A DNA stretch of 64,000 bases from a bacterium (GTDB lineage Bacteria > CAIWAD01). Within the stretch, counting starts at the first letter, position 1; each line of letters begins with the position of its first letter. The DNA lies in contig JAUXWS010000059.1 of the NCBI GenBank assembly GCA_030685015.1, forward strand, positions 62,001 through 126,000. Reading direction: 5' to 3'. This document shows positions 1-64,000 of this stretch, in pieces. Under the pieces are notes generated by a model. The model did not search any database, had not been told where the DNA came from, and saw nothing but the letters and a program-made list of their open reading frames with translations. The translations under genes were made by a program, and so were the position numbers.

Positions 1-572
1 TCAGTTTCGTGGAGGCCACGCCGCGTTACGACCCGGCGGACAAGCTCGTCCTGCGCGTGGAGCTGACGGACTTCTCCGTGTACTACACCCAGGCCGGCCT
101 GGACGAGGTGACAAAGGAGCTGAAGGAGGGCAAGAGCCAGATCCTCTGCCACGAGGGCCAGCTCTGGAAGGTGGGCAAGAGCAAGGAGGGCGTCGTCACC
201 CGCGAGCGCCTCACCAAGCAGTGGACAGACTGGATCGACTACTGGGCCGTGGACTTCAACTACATGAGCCGCAAGGAGATCATCCAGGTGCGCAAGGACG
301 AGGGCGTGCAGGAGGAGAAGCCGCTGAACTCCTTGCTGGACGAGAGCGCGGTCGCCCCGCCCTTGCCCTTGGAGGACTTCGAAGAGCGCTGGACGGGCGG
401 CTACATCTTCGAGAACGAGTGGCAAAGCTTCCGCACCCGCCGCGAGCGCAACCTGGAGCTGGTCAGCGCCCCGCATCGCTACCACAAGCCCGGGCGCTAC
501 ACGCTGGCGGTCAAGGTCATCGACATCTTCGGCAACGACACCATGATCCTTGTGCCGGTCTCCGTCGGCTGA
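1..572 (+). CDS. Site-specific DNA methyltransferase, C-terminal part (5' end outside window)
   Basis: The reading frame is open from the first bases, so the start lies upstream of the window; 189 residues are visible. The C-terminus (PGRYTLAVKVIDIFGNDTM, then a short hydrophobic end) and the preceding WIDYWAVDF and FENEWQSFRT segments resemble the C-terminal region of large N4/N6-type DNA methylases of the type III-like class. No catalytic motif is visible because the DPPY and FxGxG regions would be upstream. It converges on the next gene with a 3-base gap. The family call rests on remembered similarity of the tail only; a restriction or helicase partner, if any, would be outside the window. 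Confidence 0.55.
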   Translation, partial: SFVEATPRYDPADKLVLRVELTDFSVYYTQAGLDEVTKELKEGKSQILCHEGQLWKVGKSKEGVVTRERLTKQWTDWIDYWAVDFNYMSRKEIIQVRKDEGVQEEKPLNSLLDESAVAPPLPLEDFEERWTGGYIFENEWQSFRTRRERNLELVSAPHRYHKPGRYTLAVKVIDIFGNDTMILVPVSVG

Positions 573-575
573 TCG

Positions 576-974
576 TCAGAGCTCAGGTTCGAAAAGAGGA
601 AGTTTCCGGACCAGCTGGATGGCATCGTCCAGGGCAAGGCCCGCCTCGATCGAGATCCACTGCCCCGTGTGCCGCTGCCAGGCCAGGGTGAACCAGGGGC
701 CGGTGCTGTTCTCCAGCCGCGCCACCGACGACTCGAAACGTTCTCGGACGCCGTCGCGCTCCGGAGTCTCGTAGATGGTCATGATGTAGAGGAATCGCCC
801 TCGCCGCCGGGTGATGTAGTCCACCCGCTGATTGAAGGGGCAGGCTGGATCGAAGGCGGGCAGGGTGGGCCGGTAGCGCTCCTCCACCAACTGCTGAAGA
901 GCCGCCAGGGCGGCGGATTGCGCCGGCGTCCCCACCTTTGGACGAGCCGCTTCCTTGACCCAGATGCGATTCAT
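576..974 (-). CDS. Conserved hypothetical protein, possibly DUF3024-like
   Basis: A 132-residue soluble protein with no signal peptide. The ATG at 974 is preferred over an upstream TTG because GGGAGG lies just upstream, although only 3 bases away. The C-terminal half (VARLENSTGPWFTLAWQRH, then a W and a short acidic helix) has the pattern of DUF3024-type domains: a short beta strand, an aromatic-rich strand and a final helix. This is a weak pattern match and no function can be assigned. It converges with the methyltransferase fragment and is separated by 35 bases from the membrane protein gene upstream on the same strand, so the two may be co-transcribed. Confidence 0.55.
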   Translation of the reverse strand: MNRIWVKEAARPKVGTPAQSAALAALQQLVEERYRPTLPAFDPACPFNQRVDYITRRRGRFLYIMTIYETPERDGVRERFESSVARLENSTGPWFTLAWQRHTGQWISIEAGLALDDAIQLVRKLPLFEPEL

Positions 975-1009
975 CTGCCTCCCGGATGTTTTGACCAAGC
1001 CTTTGGCTG

Positions 1010-1399
1010 CTAGCCCTCCCGACGCAGCTCCCGCCCCTTGACGATGACAAAGGCGATGAGGGCGACGGCGAAGAAGAGGAGGAGCATCCAGGCGATGGCG
1101 CCCAGGGTGCCGATGGCCGTCTGGTAGTTCTCCAGCACCAGCCGCTCGCTGGTCAGGGCCAGGGCCTGGCCCAGCTTGTCCTCCGGCATGACGTAGCGCT
1201 CCAGGGAGTGGACGCGCACGCCGCCGGAGACGCCCACCACGATCATGGCGAAGGACAGGTAGCGCTCCCAGGCGGCGGCGATCTCGTCCGCGATGATGCG
1301 CTGGAGGATGCGCCCCACCGGATTGCGGAAAGCCCGCGCCACGGCCGCGGAAAGAACCAGGGCGATGACCAGGGTGAGTCCCATCAGGGCAAAGAACAT
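1010..1399 (-). CDS. Small inner-membrane protein with two predicted TM helices
   Basis: A 129-residue protein starting at the ATG at 1399, chosen because AAGGAGG sits 5 bases upstream; longer upstream starts would run through a repeat-rich intergenic region. Residues 2-24 and roughly 92-115 are hydrophobic helices. The central loop contains an EIAAAWERYLSF helix and a VHSLERYVMPEDK segment, and the tail is short and basic (KGRELRREG). The order TM, soluble loop, TM is consistent with a membrane-anchored accessory protein. I do not recognise the family. It probably precedes the DUF3024-like gene in a short leftward unit. Confidence 0.65.
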   Translation of the reverse strand: MFFALMGLTLVIALVLSAAVARAFRNPVGRILQRIIADEIAAAWERYLSFAMIVVGVSGGVRVHSLERYVMPEDKLGQALALTSERLVLENYQTAIGTLGAIAWMLLLFFAVALIAFVIVKGRELRREG

Positions 1400-1409
1400 G
1401 TCAACCTCC

Positions 1410-1440
1410 TTGGACAGGTGTCGGACGAAGGGTCGGACAC
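1410..1440. repeat. Imperfect inverted repeat, copy 1
   Basis: GTGTCGGAC (1418-1426) faces GTCGGACAC (1432-1440) across five bases, with one mismatch. The leading TTGGACAGGTGTCGGAC is repeated about 261 bases further right with a single change. Copy 1 lies immediately upstream of the ribosome-binding site of the leftward membrane-protein gene, which suits an operator or mRNA-leader hairpin. Confidence 0.6.
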
Positions 1441-1670
1441 TCCGGCAAGATATGCCGACGCCGGCACTTTGCCGGGAACCCCGCCCGGGAATCAGCTTGT
1501 CGATCGGGTAAGGCGCGGAGGTCGTCCGGTGGCCGAGTCGCGCCCGGTCAGCGTGTCGCGGACACGGCCGGGGGGCCGAGGTTGGACAGAGAGGCCGCCC
1601 CTGTGGGCCATTGGCTGGCTGGACAATGATGGTGTGCGGCTCCATCACCGGAGATCGACTGTCGAACTTT

Positions 1671-1703
1671 TTGGACAGGTGTCCGACCCATGGTCGGACA
1701 CCT
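1671..1703. repeat. Perfect 12-bp inverted repeat, copy 2
   Basis: AGGTGTCCGACC (1677-1688) and GGTCGGACACCT (1692-1703) are exact reverse complements around the loop CAT. The left arm continues outwards into the TTGGACAGG shared with copy 1. The position is about 105 bases before the start of the secreted-protein gene. It could be a regulator-binding site or a small dispersed repeat; no U-tract follows, so it is not an evident terminator. Confidence 0.7.
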
Positions 1704-1809
1704 CGGCAGCTTGTGCCCAGTCGGGCTCCTGCGAGTGGCCCAAGACTTCCTTCCCTAAAGGGCAATTCCCATGTTGGCGGCACTTCACGCCTGTCACATG
1801 GAGCGTCCC

Positions 1810-3531
1810 ATGAGATCCCTGTTGCCCCTCTTCTGCCTGGCGCTGTCCACCCTGGAGGTCCGGGCCACCGTTCCCCAGCGCCCGGAACAGCTCTGGGAGG
1901 GCCCTGTGGTCGAGCGCCCCCGGCGGGAGGCCGGCCCCGCCCGCGAGATGCCGGCGCCGCTGGGGCCTTTCTGCTGGCTGCGCGAATACGAGCAGATCAG
2001 CGACTTCCTGGCCGTCTGGCAGGTGGGCAACCCGGCCAGCCCCAACTACGGGGGCATGATCGAGGCGGAGGCGGGGCCGCTGGGCGGCGTCATCCAGACC
2101 GACAACACGCTGGAGGCGATCTGGGTGTGGTCCAAGCGCCGCGCCTGGACCGGCCGCACCGACCGCGACGCCAACATCGCCGCCGCCTGGACCTACTGCA
2201 CGAACTACCCGGCCTGGGCCGAGGAGGGCGCGCCGGGCGACAATTACTACCGCGCCCACAACTGCGCCTGGGCCCTGGGCGCCTGCCGGGAGTACGAGGC
2301 GGCCACCGGTGACACGACGAGGCGGGCCTACGCCCGAACCTGCGCCGCCTACATCGCCCAGCATCCCCTGCCGCTGCCCGCCAACGCCAGCCTCAACGCC
2401 TTGGTGACGGGCTGGTGCGCGGGAAGCCTCTACGAGCACGCCGTGGCCGTGGGCCGGGAGGACTGGCGCGCGGCCGCCCTGGAACAGGGTCTGGACCTGC
2501 TGGACTGGGTGGAGGCCAACCCCGCCCAATGGCTGGCCTGGGACGAGTGGGCCATGAGCGGCGGCACCATCCTGTGGGGCCTGTGCCGCAGCGTCTTCAC
2601 CGAGGCGCCGCTCTACGGCCAGCATTGGCTGCCGGACCATGTCTTTCACGTGCCGGATTGGACGGACTGGCACAACGTGGCGGGCTACGACTGGGACAGC
2701 AGCTGGAACGTGGCCTACGCCAACGGCCTCTTCGCCGTGCAGGACGCCACTGGCGACCCGGTGAGCGCGGAGCGGGCGCGGCGCATCACCGAGGGCCTGC
2801 TCTCCCTGGACACGGACGACGACGGCGGCATCATGGCGGACAGCCACGATCCCGACACAGAGGACATGAGCTGGGTGACCTGCTACCTGGCCCGCTTCGG
2901 GCTGGCCCGGCTCATCGGGCAGCCGCCGGTGCGGGATGCCGCCCCCCTGCGCCTGCACGGCCTGGTGGATGAAGAGGTGGTCGTGCAGGGACAGCCCTGG
3001 GAGCTGGCGGTGATCGTCGCCAACCACGGGCTGGAGGCGGCCGCCGGCGTCACAGTGAGCCTGGAGGTGGACGGCGTGGTGTCGTCGGGGCAGGTCGATC
3101 TGGACTTCGCCGACCTCGACACCCTCGTCCTGGCCACCTGGACCCCTGTCCTGCAAGGGCGACACCGCATCAGGGCCTGGACGTCCTGGACACAGGACGG
3201 AAACCCCGCCAATGACACGCTGGCCGTGGACCTGATCGCCCTCTCACCGCCCCTGACTCGCCGGGAGTCCAGCGGGGACGACGGCCGCCTGAGGGTAGAG
3301 CAGGCCGACTGGTCCTTCCGGGTGGAGGCCCCCGCCACCGGACCGGTGCGTGTCGTCGTCTACAACCTGCTGGGCCAGCAGGTCTTGAATGAAATGCGCG
3401 ATGCGCCGAGCCCCGGCTGGCTGCGCCTCAACCTCGGGCCGATCGGGACGGGCCTGCCCGCGGGCCTTTACCTTGCACGCGTGGAGACCGGCGGACGCGG
3501 CGCTGTGCTGCGCGTGCGGCATCTGCGCTGA
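1810..3531 (+). CDS. Secreted protein: helical-toroid-like domain, CARDB-like domain, C-terminal sorting-like domain
   Basis: 573 residues. The ATG at 1810 is chosen because a signal peptide (RSLLPLFCLALSTLEVRA) follows directly and GGAG lies 7 bases upstream. Residues about 45-370 are helix- and Trp/Asp-rich with repeating AWTYCTNYPAWAEEG and GLLSLDTDDDGG segments, like alpha/alpha-barrel carbohydrate-active or unknown secreted proteins. Residues about 375-480 look like a CARDB adhesion domain (LVDEEVVVQGQPWELAVIVA). The last 70 residues (VRVVVYNLLGQQVL ... GLPAGLYLARVE) match the FlgD-Ig/type IX-like sorting sandwich, though PNPFNP itself is absent. The substrate is unknown. It stands alone, with 201 bases to the next gene. 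Confidence 0.7.
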   Translation: MRSLLPLFCLALSTLEVRATVPQRPEQLWEGPVVERPRREAGPAREMPAPLGPFCWLREYEQISDFLAVWQVGNPASPNYGGMIEAEAGPLGGVIQTDNTLEAIWVWSKRRAWTGRTDRDANIAAAWTYCTNYPAWAEEGAPGDNYYRAHNCAWALGACREYEAATGDTTRRAYARTCAAYIAQHPLPLPANASLNALVTGWCAGSLYEHAVAVGREDWRAAALEQGLDLLDWVEANPAQWLAWDEWAMSGGTILWGLCRSVFTEAPLYGQHWLPDHVFHVPDWTDWHNVAGYDWDSSWNVAYANGLFAVQDATGDPVSAERARRITEGLLSLDTDDDGGIMADSHDPDTEDMSWVTCYLARFGLARLIGQPPVRDAAPLRLHGLVDEEVVVQGQPWELAVIVANHGLEAAAGVTVSLEVDGVVSSGQVDLDFADLDTLVLATWTPVLQGRHRIRAWTSWTQDGNPANDTLAVDLIALSPPLTRRESSGDDGRLRVEQADWSFRVEAPATGPVRVVVYNLLGQQVLNEMRDAPSPGWLRLNLGPIGTGLPAGLYLARVETGGRGAVLRVRHLR

Positions 3532-3732
3532 TACCCCCCCCGGCGGCGCAGACCACTCACCTCCTGGTGCGAGGTCCCGCCTGTCCAGTCTTGGAGCGGA
3601 AGCGGTGCGGGGCACGGGGGATGTGCCGAGTGTCATCCGCCACGACCTGTCGGCGTCTGCATCGAGCGGATGAATCTGGAGTGGCGGCAGGCCCGGTCCG
3701 GGATCAGGCCGCCGCCGAATGGAGAGAGGAGT

Positions 3733-6700
3733 ATGGAAGTCCTGATCACCGTCCTTCTCGCGGCGCTGATCGTCATGGCCTTGCGCCATGGGCAACGGGG
3801 CGGAAGACGAGCCATTGACGTGTCGGGTGAACCTGTCGCTCCAAAGTTGACGAGAGTTGAGGCAGAGAGCTCGCGCGCGCGCCGTGAGGGCGCTCCCGGG
3901 CCGAAGGAGGAACTGCTGAAGGTGTGCGCGCCGCTGATCGAACTGGCGGACTCGCTGGATGCCGAAGAACTCCGGCGTCACAAGGTCTTTCTGGGGGCTG
4001 TTGACAAGCTCAGCCGCGCTCCGGCGAGCCAGTTGCTCGGTTGTCTCGACGAAGAGAGCCATTCCGTGATCGATTCAGCCGTGCTGACAGCCCTGCACCG
4101 TGTCGCCACCGCCGAGGATGTGGACGCATTGATCGACAGGCTGCACCTGCTGGATGCCCGGGCGGGCGGCCAGGCCCTGAGCCTCCTGGTGGAACTTGCC
4201 GAGACTCCCATCGTGGTCAAGGTCCTGATGGCCACGGCCCGGCACTGGTTGGGTTCCTACGATCACCGCAAAGCCCTGAAGCGCTTTCTGAAAATCATGC
4301 TCGAACGCGGTGAAATCCCTCATCTGGATGCGGATGCGGATCGGCAGCTGTCGGATGCCGACGTGCTGAGAACCATCAGTCAGTTGGTCGGCGAGGTCTC
4401 GCACGCGGGAGCCGACGCGCTGCGGCGCGAGTTGGCCCGCCTGGAGCAGGCCCAGTTCCTGGACACGATCGGCCGTCTCCTGCCTCCAGCGCCGCTGCCA
4501 GATGAGCCCGTCTCCACCGCGGAGATGGAGAGCCTGAAGGATGGCGCACTCGATGCGCTGCTGTCCAGTCCAGGTCGCTCCGTCCTGCTGACGGGCCCTG
4601 CCGGAGTGGGCAAGACGGCCCTGGGCAACATGATTGTGCGGAGCCTGGCGCAGCGGGGCTGGCGCGTGTTCAGTGCCGAGGCCCAGGACATCATCGCCAA
4701 CATGAAACACCTGGGCGAGCTCGAACAGCGACTGCTCGATGTAGCCGAGGCCCTGAGGTCCAGCACCCCCATCGTCTGGCGGATTCAGGACCTGATCCCG
4801 TTCCTGACCGCGGGCAGCCATGAGCATGACCCCACGGGCGTCCTGCCCAAGCTGCTTCCGGCGCTGGTGGCGGGCAAGTACCTGTTGCTGGCGGAAATCC
4901 GCAGGGAGTCCCTGGACGCCGTTTTTCGGTCGGCGCCCAGACTTGAACCCCTCTTCCGCATCATCCGCCTGGAGGAGCCATCTGCCGCGGACATGCTGCA
5001 GTTGGCGCACGACTGGGCCGCCGGGCGCGACCCGGCCGTCTGGCCGGCCATCCCGGATGCCCTGATCCAGGAGGGCCAGCGCTACGCCGCCCAGCTCTGC
5101 GGACAGCGGGCCCTTCCCGGACAGTTGCTGGACCTGTTGGCGTCTGCCCAGGAGGTCGCCCTTGAACGAGATCAGCCGGTGGCGGCCCTTCAGCACGATG
5201 ATCTGCTGGGCGCTCTGTCGCGCCTGACAGGCCTGTCGCGCGACATGCTGGATGAGCGTCGCTCCTTGAACCTGGACGAGTTGCGAGAGCTGTTCCGCCA
5301 CCGCGTGATTGGGCAGCCGGAGGCGGTGGAGTGCCTGATCGAGCGCATTGCCCTCTACAAGGCGGGGCTCACCGATCCCACCCGCCCCACGGGCGTCTTC
5401 CTCTTCGCGGGACCCTCCGGCACGGGCAAGACCGAGATCGCCAAGACCCTCGCCGAGTTCCTCTTCGGCACTCCCGAACGCTTGCTGCGGCTGGACATGA
5501 GCGAGTTCAAGACCCACGAAGACCTGGGCCGGCTGCTGGGGACAGGTGGCGACTCGCTGCTGGACCGCATCCGCGCCCAGCCCTTTTCCGTCGTCCTGCT
5601 GGACGAATTCGAGAAGGCGCATCCCGAGACGTGGAGCCTGTTCCTGCAGGTCTTCGATGATGGACGCCTGAGTGACCGTAGCGGGCGGCTGGCCGACTTT
5701 CGCAATGCCATCATCATCCTGACGTCGAACCTGGGGGCGACCCAGCCGACGGGGGCGGGCATGGGCTTCAGCGGCACCGTGGCGGCCTTCTCCACGGCCC
5801 TGGTGGAGCGCGCCATCACGGAGACCTTTTCGCGGGAGTTCATCAATCGCCTGGATCGGGTCGTCATCTTCCGTCCGCTGGACCGTCACGCCATGCGCCT
5901 GATCCTGCTCAAGGAGCTGGATGCGGCCTTGGCGCGCCGCGGCCTGCGCCGCCGCGATTGGGCCATCGAGTGGGAAGACGGGGTGATCGAGTTCCTGCTC
6001 GAGGAGGGTTTCACTGTGGATCTGGGCGCCCGGCCGCTGAAGCGCGCCATCGAGCGCCATCTCCTGACGCCGCTGGCGCTGGCGATCGTGGAACGGCGCG
6101 CGCCAGAGGGCGGGCAGTTCCTGCTGATCCACCGTGATGGCCAGCGCCTGCGCGTCGAGTTTATCGATCCGGACACGCCGGCGGTGGCGCTGCAGTCCAC
6201 CGCGCCACCCCAAACAGACGAGGCGGACGATCTCCGCTCCCTGGTGCTCGAAGGTTCCAGCCGGCCTGAAGAGATCGAGCGTCTCGCCAGCGTGCACCGG
6301 AAGCTCGCCGAGACGGTGGCGGGCGCCGGCTGGACCGCGCGCAAGGAGGACGCCTTCGCCCGCCTGAACGCGTCCGGCTTTTGGGAGGATCTTGGGCGCT
6401 TCACCGTGCTGGGGAGGATCGAGCTGCTGGACCGCATCGAGACCAGCCTCGAGAGTGCCGGGTCCCTCCTGACGCGGCTCACGCTGACGGGCGCGAACCG
6501 GCCGTCCTTGCCACCCCAGACCGCGCAGCGACTGGCGCAGCAGCTCTTTCTTCTGCAGGCGGCGGTGGCCACGGTCGAAGAGAATGCCCCGAGCGACGCC
6601 TTCATCCTGATCCAGGCCTGCCATCCGGCCTTGCGCGAAGCCCAGCGTCTGGTCATGTTCCAGGACCAGCTGGCGCGCATGTACCACGCCTGGGCGCAGC

Positions 6701-7089
6701 GGCGCGGCATGCGCTTGACGAAGCTGGATGTCCCGGACGAGGCGGCGCGCGACGGCCAGCGGACACTGCTGGCGATTTCGGGCTTCGGCGCCCACCGCCT
6801 CTTGTTGCCCGAGGCAGGCTACCACGTGCTGGAGGTGCCCCTGCCCAACGGCCAGTTCAAGCGCCTGTCCCTCCGTGTGCGGGTAGCCCCCCAACCTGAG
6901 GCGCCCGCCGCCGGGCACCGTGAGCTGGTCGCCCAGGCATGCGCCTCGCTGGAGCTGGACAAGAGCAGCCCGGCGGTGGTGCGACGCTACCGCGAGCGCC
7001 CCACCCCGCTGGTGCGCGACGAGGTCCACGGCTGGCGCAGTGGCCGGATCGACCGTGTCTGGGACGGCGAGTTCGACGTGATGAGTTGA
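3733..7089 (+). CDS. ClpB-type AAA+ ATPase fused to a release-factor-like C-terminus lacking GGQ
   Basis: 1118 residues. The ATG at 3733 follows GGAGAGAGGAGT and begins with a membrane helix (EVLITVLLAALIVMAL). After a helical region come two AAA+ modules. D1 has Walker A GPAGVGKT at 288-295; D2 has Walker A GPSGTGKTEIAK from 560, Walker B VVLLDEFEKA at 620-629, TSNLGA and a ClpB-type small domain ending near residue 800. The last 300 residues resemble RF2: ASGFWEDLGRF (PCRF start), then DQLARMYHAWAQRRGMRLTKLD at about 975, GYHVLEVPLP and, from 1084, VRRYRERPTPLVRD with GRIDRVWDGEFD as in release-factor tails. The segment that would hold GGQ is replaced by about 25 unrelated residues. Membrane anchoring plus ATPase plus a decoding-factor fold suggests a ribosome- or translation-linked remodeller; this is inference. 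Confidence 0.85.
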   Translation: MEVLITVLLAALIVMALRHGQRGGRRAIDVSGEPVAPKLTRVEAESSRARREGAPGPKEELLKVCAPLIELADSLDAEELRRHKVFLGAVDKLSRAPASQLLGCLDEESHSVIDSAVLTALHRVATAEDVDALIDRLHLLDARAGGQALSLLVELAETPIVVKVLMATARHWLGSYDHRKALKRFLKIMLERGEIPHLDADADRQLSDADVLRTISQLVGEVSHAGADALRRELARLEQAQFLDTIGRLLPPAPLPDEPVSTAEMESLKDGALDALLSSPGRSVLLTGPAGVGKTALGNMIVRSLAQRGWRVFSAEAQDIIANMKHLGELEQRLLDVAEALRSSTPIVWRIQDLIPFLTAGSHEHDPTGVLPKLLPALVAGKYLLLAEIRRESLDAVFRSAPRLEPLFRIIRLEEPSAADMLQLAHDWAAGRDPAVWPAIPDALIQEGQRYAAQLCGQRALPGQLLDLLASAQEVALERDQPVAALQHDDLLGALSRLTGLSRDMLDERRSLNLDELRELFRHRVIGQPEAVECLIERIALYKAGLTDPTRPTGVFLFAGPSGTGKTEIAKTLAEFLFGTPERLLRLDMSEFKTHEDLGRLLGTGGDSLLDRIRAQPFSVVLLDEFEKAHPETWSLFLQVFDDGRLSDRSGRLADFRNAIIILTSNLGATQPTGAGMGFSGTVAAFSTALVERAITETFSREFINRLDRVVIFRPLDRHAMRLILLKELDAALARRGLRRRDWAIEWEDGVIEFLLEEGFTVDLGARPLKRAIERHLLTPLALAIVERRAPEGGQFLLIHRDGQRLRVEFIDPDTPAVALQSTAPPQTDEADDLRSLVLEGSSRPEEIERLASVHRKLAETVAGAGWTARKEDAFARLNASGFWEDLGRFTVLGRIELLDRIETSLESAGSLLTRLTLTGANRPSLPPQTAQRLAQQLFLLQAAVATVEENAPSDAFILIQACHPALREAQRLVMFQDQLARMYHAWAQRRGMRLTKLDVPDEAARDGQRTLLAISGFGAHRLLLPEAGYHVLEVPLPNGQFKRLSLRVRVAPQPEAPAAGHRELVAQACASLELDKSSPAVVRRYRERPTPLVRDEVHGWRSGRIDRVWDGEFDVMS

Positions 7090-7390
7090 ACCTGGTGTTC
7101 AATGTCAGCCAGGGGGAATGGATGCGAACACCCATGCGAACCTCTGGGACATCATTGCGCGGCAGGGAGGAACGCACCCGGTCCGGCCGCATCCGCCGCG
7201 GGCGCAGTGGCCTTGGCAGGAGGCGGCGGCTGTTGTGGCTGCTGACCCTCGCGTTGTCGGCTGGATGGCCGGCGGCCCTCGCCGCCGCCGCTCCCTTCTC
7301 CGCTCTTGCGAGCGGCACGATTGTCCCCGCGCGGACGACCCCCGTTCGCTTGTCGGAGAATGCTCGGGACTGCCTCCCGCGGAAGGACGC
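7090..7390. other. 301-base region between convergent genes, no confident gene
   Basis: It lies between the 3' ends of the AAA+ gene and katG. Two GC hairpins are visible, GGCGG-CCCTCG-CCGCC (7271-7286) and CCGCTC-TTGC-GAGCGG (7300-7315, read on the minus strand as a GCAA tetraloop). They could stop or protect either transcript, but no U-run follows. Rightward frames starting at 7118 and 7128 run on antisense to katG; one has a hydrophobic stretch, but neither is supported as a gene. Confidence 0.5.
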
Positions 7391-9607
<2,217 letters not shown>

Positions 9608-9760
9608 TTATATGTCACGGGGTCTGAGCGAGAAAGCGGCCCGGACCCTTTCGTCCTGCTTGCGGATCGTCTCCTCGTCGCCGGCCAGCCGGGCCAGCCC
9701 GGCGCCGCAGCGCAAAACGGCCTTGGAGCAGAGCAGGACAGCCTCGAAGCTGCAGGGCAT
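9608..9760 (-). CDS. Possible 50-residue Cys-containing small protein ahead of katG
   Basis: A 50-codon frame, MPCSFEAVLLCSKAVL and onward, ending 21 bases before the katG start inside the same predicted sigma54 transcript. It has three cysteines at positions 3, 11 and 18, then a charged helix (RKQDERVRAAF). The frame looks amphipathic and protein-like, and the spacing to katG suits translational coupling. Against it, the nearest purine-rich ribosome-binding sequence (GAGGAAG) is about 14 bases from the ATG. The family is not recognised. A redox or metal-linked role would fit the position but is speculation. Confidence 0.35.
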   Translation of the reverse strand: MPCSFEAVLLCSKAVLRCGAGLARLAGDEETIRKQDERVRAAFSLRPRDI

Positions 9761-9841
9761 GGGACGGTGTGTCGTGTCTTCCTCGTGTTCTCCTGTTGAT
9801 TTGGACTTTGATCGATCGGTGATGGGATCCGGGAGCCGAGC

Positions 9842-9895
9842 TTAGCCGGCCAGGCGCAGCAGGCGCGCGGCGCGGCATTTCATCAGGTCGCTCAT
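9842..9895 (-). CDS. Candidate 17-residue leader peptide of the katG transcript
   Basis: MSDLMKCRAARLLRLAG then TAA. It is the first ATG after the predicted transcription start (about 9925) and has a near-ideal AAAGGAG six bases upstream, better than any other start in this transcript. Its tail CRAARLLRLAG resembles CGAGLARLAG in the 50-codon frame further down, and both lie in the same reading frame. It may be a leader peptide or the start of a gene now split by a stop codon. Confidence 0.4.
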   Translation of the reverse strand: MSDLMKCRAARLLRLAG

Positions 9896-9935
9896 GAGGT
9901 GCTCCTTTGCCTTGGCCGTCGTTGCCGGGAGTGTT

Positions 9936-9951
9936 GGCAAGGGCCGTGCCA
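9936..9951 (-). promoter_or_regulatory. Sigma54 (-24/-12) promoter for the katG unit
   Basis: Read leftward the sequence is TGGCAC-GGCCC-TTGCC, matching the TGGCAC-N5-TTGC core with exact spacing. The expected start is near 9925, thirty bases before the first ATG. The site is nearly palindromic (TTGGCA facing TGCCAG), so a weaker rightward copy (TGGCAA-GGGCC-GTGCC) overlaps it and could serve the divergent activator gene. Confidence 0.85.
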
Positions 9952-10036
9952 GCTGGCGTCGCAAAGGCGAATCCGTTGTCAATTAAGAGCTTTCTCTTGA
10001 AGGGCGCAAGGTCGAATTGCGAAGCCCGCAGGAAGA

Positions 10037-10090
10037 ACCGAGATTTCGGTGTGACGGAAGCGAAATTTCGGTTGTCAACGATATCTCGGT
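10037..10090. promoter_or_regulatory. Three operator-like palindromes upstream of the sigma54 promoter
   Basis: Three 14-base sites share A-N-CGA-N-AT-[T/C]-TCGGT: ACCGAGATTTCGGT (10037-10050), AGCGAAATTTCGGT (10059-10072) and AACGATATCTCGGT (10077-10090). Their centres are 22 and 18 bases apart and about 95-140 bases upstream of the katG-side sigma54 promoter, the usual enhancer distance. They also sit directly before the activator's own start codon, which suits autoregulation. Binding by the adjacent activator is inferred. Confidence 0.7.
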
Positions 10091-10095
10091 GAGCC

Positions 10096-11643
10096 ATGTC
10101 AAGCAATGCCTTCCTCGATGACCTGCTGGACCTGGCCGGACAGCCCGAACGACTGGATGACGCCATCCATGCCGCCCTGGACGAGCTGGGCCGCCTGGTG
10201 CCCTATGATCTGGCCGCCTATTTCGAGTGGCGCCAGGAGGCCTTTCAGCCGCGGGTGCTGCGCGGTTCGCTGGCCGAAGCTGCCCGGGCCGCCGGCGGCG
10301 GCCGGGTGCTGGACCCGCGCGAGCTGCCCAGCATCGAGCGGGCCTTCGCCCGGGGCGGCCCCTGGGTGCTGAGCGAGGCCGAGCACGAGGCCGAGGGCGA
10401 TCCCTGGGACGGCGTGCTGGACCTGCCCCACGGCCACAGCTGCCTGCTGCTGCCTGTGCAGGCGGCGGGCGAGCGGCTGGGGCTGATCACGATGGATCGG
10501 CAGGCCTGCGGACCTTACGAGGATCCGGCGGTGGGCATCGCCGGCCTCACGGCCCGCATCCTGGCCCAGGCCGTGCTTTTCGCGCGGCAGGCGGCCCGCC
10601 TCCACGAGCTGAGCGCCCTGCTGGAGGAGAGGAACCGGTCCTACCGGGAATCCCGCACGGGGGAGTGCCATGCCGTGGCCTGGCTGGAGTCCTCCCGCTC
10701 CCCGGCCATGATCACCGTGCGTGAGCAGGCCCGTCAGGCCGCCGCGTCCGACGCGCCCGTCCTCATCAGCGGCGAGACGGGCAGCGGCAAGGAAGTCCTG
10801 GCCCGCGCCATCCACGAGTGGAGTCTGCGGCGGGGCCGGCCCTTCCTCGCCGTCAACTGCGCCGCCCTGCCATCACAGCTGGCGGAGAGTGAACTCTTCG
10901 GGCACGTGCGGGGCGCCTTCACCGGCGCCGTGCGCGACCGCCCCGGCCTCTTCGTCGCGGTGGAGGGAGGCACACTGCTCCTGGACGAGGTGGGGGACCT
11001 TCCGCTGGAGGTGCAGGCCAAGCTGCTGCGGGCCCTGCAGGAGCGCACCGTGACGCCGGTGGGGACCAGCGCGCCGCGGCCGGTTGATCTGCGCATCGTG
11101 GCCGCCTCCCACCTGGATCTGGCCGAGGCGGTGCGGGCCGGGCGATTCCGCGAGGACCTCTTCTTCCGCCTCCACGTGGTGCCCCTGCTGCTGCCTCCCC
11201 TGCGCGACAGGACGGAGGACCTGGAGCTGCTGGCGCGCACCATCCTGGCCGAGCTGGCGCGTGGCCGCGTGGCGCGCTGGCACCTGGCCCGCGACGTGCC
11301 GGACTGGCTGGCCGCCCAGCCCTGGCCGGGCAACATCCGCCAGTTGCGCAACGTGCTGGAACGGGCCACCATTTTCAGCGGCGACGGCTGGATCACGCGG
11401 AGGCTGCTGGAGGAGGGGGCGGGAGCCGCGGCATCGCCGCGGAAGCGATACCCGGGCCAGGACGAGGACATCCTGCCCACGCTGGAGAACTGGGAGCGGG
11501 ACTACATCGTCCGCGTCCTGGAGCGCTGCGGCGGCCGCGTCTACGGCCCCGGCGGCGCGGCGCAGGTGCTGGGCCTGAAGCCCACCACCCTGCAGAGCCG
11601 GATGAAGAAGCTGGGCCTGCGCCGCCGGCACCTAACCGATTGA
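10096..11643 (+). CDS. Sigma54-dependent activator, GAF-AAA+-Fis (FhlA-like)
   Basis: 515 residues. An N-terminal GAF-type sensor (about 5-165) is followed by a short coil and a complete enhancer-binding AAA+ domain: Walker A GETGSGKE at 226-233, ESELFGHVRGAFTGA with the sigma54-contacting GAFTGA loop at 273-278, and Walker B GGTLLLDEVGDL. The C-terminal Fis helix-turn-helix (GPGGAAQVLGLKPTTLQSRM) is of the FhlA type. There is no receiver domain, so the signal is probably a small molecule or oxidant sensed by GAF. It is divergent from katG with a sigma54 promoter and three palindromes between, making katG the likely target. It converges with, and overlaps by 12 bases, a broken metE-like gene. 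Confidence 0.9.
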   Translation: MSSNAFLDDLLDLAGQPERLDDAIHAALDELGRLVPYDLAAYFEWRQEAFQPRVLRGSLAEAARAAGGGRVLDPRELPSIERAFARGGPWVLSEAEHEAEGDPWDGVLDLPHGHSCLLLPVQAAGERLGLITMDRQACGPYEDPAVGIAGLTARILAQAVLFARQAARLHELSALLEERNRSYRESRTGECHAVAWLESSRSPAMITVREQARQAAASDAPVLISGETGSGKEVLARAIHEWSLRRGRPFLAVNCAALPSQLAESELFGHVRGAFTGAVRDRPGLFVAVEGGTLLLDEVGDLPLEVQAKLLRALQERTVTPVGTSAPRPVDLRIVAASHLDLAEAVRAGRFREDLFFRLHVVPLLLPPLRDRTEDLELLARTILAELARGRVARWHLARDVPDWLAAQPWPGNIRQLRNVLERATIFSGDGWITRRLLEEGAGAAASPRKRYPGQDEDILPTLENWERDYIVRVLERCGGRVYGPGGAAQVLGLKPTTLQSRMKKLGLRRRHLTD

Positions 11644-12681
11644 GCTGCGCAGCGACCGCGCCGCTCCCACCATGGCCCGCACCTTGGCCAGGGCCGTCTC
11701 CTCGGCGTTCATGGGATGCTCGCTGAAAGTGGCGAAGCCGCAGTCGGGGTTGAGGAAGAGCTTGTCGGATGGGTAGAGCTCCATCGCCTGCAGCACCCGC
11801 TCGACAATCTCCTCCACCGGCTCCACTGCCGTCGTGCGGGGATTGACCACGCCCAGCCCCAGTTCCTTCGAGCCGAAGCGCATGAGGTCGTCGGCACGCG
11901 GGGTGGCGTACTCCAGGACCAGCTGGCTGACCCGGATGCGCTCGAAGACAGGGGCCAGCGGCCGGTAGGATCCGGCGAGCAGGGTCTCCTCCCTCGTGCT
12001 CCAGTTGCCGCGGCACACGTGCAGGGCGCTGCGCGCCGCGCTTAGCTCATGGACGAGATCGGTCACGCGGTTGATCAGGCCCACGGCGAAGTCCAGTTCC
12101 TCCGCCGGATCCTGCCGGGCGGCCAGGGCGGCGCACATGAAGGTGCGGGTCCTGCCCTGGGTGAAGACCAGCTCGGTCAGCACCGGCTCATCCAGCTGGA
12201 TCATCTCCACGCCCAGGGCGCACAGCGCCGAGCAAGGTCACCTTGACGGGCCGCCGCGTGACGGACTTGAGGAAGATCGCCTCTTCCTCGGCCAGGGACT
12301 CGCGCCGGGACACGCGCCCGACACAGATGGGATTGCGGATGGCCGTGGCGGGCACATCCAGCCGTTCCAGCAACTCCTCGAATCCCTCGCGATCCTCCAC
12401 ATGCTCCAGCATCTCCGCCAGACTCATGAGGCGGACGCCCGCCAGACGGTCCGCCACGAAGGAATAGAAGTTGTCGCGGGCCTGCTCTCCGTCGGTGACG
12501 ATGTCCACCCCGGCCTCCTCCTGCAGCTCGACGCAGCGACGGATCTCGGCGCGGGCTACCTGGCGGAAGTCCACCGGATCCAGGTCCCCGCCTGCAGGCG
12601 GCGCTGGGCCAGCAGCAACTCCCGCCGGCGGGGCCAGCTGCCGACCATGGTCACGGGAAGGAGGGGCAGGGGGTGTCTCAT
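11632..12681 (-). pseudogene. Broken cobalamin-independent methionine synthase-like gene
   Basis: Three pieces in different frames together resemble the short MetE C-terminal-domain family (homocysteine methyltransferase fold). The first piece, from ATG 12681, reads LPVTMVGSWPRRRELLLAQ; a one-base shift near 12588 leads to EEAGVDIVTDGEQARDNFYS. After RRPVKVT (near 12240) about 30 expected residues are missing and the frame shifts again to SALCALGVEMIQLDEPVLTE and the remainder, which ends with NPDCGFATF and the SEHPMNAEE helix. Two frameshifts plus an internal deletion argue for real decay rather than a single read error. Zinc-ligand Cys residues remain in VCRGNWS and NPDCGF, but a functional protein is unlikely. 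Confidence 0.8.
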
Positions 12682-12958
12682 GGGCTTCCTGACAGGGTTG
12701 GTCAAGGCGTGATCCCGCCGGACTCGCCGGCATCCCGCCGAGCGAAGAAGTCCAGCGCGCGGGCGGACTTCTCCAACGCCTGGAAGCCGGAGAGGCGACC
12801 GGGCCGCCAGGCCTTCAGGCCTTCCAGATCCATCATGCGCCGATGCTCGGGATTGGCGCAGTCCATGGAGAAGAGCACGTCCAGCCGTTGGCGCTCGCGG
12901 TCGGGAGCGAAATCGGACAGCACAGCGGGCGAGGGCTGTCCACCAGCAGTGTTGGGGC
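12682..12958 (-). other. 277-base stretch with an unassigned open frame
   Basis: Between the lipoprotein gene and the metE-like pseudogene, a leftward frame ending at 12702 encodes a plausible helical segment (SGFQALEKSARALDFFARRD). It has no credible start or ribosome-binding site and overlaps the end of the lipoprotein gene when extended upstream. It may be the remnant of a gene deleted together with part of the metE-like gene. Confidence 0.3.
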
Positions 12959-13960
12959 TCAGCGCGGCGTGTCGTCCACGATGGCCACCCGGAAGTTGGT
13001 GCGTGCGCAGCTTCCCACCACGCCCTGGCAATGCTCGCCCACCAGGTTGAAGTCCACCGGGTCGTAGCCCCGTTCACGGATCCACCAGTGCGTGCTGAAG
13101 AAGAAACGCGAGGCCGGATCGTTCAGGCGGCGCAGGGTGATGTCGTAGTAGCCCATGCGGCGGTCGCGCTGGCTGGCCTGGCGGTAGGTGTCCGCCGAAT
13201 CCACGAAGACGAAGAAGCCCCAGGACACCGGCTGCGGCGCCACGCGGCGGCCCGGGGGCAGGCGCAGGTCGGGGTAGGGGCCCACCTGCCAGGCCAGCTC
13301 CTTGTCGTCGCGCAGCCAGTGCAGCCTGGGCTTGGGTGTGGAGATCCAGCGCCCGGCGGCGCTGTCCAGGACCACGGCGTTGAATTCCAGCTGATAGCGG
13401 TAGTCGCAGCCGTCGCCGCAATCCTGGCACCAGTCGACGTAGAAGGCGCTGGGGTTGGCCAGGTTGTCCTCGGCGGAGGGGTCGTAGACCATGAGCGTGT
13501 CGGCGTCGAAGCCATGGCTGCGGTCATTGGGCTTGAAGGAGAAGGCCAGGCCCTCCGCGCTCACGATGCGCGTGGCGGCGGATCCGTGGAAGGTGCGGCC
13601 CGCCCAGGTGCCGGACATCTCCAGGAGCAGGCTGTCCCCCGGCTGCAAGGGGAAGTCGGCCCGCGAGAAGGCGTAGCGCCACCGGGCGGCTTGTTCCTCC
13701 AGCTGGATCTCCTCGCCGCCCGGCACCCGGCGCAGGAGCAGGGTGGCGCCGGGCAGATGGGCCGTGCTGTCGTTGATGAGCACACCCAGGGGCAGGGGCT
13801 GCGAGAGCAGGACCTCCTGCAGCCCCTCGCTCCCCGGCTCCAGCAGGGCCACCAGGGTGACCAGATCCGCGGCGCCGGGGTCGCTCTCCGGTTGCTCATC
13901 GCAGCTGGAGGCGCCCAGCAGCAGAATCAGGGCCAGGGCGGGAATCCACGCGGCACGCAT
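12959..13960 (-). CDS. DUF4249-like surface lipoprotein, partner of the TonB receptor
   Basis: 333 residues with a lipoprotein-type signal (LALILLLGASSC); the lipobox is imperfect. The body is beta-rich: a carboxylate-rich N-terminal segment, then DSLLLEMSGTWAGRTFHGSA, a central YVDWCQDCGDGCDYRYQLEF with clustered cysteines, and a C-terminal ITLRRLNDPASRFFFST segment. This layout is that of DUF4249 lipoproteins, which in Bacteroidota follow a TonB-dependent receptor. The start overlaps the stop of the receptor gene by one base (TGATG), so the two are translationally coupled. The ligand is unknown. The cysteine cluster could bind metal or form disulfides. Confidence 0.75.
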   Translation of the reverse strand: MRAAWIPALALILLLGASSCDEQPESDPGAADLVTLVALLEPGSEGLQEVLLSQPLPLGVLINDSTAHLPGATLLLRRVPGGEEIQLEEQAARWRYAFSRADFPLQPGDSLLLEMSGTWAGRTFHGSAATRIVSAEGLAFSFKPNDRSHGFDADTLMVYDPSAEDNLANPSAFYVDWCQDCGDGCDYRYQLEFNAVVLDSAAGRWISTPKPRLHWLRDDKELAWQVGPYPDLRLPPGRRVAPQPVSWGFFVFVDSADTYRQASQRDRRMGYYDITLRRLNDPASRFFFSTHWWIRERGYDPVDFNLVGEHCQGVVGSCARTNFRVAIVDDTPR

Positions 13961-16311
13961 CAGAACCTCCAGGTCAGTTCAAGGCTGGGCAGCCGGCTCA
14001 CGCCTTCCAGCAGGGTCTTCTCCGGCGGACCGCCGGGGTTCTTCGTGTAGTCGAAGTCCACGCCCCATTGGTTGGGACTGTTGAAGAGGTTCATGACGCC
14101 CATGCGGCACTCGAAGCTGCGGGCAGGGCGCCGGTGGGTGAAGGTCCAGGTGAGGTCCACCCGGCTGTAGGCGTCCAGCTCCTGGGCGTTGTAGCCGCCA
14201 TAGGTGTGGAGGACGCTCTCCTCCGTGTTGAGGCCGTCGTCACCCAGCCAGGTGGCGCTCAGCGGCTCCGTGTAACGCGGCCCGGAAGCCAGGCGCCAGG
14301 CCAGGCTGACGCCGCTTTCGTTGTAGCGGAAGAAGCGCAGGCCGCGGCGGAAGGGCCAGCCTTTGACCTGCTCGTGCGGGAAGGCGCGGTTGACCAGCAG
14401 GTTCAGGTTGTGCCGTTTGTCGAAGGCGGCGTAGAAGGGCTTGCCCTCGTTCAGCTCGTCCACTTGGCGCACGGCCCAGGACAGGCTGTAGCCGGCCTGG
14501 CCCGTCCACAGGCCCTCCGCGCGACGCAGGCTGAGGTCGGCGCCGAAGGCCTCGCCCCGGCCGCTGTAGAAGAGGTCCTTGTTGGTGGAAGGGTCGTCCG
14601 CCTCGTGGTCCTCCATCTCCGACTGGGCCTCGGCCACGCCCCTCAGGCGCTTGTGGTAGCCCTCCAGCTCAAGCAGCGTTCCCTGGGCCAGGTCCACCTC
14701 GACGCCGGCGGTCCAGTGCTCGGCGCGGGCGGGCCGCGAGGTGGAGTCCATGGCCACCCAGATGAAGCTGAAGGTGCTGCCATCCCGGCGGAACTGCTGC
14801 AGGCCCTGGTTGTAGAGCCCCCACGCCGCCTTCAGCCGCACATGCTCGCTCAGGAGCGCCTTGGCCCCCAGGCGCGGCTCCAGCCGGGTGACGCGGTGCC
14901 GGTCCTCCTCGGCCAGGCGTCCATCCTGGAAGAGGGCGCCACGCAGGCCGGGCTCCACGATGAGCAGCGGATGCGGCCTCCAGCTGGCCTGCACATAGGT
15001 GGCCACTTCCGCCATGTGCTTGGATATGTCCCACTTGTGGTTGTTGAAGACCCAGGCCTGGAACTCGGTCTCCACCGTCTTGACCACCAGGCCGGACTCC
15101 AGGGTCAGGGCGTCATTGTGATGGTACTCCAACTGCAGGCGGGTGGACCAGTCGTTGATGTGGTTGGTCTGCAGCACGGTCTCCTTGCCGCCGAAGTCCA
15201 GCTCCGTGCGGAAGCGCGAAAAGGCGACGATGGCGCGGGAGTACCACTTGTTGTTCCAGACATGCCGCCAGTTGACATTGGCGGCCCGGTTGCCGAAGAC
15301 GAACTTCAGGGAGGCGGCGCTAAAGACGTCGTCGCCCCAATAACCGGTGACCGACAGGCGGTCCCGCGGCCCCAGGTCCCAGTTGGCGCGCAGTTGCGCG
15401 TCGGTGAAGTGGTAGGGGACCTCGTCCTCGGCGAAGGCGCGGGTGGCCAGGTCCACGTAGGTGCGCCGCAGGGCCACCAGCCAGGAGGACTTGTCCAGCT
15501 GCCAGGTGGGGGCGCTCAGCTGCAGCGACGTGGCCAGCACGCCCACGCTCACCTCGCCATCCAGCTCCTCGCGGTTGCCCTCCCGCGAGGTGACCTGCAA
15601 CACCGCGCCCAGGCGCCCGCCGTACTGGGCGGGCCAGGAGCTGCGCAGCAGGTCGGTGTGCTTGATGGCGCTGGGGATGAAGGAGGAGAAGAGACCGCCC
15701 AGATGGTTGGGGTTGTAGACCTCCACGCCGTCCAGCAGGATGAGGTTCTCGTCGGCGCGGGAGCCGCGCACATTGAGGTCGCTGGAGAAATCGTTGGTGG
15801 GCAGCACGCCGGGCACGGTGAAGAGGCTGCGCAGCAGGTCGCGCTGGATGAGCACGGGGGCCAGATCCATCTGGCGGCGGTCCAGGCGGACATTGCCGGC
15901 GTAGACTTGCTCCTGCTGCAGTTCCTGTTCCGTCCGCTCCGCCGTCACCACCACCTCGCGCAGGGCGAGGGTGGCCTGGGTCAGGCGGATCTCGCGCAGG
16001 GGGCTGGCCCCCTCCTCCACCTCGAACACGATCCGGGCTGGTTGGTAGCCCTGGTAGGAGGCCTCCACCGTCCAGGCCCCCGGCTCCAGGCCGGAGATGA
16101 CGAAATAGCCGTCCAGATTGGTGGCGGCGCCGCGCAGGGGCGCCCGTCCCGGCAGGTCGGAGCGGGGCGGCACCTTGAGGTTGGCGCCGATGAGCGGCTC
16201 GCCATTGGCGGCGTCCACCACCCGCCCGTGCAGGCGGGCCGCCATCGCCGTCGAAAACAACATCAGTCCCGCCGCAAGGACACCCGGGATCCAGACACGC
16301 ATCGTGAACAT
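13960..16311 (-). CDS. TonB-dependent outer-membrane receptor with carboxypeptidase-regulatory-like N-terminus
   Basis: 783 residues. The ATG at 16311 has AGAGGG seven bases upstream, and the signal peptide is WIPGVLAAGLMLFSTAMA. Residues about 27-100 form a CarboxypepD_reg-like sandwich (GRVVDAANGEPLIGANLKV ... SGLEPGAWTVEA). Residues about 140-240 form the plug (VLPTNDFSSDLNVRGSRADE, ILLDGVEVYNPNHLGGLFS). The rest is a 22-strand-type barrel ending in LELTWRF, a C-terminal aromatic as expected for BAM insertion. The receptor would import or display a ligand using TonB/ExbBD, which are not in this window. It forms an operon with the downstream lipoprotein. The ligand cannot be read from the sequence. 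Confidence 0.92.
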   Translation of the reverse strand: MFTMRVWIPGVLAAGLMLFSTAMAARLHGRVVDAANGEPLIGANLKVPPRSDLPGRAPLRGAATNLDGYFVISGLEPGAWTVEASYQGYQPARIVFEVEEGASPLREIRLTQATLALREVVVTAERTEQELQQEQVYAGNVRLDRRQMDLAPVLIQRDLLRSLFTVPGVLPTNDFSSDLNVRGSRADENLILLDGVEVYNPNHLGGLFSSFIPSAIKHTDLLRSSWPAQYGGRLGAVLQVTSREGNREELDGEVSVGVLATSLQLSAPTWQLDKSSWLVALRRTYVDLATRAFAEDEVPYHFTDAQLRANWDLGPRDRLSVTGYWGDDVFSAASLKFVFGNRAANVNWRHVWNNKWYSRAIVAFSRFRTELDFGGKETVLQTNHINDWSTRLQLEYHHNDALTLESGLVVKTVETEFQAWVFNNHKWDISKHMAEVATYVQASWRPHPLLIVEPGLRGALFQDGRLAEEDRHRVTRLEPRLGAKALLSEHVRLKAAWGLYNQGLQQFRRDGSTFSFIWVAMDSTSRPARAEHWTAGVEVDLAQGTLLELEGYHKRLRGVAEAQSEMEDHEADDPSTNKDLFYSGRGEAFGADLSLRRAEGLWTGQAGYSLSWAVRQVDELNEGKPFYAAFDKRHNLNLLVNRAFPHEQVKGWPFRRGLRFFRYNESGVSLAWRLASGPRYTEPLSATWLGDDGLNTEESVLHTYGGYNAQELDAYSRVDLTWTFTHRRPARSFECRMGVMNLFNSPNQWGVDFDYTKNPGGPPEKTLLEGVSRLPSLELTWRF

Positions 16312-16496
16312 CAACAGGCCCTCTTTCGGTCAAGGCTCAATGAAAAAGCAGGCAGCAACTTAGGGTGTCCTGTCTAATACGCAAAATGCCACCAGACAGT
16401 GTGAGGTCGGGCGGCGCGGGAAGGCGGCCGATGGCCGCGGGCCATGCTCATGCGATGCCAACACGGAGCCGCCGCCTTCGCTGTCATGAAAGTCCG

Positions 16497-17183
16497 ATGT
16501 CCATTCTGCGCATCCTGCTGCCGCTGTTGGCACTGGCCGCCACCGTCCACGCCCAGTACGGCATCTCCTGGCCCGACGGCCGCCTGGAGGTGGAGGGACG
16601 CCTGCGCATGGGCTGGACGCACCGCGGTCTCGAACGGGAGGCGGGCCACTCCCTGGTGCCGCCGGGCGGATTCATGGTCTGGTGCGACAACCAGCCCGAG
16701 CAGGGCGCCTTCCATGCCCCCTTCGCGCTGTCGGCGGGCGGGGAGGTAGTGGGCTTGTCCGACCCCGCGGGCCGCTTTCTCGACCCGTGCACTTTCGGAC
16801 CGCAGAGCCCCGATGTAAGCGAAGGGCGCAGTCCCGACGGCGGGGCCCCCTGGCGCAGCGTCGCCACCCCCACGCCGGGAGCCGCCAACCTGGAGGTTCC
16901 GCCGCCCGGCCAGACGCGGCTCCTGATCAACGAGTTCCTTGCCTCCAACGACGCTTGCTGCAGCGACGAGCCCGGCGAGTTCGACGACTGGGTGGAGCTC
17001 CACAACACCGGCGATGCCCCCGACAGCCTCAACGGCCTCTATCTCAACGACAGCGCTTCCGAACCGCTCAAGTGGCGGCTGAACCCGCCGGCGACAGCCT
17101 GCTGGCGCCGAGACCTGGACCTCCTTCACGACGCCCACTCCGGGCGCCCCCAACCCGGCCCAACTTTGATGGCAAGGAGCCCC
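16497..17183 (+). pseudogene. Rearranged lamin-tail (LTD) secreted protein, fused in frame to the next gene
   Basis: Starts with a signal peptide (LRILLPLLALAATVHAQ). It then runs directly into what is normally the second half of an LTD (LVPPGGFMVWCDNQPEQGAF, later EGRSPDGGAPW). This is followed by the first half of another LTD (LLINEFLASNDACCSDEPGE, DDWVELHNTGDAPDSL), which breaks off after SEPLKWRL. Thus the first LTD lacks its beginning and the second lacks its end. No stop codon occurs before the downstream lipoprotein start at 17184, so translation from 16497 would continue to 17993. This looks like the product of deletions between repeated LTD sequences. The function of LTDs in bacteria is surface or extracellular binding. 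Confidence 0.65.
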
Positions 17184-17993
17184 ATGACCAATGCCCGCCA
17201 TGCCAAGGTTGTCGCCTGGATCCTGGCCCTGTCGGCCCTGACCTTCCTGTGCGGCTGTTACGAGCGGGGGGAGTCGCTGGCGCAGGGGGATTGGGAGTTG
17301 GTGTCGGTCCACGCGCTCGCGGTGCCGGAGCCATCCGGCTTGTGCCTGGATCCCGACGGACGGCACCATTGGATCGTCAGCGGCGAGACGGGGCTGATCC
17401 ACCGCCTGGACCTGGAGGGCCGTCTGGTGCAAAGCCTGGCCTTCGGGGGCGAGGACCTGGAGGGCATTGCCATCGATCCCGCCAGCGGGAACTTCTGGGT
17501 GGCGGAGGAGCGCCGCAACCAGGCGGTCCGGCGTGGTGCGGGAGGGCCACCAGCTCGGCTCGGCGGGGGGGACGAACTCCGCTTGCGAGGGCGCATGGTG
17601 GACGGCCAGGGGCGCGTCCTGCTTGCGATCGAGAAGAATCCAGGCCGCCTGCTCGTCCTGGACCCGGCCACCGGAAAGGTCTCGGGCGTGGACCTGGACT
17701 TTGCCCGGGACTATTCAGGGCTTTGCTGGGATGAGGGGCGGCAGGGCTTGTGGGTGCTCAGCGACGAATCCCGTGCCCTGTGTTTTCTCCGCGAAGGCGA
17801 AGGGCTGGTGGAATACAAGCTTGGCTTTGAGCGTTTGGAGGGTGTGGCCGTGGCCGGTGACTCGGCTTGGCTTGTCTCCGATGCCCTGTCCAGGCTCTAT
17901 CGCATACAGCTGAATAGGGCCAACCCCGTGACATGCCACATGCCAAAGGAGAAGACATGCGCTTGGTCATGCTTGTGCTGCCACTGCTCTTGA
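17184..17993 (+). CDS. SdiA-regulated/phytase-like beta-propeller lipoprotein
   Basis: 269 residues with its own start: AAGGAG four bases before the ATG, then a lipoprotein signal (WILALSALTFLCGC). The body repeats propeller blades: PSGLCLDPDGRHHWIVSGE, LEGIAIDPASGNFWVAEE, YSGLCWDEGRQGLWVLSDE and RLEGVAVAGDSAWLVSD. This is the pattern of the SdiA-regulated family, related to phytase-type six-bladed propellers. It would sit on a membrane facing the periplasm or outside. The last 12 or so codons (PKEKTCAWSCLCCHCS) overlap the next gene and look non-native, so the original stop may have been lost. The upstream frame is open into it. Confidence 0.7.
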   Translation: MTNARHAKVVAWILALSALTFLCGCYERGESLAQGDWELVSVHALAVPEPSGLCLDPDGRHHWIVSGETGLIHRLDLEGRLVQSLAFGGEDLEGIAIDPASGNFWVAEERRNQAVRRGAGGPPARLGGGDELRLRGRMVDGQGRVLLAIEKNPGRLLVLDPATGKVSGVDLDFARDYSGLCWDEGRQGLWVLSDESRALCFLREGEGLVEYKLGFERLEGVAVAGDSAWLVSDALSRLYRIQLNRANPVTCHMPKEKTCAWSCLCCHCS

Positions 17994-18358
17994 CCCGGGC
18001 CTTGCTGGGTCAGACGCTGGCGATCAACGAGTTCCTCGCCTCCGGCGCGTCCAATCAGCCGACGGCGGTGGCCTTGCCGGCCCCTCGCTCGGCGGGTCTC
18101 GAACTGCTGGGCGCGCAGCCCAATCCCTTCAACCCCGCAACCACCGTGCGCTACCGGCTGGCTGCTCCGGCCGCGCCGCGCCTGCGCGTGCTTTGCCTGC
18201 TCGGGCGGGAGGTGGCCGCCGCCGACCTGGGCCGCCAGCCGGCCGGTGAAGGGTCCTGGCAATGGACTCCCGCACCCGGCCTGGCCAGTGGCAGCTACTG
18301 GTTGCAGCTCGAGGCCGGCGGGGCTGGCGACACGATCAAGTTGCTCTACATCCGATAG
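17957..18358 (+). CDS. Short secreted protein: LTD stub joined to a C-terminal sorting domain
   Basis: 133 residues, starting at the ATG with AAAGGAG five bases upstream. A signal peptide (LVMLVLPLLLTRALLGQ) is followed by TLAINEFLASGA, the opening strand of a lamin-tail domain. It then jumps straight to a PNPFNPATTVRYRL sorting sandwich that ends LASGSYWLQLEAGG. The rest of the LTD and any middle domains are absent, so this appears to be an internally deleted relative of the neighbouring LTD proteins. It overlaps the propeller gene by 37 bases. It may still be exported, but a function is doubtful. Confidence 0.6.
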   Translation: MRLVMLVLPLLLTRALLGQTLAINEFLASGASNQPTAVALPAPRSAGLELLGAQPNPFNPATTVRYRLAAPAAPRLRVLCLLGREVAAADLGRQPAGEGSWQWTPAPGLASGSYWLQLEAGGAGDTIKLLYIR

Positions 18359-18386
18359 CGACACGCAGAAATAGATGAGGACTCCC

Positions 18387-19937
18387 ATGTTGCACCGCCT
18401 CGCCCTTGCCTCCCTGTTGACCGCCCTGTCCGCCCAGGCCAGCGTTGTGATCAACGAGATCCACTACAACCCGGCCGCCGCGCAGGGGGCGGACACCGCC
18501 TACGAGTTCATCGAGTTGTACAACACGGCTCCGGAACCGGTCGACCTGTCCGGGTGGCAGTTCACCGCGGGCATCGCCCACACCTTTGCCGCCGGCATCC
18601 AGATCCCGGCGGGAGGCTATCTGGTGGTGGGCGTCAACGCCGCCTCCCTGGAAGCCTGGTACGGGATCAGCGGCGTGGTCCAGTGGACGAGCGGCGCCCT
18701 GGACAATGGGGGCGAGACACTCCGTCTGGCGGACGCAGGTCAGAACCTGGTGGATGAGGTGCCCTACGACGACGCCGGCTGTTGGCCCACCGCCCCCGAC
18801 GGGGACGGCCCCAGTCTGGAGCTGGTCCATCACGCGCTGGACAACTCGCTCTGCCAGAGCTGGGCAGCCAGCGCCGTGGCCAATGGCACGCCCGGCGCCC
18901 GGAACAGTGTTTTCGCGGCCGACACGCCGCCCCAGGTCCAGGACCTGGGCCACTTGCCGCAATCCCCCGGGACCGCCGACCCGCTCACCGTGAGCGTGTC
19001 CATCACCGATGACGCCGGGGTTGCCACGGCCCTTCTGCGCTACACGGCGGGCGGCCCGGAGCTGACCGCCGTCCTGGCGGATCAGGGCGGTGGCCACTAC
19101 AGCGTCCAGATCGGCCCCTTCGCCGAGGGCACCCTGCTGGAGGTGATCGTGGAGGCCGAAGACACGGCGGGTCAGATCACCGTCCATCCTGCGCCGTTGG
19201 GGCCGGAAGCCTACCACATCTTCATCAGCGACCACCATCCCACCGACAGCGATATCGTCATCAACGAGATCCAGTACACGGACGCCTGTTACGGCGGGCT
19301 GGACTGGTTCGAATTGCACAACACCACTGGCACCCCCTTGGATCTCAGCTTCTGGACCGTGAAGGACGATCAGGACGATCACATCTTCACCATCCCCGGC
19401 GGGACGACGATTTCAGCCGGGGGCTACCTGGTGGTGGCCCAGGACGCGGCGCAGGTCATGTCCAACCATGGCATCGCCAATGTGGTGGGCAATGTCTCCT
19501 TCGGCCTGGGCAGCGGTGGCGACGCCGTGCGCCTCTTCGATGTGAACCTGGTCCTGGTGGATGCCGTGACTTACGGCGTGTCGGCGCCCTGGCCCGGCCC
19601 GCCCGTTGGAAGCGGCCCCTCCCTCAGCCTCATCGATCCTGCCCTGGACAACAGTCTGGGCGAGAACTGGGCGGCTTCGGCCGAGCCCTGCGGCACGCCT
19701 GGAACGGACAACCACCCAGCGGCACTGGTGCCACCCGCTCTGTCCATCGCCTACGATGGCGGGCAGATCATCCTCACCTGGACGGTGGTCGAGGAAGCCC
19801 TGGCCTACCGCGTCGAGGCGGCTGATGTCCTGGGCGGCGCCTTCACGACCCTGGCCACCACCCCGGACACCAACCTGCAGGTGAACATCAACCCGGCCCA
19901 ACCGCTGCGCCTGCTGCGGGTGATCGCACTCCGATAG
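18387..19937 (+). CDS. Secreted protein with two lamin-tail domains
   Basis: 516 residues. The ATG at 18387 is preferred to the one at 18375 because GATGAGG is then 6 bases upstream, and the signal peptide RLALASLLTALSAQA follows. LTD1 (about residues 20-180) opens with SVVINEIHYNPAAAQGADTA and contains FIELYNTAPEPVDLSGW. A linker sandwich follows (LTVSVSITDDAGVATALLRY). LTD2 (about 285-425) opens with DIVINEIQYTDACYGGLDWF. The final 60 residues form a small beta domain (ILTWTVVEEALAYRVEAADV) without PNPFNP. LTDs in secreted bacterial proteins are thought to mediate binding. It is intact, unlike its two neighbours, and is the likely template for them. Confidence 0.8.
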   Translation: MLHRLALASLLTALSAQASVVINEIHYNPAAAQGADTAYEFIELYNTAPEPVDLSGWQFTAGIAHTFAAGIQIPAGGYLVVGVNAASLEAWYGISGVVQWTSGALDNGGETLRLADAGQNLVDEVPYDDAGCWPTAPDGDGPSLELVHHALDNSLCQSWAASAVANGTPGARNSVFAADTPPQVQDLGHLPQSPGTADPLTVSVSITDDAGVATALLRYTAGGPELTAVLADQGGGHYSVQIGPFAEGTLLEVIVEAEDTAGQITVHPAPLGPEAYHIFISDHHPTDSDIVINEIQYTDACYGGLDWFELHNTTGTPLDLSFWTVKDDQDDHIFTIPGGTTISAGGYLVVAQDAAQVMSNHGIANVVGNVSFGLGSGGDAVRLFDVNLVLVDAVTYGVSAPWPGPPVGSGPSLSLIDPALDNSLGENWAASAEPCGTPGTDNHPAALVPPALSIAYDGGQIILTWTVVEEALAYRVEAADVLGGAFTTLATTPDTNLQVNINPAQPLRLLRVIALR

Positions 19938-19999
19938 CGGCAACCCGCGGCACGATCAATCCTTGAAAGGCGGGTGGCCCCGGGCGGGTCGCCTGCCGC

Positions 20000-20019
20000 T
20001 TATCCACCAGTTATCCACG
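20000..20019 (+). other. Two tandem DnaA-box-like sequences
   Basis: TTATCCACC (20000-20008) and TTATCCACG (20011-20019), each one base from the classical TTATCCACA, lie 11 bases apart in the gap before the first C25 gene. A single reverse copy, GTGGATAA, occurs at 25025-25032 just after that gene. No AT-rich unwinding region or replication gene is nearby, so an origin is not claimed. Confidence 0.35.
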
Positions 20020-20166
20020 AAACGCCGGCGATTTTGGCGGCCCGTCCCGGCATCCTTTGACGGCGCCTGACACATCCACCCATCACTTTGTTAAGCGGGC
20101 ATGTCAGCCGCGAACAAATGAATGATGCGAGGTCCATGCTGATCAAGCAGAGCGCCTTCCTGGGCA

Positions 20167-20182
20167 TGGCACGAAGATTGCT
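20167..20182 (+). promoter_or_regulatory. Sigma54 promoter of the first C25-type gene
   Basis: TGGCAC-GAAGA-TTGCT matches the consensus perfectly with exact spacing. The expected start is about 20193, giving a 24-base leader with AGAAAGG before the ATG at 20217. This position rules out the longer reading frame starting upstream at 20088 and supports the signal-peptide start. Confidence 0.85.
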
Positions 20183-20216
20183 GAACACCAAGGGCCAAAC
20201 GACAGAAAGGCGAACC

Positions 20217-23200
20217 ATGCATCGTGCCATTGCTTTGCTGCTGTGGGTACTGCCGACCCTGGCCAGCCCCTTCCCGTCCTCCGGCCAAACCACGCCCCTG
20301 CCGGCCGACGCAGGCCTGCAACTGGTGCTGGAGTTCCCGGCGCCCGTGTTAAGCCCATCCGAGGGCGGCTTCAGCGTCCGCATGCCGGGCGAGGGACTGC
20401 TGGGCATGGCGGGTTGTCCGGACCTGCCCCTGGCCAACCGTCATGTGCGCATTCCCGCCACCAAGAATGTGCAGCTGGAGGTGGTGGCGGCGCAGTGGAG
20501 CAGCCTGGGTTGGCATAGTGTCGCCCCTTTGCAGGAACGCCTGCACACCGAGGCGGACCTGCCCCTGCCCTGGATCCGCGACGAACAGGTCTTCCACGAG
20601 GCGCGCCTCTGGCCCCAGAGCTGGCTCAATCTCTCCGAGCCCATGCTGCTGCGGGAGACGCGGCTGGTCACGGTCTCGGTGGCGCCGGTGCGTTGGAACC
20701 CGGTGACGCGGGAGCTGCAGCACCTGGAGTCTCTCACCCTGCGCCTCACCTTCAGCGGGCAAAGCAGCGTCAATGTTCCCCTGCGGCCGACCGAGGAGGA
20801 GGGCCTGTCCGAGGACGGCGAAGGCCTGGTCTACTCCTGGCGCAAGGGTGAAGACCAGTTCCTGCGACAAATGTTGGGCGGGCGTCTGATCGATCCCTCC
20901 GTCCCGGAGTCGGGCGGCCAGGGAGCGCTGGCCGACATCTCCTGGCATGCGCCGCAACTGCCCTTGAACTACCTGGTCATCGCCAAGGCCGCCGCGCAAA
21001 GCCAGCCGCATTTCCAGAGCTGGGTGGCCTGGAAGCGCCAGAAGGGCCATCACGTGACCATCTTGGGCGAGGCCGAGATCACCAGCTGGACGACGACAGG
21101 CATCCGCAACGCCATCATCGACCTGTACCAGAACAGCCCCACGCCGCCGCATTACGTGGCTCTCATCGGCGACACGGGCGGCAGCTACGCCCTGCCCACC
21201 CACGGCAGCCAGTACGACCACTACTACGCCACCATCTCCGGCAACGACATCCTGGCCGATGTGGTGGTCGGGCGCGTCTCCGTGGAGAACGCCACCCAGA
21301 TGGCCACTGTCTTCAACAAGATCCTGACCTATGAGCAAAGCCCCAATCTGGCCAGCACCAACTGGCTGAGGCGGGCCGGCTGGCTGACGGGCTCCGGCCA
21401 TTGTGGCGAGTCCATGAGCCAGATGGCGCGGGACTTCGGCTTCCAGCTGATGCAGGAGCGTGGCTACATGCAGGTGGACACGGCCTTCTGCGCCAACAGC
21501 CCCACCTGGGTGGCCAACTGGTTCAACCAGGGCGTCAGCCACTACACCTACCGCGGCTGGGTGGGGATGGAGAACCTCAGCACGAACACACTCCTCAACA
21601 TGACCAATTCCAACACGCCCGTGGCCAACGTCTTCACCTGCGGATCGGGGGACTTCTCCACCGGCCTTGCCTACACGGAGGCCTTCCTGCGCGGCGGCAA
21701 CGCCACGCAGCCGGGGGCCGCCGTGGCCGCCATGGGCTTCTGCACGCTGGGCACCCACACGGCCTACAACAACCTGGTCTGTGGCGGCACCTGGAGCGCC
21801 CTGCTGGACTTCGGGATTCCCCAGGTGGGAACCAACATGTTCCGGGGCAAGCTGGAGCTGGTCAACACCCTGCCGCCCGGGGACTCCAACATCAACAGCT
21901 TCTCGTACTGGGCCAACTTGATGGGCGATCCCGGGATGGAGCAATGGTGCGGCGTGCCCGCCGTGCTCTCCTTCGACCACGCCCCGACCCTGTTGGGCAG
22001 CGGGGCCCAGGCCCTGGAGCTGCGCGTGCAGGACGGGGACGGCCAACCGGTGGACGGAGCGGCGGTGTGCGCCTGGCGGAGCGTGGATGCCCGCGCCCTG
22101 GGCCTGACCGATGCCGATGGCCGGGTCGTGCTCGAACTGCCGGCCCTGGTGCCCGGCGAGCTGTCCATCACGGCCAGCAAGGCCTTCTGTGTCCCCGCCC
22201 GCGCCAGCATCGATCTGGACGACCAGGTGGCGATGCCGGTCCTGGCGCAGGCCATTGTCCAGGATGAGGATGGCGATGGCCAGTGGACGCCCGGGGAGGT
22301 GGCCACCCTGCACCTGAGCTTCCACAACCCCTCCCCCAGCCAGGATCTGCCTGGCCTCTCCCTCTCGGCGGAGCTGGCCGACGCCGGCGCGGCACAGCTG
22401 CTGGCGTCCAGTGGCGCCGTGCCCGCACTGCCCGCCCAGGGCACGGTCCAGGCCACCGGTTTGATCCAATTGCGTGCGGCCGCCAACTGGACAGAGGGAT
22501 TGGCCGTGCGCTTGAACCTGCGCCTGGAGAGCGGAACAGCAAGCTATCTGGCGCGCGCCACCCTGCCCCTGAGCACGCCGGTGCCGGAGATCGCCGGCGC
22601 AAGCTTCCCTGCCGGCGGCCTGTATCCAGGCCAGACGGTCCCGCTGACCCTCCACCTTTCCAACAAGGGCAGCCGGCCCGCCGGCCAGGTAGGCTTCAAC
22701 TTCTCCTTCGCGGCCGGCAGCGGTCTATCCGTGGACCCGCCCTTGGTCGAACTGGACAGCCTGCGCGTGGATGAGCAAGTCATGCTCACCCTGGATATCA
22801 CAGCTTCAGTCAGTCTCGTGCCCGGCTACTCCAGCCCGTTGATCGTGACCTGGCAGGACGAGGGAAGTGGAGCCTTGGGGGAGCTGCGCGCCCCCATCGT
22901 GCTGGGCAACCAGCAGGCGGGGGATCCCACCGGCCCCGACGGCTGGGGCTACTACGCCTTCGAGAGCACGGACAGCCAGTGGCTGCAGGCTCCCGTCTAC
23001 AACTGGATCGAGATCGCCCCCAACGGTGGAGGCACGGGCAGCGTGGTCAATCTGCACGACTACAGCGACGAGGGCGACGACAGCCGCCGCGTGGAGCTGC
23101 CTTTCCCCTTCACCCTCTATGGCCAGAGCTATTCCAGCATGGCGGTCTGCTCCAACGGCTTCGTCGCGTTCGGCCCCCTGGCCCATTTGCAGACTGATTT

Positions 23201-24929
23201 CCGCAACCACTTCCTGCCCTGCGGCATGGGGCCGGAACCCATGCTGGCGCCCATGTGGGATGATTTCAAGCTGACGGGCGATGCGCAGGTTTGCGTCCAG
23301 CACCTGGCGGCGGAAGGGATCTTCGTGGTGGAGTGGTATCGCGTGCGCACCAATTCCAACAACATCATCAACACGTTCCAACTGCTGCTCTTTGACCCCG
23401 CCCTGCACCCCACACCCACCGGCGACGGCGAGGTCGTCTTCCAGTACCACACCTTCAGCGACAACCAGAGCAACAGCCAGGACTTCCCCTACTGCACCAT
23501 CGGCCTGAAGAACCAGGATGCCACCGTCGGTCTGACCCTGCTCAATTACCGGCAGCGGCCGGCCACCGCCTCACCCTTCGCGGCCGGGAAGGCCGTGCGC
23601 ATCACAACCTCCATCGGTCTCACGGTGGAACCGGCCCACCTGGACATCAGCGACACGGAACTGACCTTCAACCTGTCCGGCTCGGAGGTGGAAGCGACCA
23701 CGGGCCAAATCACCCTGGGCAACACCGGACAAGCCCCGCTCCTCTGGCAAGCGCGCATCTTCCCGCCGGAGGCCTGGCCGCCCCAGGGCATGCAGGCGCC
23801 CGCCGGCCGCGACGCGGGAGGGCCCGACTCCTTCGGCTACACCTGGCGGGACTCGGGCGAGGCCATCGGTCCGCCGGCGGGATGGGTGGACATGTGGGAG
23901 GCCGGCAACGAGATCGTGCTCAACCTGAATGGCGGCCCCGACACGGCGGACGACGGTTTCAGCGATCCCATCGACCTGCCCTTCGCCTTCCCCTTTTATG
24001 GTGTTCCGCAAACGCGGCTTTGGGTGGCGGCCAACGGCTTTGTCTCATTCCAGGAGCCGGACGGCCAGTACTGGCAGAACAACCTGGCCGGCATTCCCCA
24101 TGCCGACGCCCCCGATCGCAGCCTGCTCGTCTGGTGGGACGATCTGCTCAACAACGCGGAGCATGAGGGCTTCATCCGCTGGTGGACCAACGATCAGGAC
24201 AGCCTGGTGGTCACCTGGCAGGAGGCCCCCCACTTCAACCAGGCCTCCTACGGCGGACCCTTCACCTTCCAGGTCGTGCTGGAGGCCAACGGGCGCATCA
24301 CCTGCAACTACGGCGACATGGCGGCCGACGACCCGGACAGCGACTCCGGCAGCATCGGCGTGCAGTGGGACCAGGCCACGGGCTTCGTCATCCGCCACAT
24401 GCAGATCACCCGCGACGGGATCAGCATCCAGATCCTGCCGCCCTTCTGGCTGGAGCTGGAGGACGTGGCAGGCATGGTGTCGCCGGGCGCCGAGGGCGAA
24501 TTGCGCCTGAGGGTCCGCAACGATGTGCAGGGGCTGCTCCTGCCCAGCGGCCAATACGTGGCCACCGTGCTCTTCCAGTGCAACGATCCGGAACAGGCCT
24601 CCCTCAGCATCCCCGTGACTCTGATGGTGGCGGACACGGAACTGGAGAAGGGGCGGGAGCAGGCCCGGGCCTTCAGTGTGGACGCGGCCTGGCCCAATCC
24701 CTTCAACCCGACGGCGACCATCCGCTATCAATTGCCAGAACCGTTGTTGGTGGAGGCCCGCCTCTTCAACGTGGCCGGACAGATGGTGGGATTGGTGTTC
24801 AGCGGCCGGCAGCCGGCTGGGGAACACCACTTGCTGGTGGACGGCTCGCGCCTGGCCAGCGGTGTCTATTTGTTGAAGATGGAGGCGGGTCCGCACCGGG
24901 TCGTGCGTCGCTTGACCCTGGTCAAGTAG
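20217..24929 (+). CDS. Gingipain-like (peptidase C25 fold) giant secreted protein with sorting domain
   Basis: 1570 residues. Signal peptide HRAIALLLWVLPTLAS; pro-region to about residue 250; C25 fold about 255-580 (LNYLVIAKAAAQSQPHFQSW, VALIGDTGGSYALPTHGSQY, ILADVVVGRVSVENA). The expected catalytic Cys is present as C475 in VFTCGSGDF. The canonical catalytic His position of Y-x-G-H-G is W448 in YRGW; a conserved His, H514, lies in THTAYNN. Carboxypeptidase-like and Ig-like domains follow, then two nidogen-like beta domains (SNGFVAFGPL; ANGFVSFQEP) and a PNPFNPTATIRYQL sorting domain. Secreted, probably surface-attached. Either an atypical protease or a binding pseudoenzyme. Its promoter is sigma54-type. 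A 1216-residue relative lies at 43-47 kb. Confidence 0.88.
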   Translation: MHRAIALLLWVLPTLASPFPSSGQTTPLPADAGLQLVLEFPAPVLSPSEGGFSVRMPGEGLLGMAGCPDLPLANRHVRIPATKNVQLEVVAAQWSSLGWHSVAPLQERLHTEADLPLPWIRDEQVFHEARLWPQSWLNLSEPMLLRETRLVTVSVAPVRWNPVTRELQHLESLTLRLTFSGQSSVNVPLRPTEEEGLSEDGEGLVYSWRKGEDQFLRQMLGGRLIDPSVPESGGQGALADISWHAPQLPLNYLVIAKAAAQSQPHFQSWVAWKRQKGHHVTILGEAEITSWTTTGIRNAIIDLYQNSPTPPHYVALIGDTGGSYALPTHGSQYDHYYATISGNDILADVVVGRVSVENATQMATVFNKILTYEQSPNLASTNWLRRAGWLTGSGHCGESMSQMARDFGFQLMQERGYMQVDTAFCANSPTWVANWFNQGVSHYTYRGWVGMENLSTNTLLNMTNSNTPVANVFTCGSGDFSTGLAYTEAFLRGGNATQPGAAVAAMGFCTLGTHTAYNNLVCGGTWSALLDFGIPQVGTNMFRGKLELVNTLPPGDSNINSFSYWANLMGDPGMEQWCGVPAVLSFDHAPTLLGSGAQALELRVQDGDGQPVDGAAVCAWRSVDARALGLTDADGRVVLELPALVPGELSITASKAFCVPARASIDLDDQVAMPVLAQAIVQDEDGDGQWTPGEVATLHLSFHNPSPSQDLPGLSLSAELADAGAAQLLASSGAVPALPAQGTVQATGLIQLRAAANWTEGLAVRLNLRLESGTASYLARATLPLSTPVPEIAGASFPAGGLYPGQTVPLTLHLSNKGSRPAGQVGFNFSFAAGSGLSVDPPLVELDSLRVDEQVMLTLDITASVSLVPGYSSPLIVTWQDEGSGALGELRAPIVLGNQQAGDPTGPDGWGYYAFESTDSQWLQAPVYNWIEIAPNGGGTGSVVNLHDYSDEGDDSRRVELPFPFTLYGQSYSSMAVCSNGFVAFGPLAHLQTDFRNHFLPCGMGPEPMLAPMWDDFKLTGDAQVCVQHLAAEGIFVVEWYRVRTNSNNIINTFQLLLFDPALHPTPTGDGEVVFQYHTFSDNQSNSQDFPYCTIGLKNQDATVGLTLLNYRQRPATASPFAAGKAVRITTSIGLTVEPAHLDISDTELTFNLSGSEVEATTGQITLGNTGQAPLLWQARIFPPEAWPPQGMQAPAGRDAGGPDSFGYTWRDSGEAIGPPAGWVDMWEAGNEIVLNLNGGPDTADDGFSDPIDLPFAFPFYGVPQTRLWVAANGFVSFQEPDGQYWQNNLAGIPHADAPDRSLLVWWDDLLNNAEHEGFIRWWTNDQDSLVVTWQEAPHFNQASYGGPFTFQVVLEANGRITCNYGDMAADDPDSDSGSIGVQWDQATGFVIRHMQITRDGISIQILPPFWLELEDVAGMVSPGAEGELRLRVRNDVQGLLLPSGQYVATVLFQCNDPEQASLSIPVTLMVADTELEKGREQARAFSVDAAWPNPFNPTATIRYQLPEPLLVEARLFNVAGQMVGLVFSGRQPAGEHHLLVDGSRLASGVYLLKMEAGPHRVVRRLTLVK

Positions 24930-25058
24930 GAACCAACAGAAATCTTTCTGACAAGGCGGACATGGTCCGCCTTTGTCTTGTCCGGCAAGGATACGTGCAC
25001 CGCGCGACGATAGTCGCCCACTTGGTGGATAAGTGGTGGACAACTCCGCGGGGATGGT

Positions 25059-25469
25059 TCAGGCGTTCTTCAGCAACCAGGCCACCGCGTCCTCCTCCGA
25101 GGATGCTTCCACCAGGATGATGCCGTGGGGACCCACCTTGGATTGGTAGGTCAGGATCGACATGCGCGTCACGGCGCTATGGGAGGTGATGCTGATGAAG
25201 TGCTTGATGCCTTCATGGGCAAAGGCGGGAAAGACCTCACGGTCGATGCAATCCTGGATCTCTTGGCTGAAAGACCCCCGCGCCGCGCTGCTGTCGACAA
25301 TCCAGGCCTTTCCCCCCTTGGCCCGGGCGTGGGACAAGCCCTTCTCCAACACGGCCGCCCGGAACTCCGCCAAGGTCACGCCATAGTTGGTCCAGGTGTC
25401 GATGATGGCCCTGCTCGACGGATCATAGCGCACCGTCAACTTGCCCGGAATGGAGTAGACATGATCCAT
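25059..25469 (-). CDS. STAS/SpoIIAA-like domain protein
   Basis: 136 residues, soluble. The ATG at 25469 is chosen because GAAGG lies just upstream and the homologous core starts there. It alternates beta strands and helices: LTVRYDPSSRAIIDTWTNY, FRAAVLEKGLSHARAKGGKA, WIVDSSAARGSFS, FISITSHSAVTRMSILTYQ and IILVEASSEEDAVAWL. This fits STAS/SEC14-like or SpoIIAA-like small proteins. The phosphorylatable Ser/Thr of anti-sigma antagonists would be in the DSSAARGSF loop, which has several serines; that is inference. A possible -35 TTGACA lies near 25550. It follows the terminator of the upstream secreted-protein gene and looks monocistronic. Confidence 0.6.
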   Translation of the reverse strand: MDHVYSIPGKLTVRYDPSSRAIIDTWTNYGVTLAEFRAAVLEKGLSHARAKGGKAWIVDSSAARGSFSQEIQDCIDREVFPAFAHEGIKHFISITSHSAVTRMSILTYQSKVGPHGIILVEASSEEDAVAWLLKNA

Positions 25470-25581
25470 GTCGGCCTTCTGCTTGCGATGATTCGAACCC
25501 TTCGTCCTTCGTCGACTGTATCGGTGTGGGTGGTAAGGATCTGAACCAGTGTCAACCTTGAATTGTGCTCGGAAGACATGG

Positions 25582-25607
25582 GAAGAGGGTCCCAAAGGAC
25601 CCTCTTC
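25582..25607 (-). terminator. Strong hairpin after the secreted-protein gene
   Basis: GAAGAGGGTCC (25582-25592) and GGACCCTCTTC (25597-25607) are perfect 11-base complements around a four-base loop, 22 bases past the stop codon of the gene ending at 25629. No clear U-run follows on the minus strand, so it may act as a terminator or as an mRNA 3'-end stabiliser. Confidence 0.65.
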
Positions 25608-25628
25608 TTCTGAAGTGACTATGACGAA

Positions 25629-28049
25629 CTACTTGACCAGCAATACCTTTTCGGCTCCGATGCGGGCGCCGTCCACCGCCAGCTCCACCAAGTAATGTCC
25701 GCTTGCCATGGCCGCGCCGTTGAACACGACCCGATGCTCGCCCGCTGCGACCGGACCATCCATCAAACGCGCAACCAGACGGCCCTGGAGATCGAACACG
25801 GACAGGCTGGCCCGGCCGGGTCGATCCAACTGGTAGCTGATGGTCGTCATTGGATTGAAGGGGTTGGGCCAGGCGCCGGCGAGGCGGGCCGTCGCCGGAC
25901 GCGCGCCGCCATCCGGCAGGGAATCGATCAGCTCCTCGTGGCCGAAACAATGGAAATTGAACTGGAAATTATTGAGGGGAATCAGGGCGTTGTTCACAAC
26001 CCGGTAGCTGGACACCTCCTCCCAGGTGCGGGGCACCAGTGTCAGGTTGGGCACAGGTCGAGGATCACCCGGCGTCTGGAAGGATTTCAGTTCCAGGGGC
26101 AGGACTTCGATCCAGAAAGGCTGGGTGAAGGGCTCCAACAGGCCGGCCACGCTGACGCCGATCCAGTCCTCGCTGGCATCGCCGCCGGCGTAGCTCGGCG
26201 CATAGTTGTGGTCGGATTGATGGAGGAGCGTCCCATTGACGGGCAGGCCGCTCCAAACCTTCAGGCGCCAGGCACTGGCATCCTCGGGGGGGATGTTGAA
26301 GCTGGCGAAGCGAAGGCGCAGGCTGTCGAGGGCGTAGCCCATGCTGGGGCCCATCTGGGGTGGCTGGAAGCGCTGGGCGTAGCCCAGGCCCAGGGCGTCA
26401 CCAGAACCGGTGGTGTGGAGGAATTCAGGATTGGTGACATCCCAGCCGTAATCGTTGGCCAGTTCCAGGACGCCGGTCGGCCGCACGATGTAACTGGGCA
26501 GATTGAGGCGATCGTTGGGGGCGTAGCCGTCCGGCGTCATCAGGCGGATCTGTGGAAAGTGCAGGCTGGTGGCGTCCGGGGTCAGCGAGAAGGCGACGTC
26601 CACGTGCTGGTGCTGTTCCAGGCTGAAGGTGCCGCCCAGGGCTGTCGGCAGGTTGTCCATGTAGAGGGACCACTGGACATCCTGCGCCTGGTTGAGACCG
26701 AAGTTCTGGAAGGTGGCGGTGCCGGGAATGGGCCGCCCCAGGGTCCGCGGGTACGGCAGGCGGAACTCCGTCACACCCACGTCATTGGGCAACAGGGGAG
26801 ATCCCACCACGCGGAAATCGTCCACGAAGAAGCCGGTTCCGGTGCCGCCGTCGTGGTTGTTGTCCGTCTGGACCCGGAAGCGGAAGAAGACGAGATTGCC
26901 GCCCAGGAAGCTCACGTTGGTGGAGCGTCCGTGGCCGCCCCCATCCATGAAGTGGTACCACTGCCCGCTGCCCGTTTCCGTGTCGTAGTAGTCATAGAAA
27001 AGGGAGCGCCAGACGAAACCATCCAGGCTGTACTCCAGCAGGAAGTAGTCGTCCAGGCTGCTGTCGCCGTCGCCATCGTAGTCCAGCAGGTCGACCTTGG
27101 TCCAGAAGTCGATGAGCATGGTGTAGTTGGCCGGCAGGAAGATGGGGGGGCTGTAGATCACGTTGCTGATGGGCACTGCCTGGTTGGCCACTTGACAATG
27201 CACGCTGAAGGGACTGCTGTGGAAGGTGGTGGAGACGGCCCAGTGGTCGCCCGCCGCCGGCACGCCGGAGTAATGAAGGGTGGGTCCGGGGGTGTCCACG
27301 CCGTCGGCATTGTTCTGCAGCAGGATGAGGGCTCCGTCCGCCACCTGGATGTTGTCCAGCTGCATGCCGGTCAGGGCATCGTCATCCGGAAAGGATGTGT
27401 AGTCGTCGCTGGCGAAGGCGAAACGGATGCGGGTGGCGGTGGAACGATAGGGCGTCAGGTCGCAGACGGCATTGCGCCAGGTGTTGCCCAGCCCGGCCCA
27501 GCCCGCCCGGATGCCATGGCCGAAGATTTCCCCGAAGGCGAAGGCGTTGCTTACCGTGTAGGCCGGCGTCGAGGGCGTGAGCAGCTGCCAGGGTCCGGCG
27601 CCCATCTTCACTTCCACGTGGCAGGCATCCCACCCATCGTAGGGGGCGGGGGCACCGGCCGGGCTCTCCAGCGCCCAGAAGAGGTTGAAGGTAAGCTGCG
27701 GGCTGGTGGTGGCGCTCAAATTGAGGGGCGGCAGCTCCAGGAAGAGCAGGGTGTGGTCCAGGTAGCCGCCCACGTCGACGCTGGCGGACCACCAGTTCCA
27801 GGAGCCATCGAAACTGTTGAAGCTGCTCATGTGCCAGGTGCTGCCCTGGTCGGTCAAGTCCTGGCTGGTCCAACCGTCAAAGCCGGTGATGAAGTTCACC
27901 TCGTAAAGTGTCGTGTCCGTCCGGCTGGCATCCCGCTGCACGGGGGGCGGGAAATCTCGCGTCTCCACCCGGAAGGGGCTGAAGCTTGCGTGGGCAAGTC
28001 CCGCCAGGAGCAGCAGGAGGCACAATGCAGAAGCGCGCCGCTTGGCCAT
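25629..28049 (-). CDS. Large secreted beta-sandwich protein with C-terminal sorting domain
   Basis: 806 residues. GAGGAGGAA precedes the ATG at 28049 and a clear signal peptide follows (ASALCLLLLLAGLAHA). Residues about 45-215 and 225-405 are two jelly-roll/MAM-like units (FDGSWNWWSASVDVGGYLDH; PAAGDHWAVSTTFHSSPFSV; both with hydrophobic strands and acidic loops such as DYDGDGDSSLDDY, a possible Ca site). A CARDB-like segment (NDVGVTEFRLPYP) and a further beta domain follow, then the PNPFNPMTTISYQL sorting sandwich. No protease or glycosidase motif is seen, so adhesion or binding is the plainest reading. The C-terminal domain is the same type as in the C25 proteins, implying a shared export or anchoring route. 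Confidence 0.75.
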   Translation of the reverse strand: MAKRRASALCLLLLLAGLAHASFSPFRVETRDFPPPVQRDASRTDTTLYEVNFITGFDGWTSQDLTDQGSTWHMSSFNSFDGSWNWWSASVDVGGYLDHTLLFLELPPLNLSATTSPQLTFNLFWALESPAGAPAPYDGWDACHVEVKMGAGPWQLLTPSTPAYTVSNAFAFGEIFGHGIRAGWAGLGNTWRNAVCDLTPYRSTATRIRFAFASDDYTSFPDDDALTGMQLDNIQVADGALILLQNNADGVDTPGPTLHYSGVPAAGDHWAVSTTFHSSPFSVHCQVANQAVPISNVIYSPPIFLPANYTMLIDFWTKVDLLDYDGDGDSSLDDYFLLEYSLDGFVWRSLFYDYYDTETGSGQWYHFMDGGGHGRSTNVSFLGGNLVFFRFRVQTDNNHDGGTGTGFFVDDFRVVGSPLLPNDVGVTEFRLPYPRTLGRPIPGTATFQNFGLNQAQDVQWSLYMDNLPTALGGTFSLEQHQHVDVAFSLTPDATSLHFPQIRLMTPDGYAPNDRLNLPSYIVRPTGVLELANDYGWDVTNPEFLHTTGSGDALGLGYAQRFQPPQMGPSMGYALDSLRLRFASFNIPPEDASAWRLKVWSGLPVNGTLLHQSDHNYAPSYAGGDASEDWIGVSVAGLLEPFTQPFWIEVLPLELKSFQTPGDPRPVPNLTLVPRTWEEVSSYRVVNNALIPLNNFQFNFHCFGHEELIDSLPDGGARPATARLAGAWPNPFNPMTTISYQLDRPGRASLSVFDLQGRLVARLMDGPVAAGEHRVVFNGAAMASGHYLVELAVDGARIGAEKVLLVK

Positions 28050-28180
28050 GGGAAGTTCCTCCTCGACAACGCACCTGGAGCCATGATCAGGTGCCGTTGA
28101 ATACCGCATGCGGCGGAAGGGTGAATCGTCCCTTCTCGCGTGGATCGCCGCCAATGTGTGGATCGGTTGCCGCCGGGCGC

Positions 28181-28420
28181 CTACCAGGCCTGCTCCACAA
28201 TGATCTCCGGGTCAACCTCCTGGCGCAGGATGCGCTCGATCCCCGCCTTGAGCGTGACCGTGGAGGAGGGGCAGCCTGAGCAGGCGCCGCCCAGGCGCAG
28301 GAAGACCACCTTGTCGCGGATTTCGACCAGCTCGCAGAAGCCACCGTCCATGGCCAGTGCGGGTGCGATCTTCTCTTCCAGGATCTGGGCGATCTGATCC
28401 GTCATCGTCGTGTCGCTCAT
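28181..28420 (-). CDS. NifU-like C-terminal domain Fe-S scaffold protein
   Basis: 79 residues. The ATG at 28420 has GGAAAGG upstream; longer frames begin in non-homologous sequence. The helix IAQILEEKIAPALAMDGGFC is followed by a sheet and the signature LGGACSGCPSSTVTLK, with C47 and C50 as the CxxC that holds a labile Fe-S cluster, and a closing helix GIERILRQEVDPEI. Stand-alone NifU C-terminal proteins (NfuA/Nfu type) carry Fe-S clusters to target proteins. It is transcribed leftward after the amidotransferase gene, with about 110 bases between them, so a shared transcript with lon is possible but not shown. Confidence 0.92.
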   Translation of the reverse strand: MSDTTMTDQIAQILEEKIAPALAMDGGFCELVEIRDKVVFLRLGGACSGCPSSTVTLKAGIERILRQEVDPEIIVEQAW

Positions 28421-28530
28421 GGGACCTTTCCACCTTGAACCGGGCTGAACATGCCAATCTGCTCGCGGTCGTCGTGTGCTCGTCGGCACCTCGCCCGGCC
28501 AGAGACCAGGCAGGAGAACTCGGGACGGAC

Positions 28531-29193
28531 TCAATGAGGCAGATTCGGCCCCCTGCCGCAAGACGAACCTGAGGGGATGGCTTTCGCCCCGATGGGGCGA
28601 AAGGAGGCCGCGTGGCGGCGAAAGTTGCGGATCATGAGCGGTCCGGCGTCACTCAAGAAGGACTCTGGATGAAACTGCAGGCCCCACAGTCCCATCTGCT
28701 CATGGCGCAGGGACATCAGGAGTCCGGGTTGGCACACGGCATCCACCAGCAGGCCGGGACCGGCCACGGCCGGAAGGGGCATCGCCCCGCAACCTGACAG
28801 CACCAGGCTGTGGTAACGGGCCACGGACAAGTCCGGCGGACAACCGGCGAACAAGCCCAGGCCCGAATGCCGCAGCGGCACGGCATGGCCATGCACGGGG
28901 CGGGGGGCGCGGACCAGCTTCATGCCCAGCCACTCGCCGATGGCTTGATGACCCAGGCAGATGCCCAGAATGGGCATCTGCCCGGCGCAGGCCGCCAGAA
29001 TCTCCCATAGCCCGCGGCATTGCCGGGGTCGGCCGGGACCTGGGGACAGGATGAGGGCTTCGGGGCGATGCCCCGGAAGCGCGCCGGGATCCACCTTGTC
29101 CACGCGCGCCACCACCGGCTCCTTCCAGGCCAGCGCCAGCAGATGCGCCAGGTTGTGCGTGAAGGAGTCGTGGTTGTCGATCAAGAGCAACAT
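28531..29193 (-). CDS. Class I glutamine amidotransferase (anthranilate/aminodeoxychorismate synthase component II type)
   Basis: 220 residues. It starts MLLLIDNHDSFTHNLAHLL, the classic TrpG/PabA opening. The nucleophile is C79 in GICLGHQAIGE; the His-Glu of the triad is H175 and E177 in QFHPES. It would release ammonia from glutamine for chorismate amination with a TrpE/PabB subunit, but no such gene is adjacent, so PabA versus TrpG cannot be decided. It begins one base after the lon stop and is therefore co-transcribed with lon, an unusual pairing. Three of four GC palindromes of a local repeat family lie inside it, and one forms part of its C-terminal extension. Confidence 0.88.
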   Translation of the reverse strand: MLLLIDNHDSFTHNLAHLLALAWKEPVVARVDKVDPGALPGHRPEALILSPGPGRPRQCRGLWEILAACAGQMPILGICLGHQAIGEWLGMKLVRAPRPVHGHAVPLRHSGLGLFAGCPPDLSVARYHSLVLSGCGAMPLPAVAGPGLLVDAVCQPGLLMSLRHEQMGLWGLQFHPESFLSDAGPLMIRNFRRHAASFRPIGAKAIPSGSSCGRGPNLPH

Positions 29194-29223
29194 GTCATGC
29201 TTTCGGGGCGATGCCCCGAAAGC
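28581..29223. repeat. Cluster of four GGGGC-GAT-GCCCC-type palindromes
   Basis: Copies: CTTTCGCCCC-GAT-GGGGCGAAAG at 28581-28603 (10-bp arms); GGGGC-ATC-GCCCC at 28776-28788; CGGGGC-GAT-GCCCCG at 29061-29075; and GCTTTCGGGGC-GAT-GCCCCGAAAGC at 29199-29223 (11-bp arms). All have a GAT/ATC centre. They lie within the amidotransferase gene and the end of lon, in different reading frames. I noticed no further copies elsewhere in the window. Confidence 0.7.
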
Positions 29224-31603
29224 GCCGCCGCCCCTTCGGCAACAGGATGAGCTTCAGCACCTCCTCCATCCGCCGCACCGGCACGAAGTCCAGCTTGTCG
29301 CGGATGGCAGCGTGCATGTCCACCAGGTCCCGTTCATTGTCGGCCGGGATCAGCACCCGGGCGATTCCGGCCCGCAGGGCCGCCATCGCCTTCTCATTCA
29401 GCCCGCCGATGGGCAGCACCTCGCCATGCAGGGTCACCTCCCCCGTCATCGCCGTGTCGGGCCGCACCAGGCGACCCGTGGCCGCGCTGGCCATGGCCGT
29501 CACCAGGGTGATGCCGGCCGAGGGCCCGTCCTTGGCGATGGCGCCCTCCGGGATGTGCACATGGAGATCCTGCTTGTCGAAAAACCCCGGCCGGATGCCC
29601 AGCTCGTCGGCGTGCGTGCGCAGCCAGGTCAGTGCCGCCATGGCGCTTTCCTTCATCACGTCGCCCAGCTTGCCGGTCATGGTCAGGCGGCCACGCCCCG
29701 GATAGATCCCCACCTCGATCTGCAGCAGATCGCCGCCCACGGGCGTCCAGGCCAGGCCGACGGCGCGCCCCAGCATCGCCTCCTGCGGAGCCCGCTTCTC
29801 GATGATGTTGGGCAGACCCAGATAACCCGTCAGCGAAGCCTCGTCCACCACCACCGTCGGCGGCCGCCGGACACGCTTGCGACCGGCGGCGTCGGCCCGG
29901 CTCACCTGTTCGCGCGCCACGCGCCGGCAGATCTTGGCGATGCGGCGCTCCAGGGTACGCACCCCCGCCTCCTGCGTGTACTGCATGATGAGGGCCTCCA
30001 GCGCGGTCTGCTCGAAGCGGACCAGGGCCGGATCCAAGCCGTGCAGGGCCACCTGGCGCGGCACCAGGAAGTCGGTGGCGATGCGCTGTTTCTCATGCAG
30101 CAGGTAGCCGGGCAGATTGATGATCTCCATGCGGTCGCGCAGGGCGGGAGGAATGTCCGCCGCCACATTGGCCGTGGTGATGAACATCACCTCGCTCAGA
30201 TCGAAGTCCAGGTCCAGGTAGTGGTCGTTGAAGCTGTTGTTCTGCTCCGGATCCAGCACCTCCAGCAGCGCGGCCGAGGGATCGCCGCGGAAGTCCATGG
30301 ACATCTTGTCGATCTCGTCGAGGAGGATGACCGGGTTGTGGCTGCCCGCCTTCTTCATGCCCTGGATCAGCCGGCCGGGCATGGCGCCGATGTAAGTCCG
30401 CCGGTGGCCGCGGATCTCCGCCTCGTCCCGCACGCCACCCAGGGACATGCGGACGAAGTTGCGCTTGAGGGCGTTGGCGATGCTGCGGCCCAGGCTGGTC
30501 TTGCCCACGCCGGGCGGTCCCACGAAACAGATGATCTGCCCGCGCATCTTCTTCACCAGCCGCAGCACGGCCAGGTGTTCCAGGATGCGCTCCTTGGGTT
30601 TGTCCAGGCCGTAGTGGTCCTCGTTCAAGGTGCGCTCGGCGTTGGCGATGTCCAGGTTGTCCGCCGTGCGCCCGGTCCAGGGCAGGGCGAAGATCCAGTC
30701 CAGGTAGGTGCGGATGACATGGGCCTCCGGACTCATGGACGGCATCTGGCGGAGCTTGTCCAGCTCCTCCTCCACCCGCTGCCTTGCCTCGGCCGGCAGC
30801 TCCGTCTTCCCCAGCTGCTCCTTGTAGCGGCCCACCACGCCGTCCTCGTCGTCGGACTGCTCCCCCAGCTCCTCGCGGATGACACGAAGCTGTTCCTGCA
30901 GGTAGTAGGCACGCTGGTGCTTGCTGATCTTGTCGCGCACCTGGCCCTCGATGGTGCGCTCCAGCTCGAGGATGCTGTTCTCACTCTCCAGCAGCGCCGT
31001 GATGTACTCCAGCCGGTCCACCAGCTCTTCCGCCTCGAGGATGGGCTGCTTCTTGTCCACGCCGTGGACGATGTGGGCGGCGATGAAGTCGATCAGCAGG
31101 CTGATGTTGGGCAATTGCTCGATGCTGGCCAGGATCTCATCGGGGAGATTGGGGTTGAGATTCACATAGCGCCGGAAGAGGGTGGCCGCCACGCGAGAGA
31201 GAGCCTGCAACTGCGGCGTGTCCGCCTTCTCCTCGCCGGCCAGGGCCTTGATCTCGACGAAACGCACGCCCTTGGCCTGGGTGTAGCGGCTGATGCGGGC
31301 GCGGGTGACGCCCTCGACCAGGACGCGCAGCACGCCGTTGGGCATTTTCAGCACCTGGAGGATCTTCACCATGGTGCCCACCGGGTAAAGGCCGTCGCGG
31401 CGGGGCTCCTCGTCCTGGGCGTTGCGCTGCGCCACCACGAAGAGGAGACGGTCCCGCACCATGGCCGCCTCCACCGCCTTGACCGAGGTCTCCCGCCCGA
31501 TGAGGAGCGGGAAGATCATGTAGGGGAAGAGCACCACATCGCGCAGGGGAATGGCGGGCAGTCGCTCCGGGATCTTGATGGGTTTGGGACGGGCCTCTGG
31601 CAT
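29195..31603 (-). CDS. lon: ATP-dependent protease Lon
   Basis: 802 residues, the normal length. The N-terminal substrate-binding domain (LPAIPLRDVVLFPYMIFPLL) is followed by a coiled region and the AAA+ module with Walker A GPPGVGKTSLGR and Walker B NPVILLDEIDKM. The C-terminal protease domain holds the Ser-Lys dyad: S695 in KDGPSAG and K738 in GGLNEKAMAA, 43 residues apart as in the family. It degrades misfolded and regulatory proteins in the cytoplasm. Ribosome binding upstream of the ATG is modest (GGAAAG). The last codons overlap one of the GC palindromes. It is followed directly by the amidotransferase gene. Confidence 0.97.
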   Translation of the reverse strand: MPEARPKPIKIPERLPAIPLRDVVLFPYMIFPLLIGRETSVKAVEAAMVRDRLLFVVAQRNAQDEEPRRDGLYPVGTMVKILQVLKMPNGVLRVLVEGVTRARISRYTQAKGVRFVEIKALAGEEKADTPQLQALSRVAATLFRRYVNLNPNLPDEILASIEQLPNISLLIDFIAAHIVHGVDKKQPILEAEELVDRLEYITALLESENSILELERTIEGQVRDKISKHQRAYYLQEQLRVIREELGEQSDDEDGVVGRYKEQLGKTELPAEARQRVEEELDKLRQMPSMSPEAHVIRTYLDWIFALPWTGRTADNLDIANAERTLNEDHYGLDKPKERILEHLAVLRLVKKMRGQIICFVGPPGVGKTSLGRSIANALKRNFVRMSLGGVRDEAEIRGHRRTYIGAMPGRLIQGMKKAGSHNPVILLDEIDKMSMDFRGDPSAALLEVLDPEQNNSFNDHYLDLDFDLSEVMFITTANVAADIPPALRDRMEIINLPGYLLHEKQRIATDFLVPRQVALHGLDPALVRFEQTALEALIMQYTQEAGVRTLERRIAKICRRVAREQVSRADAAGRKRVRRPPTVVVDEASLTGYLGLPNIIEKRAPQEAMLGRAVGLAWTPVGGDLLQIEVGIYPGRGRLTMTGKLGDVMKESAMAALTWLRTHADELGIRPGFFDKQDLHVHIPEGAIAKDGPSAGITLVTAMASAATGRLVRPDTAMTGEVTLHGEVLPIGGLNEKAMAALRAGIARVLIPADNERDLVDMHAAIRDKLDFVPVRRMEEVLKLILLPKGRRRFRGIAPKA

Positions 31604-31716
31604 CGTGCGTCACTTTCCATGGTCTGCCGCGCTCCCGCCCGCCGCCAATGGGCCGCCGTGCGCGTGGATGGTGCGTGGGATGGCAGAATGTAGGAAAGGC
31701 GGACCCGGGACAGGAT

Positions 31717-32628
31717 CTATCCCCCGAACTGCTCCGCCACAGCCTCCGCTTCCCGCAGGAGAAGCTCCGCGTCCAGCCCGCTGATTTCCCCGCCCAGATC
31801 CCGGCAGGCCAGGCCGCCCGCCACCGCGGCGCAGGCCAGGGCCTGGCGCAAGGGGTAGCGCTTCAGCAAGGCCCAGGCCAGGGTGCCGTGATAGGCGTCA
31901 CCGGCGCCGGTGGTGTCCACCACGGTTCCCGGAGACCAGGCAGGCACCCAGCCGGGCTCGCCGCCCCGCTCGCACACGATGGCCCCGCCCGCCCCCATGG
32001 TGATGATGGCCAGACGCGGCCCGGCCTCGGCCAATTGGGCGGCGGCCTTCAGCAGGTCCAGCCCCGGGTGCCTGCTCATGACAAAGGCCTTGGAGACGGC
32101 CACCACGTCCGCCGCCGCCACCAGCGGCGCAATCTCCTCCCGCGGGCCGCCCAGATCCAGCAGCACGGTCATGCCGCCGGCGCGGGCGCGGCGGGCGGCC
32201 TCCCGCGCGATGGGTTCCTTGCCGTCCAGGAGCAGGCAGCCCTCCCCCCAGGGCAGACGCTCCAGCAGGGTGGCCGGATAGTCGGGCAGGCCGCCCCGGT
32301 CCAGCACGACCGTGCGCTTGCCGTGGCGCGCCTCCACCCAGATCGAGGCGCGCGGCGTGGCCTGTCCGGCGCAGACCTGAAGACCATCCAGATCCACACC
32401 CGCCGCTTCGAAGTCCCGGCGGATGCGCTGGCCCGCCTCGTCGTCACCCACACAGCCGGCGAAGTGAACCTCGGCCCCCAGCGCCGCCGCCGTGATGGCC
32501 GCCCGCGCCGCCGGCCCCCCGGTGCAGGTGCGGCCGCGGCGGGCGGTCACTTTGCTGTCCATGGCGGGATAGTGGTCCACCAGCAGCAGGTGGTCCAGCA
32601 CGATGTGGCCCAGGGCGATCAGACGCAT
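31717..32628 (-). CDS. PfkB/ribokinase-family sugar or nucleoside kinase
   Basis: 303 residues. The ATG at 32628 has GGAAGG upstream, and the protein opens MRLIALGHIVLDHLLLVD as ribokinases do. The N-terminal PfkB signature region is TGGPAARAAITAAALGAEV; the C-terminal signature DTTGAGDAYHGTLAWAL carries the catalytic Asp and anion hole (GAGD). It transfers phosphate from ATP to a sugar or nucleoside hydroxyl. The substrate cannot be read; TGGPAARA in place of the usual GG-N-A is slightly unusual. It is divergent from the outer-membrane protein gene and lies 113 bases downstream of the start of lon on the same strand. Confidence 0.9.
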   Translation of the reverse strand: MRLIALGHIVLDHLLLVDHYPAMDSKVTARRGRTCTGGPAARAAITAAALGAEVHFAGCVGDDEAGQRIRRDFEAAGVDLDGLQVCAGQATPRASIWVEARHGKRTVVLDRGGLPDYPATLLERLPWGEGCLLLDGKEPIAREAARRARAGGMTVLLDLGGPREEIAPLVAAADVVAVSKAFVMSRHPGLDLLKAAAQLAEAGPRLAIITMGAGGAIVCERGGEPGWVPAWSPGTVVDTTGAGDAYHGTLAWALLKRYPLRQALACAAVAGGLACRDLGGEISGLDAELLLREAEAVAEQFGG

Positions 32629-32862
32629 GAGAAGTCCTTCCGGCAAGGATGGCGGAAGGTAGGGAAGCGCCTGCACCCCGGCCGGTCAATGATGGGCCGA
32701 GCGCATCCCGGGTGGCAGGTGGATTCGGCTGACCCGATCGCCACCTTCCGTCCAGGAATCTTGACGCGTGGAACCTGCGCCCGCGGCCCGCGGTCTGGTG
32801 GCCGCGCCGGCCATCCGCGGGGGCGGCCGCCACCGGTCCATATCAGCCAGGGACTTCAGCTC

Positions 32863-35718
32863 ATGAACAAAGCGGCCTGGGGATTGCTTCCCTTCATCCT
32901 GATCCTGCTGCTGCCCCATGCCGGCGGCGCCATGTTCCACTTGATGACCGGCGCCAACCACGCGGAGCTGGCTTGGCGCAGCCTCAGCACCGAGCATTTC
33001 CGCATCCACTACCACCAGGGCCTGGAGCAGACGGCGCGGGATTGCGCCGACATCGCCGAGCAGGTCTATGGCCCCATCACCCGCCAACTGGGCGTGGAAC
33101 CGCGTGGCCGGACGGAGCTGGCCATCACCGACGTCGACGCCGTGGTCAACGGCTTCGCCTTCCGTGACCGCATCGCCATCTGGGTGCACCAGAACGACTA
33201 CATCAAGCACTTCTCCCAGCGGCGGGAGTGGCTGCACCAGGTCATCGCCCACGAATTCCAGCACACGGTGGCCTTCGAGGCCCTGCGCGACTGGCGGGGC
33301 GCGGCGGGCCTCGGTCTCTCCGGCACGCCGGCCTGGTGGATGGAGGGACTGGCCGAGTACTACACCGAGCACTGGAACCTGCTGCGCTCGGACGAGGCGC
33401 TGCGCCGGGCCACCTTGGACAGGCGCCTCAAGGAGAGCGAAGCGCACGACGCCGGCTACGCCAAAGTGCTCTACCTGGCCTGGCGGGACGGGGACAGCAC
33501 GCTGGTGAAGATCACGCGCTGGCGGCATCCCCGGTTGCGCACCCACTCTTTCCGGCGGGCCTTCAAGGAGGTCACCGGCCAGTCGCTCAGCGCCTTCGAG
33601 GAGGAGTGGTCGCGCCTGGTCTTCGCCCTCTACCACACGGAGCTGGCCCTGGGCGAGGCCCTGGACGAAATCGGCCGGCGGGTGGAGACGCCCCTGGCCC
33701 GCGTGGACTGGATGGCCCTCCTGCCCGACTCCAGCGCCTGGGTCGCGGTGGGACGGGACAGCCTCTCCCGCCGGGATCGGGCTCTCTACCGGATCTCCTG
33801 CGACTCCATGGGCCGGGCGGAAAGGCTGGCCCAGGGCCGCTTGCTGGACCGGGCGGCCCTGTCACCGGACGGAGGGCGGGTCGTGTTCGCCCGCAGCCTG
33901 CAAAACCGGCACGGTTCCTGGATCCCCGACCTCTGGGCACTGGATCTGGCCACGGGCCGCGAGGAGCGGCTGACGAGCGGCGCGCGGGCGCAGGACCCGG
34001 CCCTGGCCACCGACGGCGCCCTGGCCTGGCTGGCCACTTCAGGGGACCGCCATCGCCTCATGCTGGAGGAGGATGGCGAGACGCGGGTCCTGTGGGATCC
34101 CGGACCGGGCTGGGAGATGATGCGGCCGGATTTCTCCCCCGACGGCCGCCGGTTGGCCCTGGCCACCGACGATCCGGAGTCGTGCCGACGCATCACGCTG
34201 CTGGACCGGGCCAGGGGCGGGGCCACCCACCTGGAACCGCATTTCGAGGACGAACGCGATCCCGTCTGGATCTCCGACAGCCTGCTGGCGATCACGGTCT
34301 TCGCGGACTTCCGGGCCAACCTCGCAGTCCGGGATCTGCACGGCGGCCTGCGGCGCGTCAGTGACAGCGGAGAGGGCCTGCGCAGCCTGGGCGCCGTGGG
34401 GCACGCGGACCAGGTTTGCTTGCTGACCCTCGCCCTGGATTCGGCCCGCGTCAGCCGCCCCCTGCTGGTGGATCCGGCCCGGCAGGCGGTGCCGGCGGAG
34501 CTGCCGCTGCACGCGCGGTACACGTCCTGGCGCCACCAGATGCCGGAGATCCGCGTCCCCGACTGGCGGCGCGGGGAGCGGACGGTGATCCTGGCCGATC
34601 GGCGCTACAACCCATGGGCGCTGAAGCCCCTGGCCGCGCTACTGCTGCCCCTGCCGGGCGGCGGCATGGGTGTGGCGGCCCTGGCCGACCCCCTGATGAA
34701 GAACATGGTGACCGTGACGGGCGGCGTGCTGGGCGATGACCTGCCCGTGGCCCAGGTGGGCTGGGAGAACCGGCAGCTGGACTGGACCCTGGGCCTGGCG
34801 GCGGGATGGAACACGGGATACGGTCTCGTCCTGGTCGACGACCGGGTGGTGGAGGTGAACAGCTCCCACCTCTCGACCTGGCTGGGGCGCCGTTGGCCCT
34901 TCTTCGCCAAACCCTATGAGCAGGTGGCGCTCAGCATCGGCCTGCGGCTGGAGGACGGATGGCGCACGGGCGACACCGGCGACACGCTGAGTTCACCCTT
35001 CCTGCCGGTGGACGGCCGTCGCGGCCAAGTCTCCCTCACCGCGGCGTGGAGCGGCCGCCCGCTGGAGGCCGACGCGGTCTGGTGGCCCAGCTGGAGCCAT
35101 GGCCTCCAGCTTCACGGCGCCCTGGCCCGGCCCTGGATCCTGGGCGACGAGCAGCTGGACTACTGGCGGGCCGGCCTCTACCGCATCCAGCCATTGTTCC
35201 ACCCCGCGGCGCGCCTGGTCGCCTCCGCCCGCCTCGACGCCTTCACCGGCAAGCGCCACACTTGGCGCGCCCTGGGCTTCTCGCCCGACCCCTTGCTGAA
35301 CGCCTTGGACCTGGGCGATGCGACGGCCGGGGTGGCGGGATTGCCCAGCGGGCCGGTCTCCCACCTGCGGGCCCTGCCGCGCACCGTGGCCGGCGACCGG
35401 GTATTCCAGGCCAGCCTGGAGCTGCGCCTCAGTCCGGGGGCGCCCCCCCTCTTCCAAGTGTTGGACCTGGCCAACGGGCGCCTGACGCTGGCGCCCTTCG
35501 CCGACGTCGGCCATGTGGCGGACCGCGCCCGCCTGGAACCCGGCCAGCCCGCCCTCTGGCTGTGGACGAGCGGCCTGGAGCTGCAGCTGGGGTTGGTCGT
35601 GAAGAAGCTCACCATCGCCAGTCTCGGCCTGGGCGTGGGCGGAGAGGACCTGGACTGGCTGCGCGCCTCCCGTCATCGTCAGAGCTATTGGCGCATCCTG
35701 CTCAGCCGGCCGATCTGA
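32863..35718 (+). CDS. Outer-membrane-associated protein with gluzincin-like peptidase, propeller and barrel regions
   Basis: 951 residues. The ATG at 32863 starts a signal peptide (GLLPFILILLLPHAGGA). Residues about 40-230 form a peptidase MA-like domain with HEFQH at 130-134 and a downstream E161 in PAWWMEGLAEYYTEH, consistent with a zinc gluzincin active site. Residues about 270-560 repeat WD40-like TolB/PD40 blades (ALSPDGGRVVFARSL; DFSPDGRRLALATDD). The C-terminal 350 residues are amphipathic strands ending SYWRILLSRPI, like a surface-antigen beta-barrel. This architecture (peptidase, propeller, barrel) is known from FCB-group and related bacteria without a characterised substrate. No promoter was recognised. 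Confidence 0.8.
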   Translation: MNKAAWGLLPFILILLLPHAGGAMFHLMTGANHAELAWRSLSTEHFRIHYHQGLEQTARDCADIAEQVYGPITRQLGVEPRGRTELAITDVDAVVNGFAFRDRIAIWVHQNDYIKHFSQRREWLHQVIAHEFQHTVAFEALRDWRGAAGLGLSGTPAWWMEGLAEYYTEHWNLLRSDEALRRATLDRRLKESEAHDAGYAKVLYLAWRDGDSTLVKITRWRHPRLRTHSFRRAFKEVTGQSLSAFEEEWSRLVFALYHTELALGEALDEIGRRVETPLARVDWMALLPDSSAWVAVGRDSLSRRDRALYRISCDSMGRAERLAQGRLLDRAALSPDGGRVVFARSLQNRHGSWIPDLWALDLATGREERLTSGARAQDPALATDGALAWLATSGDRHRLMLEEDGETRVLWDPGPGWEMMRPDFSPDGRRLALATDDPESCRRITLLDRARGGATHLEPHFEDERDPVWISDSLLAITVFADFRANLAVRDLHGGLRRVSDSGEGLRSLGAVGHADQVCLLTLALDSARVSRPLLVDPARQAVPAELPLHARYTSWRHQMPEIRVPDWRRGERTVILADRRYNPWALKPLAALLLPLPGGGMGVAALADPLMKNMVTVTGGVLGDDLPVAQVGWENRQLDWTLGLAAGWNTGYGLVLVDDRVVEVNSSHLSTWLGRRWPFFAKPYEQVALSIGLRLEDGWRTGDTGDTLSSPFLPVDGRRGQVSLTAAWSGRPLEADAVWWPSWSHGLQLHGALARPWILGDEQLDYWRAGLYRIQPLFHPAARLVASARLDAFTGKRHTWRALGFSPDPLLNALDLGDATAGVAGLPSGPVSHLRALPRTVAGDRVFQASLELRLSPGAPPLFQVLDLANGRLTLAPFADVGHVADRARLEPGQPALWLWTSGLELQLGLVVKKLTIASLGLGVGGEDLDWLRASRHRQSYWRILLSRPI

Positions 35719-35724
35719 TGACGG

Positions 35725-38157
35725 TCAGCCCGTGGCGCCGGTGCCATGGAAGCCCTCCAGGTTGTCCAGCAGCTCGCCGGGCAATTCCAGCTGCAAGGGG
35801 CGGGCGTCGTAGAACTCCTCGATGACGGCCAGGTTGTCCGCCTGGCTGAAGCGGTCGCAGAAGAGGACGATGCTGCCGCGGTCGTCGGGCCGGCGGATGA
35901 CCCGGCCGGCCGCCTGCAGCACCCGGCAGAGGCCGGGCAGGCGGTAGGCCTGGTCGAAGCCCGACTCCCCGCGGGATTCGTACCAGAGGCGGGCCAACTC
36001 CCGCTCGTGGGAAAGCTGGGGCAGGCCGGGGCTGATCACCAAGGCGGCCTCCAGCATGCGGCCGGGATAATCGACAGCCTCGGCGAAAATGCCGCCCATC
36101 ACGGTCAAGAGCAGGTGTGGACTCCGCCGCTCCAGTTTGCGCAACAGGGCCAGGCGGGCGGTCTGCTCCAGCTCGCCGTCATGGACAAGCAGGGGCAGGC
36201 CGGGGGGAAGCTGCTGGCGCAGGGATCGCAGGTAGGCGAAGGAGGGGAGGAAGACGGCCGTGTTGCCGCCCACGCGGCGGAAACAATCCGCCACGAGGCG
36301 GCCCAGCAGCGGCAGGCCGCGGCGGCGATCGCGCCAACGGCTGGACATGCCCTCGAAGATGACCAGGTTGCGATGCCCGGGAGGGAAGGGGGAGGGCGCG
36401 GCCATCGTTTCCAGCCGGCTCTCGCCGCGCAGGCCCAGCTCGCCCAGGTGCCAGTCCCACGGGCGCAAGGTGGCGGAGAAGAGCACGGCGGCGGGAAAGC
36501 GCGCCACCTGCTCCTGGATCCAGTCCCCGGCCCATGAGCAGCGGATCTCGAGCACCAGTCCGGGCGGTCCTTCCGGGCATGGCCTGACCAGGACGAGGGA
36601 GCGCCGCGAATCCTTCTCCTCCCGCGCCAGGGTGACGAAGCGATCCAGCCCGCGGTAGAACTCCACCGCCGGATCCTTCTCCACCACCAGGCCCATCAAC
36701 ACTCGGGTGAGGAGCAGGTCCACCAGATGGCGCTCATAGAGGGCCAGCACGGCCTCCAGCTCCTCATGGTCGAACCGGGCCGACAAGGCCCGGACGCCGT
36801 CATCGTAGGCGAACTCGAAGTCGCCATCCACCATCTCCTCGACCCGTCCGAAGAAGTCTTCCAGACGCTGCGCGGCCTTTGCCAGTCCCCTCAGCGGGCG
36901 CTGGAGGGGACCGCCCTGGAAAAGGTCGCCCCCCGCCAGCTCGACCTGCAGGTGGCGGGACAGCGCGGCCACGGCATCGCGGGAAAGTTCGCCGCTGAAC
37001 CAGGAGCGGCCGCGGGGGGCCAGGTTGTGGGCCTCGTCGATGACGAGCACGAAATCCTGGGGATCGCCCTCCACAAAGAGACGGCGGATGCGCACCTGGG
37101 GGTCGAAGACATAGTTGTAGTCGCCCACCACCAGGTCGCGCGTCTCGGTCAGGGCCAGGGCGATCTCGTGCGGGCAGACACGGTGGCGCAGGCCGGCCGC
37201 CACCAGCTCCTCCCGATCCACCAGCGGCACCTCCGCCAGTTCGCGCAGGGCCTCCTCCAGGCGCGGCGCCATGCCCTTGAGCAGGGGACAATGCTCCTCG
37301 TGGCAGAAGTAGACCTCGGCCGGGCACATGCCCTCGCGACTGGACATGGCCACGGCCGTGACACAGGTCTGCCCCCGGTTGAGCGCCCGCGCCACCTGGA
37401 GGGCAGCCTCGCGGCCCGTGTTCTTCGCCGTGCAGAAGAAGACGCGGCGGCCCGCCGCCATGGCCGTGCGCAAGGCCGGCAGCAGGACGGAGACGGACTT
37501 GCCCAGTCCCGTGGGGGCGTTCAGCAGCAGGAGGCGGCTCCGGACCAGGGCGTTCTCCACGTCCTGCATGAGGGCGCGCTGGCCGGGCCGGGGAGCGGGA
37601 AAGGGGAAGTCCAGCCGCCGGGAGCGCGCCCGGCGTTGTTGGCTTGCCCCGTCCTGCGCCTCCTCGCGGGCCAGGGCGAGGGCGACCTGGGTCTCCAGCA
37701 CGGCCAGCAGTTGGGCGGCGGGGCGCTCCAGCTCCAGCACGCGCTCGGACCCGTCCCCCAGGTTGACCAGCCGCAGGCGGGCCTGCACGGTGGCGGCGGG
37801 CTTCAGCATCCAGGCGTAGAAGAGGGCCTGCAGGGCGTGGCCGGGGAAGTCCTCGGCCCGGAAGCGCCTCATGCGTTCGGCCGAGGCGAGCACGGTCTTC
37901 ACCTCCTCCACCACGCCCTCGGCGTCCACCAGGTCGGCGCGGCCCTGGAGCTCGACCTCCTGGTCCAGCAAACGGCCCCGCCAGGAGAGGGGAAGCTCGA
38001 CGCGGGCGCCCTCGGCCATGGCGCGCGTCTGGTGCTGCATGTGCAGGCGCTGCCCCTGGCGGGCGCGGCCGGGAATCCAGCCACCGCCGTCGTTGCGGCC
38101 GCCCTCGGCCAGTTCGCAAAGGGCCTGGACGGAGAAGTGGCGCACGGGCTCAGGCAT
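35725..38157 (-). CDS. Rad3/DinG-type Fe-S helicase with N-terminal PD-(D/E)XK nuclease-like domain
   Basis: 810 residues. Residues about 60-170 resemble a Cas4/RecB-type nuclease: D75 in GRADLVDAEG and E85-V86-K87 in VVEEVKTVL, then HALQALFYAWML. The helicase part has Walker A NAPTGLGKSVSVLLPALR near 212, four cysteines (REGMCPAEVYFCHEEHCP and RVCPHE) in the XPD Fe-S position, DEAH near 371 (VLVIDEAHNLA), and motif VI in the C-terminal domain (QAAGRVIRRPDDRG). It should unwind DNA 5' to 3' in repair and possibly cut it. It converges on the outer-membrane gene with six bases between. The nuclease fold is inferred from spaced residues and could be inactive. Confidence 0.85.
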   Translation of the reverse strand: MPEPVRHFSVQALCELAEGGRNDGGGWIPGRARQGQRLHMQHQTRAMAEGARVELPLSWRGRLLDQEVELQGRADLVDAEGVVEEVKTVLASAERMRRFRAEDFPGHALQALFYAWMLKPAATVQARLRLVNLGDGSERVLELERPAAQLLAVLETQVALALAREEAQDGASQQRRARSRRLDFPFPAPRPGQRALMQDVENALVRSRLLLLNAPTGLGKSVSVLLPALRTAMAAGRRVFFCTAKNTGREAALQVARALNRGQTCVTAVAMSSREGMCPAEVYFCHEEHCPLLKGMAPRLEEALRELAEVPLVDREELVAAGLRHRVCPHEIALALTETRDLVVGDYNYVFDPQVRIRRLFVEGDPQDFVLVIDEAHNLAPRGRSWFSGELSRDAVAALSRHLQVELAGGDLFQGGPLQRPLRGLAKAAQRLEDFFGRVEEMVDGDFEFAYDDGVRALSARFDHEELEAVLALYERHLVDLLLTRVLMGLVVEKDPAVEFYRGLDRFVTLAREEKDSRRSLVLVRPCPEGPPGLVLEIRCSWAGDWIQEQVARFPAAVLFSATLRPWDWHLGELGLRGESRLETMAAPSPFPPGHRNLVIFEGMSSRWRDRRRGLPLLGRLVADCFRRVGGNTAVFLPSFAYLRSLRQQLPPGLPLLVHDGELEQTARLALLRKLERRSPHLLLTVMGGIFAEAVDYPGRMLEAALVISPGLPQLSHERELARLWYESRGESGFDQAYRLPGLCRVLQAAGRVIRRPDDRGSIVLFCDRFSQADNLAVIEEFYDARPLQLELPGELLDNLEGFHGTGATG

Positions 38158-38253
38158 GGCGGCGGCTCATGGCGAGGCGGCGGGCGCGGAGGAACCGGCC
38201 TCGCCGGGTTGATCGGGGAAGGGCTGGGCTGGCGTTCGCCGCATGGTCGGGGC

Positions 38254-39522
38254 TCAGGTTTTCTGCTTCTTCTTCTTGGCCGCGGGGAAGAGCACGTTGT
38301 TGAGGATGAGACGGTAGCCGGGCGAGTTGCGGTGCAGGCTGAGCTGGGTCTCGGGGTCGCCCACCATGTGCCGGTAGTCCTCCGGGTCGTGGCCGCCATA
38401 GAAGGTGAAGGTGCCCTTGCCCACGTTGCCGTGGATGTAGCGGGTCTCGTTGCTGCCTTCGATCTCGCCCATCACCAGCACGTGCGGCTTGAGACGGTCG
38501 CGGCGGAAGGCGGTGGTCTGGCCCATGAAGCCGCGCACCCAGGAGACGTGGTTCTGGGTGAGCATGGTGGGCACTGGATCCCATTTGGCGCTGAACTCGA
38601 AGAGGCTGAACCAGTCCTGCTCCTCGGGGATGTTTCGACCGGTGACCGGTCCCAGGTCGATGTCGGAGAATTCGTAGACCATGGGGTCGGTGATGATCTG
38701 GAAGTCGGTGAAGGCCACGCACTGGCTGTAGTCGATCTTGCCGGCCCAGCCCGGATCGATCCCGTCACCATCGAACACCGCGTCGCAGATGTCCGTGTCC
38801 ATGGCGGAGAGGGCGACGTCGTAGGAGTCGGTGGCGCTGCACATGGCGAACATGAAGCCGCCCTGCTCCATGAAGTCGCGGATGGCCAGGGCCACGGCCA
38901 GTTTCGCCCGCGAGACCTTGGCGAAGCCGAGCCGGCGGGCCAGGGCCTCGGCCTCGGCCTGCTGCCTGATGTACCACGCCGCGCTGTGGTACTGCGCGTA
39001 GAACTTGCCGTACTGGCCGGTGAAGTCCTCGTGGTGGAGGTGGAGCCAATCGTAGTCGGGCAGCTTGCCGGTCAGCACCTCCTCGTCCCAGATGCGATCG
39101 AACTCGATCTCAGCGTACTCGAGGGCCATGGTCACGGCGTCATCCCACGGCTGGCTGTCGGGCGGGGCGTAGATGGCCACCTTGGGCGCCTTCTCGAGCA
39201 GGATGCGATCCATGTTCTCCTGCTCGATGGTGGCATGGATCGCCGCCGCCGCGGCGCCGCCCACCGACTCCCAGCTCACGCCGGTCAGGCGCAGGCGCTC
39301 CTCGAGGGCGGGGAACTCATCCATCATGAAGCTGCCGCCGCGATAGTTGAGCAGCCATTCCACGTCCACGCCCTGGCTCAGCGTCCACCATGCCACGCCG
39401 TAGGCCTTCAGGTGGTCGCGCTGGGCCGGATCCATCGGGACGAGGATCTTGCCTTCAAGGGCCGGCGCCCCCGCCAGGGCAAGGGCCGCCAGGGCGGTGG
39501 CGATGCGGGTGGTGGGTCTCAT
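38254..39522 (-). CDS. Secreted conserved protein often labelled asparagine synthetase B
   Basis: 422 residues. The ATG at 39522 begins a signal peptide (RIATALAALALAGAPALEG). The mature part closely follows a family common in Bacteroidota: LVPMDPAQRDHLKAYGVAWW, DYDWLHLHHEDFTGQYGKFY, FMFAMCSATDSYDVAL, FSAKWDPVPTML, TFTFYGGHDPEDYRH and the near-invariant end LFPAAKKKKQKT. The usual database name is not supported: there is no N-terminal glutamine-amidotransferase Cys and no SGGxDS pyrophosphatase loop. The fold looks like a flavodoxin/GATase-type alpha-beta protein used outside the cytoplasm. Function unknown. It lies 35 bases after the TPR gene and is probably co-transcribed with it. Confidence 0.8.
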   Translation of the reverse strand: MRPTTRIATALAALALAGAPALEGKILVPMDPAQRDHLKAYGVAWWTLSQGVDVEWLLNYRGGSFMMDEFPALEERLRLTGVSWESVGGAAAAAIHATIEQENMDRILLEKAPKVAIYAPPDSQPWDDAVTMALEYAEIEFDRIWDEEVLTGKLPDYDWLHLHHEDFTGQYGKFYAQYHSAAWYIRQQAEAEALARRLGFAKVSRAKLAVALAIRDFMEQGGFMFAMCSATDSYDVALSAMDTDICDAVFDGDGIDPGWAGKIDYSQCVAFTDFQIITDPMVYEFSDIDLGPVTGRNIPEEQDWFSLFEFSAKWDPVPTMLTQNHVSWVRGFMGQTTAFRRDRLKPHVLVMGEIEGSNETRYIHGNVGKGTFTFYGGHDPEDYRHMVGDPETQLSLHRNSPGYRLILNNVLFPAAKKKKQKT

Positions 39523-39557
39523 GCCGCTTGTGCCTTCGTTTCCTTCAACAGCCAGGA

Positions 39558-41456
39558 TCAACGCGGTCGGCCGTCGCCGACGGGCTCAGCTGGACTGACC
39601 GCGGCGCCTTCGCCCGGACTTCCGCCCTCCCAGCCGCGCAGGCGACGCCGCACGGCGTCCTGCAGCAGGCTCTGGGGCCAGGTCCGCAACAAGTCCAGGG
39701 CCTGGGCGCGCAGGCTGTCCACGGGCTGGCCCTCCCCTTCCATCGCCTCCAGTTCCATCCAGGCCAGTCGGTCCAGGCGGACCGACTCCGGTTGCCGTAG
39801 CCGGTAGCGCGCGTACTCGGCCCGGGCCTCGGTCGGCGGCATTTCCCTGGTGGCCAGCAGGCAGGCCCGCCAGTCCAGCCACTCAGCCAGGCGGCCGGTG
39901 GAGCTCTCCGCCGTGGCATGGAGCAGATCCAGGGCCTCCCGCCAGCGGCCCGCGTAGGCCAGGCGGTCCGCCCGGGCCGCTTCCACCACCTTCGCCGAAT
40001 CCGTCGTGGCGAAGGCCATCAGGTCCATCAGCTCGATGGCGTCGTTGAAGACTACCTGCCGGGTGCTCGTCTTGAGGAAGGCGCCCAGGCCTTCGCGGCA
40101 GGCGCTCAGGCGTCCGGCCCACCAGTCCAGGCTCAGGCCCAGCCAGTCAAGTTCCGACGCGCCCTCAGCGCCGGGACCTTGTTGCGCCCGCAGGCGGCGC
40201 AAGGCGTCGCGGGCCCGCTCGTGCTCACCCTGACAGCCCAGCAGCAGGACCAGTCGACGCCCCGCCTCGCGGTGGGAGGGCTGACGCGCGAGGACGCCCT
40301 CCAATTCCCGCGCCGCTTCCGGCAAGTGCCCCAAGGGGCGGTGGAGCAGGTCGGCCGCCCTCATGGCGGCGGGAAGACCCTTGGCCCCGCCCGTGCCAGC
40401 GGCCTGGCGGAAGAGGGCGAGCGCCTCCTCGGGCTTGTCCAGCGCGGCCAGGCATTCGGCCTTGAGCAACAGGAACTCGGGCTGCGTGGCGGGGTGCCGA
40501 CCCCGGCGGGCCAGATCCTCGAGCAGAGCAAGGGCCGCCTTGTGGCTGCCGTCCCGCACCAGATCGCCCGCCAGGCGGAAGGGCGCCGCCCCCGTCCCGT
40601 CCGTGTCCAGCCGCCAGGCAAGCGGCACGGCCTTGCCGACCCAGCGGTGCTGGACCAGGATCCCCAGCACGGCTTCGCCCAGGGCGGGGCAGGTCTCCTT
40701 GCCGCCTTCCACCCGCTTCAACATGTGCTCGATCAGGACCCGGCGGTCCGTCGCGCCCTCGGCCAGGGCCAGCAGGCGCGGCTCCAGCACGCGTCCCGCC
40801 GCCTGCTGGCGGCAGCCCCAGAGGGCCAGCTCGTCGAAGGCTTCGCGGGGGTGGCCCGATTCCTCGTGCATCTGGGCCAGCTCCAGGGCCCACAGGTCCA
40901 CGGAGGAGGCGCGCCGGCGCTGTTCGGTGGCCCAGGCATGGGCCTCATCAATCAGACGAACCTGACGATAACTGTGAAACACGGCCAGGGCCAGGGGCTC
41001 GGAGCTTGCCTGCTCTTTCATCTGCTTCCACAGGTCGGCGGCCCGGGCCGGGCGGCCCAGGCGATAGTGGGCGCCGGCGAGAGCGCCGGCGATCTGGAAA
41101 TCAGGGTAGCTGACCAAGCGCCCACCGGTCGGCAAGCGGGCGGCGAGTTCTTCCATGCTGCGTCGCGCCCCCTCCTCGTCGTTCAGCCGCACTTGGAGGT
41201 CCAGCATCTGCAGCAGGGGTCCCGCGTCGGAACGCCGCCCGGACAGACTCTCGAGGATCAGGAGCGCCTGCTGGAACTGCCCTTGCTGGATGAGGCGGTT
41301 GGCCCGGTCCTGCAACTCGTTCTGGCGCCTCGCATCGGGCTCAAGACCATCGGCCTGGCCGGAGACGCCCGCTGGTTGCGCCTGCAGTCCCACAACCGGC
41401 GCCATGGCGAGCAGCAACCCAAGTGACAGGATCGTGCAATATCTGACACCCTTCAT
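39558..41456 (-). CDS. Secreted TPR-repeat protein
   Basis: 632 residues. The ATG at 41456 begins a signal peptide (YCTILSLGLLLAMAPVVGLQA). The rest is almost entirely helical with TPR-like pairs: NRLIQQGQFQQALLILESL, AGAHYRLGRPARAADLWKQM, ECLAALDKPEEALALFRQA and LEGVLARQPSHREAGRRLVL. TPR superhelices bind peptides or assemble complexes; here it would be periplasmic. The ribosome-binding site is weak. The gene overlaps nothing upstream and precedes the asparagine-synthetase-B-like gene by 35 bases, suggesting joint function in the envelope. No enzymatic motif is seen. Confidence 0.8.
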   Translation of the reverse strand: MKGVRYCTILSLGLLLAMAPVVGLQAQPAGVSGQADGLEPDARRQNELQDRANRLIQQGQFQQALLILESLSGRRSDAGPLLQMLDLQVRLNDEEGARRSMEELAARLPTGGRLVSYPDFQIAGALAGAHYRLGRPARAADLWKQMKEQASSEPLALAVFHSYRQVRLIDEAHAWATEQRRRASSVDLWALELAQMHEESGHPREAFDELALWGCRQQAAGRVLEPRLLALAEGATDRRVLIEHMLKRVEGGKETCPALGEAVLGILVQHRWVGKAVPLAWRLDTDGTGAAPFRLAGDLVRDGSHKAALALLEDLARRGRHPATQPEFLLLKAECLAALDKPEEALALFRQAAGTGGAKGLPAAMRAADLLHRPLGHLPEAARELEGVLARQPSHREAGRRLVLLLGCQGEHERARDALRRLRAQQGPGAEGASELDWLGLSLDWWAGRLSACREGLGAFLKTSTRQVVFNDAIELMDLMAFATTDSAKVVEAARADRLAYAGRWREALDLLHATAESSTGRLAEWLDWRACLLATREMPPTEARAEYARYRLRQPESVRLDRLAWMELEAMEGEGQPVDSLRAQALDLLRTWPQSLLQDAVRRRLRGWEGGSPGEGAAVSPAEPVGDGRPR

Positions 41457-41608
41457 GGGGAGCAAGGTAGGCAGCTTGGGCCGCAATTGAACAGGGTGGC
41501 GTGGCGGGGGAGGACACTGCTCACATCTTGAACAATCTTAACAAGTAGCCCGAATCTTCAATCAGGGCAAGCGATTGCGGGCTATGGCGATCTGGACTGA
41601 TTGTGAAA

Positions 41609-41624
41609 TGGTACGCGGTTTGCT
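41609..41624 (+). promoter_or_regulatory. Candidate sigma54 promoter, immediately before a small gene
   Basis: TGGTAC-GCGGT-TTGCT fits TGGYAC-N5-TTGC with exact spacing. The predicted start is near 41635, only two bases before the ATG at 41637, so the transcript would be leaderless and the GGGGAG sequence would lie upstream of it. Either the match is fortuitous or the gene uses leaderless initiation. Confidence 0.45.
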
Positions 41625-41636
41625 GTCGGGGAGCTC

Positions 41637-41918
41637 ATGAAGAACGACGGCGTGGAAAAACAGGATCTCATCCGCTATCGAACCTACGCGGACGCGCTCA
41701 TCCGCCTCAACAATGCGGCCAGCGTCTTGTTGCAGGAGGGAGCCGACCCGGAGGCGATCAAGCTGATCCTCTCCGGCGCCGCCAAGCTTTATGCGGAACT
41801 GGAGCGCCGCATGGTGCAAGCCTTCTCCGAGGAAGGGCCGCGCAACATCGATCCGGACTTCCCGGATCCTGCGCGGGGAGGCTGGACCATGCCGCCCGTC
41901 TCACCGCCAGGACCCTGA
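41637..41918 (+). CDS. Small hypothetical protein with helical core
   Basis: 93 residues. GGGGAG lies three bases before the ATG. An N-terminal charged segment is followed by a long amphipathic helical region (RYRTYADALIRLNNAASVLL, EAIKLILSGAAKLYAELERR) and a flexible Pro/Gly tail. There is no signal peptide and no cysteine. The helix-turn-helix of leucines could form a coiled coil or dimer. The family is not recognised. It converges with the CheR-like gene (44 bases between the stops) and is divergent from the TPR gene. A sigma54-like sequence overlaps its start region. Confidence 0.55.
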   Translation: MKNDGVEKQDLIRYRTYADALIRLNNAASVLLQEGADPEAIKLILSGAAKLYAELERRMVQAFSEEGPRNIDPDFPDPARGGWTMPPVSPPGP

Positions 41919-41961
41919 GCCAACCATCCCAACTGAACTTGCGCCGGGGCGCAGGCCTCCA

Positions 41962-42786
41962 TCAATCGCACCGCGGGCGGCGGTAGACTCCCGGGTGGAC
42001 TTGGTGACCGTCCAGGACCGCGCCGCAAAGATCCACTCCCCCCGTAAGCAGCCACCCGCCGGGACGCAGAACCTCCGCGTAACGTCGCACCACGGCGCGA
42101 CGCGTCTCCGGGTCGAGATAGCGCAGCGCGCCGGCGCAGAAGACGGCATCGAGGCCGTGCGTGACAATGGGCAGCCGCGCGGCCGAGCTGTGCCGGCGGA
42201 AGCGGACCAGGCCGCGCAACCGGTCGGCCACGCACCAGTTCTGTGAATCCGCCTCATCAAAGCAACGGGTGCGCAGGTCGCAGGGGAGGCGCCGCAGGCT
42301 GTCGTCGTCGTAAACGCCTTCCATGGCGGTGGTCAGGGCCTGCGCCGAACAATCTGTCCCCAGGATCGAGACGCATTCCGCCGCGGCGGGGCCGAGGCGC
42401 TCATCCAATTCGCAGGCCAGCAGCCAGACATCCCCTCCCGTGCCGCAGCCCGGAACCCAAAAGCGCAGGACGCGCCCCTTCCTCCGCCCCTCTTCCCAGG
42501 TGGGCAGCAATTCGCGCCGGAGCAGGTCAAGGTGGATGCGCGCGGGCTGGAACTCGCCGACGGTGGCGCCAAGGCGGTTGACCACCTCAAAGGCCAGCTT
42601 TCCGGTCCGGTCCTCTTCCACCAGATCCAGGAAGTCGTCAAAGGCGGGGTAGCCCCGGCTGTGGGCGAGGCGCAACAGTCCGCCCACTTCGTGGGGAGGT
42701 CGGCAATCCGTCAGTTGAAGCCGGAAGCGCTCACGGACCAGCCGATGCAAGCGGGTGGCGGCGGCGGGAGAATGTTCAGGAAGCAC
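41962..42786 (-). CDS. Divergent CheR-type methyltransferase
   Basis: 274 residues. The GTG at 42786 is chosen because AGGAG lies seven bases upstream; longer frames lack a ribosome-binding site. The order matches CheR: an N-terminal helical domain (RLHRLVRERFRLQLTD), then a SAM-binding Rossmann fold with RFWVPGCGTGGDVWLLACEL, GTDCSAQALTTAMEGVYDD, and FCAGALRYLDPETRRAVV with RPGGWLLTGG. The usual TTNxTxFFR motif before the fold is replaced by ATVGEFQPARIHL, and the PGCGTGGDVW loop differs from SAGCSTGEEPY. It may therefore methylate something other than chemoreceptor glutamates. No chemotaxis genes are adjacent. Confidence 0.72.
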   Translation of the reverse strand: MLPEHSPAAATRLHRLVRERFRLQLTDCRPPHEVGGLLRLAHSRGYPAFDDFLDLVEEDRTGKLAFEVVNRLGATVGEFQPARIHLDLLRRELLPTWEEGRRKGRVLRFWVPGCGTGGDVWLLACELDERLGPAAAECVSILGTDCSAQALTTAMEGVYDDDSLRRLPCDLRTRCFDEADSQNWCVADRLRGLVRFRRHSSAARLPIVTHGLDAVFCAGALRYLDPETRRAVVRRYAEVLRPGGWLLTGGVDLCGAVLDGHQVHPGVYRRPRCD

Positions 42787-43052
42787 GGGCGTCTCCTGGC
42801 TGCTGTAGGGAGGCGGGATCCTGTCCTCCGGGGGAGGGTCGCGATGGTCCCGCACGGATGGCCCCAACGACCACGCATCCCTTATCGGCCATCATGTCGT
42901 CTCCATTCACCAAGCTGGCGCCGGGAGGGGCTCCATGCCAATCATCGGGATGGCAGGGCCAGCCACACGGCCGATCATGACTTCTGGCATTGTGTTCATT
43001 AACCCAGAAGCCGGGTTCTGCCGCGCGGGTGCCACAAAGCTGTCACACGAGC

Positions 43053-43068
43053 TGGCACCGCCTTTGCT
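43053..43068 (+). promoter_or_regulatory. Sigma54 promoter of the second C25-type gene
   Basis: TGGCAC-CGCCT-TTGCT is a perfect core with exact spacing. The predicted start is about 43079, giving a 163-base leader before the ATG at 43242. AGAAGCCGGGTTCT, a near-palindrome about 40 bases upstream, is a possible activator site. Confidence 0.85.
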
Positions 43069-43078
43069 TCCATGAGTC

Positions 43079-43241
43079 CGTTCAGTGAACCCAAAAGCCT
43101 GCCGGGCTTGGACCTTCGACGGGATCACGCCCATGTCGAGGACCATACGGTGGGGGAATCGCGTCGCGTAACGGCACTTACTCGCAAGGAAACCGCGTCG
43201 AGAGGGGCCGACTGGCTCCCGGCCCCTGGTGGGAGATCATT
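43079..43241 (+). promoter_or_regulatory. Long structured 5' leader of the second C25-type gene
   Basis: Three stems are visible by eye: AAGCC/GGCTT (43095-43109); CTTCGAC/GTCGAGG (43114-43141, one G-U pair) enclosing GGG/CCC; and GGGGCCG/CGGCCCC (43204-43226), the last ending three bases before the ribosome-binding sequence GGGAG. It may be a regulatory leader. It does not match any riboswitch class I can recall. Confidence 0.45.
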
Positions 43242-46200
43242 ATGCCTTGCAGGTTGATCCCATTTTTCGCCCTCCTGCTTGTCCTGGTCGGTACCGCCCG
43301 GGTCCGGGCCGAGGGCTGGCAGGCCCGGGCGCAAGACTGGCACATGAAGCTGGTGGCCGAGGACGACCAGGGTTTGACCCTCAGCCTTCAGTTGGAGGAG
43401 AGCTTGGCCAAGGAGCTGGCGGATGGCCGCTTGCGGCCGGAGGCGCGGGGCGAGGACGATCCGCCCCTCGTCCTGGGCCGCTGGATCGCGCTGCCCGCCT
43501 CCGCCGTGGCGGATGTGGAGCCGGTGTCCCAGCTCTGGTCCCGGGCAAGCCCGGCGGGATCGCTTGACTGCTGCGATTTGTCGGCGCCCGTGCAGCGTCT
43601 GGGACAGCGCATGGCCAGCCTGGGCATCCAGCCCGTGGCCGATGACGGGACCGTGCTGCTCGAGATGACCCTGCGCATCCGCTTCGTGGGGGGAGAGGCC
43701 GCCCAGCCTGGCGCCGTGCCCCGCGCCGGGTCGTGGCTGCAACTGGAGCGGGCCGGACGCCAGGTGCTTAATCCGGGCTTGACCCTGCGTCAACTGGCCG
43801 GACGCACGGCGGATCTGCCCCTGGGCCGTTATCTGGTGGTGGGCAAGGAGGCGTCCCTGACCTACATGGCGAACTGGGCCGCCTGGCGCCGCCAGCAGGG
43901 CTTCGAGGTCGCCCTTGTCTCCAGCGAGTCCCTGGGCGTGACCGGCAATTACTGGGCGCCCATCCGCGACGCGGCCCAGGCCATGGCCGCGGACGAGGGG
44001 TTGGATTACCTGCTCCTGATCGGCGACATGAACATCGACCAATCCGGCTATCATCTGCCCGGCGACCTGGTGCCCGGCGGCCAGTACGCGGAAACGAACT
44101 GGGGACGGCGCATCGTCAGCGATCACACCCTGGCCCTGCTGGAGGGGGACGACTACTTCGCCGACGTGCTGGTGGGGCGCTTCTCCGCCGACAACGCCAC
44201 CCAGGTCTCAATCATGGCCAGCCGCGCCCTGCTCTACGACCAGCAGCCGACGGTGTCGGGGGATGCCTGGCTGAGCAAGGCCCTCATGGTCTACGACGTG
44301 GCGGGCGCCGCCAGCCGGCGCGAGACCTCCTTGTCCATCCGACAGCACCTGATGGCGCGGGGAATTGCTCCCGTGGACACCATCCGCAACAACCGCTACA
44401 CAAATCCGCAATCGCCCACCCTGGTCACCAATGCCATCAATGACGGCCGGGTGGTGGTGAACTACCGCGGTTACGGCTATCGCTATTCCTGGAACGGGCC
44501 GCTCTTCGGCGTGAGCAACATCAACCAGTTGTCCAACTACGGGCGGTGGCCGCTGGTGACCAGCATCGTCTGCGGGGGCGGGGATTTCGCCAGCGCCAAT
44601 TACGACCCCTGCCTGGGCGAGGCCTTCCTGCGCGTGGGCTCGACCTCCGAGCCGAAAGGGGCCGTGGCCTTCATCGGGCCCTCCGAGGAGGACACCCACA
44701 CCAGGTGGAACAACACCATCAACATGGGGATCTACCAAGGCCTGCTCGAAGAGGGCATCCGTGACGTGGGGGCCTTGATGGATCGCGGCAAGGCCGAGCT
44801 GTGGCACTGCTTTCCCAACCACCGCACCCAGATCTGGCACGACCCCGGCTCCCCCAGCCAGACGACGAACGCACCCTTCTACTTCTACTGCTACAACCTG
44901 TTGGGCGACCCCGGCACCCGCCTGCGGCTGGGCAGCCAGCGCACAGTGGCCCAACCCGCCTGGACGCCGCCGCCGGCGGGCTCCACCCAGCTCGAGCTGA
45001 TGGTGAGCGACACGGAGGGACAGCCCGGCGCCGAGTTGTGGGTCTGCCTGAGCGGATCCGACAACCGCCGTCTGGCCCTGGCGCGGACGGATGCGGACGG
45101 ACGGGCCGTGCTGGATTTCGCGCCGCTGGCCGTTGAGGCCTCCCACCTCGTCATCCACGGGGATGACTGGATCCCCCTCGATCTGGAGTTCACGCCCGCC
45201 CCGGCTGGATCCAACCTGGTCCTGCTGAACTGGTCCGCCGCGGCGGAGGATAGCCTGCTGGCGGCCGGCGACGAGTTCGCCCTGGCGCTGAGGCTGCGTG
45301 AGGCCGGCGTGGCCGGCAGTCCGGCCGGGCGACGGCTCTCCGTCGAGGCGCTGGACGACGGACTGACCGTGCTGGTGGACGAGATGGACTTGCCCGCCCT
45401 GGCCTCCGGGGAGATCCTGGAAACGGAAGGGATGGCCCTGCGGCTTGCCCCCAGTGTGGAGCATGGCCGGGAACTGCCCATGCGCCTGACCTTGCGCGAG
45501 GCGGCGGGCGAGCTCCTGTGGGAACGGAGGCTGGTGGCCGTGGCGGCGGGGGCGAGGCCCGAGCTGCTGCAGTTGCAGACCTTGCCGCCCACGCCCGTGC
45601 CGGGGGCGGTGGTGGAGCTGCTCCTGACCTTCCGCAATGCGGGCCCGCTGCTCCTGGATGCCAACAGCTGCCGCCTCTTTCCATCCAGTACCGCCTGCAC
45701 GATGTTGGACGCCGACGCCGCCCTCGACCCGCTGGAACCGGGCGCCGAGGGTGCCGCCTCCTTCCGCCTGCTGCTGGCGTCCGGCGTGCTGCCCGGGGCG
45801 CGACTCAACCTGGAACTCGTTTGCTTCCGCGCCGACCACTCCATGGCGGCCCGCCTGCCCATCACCCTGGCCGTGGGGGAGGCCGGCCCCACGGATCCGG
45901 TGGGCCCTGACGACCACGGCTATCTCATCTACCATCACGGCGACAGCTCGCCGCGGGCCCCCGTCTACGACTACCACGACATCACACAGCTGGGGACCGA
46001 GCTTCCCATGAACGACGAGGGCGCCATCTTCAACGATGACGGCGTGGACGGAGTCAGCCGCGTGCTGCCCCTGCCCTTCCCCTTTCGCTTCTACGGCGTG
46101 GACTACGACACGATCACGGTCTGCTCCAACGGCTGGATCGCCATGGGCGCGCAGCCGGATCACATCATCGGCCTCAACACGCCCATCCCCGCGGCCCAGG

Positions 46201-46892
46201 GGCCGGCCGCCATGGTCGCCGTGTTCTGGACCGACCTCTACAACTACTACGGCGGCTCCCGCTTCGGCCGCTGCTACCGCCATCACGACGAAGCGGAGCA
46301 CACCTTCACGATCCAGTGGAACAACTTCCACCACACGGGCCATCCCTACCAGGACAACTGGTTCCAAGCCGTGCTGCGGGATCCCGCCTGGTGGCCCACG
46401 CCCACCAGCGACGGCGAGATCCTGCTGCAGTATCAGGACATCGTCACCACCTTCGGCGAACACATCTTCACGGTGGGGGTGGAGCGCCCGGACGAGGCGG
46501 CCGGGCTGCAGTACACCTTCAACGGCCAGTACCCGCCCGCCGGGCAGCCCGTCACCAGCCAGACGGCCCTGCTCATCACCACCGCGGAGCGCTTCGAGGA
46601 GACAGCCCTGCCAGCCGGGGAGCGCCCCCGCGCCCTGGCCATGGCGCCGGCCGCCCCCAATCCCTTCAATCCGGAGACCATCATCCGGCTGGAGCTGCCC
46701 AGCGCCGCTCCACTCCAGCTCAGCGTCTACAACCTTCGGGGCGAGCTGGTGCGACGGCTCCACAACGGCCCGGTGGCGGCCGGGCACCGCCAGTTCCGCT
46801 TTCACGCCGGCGGCCTGGCGGGCGGCGTCTATCTGGTGGAGGCGCGACAAGGAGGACACCACGTCGTGCAACGTGTGCTCCTCTTGCCCTGA
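43242..46892 (+). CDS. Gingipain-like (peptidase C25 fold) secreted protein with sorting domain
   Basis: 1216 residues. Signal peptide LIPFFALLLVLVGTARVRA after the ATG with GGGAG upstream. Pro-region to about 195; C25 fold about 200-560 (LGRYLVVGKEASLTYMANWA, DYLLLIGDMNIDQSGYHLP, YFADVLVGRFSADNATQVS). C444 in SIVCGGGDF fits the catalytic Cys. The residue 33 before it, where RgpB has His211, is Y411 in NYRGYGYR; H486 in DTHTRWNN is shared with the larger paralogue. Then Ig-like domains, one nidogen-like domain (VCSNGWIAMGAQ, TDLYNYYGGSRFGRCY) and a PNPFNPETIIRLEL sorting sandwich. Sigma54 promoter and long leader. Protease activity is uncertain. Confidence 0.88.
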   Translation: MPCRLIPFFALLLVLVGTARVRAEGWQARAQDWHMKLVAEDDQGLTLSLQLEESLAKELADGRLRPEARGEDDPPLVLGRWIALPASAVADVEPVSQLWSRASPAGSLDCCDLSAPVQRLGQRMASLGIQPVADDGTVLLEMTLRIRFVGGEAAQPGAVPRAGSWLQLERAGRQVLNPGLTLRQLAGRTADLPLGRYLVVGKEASLTYMANWAAWRRQQGFEVALVSSESLGVTGNYWAPIRDAAQAMAADEGLDYLLLIGDMNIDQSGYHLPGDLVPGGQYAETNWGRRIVSDHTLALLEGDDYFADVLVGRFSADNATQVSIMASRALLYDQQPTVSGDAWLSKALMVYDVAGAASRRETSLSIRQHLMARGIAPVDTIRNNRYTNPQSPTLVTNAINDGRVVVNYRGYGYRYSWNGPLFGVSNINQLSNYGRWPLVTSIVCGGGDFASANYDPCLGEAFLRVGSTSEPKGAVAFIGPSEEDTHTRWNNTINMGIYQGLLEEGIRDVGALMDRGKAELWHCFPNHRTQIWHDPGSPSQTTNAPFYFYCYNLLGDPGTRLRLGSQRTVAQPAWTPPPAGSTQLELMVSDTEGQPGAELWVCLSGSDNRRLALARTDADGRAVLDFAPLAVEASHLVIHGDDWIPLDLEFTPAPAGSNLVLLNWSAAAEDSLLAAGDEFALALRLREAGVAGSPAGRRLSVEALDDGLTVLVDEMDLPALASGEILETEGMALRLAPSVEHGRELPMRLTLREAAGELLWERRLVAVAAGARPELLQLQTLPPTPVPGAVVELLLTFRNAGPLLLDANSCRLFPSSTACTMLDADAALDPLEPGAEGAASFRLLLASGVLPGARLNLELVCFRADHSMAARLPITLAVGEAGPTDPVGPDDHGYLIYHHGDSSPRAPVYDYHDITQLGTELPMNDEGAIFNDDGVDGVSRVLPLPFPFRFYGVDYDTITVCSNGWIAMGAQPDHIIGLNTPIPAAQGPAAMVAVFWTDLYNYYGGSRFGRCYRHHDEAEHTFTIQWNNFHHTGHPYQDNWFQAVLRDPAWWPTPTSDGEILLQYQDIVTTFGEHIFTVGVERPDEAAGLQYTFNGQYPPAGQPVTSQTALLITTAERFEETALPAGERPRALAMAPAAPNPFNPETIIRLELPSAAPLQLSVYNLRGELVRRLHNGPVAAGHRQFRFHAGGLAGGVYLVEARQGGHHVVQRVLLLP

Positions 46893-47207
46893 GCGTGCTT
46901 TTCATGCTGTGTGCGGCAAGGGTCGGCGCCGATGGTGACGGCCCTTTCCTTCACATGATTCCGCTGGTCGGACCTTCCCCCATTCAGTACCTTCGAATGC
47001 CAGCGTCCCCCCCGCGCTGGATCTCTTTCGGGCTTGGATCCTGGACGGAGTTCGCGCATGGCTGGATCCCGCCACTCCAGTCTTGCCGGGCCGGCCGGCG
47101 TCAAGACCAGGGACTTCGCCATGCTCCGACGGGATGAATGGAACGGACCATTCAGGCCAAGCCGGCCATGTCCCTGACAGCACAGAAGCTCCAGAGTTGA
47201 AGCAGAG
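46893..47207. other. 315-base gap between the C25 gene and the histidine kinase gene
   Basis: No gene is supported on either strand. A weak AAGGG...CCCTT pairing near 46918-46955 might help terminate the C25 transcript. No sigma54 or clear sigma70 promoter for the kinase gene was recognised, although one should lie here. Confidence 0.5.
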
Positions 47208-49745
47208 GTGCAAGTGGGCCACCTTCCCACAGAAGACTGGGCCGCAAGCCGGAACCCGTCGCCCGGGAAGGTCGATCCAGGCCCTGTCGCTCTTCTGGAG
47301 CTGCCCCGGCGCCGGCTCTTCATCTTCGGTGGCCTGTTCCGCCTGATGGCTATCAGCCTGCTGTGCATCGCCACCGTGGCCCTGCTGGCGGGAGCGCTGA
47401 TGGAGTTTGCGCTGTCCCCCGGGGTGGGCTGGCTGGCCAGGCCCTTTGACACGAGCACCCACTTCGGCAAGGTGGAGCTGGCCGAGCTGACCGGCGACGA
47501 CGGCCTGGACCGACTTCTCAACAGCGAGCCGCGGTCCTCCGAACCCCCCTCCCTCAAGATTGTCTCGACCACGCCGACGCAGGCCCGCCCGAACCGCCAG
47601 CTCTACCTGGCGGGCAAGGTCATGCTGGGGGGCGTCGTGACGGCCCGCGCGACCGATGGCAGCCGGTGGATCGCCGCCTTGTCCACCAGCGGCGACAGCA
47701 CGACGATCCTGCTCAACCTGTTCCGGGCCGACTCGACCGGGGAGAGCAAGCCCTTCTGGCAGGGCGTGCTGTTCTCCCCGGCCCACCACCCCCATTCCTG
47801 GCGGGATGTGCCGCGCCTGACCAGCATGCGCTTCCATCAGTCGGAAGGCCGCGGGTGCGCCCTGCTCTCCGTGGGCGCGGCCTTCCAGGGATGGCGGGGC
47901 GTGGTGCGGCTGGAATTGACATCCGGCGCCGTCACCGTGGAGCGCCACCCCTGCGGCCTGGAGATCCACTTTCCGCCAGGACCGTCCCTGGTGGATGAGG
48001 AGGGCCGGTCCTGGCTGGCCCTGAGCAGTTTCGCGCCCCACAACGGCAACGACCTGGGTGGCATCAACGACACATGCGCCGCCCTCCTGCTTTTCTCGCC
48101 GCACGACGGCCGCTTCCGCGTGATCGACACGGGCGATAAACACAATTCGCTTCAGGTCCAGGTCCTGCCCGACCAGCGGCATCTCGTCTTTCATTCGCGC
48201 CAGGAGATCAAGTTGCCGGATGGACGCCGCGGGCACGCCTTCCTTTTGGACAGCTGGGCGGAGCGGGTGCTGCGGACCTGGTGGATACCAACGCTGAAGG
48301 CCCTGTGGCTGGCCGGGGACGACCGGGAAGACAGGAGCGCCAGTCCTGCGCTGCATGGCCTGGCCGGGACCCGGGTGGTGGCGTTGGCGGCGGCGGATTC
48401 GGCCAGGACACTGTGGGAATGGCCGCCGGAATGGGCCTTGCCGTCCTACCGGGACGGCTGGCTGGTCGGCGACGAGGGGGCGGGGACCAGCAGGGTGATC
48501 AGCCTGGATGGCCGCCAGCGGGTCGTAGTGCGCTACGCCGGATCCGGCCACCTGCGCATGGAATCCCGCGGTTCCAGTCTGGACGACGCCCTGGCCCATG
48601 TGGTGCAGGGATCCTCCATCACTTCTTTCACCTTGCACGCCGTGCCGGTCTGGAGCCGCCTGCTGCGCAGCCCGGCCACGCGCCTGTCGGCCGAGGTGGC
48701 GGCTTTCTTCTTCCTGCTGCTGCTGGTTTTGCGCTTGCGCCGCCAGGACAACCTGCTGCGCGGCATCCTGGACGACAACTCCCAGCCGGTGGGGCTGCTG
48801 GATCCCCAAGGACGCCTCACCTTCGCCAACCAGGAGTTGCGTCGTCTGCTGACGGATCCACAGCAGGGACCCGCCTTGAGTACGCTGGCAAAACGCCTCC
48901 GTCCCGGTACCGGCGAGTTGCATCAATCGGGTGAGCGCTGGATGCGCTGGCTCCTGCGGCCCGTCCGCCCCGGCAGGCAGGAGGTGGGGAGCGTCATCTT
49001 CGGCATCGACGAAACGGCCCTGGTGGCCGCCGAGGACGGGCGCCGCTACCGGTCCCTGACCGGTCTGATCACCCACGAGCTGAAGACGCCCATCGCGCCC
49101 ATCGGCCTGGGCCTGGACCAGCTGCAGCGCGAGGTTGAGCGCGCCCTGCAACCCATGCCGGAGGGATTGCAGCGGATCATCGGCCGCATGCGGGCGGAGT
49201 TGGATCGCTTGCGCCAGTTGATCCGACACTTCACCGCCATCTCCGGCGAGCGCCGCCATCGGGAGAGAGTGGACCTGGTGGCGGCTCTGGCCGCGGGCGC
49301 CCGGCGCGCCGAATTGGCCGGCATGCCCGGAATCCAGTGCAGCTGGCACCTGCCCGACAAGGCGGAGGTGGTGGGCGACGCCGAAACCCTGGCCCTCGTC
49401 TTCGGCAGCCTGTTCAACAACGCCGTTGAAGCCATGGAGCACCGGGGCCGCCTGATGATCGGCCTGGTGCCGGCCAGCGACATGGCCACGAGCGGTTGGA
49501 CGATCTTCATCGAGGACACGGGGCGCGGCGTGCCCGCCGAGATCCGGCACCGCATCTGGGAGCCGGGCTTCAGTTCGAGGCGGGGGGGCTATGGCTACGG
49601 CCTCTACTTCGCCCGCCACCTGTTGCAGGACCTGGGCGGCCAGATCAGCCTCGACCCCTCGGCGGCGGGGGGCACCCTGGTCCGCATCGATCTGCCGCAG
49701 GCTCCCGCTGGGCTGGAGCCGTCGGACAAGCTGGAGGACGTCTGA
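47208..49745 (+). CDS. Membrane sensor histidine kinase
   Basis: 845 residues from the GTG at 47208; the true start could be up to 40 codons later, as no strong ribosome-binding site is seen. TM1 is LFRLMAISLLCIATVALLAG; a long extracytoplasmic beta-rich sensor follows (about 60-490, with propeller-like strands such as DGSRWIAALS, EEGRSWLALSS); TM2 is VAAFFFLLLLVLRL. A PAS-like segment (DDNSQPVGLLDPQGRLTFAN) precedes HisKA with the phospho-acceptor H623 in THELKTPIAPIG. The ATPase domain has the N box SLFNNAVEAME, G1 DTGRGV and G2 GYGYGLYFAR. It overlaps the NtrC-type regulator by one base and is its certain partner. Confidence 0.9.
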   Translation: MQVGHLPTEDWAASRNPSPGKVDPGPVALLELPRRRLFIFGGLFRLMAISLLCIATVALLAGALMEFALSPGVGWLARPFDTSTHFGKVELAELTGDDGLDRLLNSEPRSSEPPSLKIVSTTPTQARPNRQLYLAGKVMLGGVVTARATDGSRWIAALSTSGDSTTILLNLFRADSTGESKPFWQGVLFSPAHHPHSWRDVPRLTSMRFHQSEGRGCALLSVGAAFQGWRGVVRLELTSGAVTVERHPCGLEIHFPPGPSLVDEEGRSWLALSSFAPHNGNDLGGINDTCAALLLFSPHDGRFRVIDTGDKHNSLQVQVLPDQRHLVFHSRQEIKLPDGRRGHAFLLDSWAERVLRTWWIPTLKALWLAGDDREDRSASPALHGLAGTRVVALAAADSARTLWEWPPEWALPSYRDGWLVGDEGAGTSRVISLDGRQRVVVRYAGSGHLRMESRGSSLDDALAHVVQGSSITSFTLHAVPVWSRLLRSPATRLSAEVAAFFFLLLLVLRLRRQDNLLRGILDDNSQPVGLLDPQGRLTFANQELRRLLTDPQQGPALSTLAKRLRPGTGELHQSGERWMRWLLRPVRPGRQEVGSVIFGIDETALVAAEDGRRYRSLTGLITHELKTPIAPIGLGLDQLQREVERALQPMPEGLQRIIGRMRAELDRLRQLIRHFTAISGERRHRERVDLVAALAAGARRAELAGMPGIQCSWHLPDKAEVVGDAETLALVFGSLFNNAVEAMEHRGRLMIGLVPASDMATSGWTIFIEDTGRGVPAEIRHRIWEPGFSSRRGGYGYGLYFARHLLQDLGGQISLDPSAAGGTLVRIDLPQAPAGLEPSDKLEDV

Positions 49746-51157
49746 TGGGAGCGCCCCACATCCTGATCCTCGAGGACAACCGCAACGTGGCGGAGTCCTT
49801 GCGCGAGTCCCTCTGCAGTGAAGGCTACGTGGTGGGGCTCGCCCAGGATGCCGCCCAGGCCCGTCGCCAGACACAGGATCGGGTGCCCGATCTGCTGCTG
49901 CTGGACATCGGCCTGTCCGGCGCCCACCAAGGCGGCCTGGACTTCCTGCGTGAGCTGCGCCCGCGGGCGCCCCGCCTGCCGGTCGTGGTCGTTTCCGGCA
50001 AGGACACCACGGAGAACTTGCTGGAGGCCGGGCGTCTGGGCGTGGTCCAATTCCTCTCCAAAAGCGACCTGAACGAGACCATGCTGCTGGACACTGTGCG
50101 CAAGGCCCTTGATGCCGCCCGCCCGGACCCGGCCGACGAGCGGCGCGGGGTGGGTCGCCTGCTGGGGAGCAGTCTCCCCATGCGCCGGCTGCGTGAGCAG
50201 ATCCTGAACTACGCGCCGCTGGACATGCCGGTGATGATCTCGGGGGAGACGGGCAGCGGCAAGGAGCTGGTGGCCAAGGCGCTGCACGAGGAGGCTCCCG
50301 GCCGTGCCGACCGCCCCCTGACCATTGTCAACTGCGCCGCCATTCCTGAGTCCATCATCGAGAGCCACCTCTTCGGGCATCGCAAAGGGGCCTTCACCGG
50401 CGCCATCCACGACCACCCCGGCATCATCCAGCAGGCCGAAGGCAGCACCCTCTTCCTGGACGAGGTGGGCGAACTCAGCCACGACGCGCAGAAGCGCCTG
50501 CTCCGCTTCCTGGAATCCGGGGAGGTCCAGGCCGTGGGTCAAACAGACTACACCCATGTCCGGGCCCGGGTGGTGACGGCGAGCCATCAGAACCTGTCCC
50601 AACGGGCGCTGGAGGGGCGTTTCCGCCCCGACCTGAGATTCCGGCTGGACGTGCTGAAGCTGAACCTGCCTTCCCTCAGGGAGCGGCGGGAGGACGTGGA
50701 GGAACTGGCCCACGTCTTCCTGGATGCGGTCGCCCGGCGCAACAACCTGCCCACCAGGAGCTTGAGCCGGGCAGCCCTGGGTCTGCTGCAGGACCATGAC
50801 TGGCCGGGCAACGTGCGGGAGTTGCGCAATCTGATGGATGGCCTGCTGGCGGGTTCGCGCCACCCGGTGGTGGATGTGGACGAGATCCGTCCCCTCCTGT
50901 CCACCATCCACGACCATGGCCACGCCGGACCATGGGACGGAGCCTGGCCGGGCGGAGCATCCACGGACTCTGTTGGATTCCTCCCACAGAGCGTCGAGGA
51001 AATCCAACCCTTGCGCCAATGGCGGCAGGACATCCAGCGGGAGTACATCCAGCAAGTGCTGCGCCTCTGCCAGGGCAATGTTACACGATGTGCTGAATTG
51101 CTAGCGGTGGATCGCACAACTATATACGCATTAATCGGACAGAACCGTGATTCATGA
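49745..51157 (+). CDS. NtrC-family response regulator, sigma54 activator
   Basis: 470 residues, start overlapping the kinase stop (TGATG) with GGAGG upstream. Receiver domain about 1-125 with phospho-acceptor D54 in LLLLDIGLSG and Lys in FLSKSD. AAA+ domain about 145-380: Walker A GETGSGKE, ESHLFGHRKGAFTGA with GAFTGA at 215-220, and Walker B STLFLDEVGEL. C-terminal Fis-type helix-turn-helix (NVTRCAELLAVDRTTIYALI). It activates sigma54 promoters when phosphorylated. A perfect sigma54 promoter lies 47 bases past its stop, driving a candidate sRNA, and the same class precedes the C25 gene just upstream of the kinase. These are the most likely targets. Confidence 0.93.
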   Translation: MGAPHILILEDNRNVAESLRESLCSEGYVVGLAQDAAQARRQTQDRVPDLLLLDIGLSGAHQGGLDFLRELRPRAPRLPVVVVSGKDTTENLLEAGRLGVVQFLSKSDLNETMLLDTVRKALDAARPDPADERRGVGRLLGSSLPMRRLREQILNYAPLDMPVMISGETGSGKELVAKALHEEAPGRADRPLTIVNCAAIPESIIESHLFGHRKGAFTGAIHDHPGIIQQAEGSTLFLDEVGELSHDAQKRLLRFLESGEVQAVGQTDYTHVRARVVTASHQNLSQRALEGRFRPDLRFRLDVLKLNLPSLRERREDVEELAHVFLDAVARRNNLPTRSLSRAALGLLQDHDWPGNVRELRNLMDGLLAGSRHPVVDVDEIRPLLSTIHDHGHAGPWDGAWPGGASTDSVGFLPQSVEEIQPLRQWRQDIQREYIQQVLRLCQGNVTRCAELLAVDRTTIYALIGQNRDS

Positions 51158-51204
51158 AAGTAAGTCGGGTCAGAACAGGCTCGCAAGCTGCACAATCCAC
51201 GTCT

Positions 51205-51220
51205 TGGCACATGTTTTGCC
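51205..51220 (+). promoter_or_regulatory. Sigma54 promoter of a candidate small RNA
   Basis: TGGCAC-ATGTT-TTGCC has the full core and exact spacing. The -12 C at 51219 places the start at about 51231, exactly the first base of a hairpin in the downstream RNA. The surrounding TTGGCAC...TTTTGCCAA is close to palindromic. Confidence 0.85.
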
Positions 51221-51230
51221 AATAACAGCC

Positions 51231-51392
51231 CGTGGTCGGTTCCACCACGTCACCGCCCTGGCGCGGGCGGCAGGAAATGGCGTCGTCGCACTCGTCAGGT
51301 TGTGGGACTTGAACCGGGGGGCTGCAGCTCACACACTGCACGCAGTGGATGCGGCGACGCAGGTGGGGCGGACTTCTTGTCCGCCCCTTTTT
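51231..51392 (+). ncRNA. Candidate sigma54-dependent structured small RNA, about 162 nt
   Basis: Bounded by a perfect sigma54 promoter and a textbook intrinsic terminator, with no gene between. Hairpins by eye: CGTGGT/ACCACG (51231-51249); CCGCCC/GGGCGG (51253-51270); a long-range stem GCGTCGTCGC (51280-51289) with GCGGCGACGC (51351-51360), ten pairs with one G-U, enclosing a 61-base domain that includes CACTGC/GCAGTG; and the terminator. The only internal ATG (51277) opens an 11-codon frame with a poor ribosome-binding site. Placement beside an NtrC-type regulator parallels LuxO and the sigma54-dependent Qrr RNAs of Vibrio, though no sequence relation is claimed. Targets are unknown. Confidence 0.7.
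51365..51392 (+). terminator. Intrinsic terminator of the candidate sRNA
   Basis: GGGGCGGAC (51365-51373) and GTCCGCCCC (51379-51387) pair perfectly around TTCTT and are followed by TTTTT (51388-51392). It is the clearest rho-independent terminator in the window. It also ends any read-through from the response regulator gene before the convergent phosphatase gene. Confidence 0.92.
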
Positions 51393-51532
51393 GTGCCCTG
51401 GCCACATGATGTATGTGCATCCAGCCGCATTGCAGCAGCTGGGGGCAGGACCGAAGATCATGCACAGGCAGGGAGGGGAGGAGAGAAGCGACACCAGGTG
51501 GATGCGCCACAACGAAGGGTGGGCGCCCGGCT

Positions 51533-52045
51533 TCACTCTCGCCGGCGGTTGGCTCCCAGCCAACGCTCAACCAGGTCCTCCTGCTCCGCCGTCTCCACGC
51601 TGCCTGGACGCAGGCGGCGGATGCGGGCCAGGGCGGTCGCGCCGTCCAGTCCCAGCTCACGACCCAGCAGGCAGGCGAGCAGGGTGCCCGTGCGGCCAAC
51701 ACCGGCGGCGCAGTGCAGGGCCAGGACCTGCCCTGGCGGCAGGGTGGAGAAGAGGCGCCCCAGCTCGTCGGCTTGTTCCAGGGACGGAGCCGTGTAGTCA
51801 TCGACCGGCAGGTCGATCAGGTGCAGCCCGTCCAAGGTGGCGCGGGCGGCGGCGGGATAGGCTTCGCCGGTCAGGTTGACCAGTGCGGCGACGCCAGCCT
51901 CCCGCAGGAGGGCGGCGACGGCCTCAGGCCCTGCCTCGCGGCGGAAGGGCCAGCCCAGACCGGCCAGGCGGCCGGGCAGGACGATGGAGAAGTTGAGGCG
52001 GCGGGCCAGCGCAGCAGCATCCGGGCGCGCGGTGTCGTCGGTCAT
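51533..52045 (-). CDS. Dual-specificity/tyrosine-phosphatase-like protein
   Basis: 170 residues, cytoplasmic. The P-loop HCAAGVGRTG carries the nucleophile C112 and R118 (CX5R); the general acid is probably an Asp in LPVDDYTAP (82-83). The preceding LVNLTGEAYPAAARATLDGL and the helix RIRRLRPGSVETAEQEDLVE follow the cyclin-dependent-kinase-inhibitor-3/DSP pattern. It would remove phosphate from a protein or a small molecule. It is the last gene of the leftward mur-containing cluster, starting six bases after the murI stop, but the ribosome-binding site is poorly spaced. Confidence 0.85.
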   Translation of the reverse strand: MTDDTARPDAAALARRLNFSIVLPGRLAGLGWPFRREAGPEAVAALLREAGVAALVNLTGEAYPAAARATLDGLHLIDLPVDDYTAPSLEQADELGRLFSTLPPGQVLALHCAAGVGRTGTLLACLLGRELGLDGATALARIRRLRPGSVETAEQEDLVERWLGANRRRE

Positions 52046-52051
52046 GACGTG

Positions 52052-52915
52052 TCAATTCCCTTTCTGCAGAGGCGATGTGCCCAGCAGGCGCAGGGCGTCC
52101 CGGAAGGCCGGACCCTCCACGTCCACCAGCTCCATGTCTCCCACGAAGTCAGGCAGGATGCGGCGGGCCAGGGCCTGGAAGGCCTCGGTGCGATCGCTGA
52201 AGACAAAGCGCCGGTGGCCCGGCTCCAGGTTGGGGGTGGCCAGGTCGCGTTCCGCCAGGATGGCCGCCAGCTCCCGCGCCGTGCCCTCCGCCGCGTCGAC
52301 GATGCGCAGGCCCTCCCCCAGGACGCGGGCCATCGCGGGTTGAAGGAGCGGGTAGTGGGTGCAGCCCAGCACCAGGGTGTCGATGCGCGAGGGGCGGATG
52401 TCCCCCAGATAGTGGCGGATGACCGCCTCGGCCACCGGCCCGTCCACGATGCCGTCCTCCACCATGGGCACGAAGAGCGGACAGGCCCGGCTCAAGGTGC
52501 GCACCGAGGCGTCCAGCCGCGCCACGGCATCGGGATAAGCGCGGCTGGCCACGGTGGAGGCCGTGCCCACCACCGCCACTTCGCCATTGCGCGTGGCCTC
52601 CACCGCCTGGCGGGCGCCCGCCTCGACCACGCCGATGACGGGGACGGGAAGCGCGTTGCGCAGGTCGGGCAGGGCCACGGCGCTCACCGTGTTGCAGGCG
52701 ACGACAATGGCCTTTACCCGGTTGGCCAGCAGCCAGGCGGCGATCTCGCGGCTGAACTCGCGGATCACCCGCGGGCTGCGGATGCCGTAGGGGACGCGGG
52801 CGGTGTCGCCGAAGTAGATGAGATCCTCGCGGGGCAGCTGCGCCAGCACCTGGGCGACGACGGTGAGGCCGCCCACGCCGGAGTCGAACACGCCGATGGG
52901 CTGGGGGGAGGGCAT
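52052..52915 (-). CDS. murI: Glutamate racemase
   Basis: 287 residues. The ATG at 52915 has AAGGAG eight bases upstream, inside the end of murD; the core FDSGVGGLTVV begins at residue 10. The two catalytic cysteines are C74 in VVACNTVSAV and C185 in LVLGCTHYPLL, with FGDTARVPYG binding substrate. It converts L-glutamate to D-glutamate, the substrate MurD adds to UDP-MurNAc-L-Ala, so its place directly after murD is functionally apt. Length and motifs are normal. Confidence 0.95.
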   Translation of the reverse strand: MPSPQPIGVFDSGVGGLTVVAQVLAQLPREDLIYFGDTARVPYGIRSPRVIREFSREIAAWLLANRVKAIVVACNTVSAVALPDLRNALPVPVIGVVEAGARQAVEATRNGEVAVVGTASTVASRAYPDAVARLDASVRTLSRACPLFVPMVEDGIVDGPVAEAVIRHYLGDIRPSRIDTLVLGCTHYPLLQPAMARVLGEGLRIVDAAEGTARELAAILAERDLATPNLEPGHRRFVFSDRTEAFQALARRILPDFVGDMELVDVEGPAFRDALRLLGTSPLQKGN

Positions 52916-52920
52916 GGCGG

Positions 52921-54255
52921 CTACTCCTTCGGCTCGGGCAGCGCACAGACCAGGTCCCGGAAGCGCCGCCCCCGCTCCTCGAAGTTGACGAACTGGTCGA
53001 AGGAGGCGCACATGGGGCTTAGCAGGACGACGTCGCCCGGGCGGGACAAGGCCGCGGCCCGGGCCACGGCGCCGGCCAGGTTGTCCTCACGGTGCACGGC
53101 CAGCTTGTCCGCGAACCAGTCTCCGATGATGCCGCCGTCGCGGCCGAAGACGACCAGCTCGCGCACCCGCTCCCTCACCAGCCCCTCCACCGTGCTGTAG
53201 TCGTCCGTTTTGGCCTCGCCGCCCGCCAGCAGGATGACGGAGCCGGGCGCGAAACCGACCAGGGCCTTGGCCGTGCTGTCCACGTTGGTGGCCTTGCTGT
53301 CGTTGATCCAGCGGACGCCCCGGCGCGTCCGCACGATCTCGATGCGGTGCTCGACGGGCGAGAAGTCCAGCATCGCCTGCCGCACAGTGGCCAGGTCGAG
53401 GCCGAGGTCGCGGGCGGCCAGCAGCACGGCGGCCATGTTCTCCAGGTTGTGGGCGCCGATGAGGCGCGGCGCGCCCGCCTCGATGAAGAGGCCGCCCGGC
53501 CACTCCTCCAGCCAGAGGCCGCGCTCGTCCACGCGCGCGGCGGCGGTCCGGCCGCCGGCGGAGAAGCGGTGGACGCGGCAGGAGAGGGAGTCGGCCCGAG
53601 GGGCCAGCAGCGGATCGTCGGCGTTGACCACCACGCAGCCGTCCTCCGCCACCTGCTCGGCCAAGCGCCACTTGGCCGCCAGGTAGCCTTCCATGCTGCC
53701 GTGGCGGGCAAGGTGGTCCTCGCTCAGGTTGAGCAGCAGGGCGGCGCGCACCCGCAGGTCGCGGCTCAACTCAAGCTGGTAGCTGCTCGCCTCCAGCACG
53801 GCCCAGTCCGGCGGCGGCTCCTCCAGCGCGACCAGGCTGAGCGGGTGGCCCACGTTGCCGCAGGCCTCGGCCCGGCAGCCGCAGGCCTGGAGCACGGCCG
53901 CCGCCAGCAGAGTCGTCGTCGTCTTGCCGTTGGATCCGGTGACGGCCAGCACCTCGCCGGCGAACCAGGTCCGTGCGAAATCCGGCTCGCTCTGCACGGG
54001 CAGGCCGCGCCGCAGAGCCTCCGCCACCAACGGATGGGACGGGGGGATCACCGGGCTGGGCACAACCAGCGTCAGGTCGGAGGGCAGATCATTCCCCAGA
54101 TGGACGGCCACCGGCAGGCCGGCCAGCTTCCCGCCCATCTGCTCCAGACTCAGCAGGTCGTCGTGGAGCAGGACCTCATGGCCGCGGGCCAGACCCAGCC
54201 GGGCCGCCGCCAGACCGCTGCGCGCCACGCCGATGATCAGCAGGCGGCCTGTCAT
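52921..54255 (-). CDS. murD: UDP-N-acetylmuramoyl-L-alanine--D-glutamate ligase
   Basis: 444 residues. The ATG at 54255 overlaps the murE stop (ATGA). The N-terminal Rossmann domain (RLLIIGVARSGLAAARLGL) binds UDP-MurNAc-L-Ala. The central ATPase domain has the loop AVTGSNGKTTTTLLAA and the Mur-ligase His/Asn segment LNLSEDHLARHGSMEGYLAAK with the carbamylated-Lys region. The C-terminal ligase domain contains WINDSKATNVDSTAKAL and LLSPMCASFDQF. It adds D-Glu in peptidoglycan synthesis. It is translationally coupled to murE and followed by murI. Confidence 0.97.
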   Translation of the reverse strand: MTGRLLIIGVARSGLAAARLGLARGHEVLLHDDLLSLEQMGGKLAGLPVAVHLGNDLPSDLTLVVPSPVIPPSHPLVAEALRRGLPVQSEPDFARTWFAGEVLAVTGSNGKTTTTLLAAAVLQACGCRAEACGNVGHPLSLVALEEPPPDWAVLEASSYQLELSRDLRVRAALLLNLSEDHLARHGSMEGYLAAKWRLAEQVAEDGCVVVNADDPLLAPRADSLSCRVHRFSAGGRTAAARVDERGLWLEEWPGGLFIEAGAPRLIGAHNLENMAAVLLAARDLGLDLATVRQAMLDFSPVEHRIEIVRTRRGVRWINDSKATNVDSTAKALVGFAPGSVILLAGGEAKTDDYSTVEGLVRERVRELVVFGRDGGIIGDWFADKLAVHREDNLAGAVARAAALSRPGDVVLLSPMCASFDQFVNFEERGRRFRDLVCALPEPKE

Positions 54256-55766
54256 GCCGGGCGCTCCCAGCATTGCCGCAGCACCTCGCGCTCGTCGAAG
54301 GGCCGCTTCTCGGTCCCGATCAGTTGATAGCGCTCGTGCCCCTTGCCCAGCAGCAGAAGCAGATCCTCCGGCCCCGCCTCCGCCAGCATGGCGGCGATGG
54401 CGGCGGCGCGATCGTCCAGGCGCGTGATGCGGGCGTCCCCGCCCTGCTCCGCCAGGATGTCGCCGAAGATCTGCGCCGGATCCTCGCCCCGGGGATTGTC
54501 CAGGGTCAGCCAGACACGGTCCGCGTGGACCAGCGCGATCCGCAGCATGACCGGGCGCTTGCCACGGTCCCGCTCGCCGCCGCATCCGAAAAGCACGTGC
54601 AGGCGACGCCGGGGCAGGGCGGCCACTGCGGCGAAGGCCTTCTCGTAGCCGTCCGGGGAGTGGGCGTAGTCGATGAGGACGCGCGGGCCGCCCGCCAGGC
54701 GGAGGGGCTCCATGCGGCCGGGCACCGGATCCAGGTCGGCCATCAGCTCTCGCAGGCGGGGGCGGGGAATGCCCAGGGAGTCGGCCACGATCCAGGCCGC
54801 CGCGGCGTTGGAGGCGTTGTGGGAGCCGGGCAGGGGAATCCACAACTCTTCATCGGCGCCGGGTCCCAGCAGGCGAAAGGCCTGTCCCTCGCCCTCGCCG
54901 CGTTCATCGGCGAGGCGCCAGTCGACCCCCGCCTCTCGGCCGAAGGTGACGACGGGGAGGGGGTCCAGCTCCTGTGCCAGCCGCCGGCCCCAGGTACAGT
55001 CCGTGTTCACCAGGCGCAGTTCCGCCTCGGGGCGGCGCAGGAAGGATGCCTTCACCCGGAAGTAGTCCTCCATGCCCTGATGATAGTCGAGATGCTCCGG
55101 GCTGAGGTTGAGGAAGACGGCGCTGCGGAAGCCGAAGACCGCTTCCCGGCGCTGATGGATGGCGTGGCTGGAGACCTCCATCACCAGATGCCGTCCGCCC
55201 GCCTCCAGCAGCCTGCTGGCGAAGGCGGCCAGCCAGGGGGAGTCCGGCGTGGTGAGCGTGGCGGGGGCGGCTTCGCCGCCGCCCAGGCGGCTGCAGATGG
55301 TGCCCACGAGGCCGGCCCGGGGATCCAGCGGTCGCAGGAGCTGCTGCAGGATCCAGGTGGTGCTGGTCTTCCCGTTGGTCCCGGTGACGCCATGCACGAC
55401 GAGGTCCGCTTGTTCCAGGCCGGCGATGCGGGCCACGGCGCGGGGCAGCCAATCCTGCGTGTCCTCGACCACCAGTTGGCCCGGCGTCCGGCGCAGGGGT
55501 TCCTCCTGGGCGAGGTGCCAGCCGGCCTCCACCACGCAGGGGAAGCCGTTGGCCAGCAGGGCGGGCGCATGGCCGTGTCCGTCGTGGGAGTATCCGCGCA
55601 GCGCCACGAAGAGGTCCCCCGGGCGGCAGCGGCGCGAGTCCGTGCGCAGGAGGGGACCGTCGCCACCCAGCTCCTCAAGGCCCCAGGGTCCCCCCGCCTC
55701 CAGTTGGAGGCGCCGGACACCCGGGAGGGCGCAGAGCCATCCCAGCGATGCTTCGCGTCGTGTCAT
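54252..55766 (-). CDS. murE: UDP-N-acetylmuramoyl-tripeptide synthetase, meso-diaminopimelate type
   Basis: 504 residues. The ATG at 55766 overlaps the stop of the sugar-transferase-like gene (ATGA). Domains: substrate domain with LRTDSRRCRPGDLFVALRGY; ATPase domain with HGVTGTNGKTSTTWI and FLNLSPEHLDYHQGMEDYF; C-terminal ligase domain. DNPRGEDP at about residue 423 is the motif that selects meso-DAP rather than lysine, which indicates DAP-type peptidoglycan. It adds the third amino acid of the stem peptide. It lies in the order sugar-transferase-like gene, murE, murD, murI with overlapping ends throughout. Confidence 0.97.
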   Translation of the reverse strand: MTRREASLGWLCALPGVRRLQLEAGGPWGLEELGGDGPLLRTDSRRCRPGDLFVALRGYSHDGHGHAPALLANGFPCVVEAGWHLAQEEPLRRTPGQLVVEDTQDWLPRAVARIAGLEQADLVVHGVTGTNGKTSTTWILQQLLRPLDPRAGLVGTICSRLGGGEAAPATLTTPDSPWLAAFASRLLEAGGRHLVMEVSSHAIHQRREAVFGFRSAVFLNLSPEHLDYHQGMEDYFRVKASFLRRPEAELRLVNTDCTWGRRLAQELDPLPVVTFGREAGVDWRLADERGEGEGQAFRLLGPGADEELWIPLPGSHNASNAAAAWIVADSLGIPRPRLRELMADLDPVPGRMEPLRLAGGPRVLIDYAHSPDGYEKAFAAVAALPRRRLHVLFGCGGERDRGKRPVMLRIALVHADRVWLTLDNPRGEDPAQIFGDILAEQGGDARITRLDDRAAAIAAMLAEAGPEDLLLLLGKGHERYQLIGTEKRPFDEREVLRQCWERPA

Positions 55767-57091
55767 GTGCGCAGCTTTCCCACCCGGGGCTGTCGCAGAC
55801 TGCGCAGACCCTTGAGCACGGACTCCAGCATGATGCGCAGATCCATTTGCGGCGACCAGTTCATGGCGTAATACATGTCCATGGCCAGGCGTTGGCCCGG
55901 CTCGAAGTAGCCATAGTCGCTCACTTGCCAGAGGCCGGTGAGGCCGGGGCGGATGCGGGCGAAGGCCGCCAGATCCCCGGGATAGGTCTCGAACTCGCGC
56001 TCGATGAGCGGCGCGGGACCCACCAGGCTTTGCGATCCGACCAGCACGCCCAGCAGCTCCGGCACTTTGTAGAGTCCGGACTGGAAGAGCCAGCCGCCCC
56101 GCTCGTAGTCCACACGCAGCTGGAGCAGGGTGAGAGGGCGCCGCGTGAGGTCGTAGCGACGGATGCGCATGAGGGGTCGGCCCCGCAGGAAGGGCGTGGC
56201 CGCCACCACGGTCAACAGCACGAGCGGCAATCCGAGGAGGCCGGCTGTCAGGTCGACCAGGCGCTTGAGCAAGCGCTTGGCGGGTCGCCACAGGCTTTGC
56301 TCCAGGGACAACAGCGGCTGGTCGTCGAGGCGCACGATGCGGGCCCCCATCAGGGCCATGGTGGCGGCGTCGGGCACCAGCTCGATCGTGCGCACCCGGA
56401 TCTCGAACTTGCGCAGCACGGTGGTAAGGCGGCGTCGCGGCATGCCCTCCATGAAGACGACCACCTTCTGCAGGCCCTTGTCCGACACCAGGTGGTCGAC
56501 CTGCTCATTGCATTCCGGCCGGAAGTCCTCGCCCTGCTCATCAAACAGCTCACCCGGCGCCAGGCGGGCCAGTTCATCGTTGCCGCGACGGAAGCGGTCG
56601 CGGCCCACGGCGTCCAGAAAGGCCTCCACGCGGGTCGGGCTGCCGATGAAAAGCATGGGCGCCCGCAGCAGTCCGCCGCGCTGGATGAGCTGCCAGGCCG
56701 CCACACGAGCCACAGGCAGAAGGAGGAGGAGCCAGCCCATGGCGAATAGGGTTCCCAGGCGACTGAACTCGAAATCCAGGCGGAAGATGACGAGATAGGC
56801 GAGGACGACGGGGAAAAGCCAGGCCACGACCTGCAGGGAGCCGTAGACCTGGCGGCGCAACCCCAGGTCGCCGAAGCGGTAGAGGCGGGCCCGGGCGGCG
56901 AAGATCACCAGCAGGATGGAGGCCGGCGCCAGCACGTCCAAGTAGAGGCTCCAGGGCTGCTGGACGCTGACCAGCCCGGGCAGCAGCGGCGGCAGCAGCA
57001 TGAAGCGGGTCCACCAGCCCAGCCAGAAGGCCAGCAGCAGGCAGGCAAGGTCCACCAGGACAAGCCCGGCGCGCAGCAGGTAGCGGGTCAT
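55763..57091 (-). CDS. Polyprenyl-phosphate sugar-1-phosphate transferase-like membrane protein lacking the catalytic dyad
   Basis: 442 residues. The N-terminus has about four TM helices (YLLRAGLVLVDLACLLLAFW, LAPASILLVIFAARARLY and others), then a soluble domain and the C-terminal catalytic-type domain starting KRLLKRLVDLTAGLLGLPLV. The family landmarks VGSQSLVGPAPL, RIRPGLTGLWQVS and MDMYYAMNWSPQMDLRIM are present. Where active enzymes have L-D-E-L-P-Q-L, this protein has L-Y-K-V-P-E-L, and the KFRTM segment is replaced by LQLRVDY. WbaP/PglC-type enzymes start glycan assembly on a lipid carrier. This one may be inactive, regulatory, or differently built. It is coupled to both neighbours. 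Confidence 0.82.
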   Translation of the reverse strand: MTRYLLRAGLVLVDLACLLLAFWLGWWTRFMLLPPLLPGLVSVQQPWSLYLDVLAPASILLVIFAARARLYRFGDLGLRRQVYGSLQVVAWLFPVVLAYLVIFRLDFEFSRLGTLFAMGWLLLLLPVARVAAWQLIQRGGLLRAPMLFIGSPTRVEAFLDAVGRDRFRRGNDELARLAPGELFDEQGEDFRPECNEQVDHLVSDKGLQKVVVFMEGMPRRRLTTVLRKFEIRVRTIELVPDAATMALMGARIVRLDDQPLLSLEQSLWRPAKRLLKRLVDLTAGLLGLPLVLLTVVAATPFLRGRPLMRIRRYDLTRRPLTLLQLRVDYERGGWLFQSGLYKVPELLGVLVGSQSLVGPAPLIEREFETYPGDLAAFARIRPGLTGLWQVSDYGYFEPGQRLAMDMYYAMNWSPQMDLRIMLESVLKGLRSLRQPRVGKLRT

Positions 57092-58011
57092 CAGGCGGGG
57101 CGCGTGCGCTTGAAGAGGTTGAAGACAAGCAGGACGGCCATGCGCAGGTAGATGCCGAGGTGGACGAGGGCGGTGGTGGCCCAGGAGTAGTGGCGGCGGT
57201 AGTGCTTGTTGTAGAAGATGCGCATGGAGTCGTGGAAGTGGAAGATGACCCAGGGGGCGCGCTTGTTGGTGGTGCCGCCCTTGCGGTGCAGCATGGCCAC
57301 GTCGCCCAGGTACCAGACCTCGCCGCCCCGCTGCTTGACGCGGTAACAGAGGTCGATGTCCTCCCCGTAGAAGAAGAAGTCCTCGTCGAAGGGACCGGGG
57401 GGCAGCGCCTCGCGCCTCGCCATGAGGAAGGCGCCCACCAGACTGTCCACCTGGTAGCGTTCCTCCTCCGGCATGTAGCGCAGGTCGTAGGCGGCGAAGC
57501 GCCGACTGCGCGGGAAGAGGCGGTTGAAGCCCAGCAGTTTCCACAGCGACACGGAGGGCGTGGGGAAGGATCGGCGGCAAGCGCTGTCCAAGCTGCCGTC
57601 GCTCTTGAGCAGGCGGCAGCCGGCCAGGGCGGCCTGCGGCTCCGCGTCCAGGAAGGCCGCCACCTGGCGCAGGGCGTCGTTCTGCACTTCCGTGTCCGAG
57701 TTGAGGAAGAGGAGGAGGCGTCCTCTGGCCTGGCGGGCAGCGATGTTGTTGGCCTCGCCGAAGCCGATGCCGCGATCCAGCCGCAGGAAATGGAGCCAGG
57801 GGCAAGCCGCGGCCAGCCGCCCTCCGGAGCCGTCGCTGGAGCCGTTGTCCACCAGGAACACCTCCACCGCAAGGCCATTCCGCTCGCGCAGGATGGACTC
57901 CAGGCAGGCCCGGGTGAGCGCCTCCGTGTTGAAGTGGACGACGATGATCGAAAGATCGGGCGTCGCGACAGCCGGCAGGGCGGGGCGGTTCTCCACCAGG
58001 CGCGCGCTCAC
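57091..58011 (-). CDS. Family 2 glycosyltransferase (rhamnosyltransferase-like)
   Basis: 306 residues. GTG start at 58011 overlapping the rlmN stop (GTGA). GT-A fold: LSIIVVHFNTEALTRACLES, VFLVDNGSSDGSGGRL, the acidic LFLNSDTEVQNDAL for metal and nucleotide-sugar, and FFYGEDIDLCYRVKQRGGEV with the catalytic ED. A C-terminal amphipathic and hydrophobic helix (LGIYLRMAVLLVFNLFKR) suggests inner-membrane attachment. It likely adds a sugar to a lipid-linked surface glycan, fitting the adjacent sugar-phosphate-transferase-like gene. Donor and acceptor are not readable. Confidence 0.9.
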   Translation of the reverse strand: MSARLVENRPALPAVATPDLSIIVVHFNTEALTRACLESILRERNGLAVEVFLVDNGSSDGSGGRLAAACPWLHFLRLDRGIGFGEANNIAARQARGRLLLFLNSDTEVQNDALRQVAAFLDAEPQAALAGCRLLKSDGSLDSACRRSFPTPSVSLWKLLGFNRLFPRSRRFAAYDLRYMPEEERYQVDSLVGAFLMARREALPPGPFDEDFFFYGEDIDLCYRVKQRGGEVWYLGDVAMLHRKGGTTNKRAPWVIFHFHDSMRIFYNKHYRRHYSWATTALVHLGIYLRMAVLLVFNLFKRTRPA

Positions 58012-59090
58012 GGGGCGGCCTCGCGGCGCTCTTCCTTGACGAGCAACTGGCCGCAGGCGGCGTCGATGTCGGTGCCCATGTTCTGCCGCAGGGTGACAGC
58101 GAAGGGCGCGGTCTGCAGGTCGGCGAAGAAGCGCTGGTAGATCTCCGCCCCGCTGGATTGGAAGCCGCGCTCCGTCGGGTTGTAATAGATCAGGTTGAGT
58201 TTGCAGGGGAGGCGGGAGAGGCGGGCGCGCAGGCCGCGGACGTCCTCCCGGGTATCGTTGACGCCCTCCATCAGGATGTACTCGAATGTGACGCGCTGGC
58301 CGGTCCGCTCGGTCCAGTCCTTGCAGGCGGCGAAAAGATCGTCCAGGGGATACTTGCGGTTGATGGGCATCAGGCGCGAACGCTTCTCGTCGGTGACGGC
58401 GTTGAGGGAGACAGCCAGCTTGCAGGGCAGGTCTTCTTCGGCCATCCGCCGGATCTGCGGCACAAGCCCGGCGGTGGAGACCGTCATGCGGCGACGGCTG
58501 AGCCCCAGCCCGCGGTTGTCGTGCAGCAGGCGGAGGGCCCGGGCCACGTTGTCGTAGTTGTGCAGGGGCTCGCCCATGCCCATGAACACGACGTTGCTCA
58601 GCTGGAGGCCTTCCTGGGCATTCACCCAGAGGACCTGCTGGACGATCTCGGCCGCGCTCAGATGGCGGCGGAAGCCCATGGTCGCCGTGGCGCAGAAGGC
58701 GCAATCCAGGGCGCAACCCACCTGGGTGGAGACGCAGAGCGTGCTGCGGCGCTCAAAGCCCATCCAGACGGCCTCGATGCGGGCGCCGTCGGCCAGGCGG
58801 AAGAGGAACTTCTCGCAGTTGGACACGGCGCTTCGCACGCGCCGCGCCGGCTCGATCTCGAGGACGGCGTAGCGCTCCGCCAGGTCGCGGCGCAGGTCGC
58901 GGGCCAGGTTGGTCATGTCCTGGAAGTCGAAGGTGCGGCGGGCATGGATCCAGTTGAAAATCTGGTCGGCGCGCCAGGGCGCCAGTCCCTCCGCCGCAAG
59001 GCGCTCCCGCAGGCTTTCCAGGCTGTCGCCGGCCAGGCTGGGGCGGGCTTGGACAGGGGGGGGCGGAGTCTGGCTGGCGAGCGACAGCAC
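58008..59090 (-). CDS. rlmN: 23S rRNA (adenine2503-C2)/tRNA methyltransferase, radical SAM
   Basis: 360 residues with a GTG start at 59090 preceded by GGAGGG; this matches the family length, whereas the longer frame runs back into the receiver gene. The N-terminal HhH-like region (LRERLAAEGLAPWRADQIFN) is followed by the radical SAM motif CALDCAFC (Cx3Cx2C) after LCVSTQVG, the GMGEPLHNYDNV motif, SLNAVTDEKRSRLMPINRKY, and the C-terminal Cys in AACGQLL needed for methyl transfer. It modifies A2503 of 23S rRNA and some tRNAs. It heads the overlapping GT2/sugar-transferase-like/murE/murD run. Confidence 0.96.
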   Translation of the reverse strand: MLSLASQTPPPPVQARPSLAGDSLESLRERLAAEGLAPWRADQIFNWIHARRTFDFQDMTNLARDLRRDLAERYAVLEIEPARRVRSAVSNCEKFLFRLADGARIEAVWMGFERRSTLCVSTQVGCALDCAFCATATMGFRRHLSAAEIVQQVLWVNAQEGLQLSNVVFMGMGEPLHNYDNVARALRLLHDNRGLGLSRRRMTVSTAGLVPQIRRMAEEDLPCKLAVSLNAVTDEKRSRLMPINRKYPLDDLFAACKDWTERTGQRVTFEYILMEGVNDTREDVRGLRARLSRLPCKLNLIYYNPTERGFQSSGAEIYQRFFADLQTAPFAVTLRQNMGTDIDAACGQLLVKEERREAAP

Positions 59091-59110
59091 GGGTGCGGGG
59101 CCCTCCGGGC

Positions 59111-59494
59111 CTAGCTGGACGGCGACAGCTGGGAGTCGATGCAGGACTTCAAATCCACCATTCGATAGGGTTTGAACAGGTGTGGTGGATCCCCGGCGGG
59201 GGGATCCGGATCGGGGTCCCCGCTGCAGAAGATGGCCGGGGCGTCGGGCCGGATGCGCCGCAGCTCCAACAGCAGTTGGCGTCCCGTCATGCCGGGCAGG
59301 TTGAGGTCCAGCATCAGCAGGTCGAAGCGGGCGGGATCCTGCTTGAAGACGGCCAGCGCCGCGGGACCATCGACCACGGCCGTGACCTGGTAACCCAACA
59401 GGGTCAGCATTTGCGTGCTGATGTCGCGGACAGCTTCCTCGTCCTCGACGAGCAGGATATGCGGCGTCACGCCCGGCTCCCCTGTTGAATCCAC
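59111..59494 (-). CDS. Single-domain response regulator (CheY-like receiver)
   Basis: 127 residues from a GTG at 59494 with GGGGAG seven bases upstream; a second GTG at 59470, also with a good ribosome-binding site, is equally possible. Receiver fold: HILLVEDEEAVRDISTQML with the acidic pair, phospho-acceptor D63 in LLMLDLNLPGMT, Ser in IFCSGD and Lys in LFKPYR. There is no output domain. No kinase or chemotaxis gene is adjacent; the gene lies 20 bases before rlmN, so it may be co-transcribed with the cell-wall cluster. Confidence 0.9.
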   Translation of the reverse strand: MDSTGEPGVTPHILLVEDEEAVRDISTQMLTLLGYQVTAVVDGPAALAVFKQDPARFDLLMLDLNLPGMTGRQLLLELRRIRPDAPAIFCSGDPDPDPPAGDPPHLFKPYRMVDLKSCIDSQLSPSS

Positions 59495-59573
59495 ACAATT
59501 TCTCCCCTGTGAAGGAAGGAAAACAACGGCTTGGGTTCAAGCTGAAGGCCCTGCTTGAGCCCTGACCGATGCC

Positions 59574-60056
59574 TCAGATCACCCTGTCCCGGCCCAGGAG
59601 ACGGCTGGCCATTGACAGGCATCCAGTATGGTGCGCCTCGTGGTGGGACAGGTGCACCAACACTTCCGCCTTGGTGGCGAAGAAGCGGCTGGACTCCACC
59701 GGGGGGGACTTCAGCATGGCCGTCGTCGCCTTTTCCAGCCAGGCGGTCAGATCCTGGCGGCGCTCCGCCAGGACGGCGCGGCATTCATCCGCGCCGGGCA
59801 GCTGATCGCATTCCGCGGGAGGGCAGCCCAGACCGAAGAGGGCGGGCCAGCGCTCGTCCCAGGTCCGCTGCCCGTTGAGCAGATAGAGAAAAAGGCCGCG
59901 ATGGTAGGCCAGATGGCCCAGGGTCCACAGGGCGCAATTGGGCAGGTCCGGCGGCAGGGCCGTCCAGTCGTCGCCGGAAAGGCGGCTGGTGAAGGTATCG
60001 ATGAACATGTCGCTACGCTCCAGGCCCAACCAGAACGCCTTGGCCATGGGATCCAT
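59574..60056 (-). CDS. DinB/YfiT-family protein
   Basis: 160 residues, a four-helix bundle. Metal-ligand histidines are placed as in DinB proteins: H48 in LWTLGHLAYH and a cluster at 138-143 (HLSHHEAHHTG). FWLGLERSDMFIDTFTSRL forms helix 1, and LTAWLEKATTAML and SMASRLLG are further helices. Many members are bacillithiol/mycothiol-type S-transferases or metal-dependent hydrolases; which applies here is unknown. GAGG precedes the ATG at a slightly long spacing. Confidence 0.85.
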   Translation of the reverse strand: MDPMAKAFWLGLERSDMFIDTFTSRLSGDDWTALPPDLPNCALWTLGHLAYHRGLFLYLLNGQRTWDERWPALFGLGCPPAECDQLPGADECRAVLAERRQDLTAWLEKATTAMLKSPPVESSRFFATKAEVLVHLSHHEAHHTGCLSMASRLLGRDRVI

Positions 60057-60110
60057 CCGGGTCCACCTCTGTTCTTGAGATAGGAGGTCGGGACGCGACG
60101 CGTCGCGTCC

Positions 60111-60914
60111 CTACGGCCGCGGCCGGTAATTCCTCCTCGCCTCGGGCATCAGCTTCCTTAGCTTGGCGATGCGCGCGGCATCCGAGGGATGGGTGCTGAG
60201 GAATTCCGGCGGCTCCCCCCCCTTGCCCGCCGACATGCGCTGCCAGAAGCCCACCGCCGCCTCCGGGTTGTAGCCGGCCATCGCCATGAAGATGAGGCCC
60301 ATGCGGTCGGCCTCGCTCTCGTGGGTGCGGCTGTAAGGCAGCATCACTCCCAGGGTGGAACCCAGGCCGTAGGCCGTCATCCACAATTGCTGGGTCTCCG
60401 CCGGCTTCTGCTCCAGGTAGGTGGAGAGCGCCAAGCCGCCGAACTGCTGCAGCATGCCCTGGCTCATCCGCTCGTCGCCGTGGCGGGCGATGGCGTGGGC
60501 GATCTCGTGCCCCATCACCACGGCCAGGCCCGCCTCGTCCTGCGCCACCGGCAGCAGACCCGAGTAGACGACCACCTTGCCCCCCGGCATGCACCAGGCG
60601 TTCACCTCGTCGCCTTCCACCAGGTTGAACTCCCAGTCATAACCGGCCAGCTGGTCGGTCAGGCCTTTGCGGGTCATGTACTCTTCCACGGCGGCCTGGA
60701 TGCGACCCCCCACCCGCGCCACCATGGCACTCTGGGTCGTGTTGGCGATGCGCGGATTCGTTTTGATGAACTCGTCGTACTGCTGGTAGCTCACGGCCTG
60801 CATCTGGGATGCCGGCACCAGGGCCAATTGACGGCGGCCCGTCAGCGGGACCGTGCTGCAGGCGGCGATCAGCAGCAGGATCGCCAACGCAGCGGGGAAG
60901 GTGCGGTTGTACAT
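60111..60914 (-). CDS. M48-family zinc metalloprotease lipoprotein (LoiP/BepA-like)
   Basis: 267 residues. AGGAG lies six bases before the ATG at 60914. The lipoprotein signal ends LLLIAACS with C19 as the lipid site. HEIAH at 136-140 binds zinc, with the third ligand Glu in THESEADRMG. The tail FLSTHPSDAARIAKLRKL is typical of this M48 subgroup. It would act in the periplasm on misfolded outer-membrane proteins. It lies leftward with about 54 bases to the DinB gene. Confidence 0.93.
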   Translation of the reverse strand: MYNRTFPAALAILLLIAACSTVPLTGRRQLALVPASQMQAVSYQQYDEFIKTNPRIANTTQSAMVARVGGRIQAAVEEYMTRKGLTDQLAGYDWEFNLVEGDEVNAWCMPGGKVVVYSGLLPVAQDEAGLAVVMGHEIAHAIARHGDERMSQGMLQQFGGLALSTYLEQKPAETQQLWMTAYGLGSTLGVMLPYSRTHESEADRMGLIFMAMAGYNPEAAVGFWQRMSAGKGGEPPEFLSTHPSDAARIAKLRKLMPEARRNYRPRP

Positions 60915-61079
60915 GGAAGACTCCTGATTTCTTTGGCTCCAATATCGCACTCGCAGCTAGTTGGAACGGGAACAATGGGAGCCTGATCCGTCCAATCAGC
61001 GGCGCCTTCCCGACAGGCTGCTAGAGGGCCTGGGCGGGAACCAGGAGGCAGGCGGGCAGCCAAACGATGGGCCAGGACC

Positions 61080-61448
61080 TCATGCTTTCTCCCGCGGCTG
61101 GACCAGCTCAAGCAGGTTGCCGTCCGGATCCTCGAGCGCGGCGTAGCGTCCCTGGGGCACCGTGAGGATCTCCGTCAGGAAGCGCACGCCGGCCACCCTC
61201 AGCCGCGCCGTCTCCGCCTCGATGTCGCCGCAGGCCAGGCAGAGAACCGTGGCGCGTTCGCGGCCGTAATTCGCCTGGTGCGGGGCGGGGGACGCCCCGG
61301 CCATCAGGATCAGCTCCACGCCGCAGTCCAGGGCCAGCCAGCCCTCGCCGCCCTGCCTCACCGGCAGGCCCAGCACGCCCTCGTAGAAGGCGCGGGCCCG
61401 GGCCAGGTCGGAGACGAAGCTCTGGATCTCGGCGAAGCGCAGGCTCAT
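61080..61448 (-). CDS. VOC/glyoxalase-fold protein
   Basis: 122 residues with paired beta-alpha-beta-beta-beta modules: IQSFVSDLARARAFYEGVLG, then VLCLACGDIEAETARLRVAG and ALEDPDGNLLELVQP with the usual C-terminal Glu. The first metal-ligand His of glyoxalase I is absent (FAEIQSF), so a metal site may be incomplete. The start overlaps the stop of the HtpX-like gene by four bases. Possible roles include binding or a small-molecule reaction; the substrate is unknown. Confidence 0.85.
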   Translation of the reverse strand: MSLRFAEIQSFVSDLARARAFYEGVLGLPVRQGGEGWLALDCGVELILMAGASPAPHQANYGRERATVLCLACGDIEAETARLRVAGVRFLTEILTVPQGRYAALEDPDGNLLELVQPREKA

Positions 61449-63388
61449 GCTCCCGCCTCCCGTTCCTTCCGGGGGACGAGCAAGGGCATGGGCAGGTCCA
61501 GTCCACGGGCCAGGATCCGGATCAGGAAGAGGCCGTCCGGGGTCAGCTGGTTGTCCAGCGCGCCGCAGGCCATGGCCCCGCGCATCAACCGGATGCGGTC
61601 GGGCCGGGGCAGGGCGCCCAGTTCCTCCATGGCCGCCTCCAGTTCGCGACCATCCCCCGGGGGCGGGGGCAGGGCGCCCTCTTCAGGCAAGGCGGCCTCG
61701 CGGCAGCCGGCGGCGAAGGCGCGGGCCGCTCCCTCCTCATCCTCATGCTCCAGGCGGGCCAGGGCGGTCAAGAGCAGACGGGCGGAAGGCGCAGCCTGGA
61801 CCAGGTTCCCCCGGTGCGCCGGCGGGCGTCGCCCCAAGCCATGGGCGCCGTCCAGGTGGTGGAGCACGAGCCGCTGCAGAAGCCACTCCCGCAGACTGAT
61901 TGCCTGGTCGGCCTCGATCAATTCCAGCAGGGCCTGGCGGAAGAGCAGGGCCTGCGGGCGCGACAGGCCGTGCAGTGTGGCCAGGGCCAGGTCCACGAGC
62001 GGCAACCTAAGCTCGGGGGCAAGGGCCTGCATGGGCGGGACCAGCTTGTCCGCCAGGTCCGCCAAGCCGCCCGCGCCCAGGGCGCGCACCAGCACCAGCT
62101 GGCGTTGGCGGGCCTCCGGCGTGGCATCCGCCGCCAGGGCGAGCAGAAGTGCCTGGGCGCCCAGGGGGTCCTGGCTTTCGCCCGCCAGATCGGGCGGCAG
62201 TCTGCCCAGCAGGCCACGGGCATAGCCCAGGCTGCGCGTGTCCGCCTGGCCGGCCTGATCCAGCGCCTCCAAAGCCGCTGAGACACTCAAGAGGCGGCGG
62301 ACCGGAGCGGCCGCAGCCGGGCGGCCCGCCGCGGCGGGCAAGGGGGCCGGATTCCGCGCCCGCGGCAGCGGCTCCTGCCAGCGGCCGTCCCAGTCCGGGT
62401 CCAGGCGCCGCACCCGCTCCGCCAGCGGGGGATGCGTGGCCAGCGGATTGCGGAGGGAGGCCTTCACCCCCAGGCTGAAGTAGGCGTGGCTGAACTCCGA
62501 GGCGTTCGGCGTTCGCAGGAGGGATCCTTGCGGGGCGCCGCCGATCCTTTTCAGAGCCCCGGCCAGGCCGGCGGGGTGGCGCGTGTATTGCACGGCGGCA
62601 GCGTCCGCGTGGAACTCGCGCTGGCGGCTGATGAGCGCCTTGATCAGGTTGCCGAAGAAGGAGCCGATGTAGCCCACGGCCAACAAGGCCAGCGCGGCCA
62701 GGCCCAGCGCCGCGCCGACGCTTCCCACGCCGCCACGGCCCCGCGTCCCGCCCAGGCGCACTCCCCGCAGGTGGCGCAGGACGAACTCGCCGGTCAGGCC
62801 CAGCAGCAGGATGCCGTGCAGGGTACCCGCCAAATGCAGGTTCCTCGCCATGTCGCCCCCCGTGATGTGGCTGATCTCGTGGGCGACGACGCCCTGCAGC
62901 TCATCGCGGGACAAGGATTCCACGGCACCGCGCGTCACCCCGATGACGGCATCGGCGGGAGTCCAGCCGGCGGCGAAGGCGTTGATCGCCGGCTCGTCAA
63001 GCAGAAAGACGGCGGGCACGGGGATGCCGGCGGCCAGGGCCATCTCCTCGACCACGTTGAGCAGCTTCCGCAGCTGTGGGTCCTGGCTGGAGGGGTGCAC
63101 GCGCCGGCCGCCCAGCCCTTCCGCCACGGTTCGGCCGCCGCCGGCCAGCTGCCTCAGCTTGAGCAGGCTGCCCAACACGATCACGGTCAGCACGGCCAAG
63201 GCCACGGCCAGGGCGAGGCCCGGCTCCTGGCCGCTGAGGATTTGCCCCGACCAAGTGCGGGTCCCCTTGAGGGCGAGCAGGACCGCGGCGACGGCCGCCG
63301 CCATGATGCCCGCCACGGCCAGCCCGAAGAGCAGCACCAGCCAGCCCGTGTTGCGCCGGGCGAGATCCTGGGCGTGGTGGAAGTTCAT
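61445..63388 (-). CDS. HtpX-like M48 membrane metalloprotease with long C-terminal extension
   Basis: 647 residues. Two N-terminal TM helices (WLVLLFGLAVAGIMAAAVAA, LALAVALAVLTVIVLGSLL), the catalytic HEISH at 170-174 with the third ligand in QREFHADAAAVQY, and two further hydrophobic helices between them. The conserved NPLATHPPLAERVRRLDPDW closes the protease domain near 345. About 300 extra residues of Ala/Leu-rich helices follow, as in M48 proteins that sit beside LemA. It is likely a cytoplasmic-membrane quality-control protease, co-transcribed with lemA upstream and the VOC gene downstream. Confidence 0.92.
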   Translation of the reverse strand: MNFHHAQDLARRNTGWLVLLFGLAVAGIMAAAVAAVLLALKGTRTWSGQILSGQEPGLALAVALAVLTVIVLGSLLKLRQLAGGGRTVAEGLGGRRVHPSSQDPQLRKLLNVVEEMALAAGIPVPAVFLLDEPAINAFAAGWTPADAVIGVTRGAVESLSRDELQGVVAHEISHITGGDMARNLHLAGTLHGILLLGLTGEFVLRHLRGVRLGGTRGRGGVGSVGAALGLAALALLAVGYIGSFFGNLIKALISRQREFHADAAAVQYTRHPAGLAGALKRIGGAPQGSLLRTPNASEFSHAYFSLGVKASLRNPLATHPPLAERVRRLDPDWDGRWQEPLPRARNPAPLPAAAGRPAAAAPVRRLLSVSAALEALDQAGQADTRSLGYARGLLGRLPPDLAGESQDPLGAQALLLALAADATPEARQRQLVLVRALGAGGLADLADKLVPPMQALAPELRLPLVDLALATLHGLSRPQALLFRQALLELIEADQAISLREWLLQRLVLHHLDGAHGLGRRPPAHRGNLVQAAPSARLLLTALARLEHEDEEGAARAFAAGCREAALPEEGALPPPPGDGRELEAAMEELGALPRPDRIRLMRGAMACGALDNQLTPDGLFLIRILARGLDLPMPLLVPRKEREAGA

Positions 63389-63407
63389 GGCGCGCCCCCG
63401 GTTCTCC

Positions 63408-64000
63408 TCAGAAACTCACCTTGGGCGCCGCCTGGAACTGCGCGCTGTCGGCGAACTCCAGCAGGGAGGCGTCGACGGGGTGGCCGAAGACCGGCGCGAA
63501 CAGGGTGGTCGGAAAGGATTGGCGCGTGCTGTTGTAGTCCGTCACCTGGTCGTTGTAGGCCTGGCGGGCGAAGGCGACCCTGTTTTCCGTGCTGGTCAGC
63601 TCCTCGCTGAGCTGCATCATGGTGGTGTTGGCCTTGAGGTCCGGGTAGGCCTCCATCACGACGCTCAAGCGGCCCAGGGCATCGGAGAGCCCGCCCTCCG
63701 CGCGGCCGAGCCCGGCCATGGCCGCCCCGGCGCCTGGTTGGGCCTTGGCCGCCTCAAGCATGGCCAGCGCCGTGTTGCGCGCGGCGATCACCGCCTCCAG
63801 GGTCTCCCGTTCATGCGAGATGTAGCCCTTGGCCGTCTCCACCAGGTTGGGGATGAGGTCGTAGCGGCGCTTGAGCTGCACCTCGATCTGGGCGAAGGCG
63901 TTCTGGTAGCGGTTGCGCAGGAGCACCAGGCGGTTGTAGATGCCGATCACGTAGAGGAAGAGGACACCCAGCAGCGCCAGCACAATGACGATTCCCAGCA
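63408..64000 (-). CDS. LemA family protein (5' end outside window)
   Basis: The frame is open to the window edge; an internal GTG at 63983 exists, but upstream codons (LGIVIV) continue the TM helix, so the start is probably outside. The N-terminal TM is followed by YNRLVLLRNRYQNAFAQIEV, LKRRYDLIPNLVETAKGY, a long coiled region, and ENRVAFARQAYNDQVTDYN, all LemA hallmarks. LemA proteins pair with HtpX-type proteases, as here, with 19 bases between the genes. Confidence 0.93.
   Translation of the reverse strand, partial: LGIVIVLALLGVLFLYVIGIYNRLVLLRNRYQNAFAQIEVQLKRRYDLIPNLVETAKGYISHERETLEAVIAARNTALAMLEAAKAQPGAGAAMAGLGRAEGGLSDALGRLSVVMEAYPDLKANTTMMQLSEELTSTENRVAFARQAYNDQVTDYNSTRQSFPTTLFAPVFGHPVDASLLEFADSAQFQAAPKVSF

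Follow-up and report, generated by a model that had tools for sequence, protein, structure and literature searches.

A predicted sigma54-dependent small RNA encoded next to a sensor kinase and an NtrC-type regulator in an uncultured bacterial lineage

The genome studied here contains an exact sigma54 promoter in the gap behind an NtrC-type response regulator gene, which raises the question of what the promoter transcribes. The window, the whole 64,000-nucleotide stretch of DNA that was analysed, corresponds to G000:C59:62001-126000, where G000 is the source genome. The best overall explanation is probably a free-standing noncoding RNA of about 160 nt, driven by the regulator and sigma54 and acting in trans. 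Judged from sequence, this RNA very likely represents a real, previously undescribed family of sigma54-dependent regulatory small RNAs, referred to as family A.

The regulator gene overlaps the stop codon of a sensor histidine kinase gene on the same strand, the start codon of which is uncertain (Table 1). The kinase can be divided into an N-terminal transmembrane segment, a large extracytoplasmic domain, a second transmembrane segment, and HisKA and HATPase domains, with the transmembrane segments assigned by eye. The extracytoplasmic domain is mostly beta and, with low confidence, propeller-like (structure model with a pLDDT of 52); Foldseek matches its model to propeller enzymes, and these matches point to no ligand. 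The 375-bp gap 3' of the regulator gene (51158-51532) contains no plausible gene, and all genes from 51533 to approximately 59500 are located on the - strand, so the promoter has no + strand gene to serve. The neighbour beyond the RNA is a phosphatase-like gene (by eye) in G000 and a flagellin gene (Pfam) in the same-genus genome G002. Because the neighbours past the RNA differ, the conserved syntenic unit consists of the kinase, the regulator, and the RNA. Two related loci have other arrangements. In G000:C76:1516-5488 (L233), a paralogous kinase and regulator pair, with 52% identity between the regulators, is followed by an IS30-type transposase gene (by eye) and no RNA gene. In the sister genus (L092 3739-7573(-), G003:C13), a related pair is followed by a sigma54-like promoter at 3653(-) and a gene for a secreted LamG-like protein (by eye), which indicates that the slot after the regulator can hold other content.

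The GG and GC elements of the promoter are 12 apart and lie at the 5' end of the RNA, as in sigma54 promoters. Matches to the exact pattern number four in the window, against 0.18 expected, and 23 in the whole G000 genome, against two for a reversed-pattern control; the genome-wide excess indicates that the sigma54 promoter signal is in use in the source organism. The other three exact promoters in the window, at 9937(-), 20167, and 43053, occupy usual sites; only the promoter at 51205 departs from this, as it serves no protein gene. The promoter at 9937-9951(-) precedes a katG-like catalase-peroxidase gene (7391-9586(-)), divergent from a gene for a GAF/AAA+/HTH activator (10096-11643(+); both by eye), and this locus is probably a sigma54-controlled peroxide response. 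The promoters at 20167-20181 and 43053-43067 are near the starts of two genes for large secreted proteins with features of C25 (gingipain-like) peptidases and C-terminal sorting tails; Pfam Peptidase_C25 was checked for the gene at 43053.

With the C of TTGC set at -12, the predicted transcription start is at approximately 51231, which is also where the 5' hairpin P1 begins, and a strong intrinsic terminator follows about 160 nt after the start. The terminator, the ORF check, and the lack of a + strand gene downstream point, at the sequence level, to a noncoding, discrete, terminated unit. The predicted RNA of G000 has a minimum free energy of -81.8 kcal/mol (z of -2.9 relative to dinucleotide shuffles), and the pair probabilities in P1-P3 range from 0.7 to 1.0. 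Hairpins P1 and P2 and a single-stranded linker precede the long-range stem P3, which encloses an inner domain with the core, also written TTGAACC(G)GGGGGGCTGCA. The arrangement of the inner part is provisional in G000, where hairpin P4 is not part of the minimum free energy structure and lies 3.8 kcal/mol above it. In G002, P4 is clear and holds the core in its loop. The initial annotation had described a perfect -24/-12 promoter, a start on the first hairpin, a perfect intrinsic terminator, and an RNA of about 162 nt in a gene-free gap beside a sensor kinase and sigma54 activator pair, all of which agree with our analysis. Its four stems are essentially right by fold, and its long-range stem is present with eleven rather than ten pairs.

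Table 1. Coordinates of the features of the family A locus in the window and of the family B and C loci. Evidence and remarks are given in the last column.
Feature	Position	Strand	Evidence and remarks
Membrane sensor histidine kinase gene	47208..49745	+	Pfam HisKA/HATPase_c; orthologs in G002 and G003, paralog in G000:C76
NtrC-type response regulator gene	49745..51157	+	Pfam, translation; receiver, Sigma54_activat AAA+, Fis-type HTH
Candidate upstream activating site, GTTGGATTCCTC-N12-GAGGAAATCCAAC	50972..51008	+	Interrupted inverted repeat, 37 bp, within the 3' end of the regulator coding sequence
Sigma54 -24/-12 promoter TGGCACATGTTTTGC	51205..51219	+	Exact TGGCACN5TTGC; G002 equivalent GGGCATACGTTTTGC
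Predicted small RNA, family A (~157-162 nt)	51231..51392	+	Promoter, terminator, fold, G002 ortholog L091:5510-5668
Hairpin P1, extreme 5' end	51231..51249	+	6/6 pairs with both bases changed in G002
Hairpin P2	51253..51270	+	5/6 pairs with both bases changed in G002
Single-stranded linker CAGGAAATG	51271..51279	+	CAGGGCATT in G002; CAGG in both; folds of both sequences
Long-range stem P3, encloses inner domain	51280..51360	+	11 pairs, 51280-51290 with 51350-51360
Near-invariant core TTGAACCGGGGGGCTGCA	51309..51326	+	G-run of 6 in G000, 7 in G002; local alignment 22/23
Intrinsic terminator and T-tract	51365..51392	+	9-bp stem (8 GC) at 51365-51387, then T5; equivalent in G002
Family B	L167(-) pos 957 (G000:C67:41542); L182(-) 998 (G001:C133); L154 1109 (G002:C163); L222 ~1465-1690(-) (G003:C11)		
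Family C	L055 1501-1665 (G000:C43:93221); L196(-) 1003 (G001:C288); L231 ~40-215(-) (G002:C52)		

The best same-genus ortholog of the regulator that has a kinase partner is located on contig C7 of G002. In the region downstream of it (L091), the promoter is followed by a hairpin that coincides with the predicted start, then by the core TGGAATTGAACCGGGGGGGCTGCAATTCC and by a terminator, the first arm of which, GGGCGGAC, is identical in the two genomes. The distance from the -12 element of the promoter to the core is 90 nt in G000 and 89 nt in G002, and that from the core to the terminator 56 and 55 nt, respectively. In both genomes, 133 nt separate +1 from the terminator, and the 3' arm of P3 begins at nt 120. 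Folded alone, each of the two sequences forms P1 at +1, P2, the CAGG linker, P3, inner hairpins, and the terminator. The initial annotation had named in advance, as one outcome that would count against it, relatives that fail to conserve the stems and the promoter; G002 retains the promoter, P1 at +1, P2, P3, the core, and the terminator behind the orthologous regulator gene.

The stem sequences of the two RNAs are almost wholly different, and the pairing is kept. Among 30 pairs compared in an alignment hand-built on the structure, with unalignable loop bases trimmed, 16 changed on both sides, four on one side, and three are broken; the main weakness of these counts is that they come from two sequences only, so the covariation amounts to one comparison. 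P3 contributes five pairs changed on both sides, three on one side, two unchanged, and one broken, whereas P4 is weaker, with four pairs unchanged, one changed on one side, and two broken. Helix positions set from G000 alone proved more stable in G002 than in 4000 dinucleotide shuffles, with p=0.003 for the summed energy, and none of the 4000 shuffled sequences contained all three helices together. When the pairing partners were shifted by 1-3 columns, the proportion of paired cells, as counted by the software, fell from 92% to 33-48%. Outside the core, sequence similarity by itself is weak (local score of 33, against 32 for the best of 500 shuffle pairs). MAFFT alignments made without structure placed the stems out of register, and the single-sequence covariance model R1 was too weak and misaligned G002. 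The two-sequence model R2 scored 113 and 87 bits at the two family A loci; as a covariance search built on relatives, also proposed in the initial annotation, it found exactly these two loci and nothing comparable elsewhere in 31 genomes, with no family A locus in G001, of the same genus, or in G003.

The interrupted inverted repeat that the regulator gene carries at its 3' end is a putative binding site of the regulator, located at -259..-223 from +1 in G000 and, as the same repeat, at -258..-222 in G002. Its palindromy exceeds the expectation for synonymous codons, obtained by redrawing codons with the protein fixed (p=0.0005 in G000 and 0.00075 in G002); the G002 value is the fairer one because the repeat was spotted post hoc. 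The pattern has one copy in G000 and one recognisable homologous site in G002, and none of its other matches within the genus (G001, G002) precedes a family A-like RNA. In the G002 assembly, the regulator gene (L091 4671-5450, G002:C7) contains an in-frame internal deletion that fuses the mid-receiver region directly to the final part of the AAA+ domain. The deletion removes most of the AAA+ domain and, if it is genuine decay and not an assembly error, would disable the regulator.

The arrangement of the locus points to the following mechanism. An extracytoplasmic signal would activate the kinase, and the phosphorylated NtrC-type regulator would bind the inverted repeat that lies approximately 220-260 bp upstream of the start, within the terminal coding part of its own gene. 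The bound regulator would enable RNA polymerase with sigma54 to fire from the promoter, and the predicted transcript would extend from P1 to the terminator. The RNA would then act in trans without Hfq, most likely with a stem-loop that exposes the G-rich core (AACCGGGGGGCUGCA) to target RNAs rich in C. The action in trans through the core, which is fixed whereas the stems change, is a guess, and the base-pairing mode and the targets are likewise guessed. The complement of the core, as a candidate target in cis, does not recur in the window at one mismatch.

No Rfam family matches the RNA interval at the gathering threshold. At E<=10, weak matches to SorY, SorX, and Xoo2 (E of 0.26-1) cover the 3' part including the terminator and are far below the gathering thresholds. 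A BLAST search of the interval in 60 genomes returned short chance matches only, and the best match in the source genome itself (G000:C15, E of 1e-4) was rejected as antisense within a coding gene. The exact core pattern has 19 matches in unrelated taxa among the genome contigs, about the chance number for 17 bases, and one match in the viral contigs.

The proteins that commonly mediate the action of small RNAs were searched for with Pfam models, and neither Hfq (PF17209) nor CsrA (PF02599) was found in the five lineage genomes G000-G004. As controls, E. coli, B. subtilis, Caulobacter, Thermotoga, and Methanocaldococcus gave Hfq matches, and three of 14 control genomes (E. coli, B. subtilis, and Thermotoga) gave CsrA matches. 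As the lineage assemblies are 67-98% complete, the joint absence is strong, not absolute, and, within the limits of sequence evidence, it rules out the modes of Qrr and CsrB. A sponge for CsrA of the CsrB/RsmZ type was rejected on the same result.

The main alternative to pairing through the core accepts a real, sigma54-driven RNA but lets it engage an RNA-binding protein, for which it would serve as decoy or activator; the core would then be the element that the protein recognises. Stems that are constrained in structure and free in sequence, combined with one fixed motif, fit a protein ligand equally well. There is also a precedent in GlmY, a sigma54-dependent decoy for RapZ that does not bind Hfq and is controlled by its own two-component system (PMC6075780). 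The commonest partner, CsrA, is however missing from the searches of G000-G004, and there is no candidate protein. A decoy of the GlmY kind accounts for the observations nearly as well as core pairing; we regard it as possible but on the unlikely side.

A further reading is a chance assembly, in which a sigma54 match arose by accident in a degenerate intergenic spacer and the terminator belongs to read-through from the regulator operon. The same terminator could also serve the kinase-regulator mRNA, and folding comes easily to a GC-rich spacer, as the modest z value reflects. However, the promoter, spacing, core, and paired positions are conserved in G002, and a promoter match was scarcely expected in the window, which makes such an origin very improbable. 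It is slightly harder still to reconcile the locus with a promoter that serves a small protein gene: short ORFs are present (11-26 codons in G000 and 11-31 in G002), but no ORF keeps its position, start, or frame between the two genomes, the double changes keep pairing, and the G-run, one base longer in G002, shifts the frame in the best-conserved stretch.

The preferred reading, a noncoding RNA acting in trans, gains from other RNAs in the lineage. When 126 sigma54 promoters from the five genomes were screened for those that lack an ORF and have a terminator no more than 330 nt away, two further conserved RNAs emerged, families B and C; both surpass family A in conservation, and neither matches an Rfam family. 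Family B is approximately 190 nt long, with 82-86% identity among three species and a recognisable member in G003; it has CCCCC-containing loops, and the two arms of an inverted repeat, CCCATTCG...CGAATGGG, flank its promoter. Family C, of approximately 150 nt, occurs in three species with the invariant stretch AACCCTCTCT...TAGCTGTGTGTGACGCGACA, and is convergent to an apparent electron-transfer flavoprotein gene (by eye). As one of several sigma54-driven RNAs, family A has a higher prior of being real. Four lone sigma54 promoters with a terminator within approximately 75-240 nt and no obvious gene (L052 1501, G003:C9; L178 2736, G001:C113; L046 1501, G001:C43; L145(-) 970, G004:C149) are possible further small RNAs. 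The complementary homopolymer runs of families A and B, conserved in both, could let A act as a sponge for B through pairing of the GGGGGG core with the CCCCC loops, but the best duplex energies, which leave out accessibility, are no better than those of shuffles (p of 0.99 in G000 and 0.81 in G002), and we consider a sponge highly improbable.

We tentatively propose, as a possible extension, that in an uncultured lineage where neither Hfq nor CsrA is detectable, sigma54-driven structured RNAs, families A, B, and C at the least, form a regulon that engages its targets in its own manner. Within it, one two-component system, with its binding site buried in the regulator gene, would have family A as its dedicated output. 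The well-studied sigma54-dependent small RNAs, Qrr, GlmY, CrcZ, and NrsZ, come from gammaproteobacteria. The presence of several unrelated families in an uncultured lineage far from these suggests more than one origin for the wiring of sensor kinase, NtrC-type activator, sigma54, and structured RNA, and suggests that this wiring can function in organisms with no detectable Hfq. The promoter, three covarying stems, and G-rich core now make a concrete search model for metatranscriptomes.

Four known systems share parts of this wiring. CrcZ of Pseudomonas is approximately 400 nt long and sequesters Hfq/Crc through A-rich repeats, whereas the family A RNA is approximately 160 nt long and highly structured, with a G-rich core, no Hfq found in its lineage, and no Rfam match. 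The gene crcZ is located immediately downstream of cbrB and is transcribed from an RpoN promoter (PMC10562864). The CbrA/CbrB-CrcZ locus thus has the gene order of the family A locus, also present in G002: a kinase gene, an NtrC-type regulator gene, and a sigma54-promoted small RNA gene. In Enterobacteriaceae, glmY is located immediately upstream of qseEGF, and QseF binds TGTN12ACA sites and fires the sigma54 promoter of glmY (PMC6075780). The QseE/QseF (GlrK/GlrR)-GlmY system therefore resembles family A as a sigma54-dependent small RNA beside a two-component system that acts through inverted-repeat sites. It differs in that GlmY is encoded upstream of the operon and is a RapZ decoy, whereas the family A RNA is encoded downstream, with its candidate site within the regulator gene; the Rfam models of GlmY and GlmZ do not match the family A RNA. 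NrsZ of Pseudomonas, a small RNA controlled by sigma54 and NtrC and adjoining ntrC, shares the type of control and the position beside the regulator gene, but has no Rfam-level similarity to family A. Qrr RNAs of Vibrio are approximately 100 nt long, Hfq-dependent, and often multicopy. An NtrC-type regulator adjacent to a sigma54-promoted RNA with several stem-loops recalls LuxO-Qrr, but the family A RNA is longer and present in one copy, Hfq was not found in the five genomes, and Qrr (RF00195) gave no match at the gathering threshold or at E<=10, so membership among these Hfq-dependent, base-pairing outputs of quorum sensing is largely refuted and barely credible. LuxO-Qrr had been named as the closest parallel in the initial annotation; in layout, CbrAB-CrcZ and QseEF-GlmY are nearer to the family A locus.
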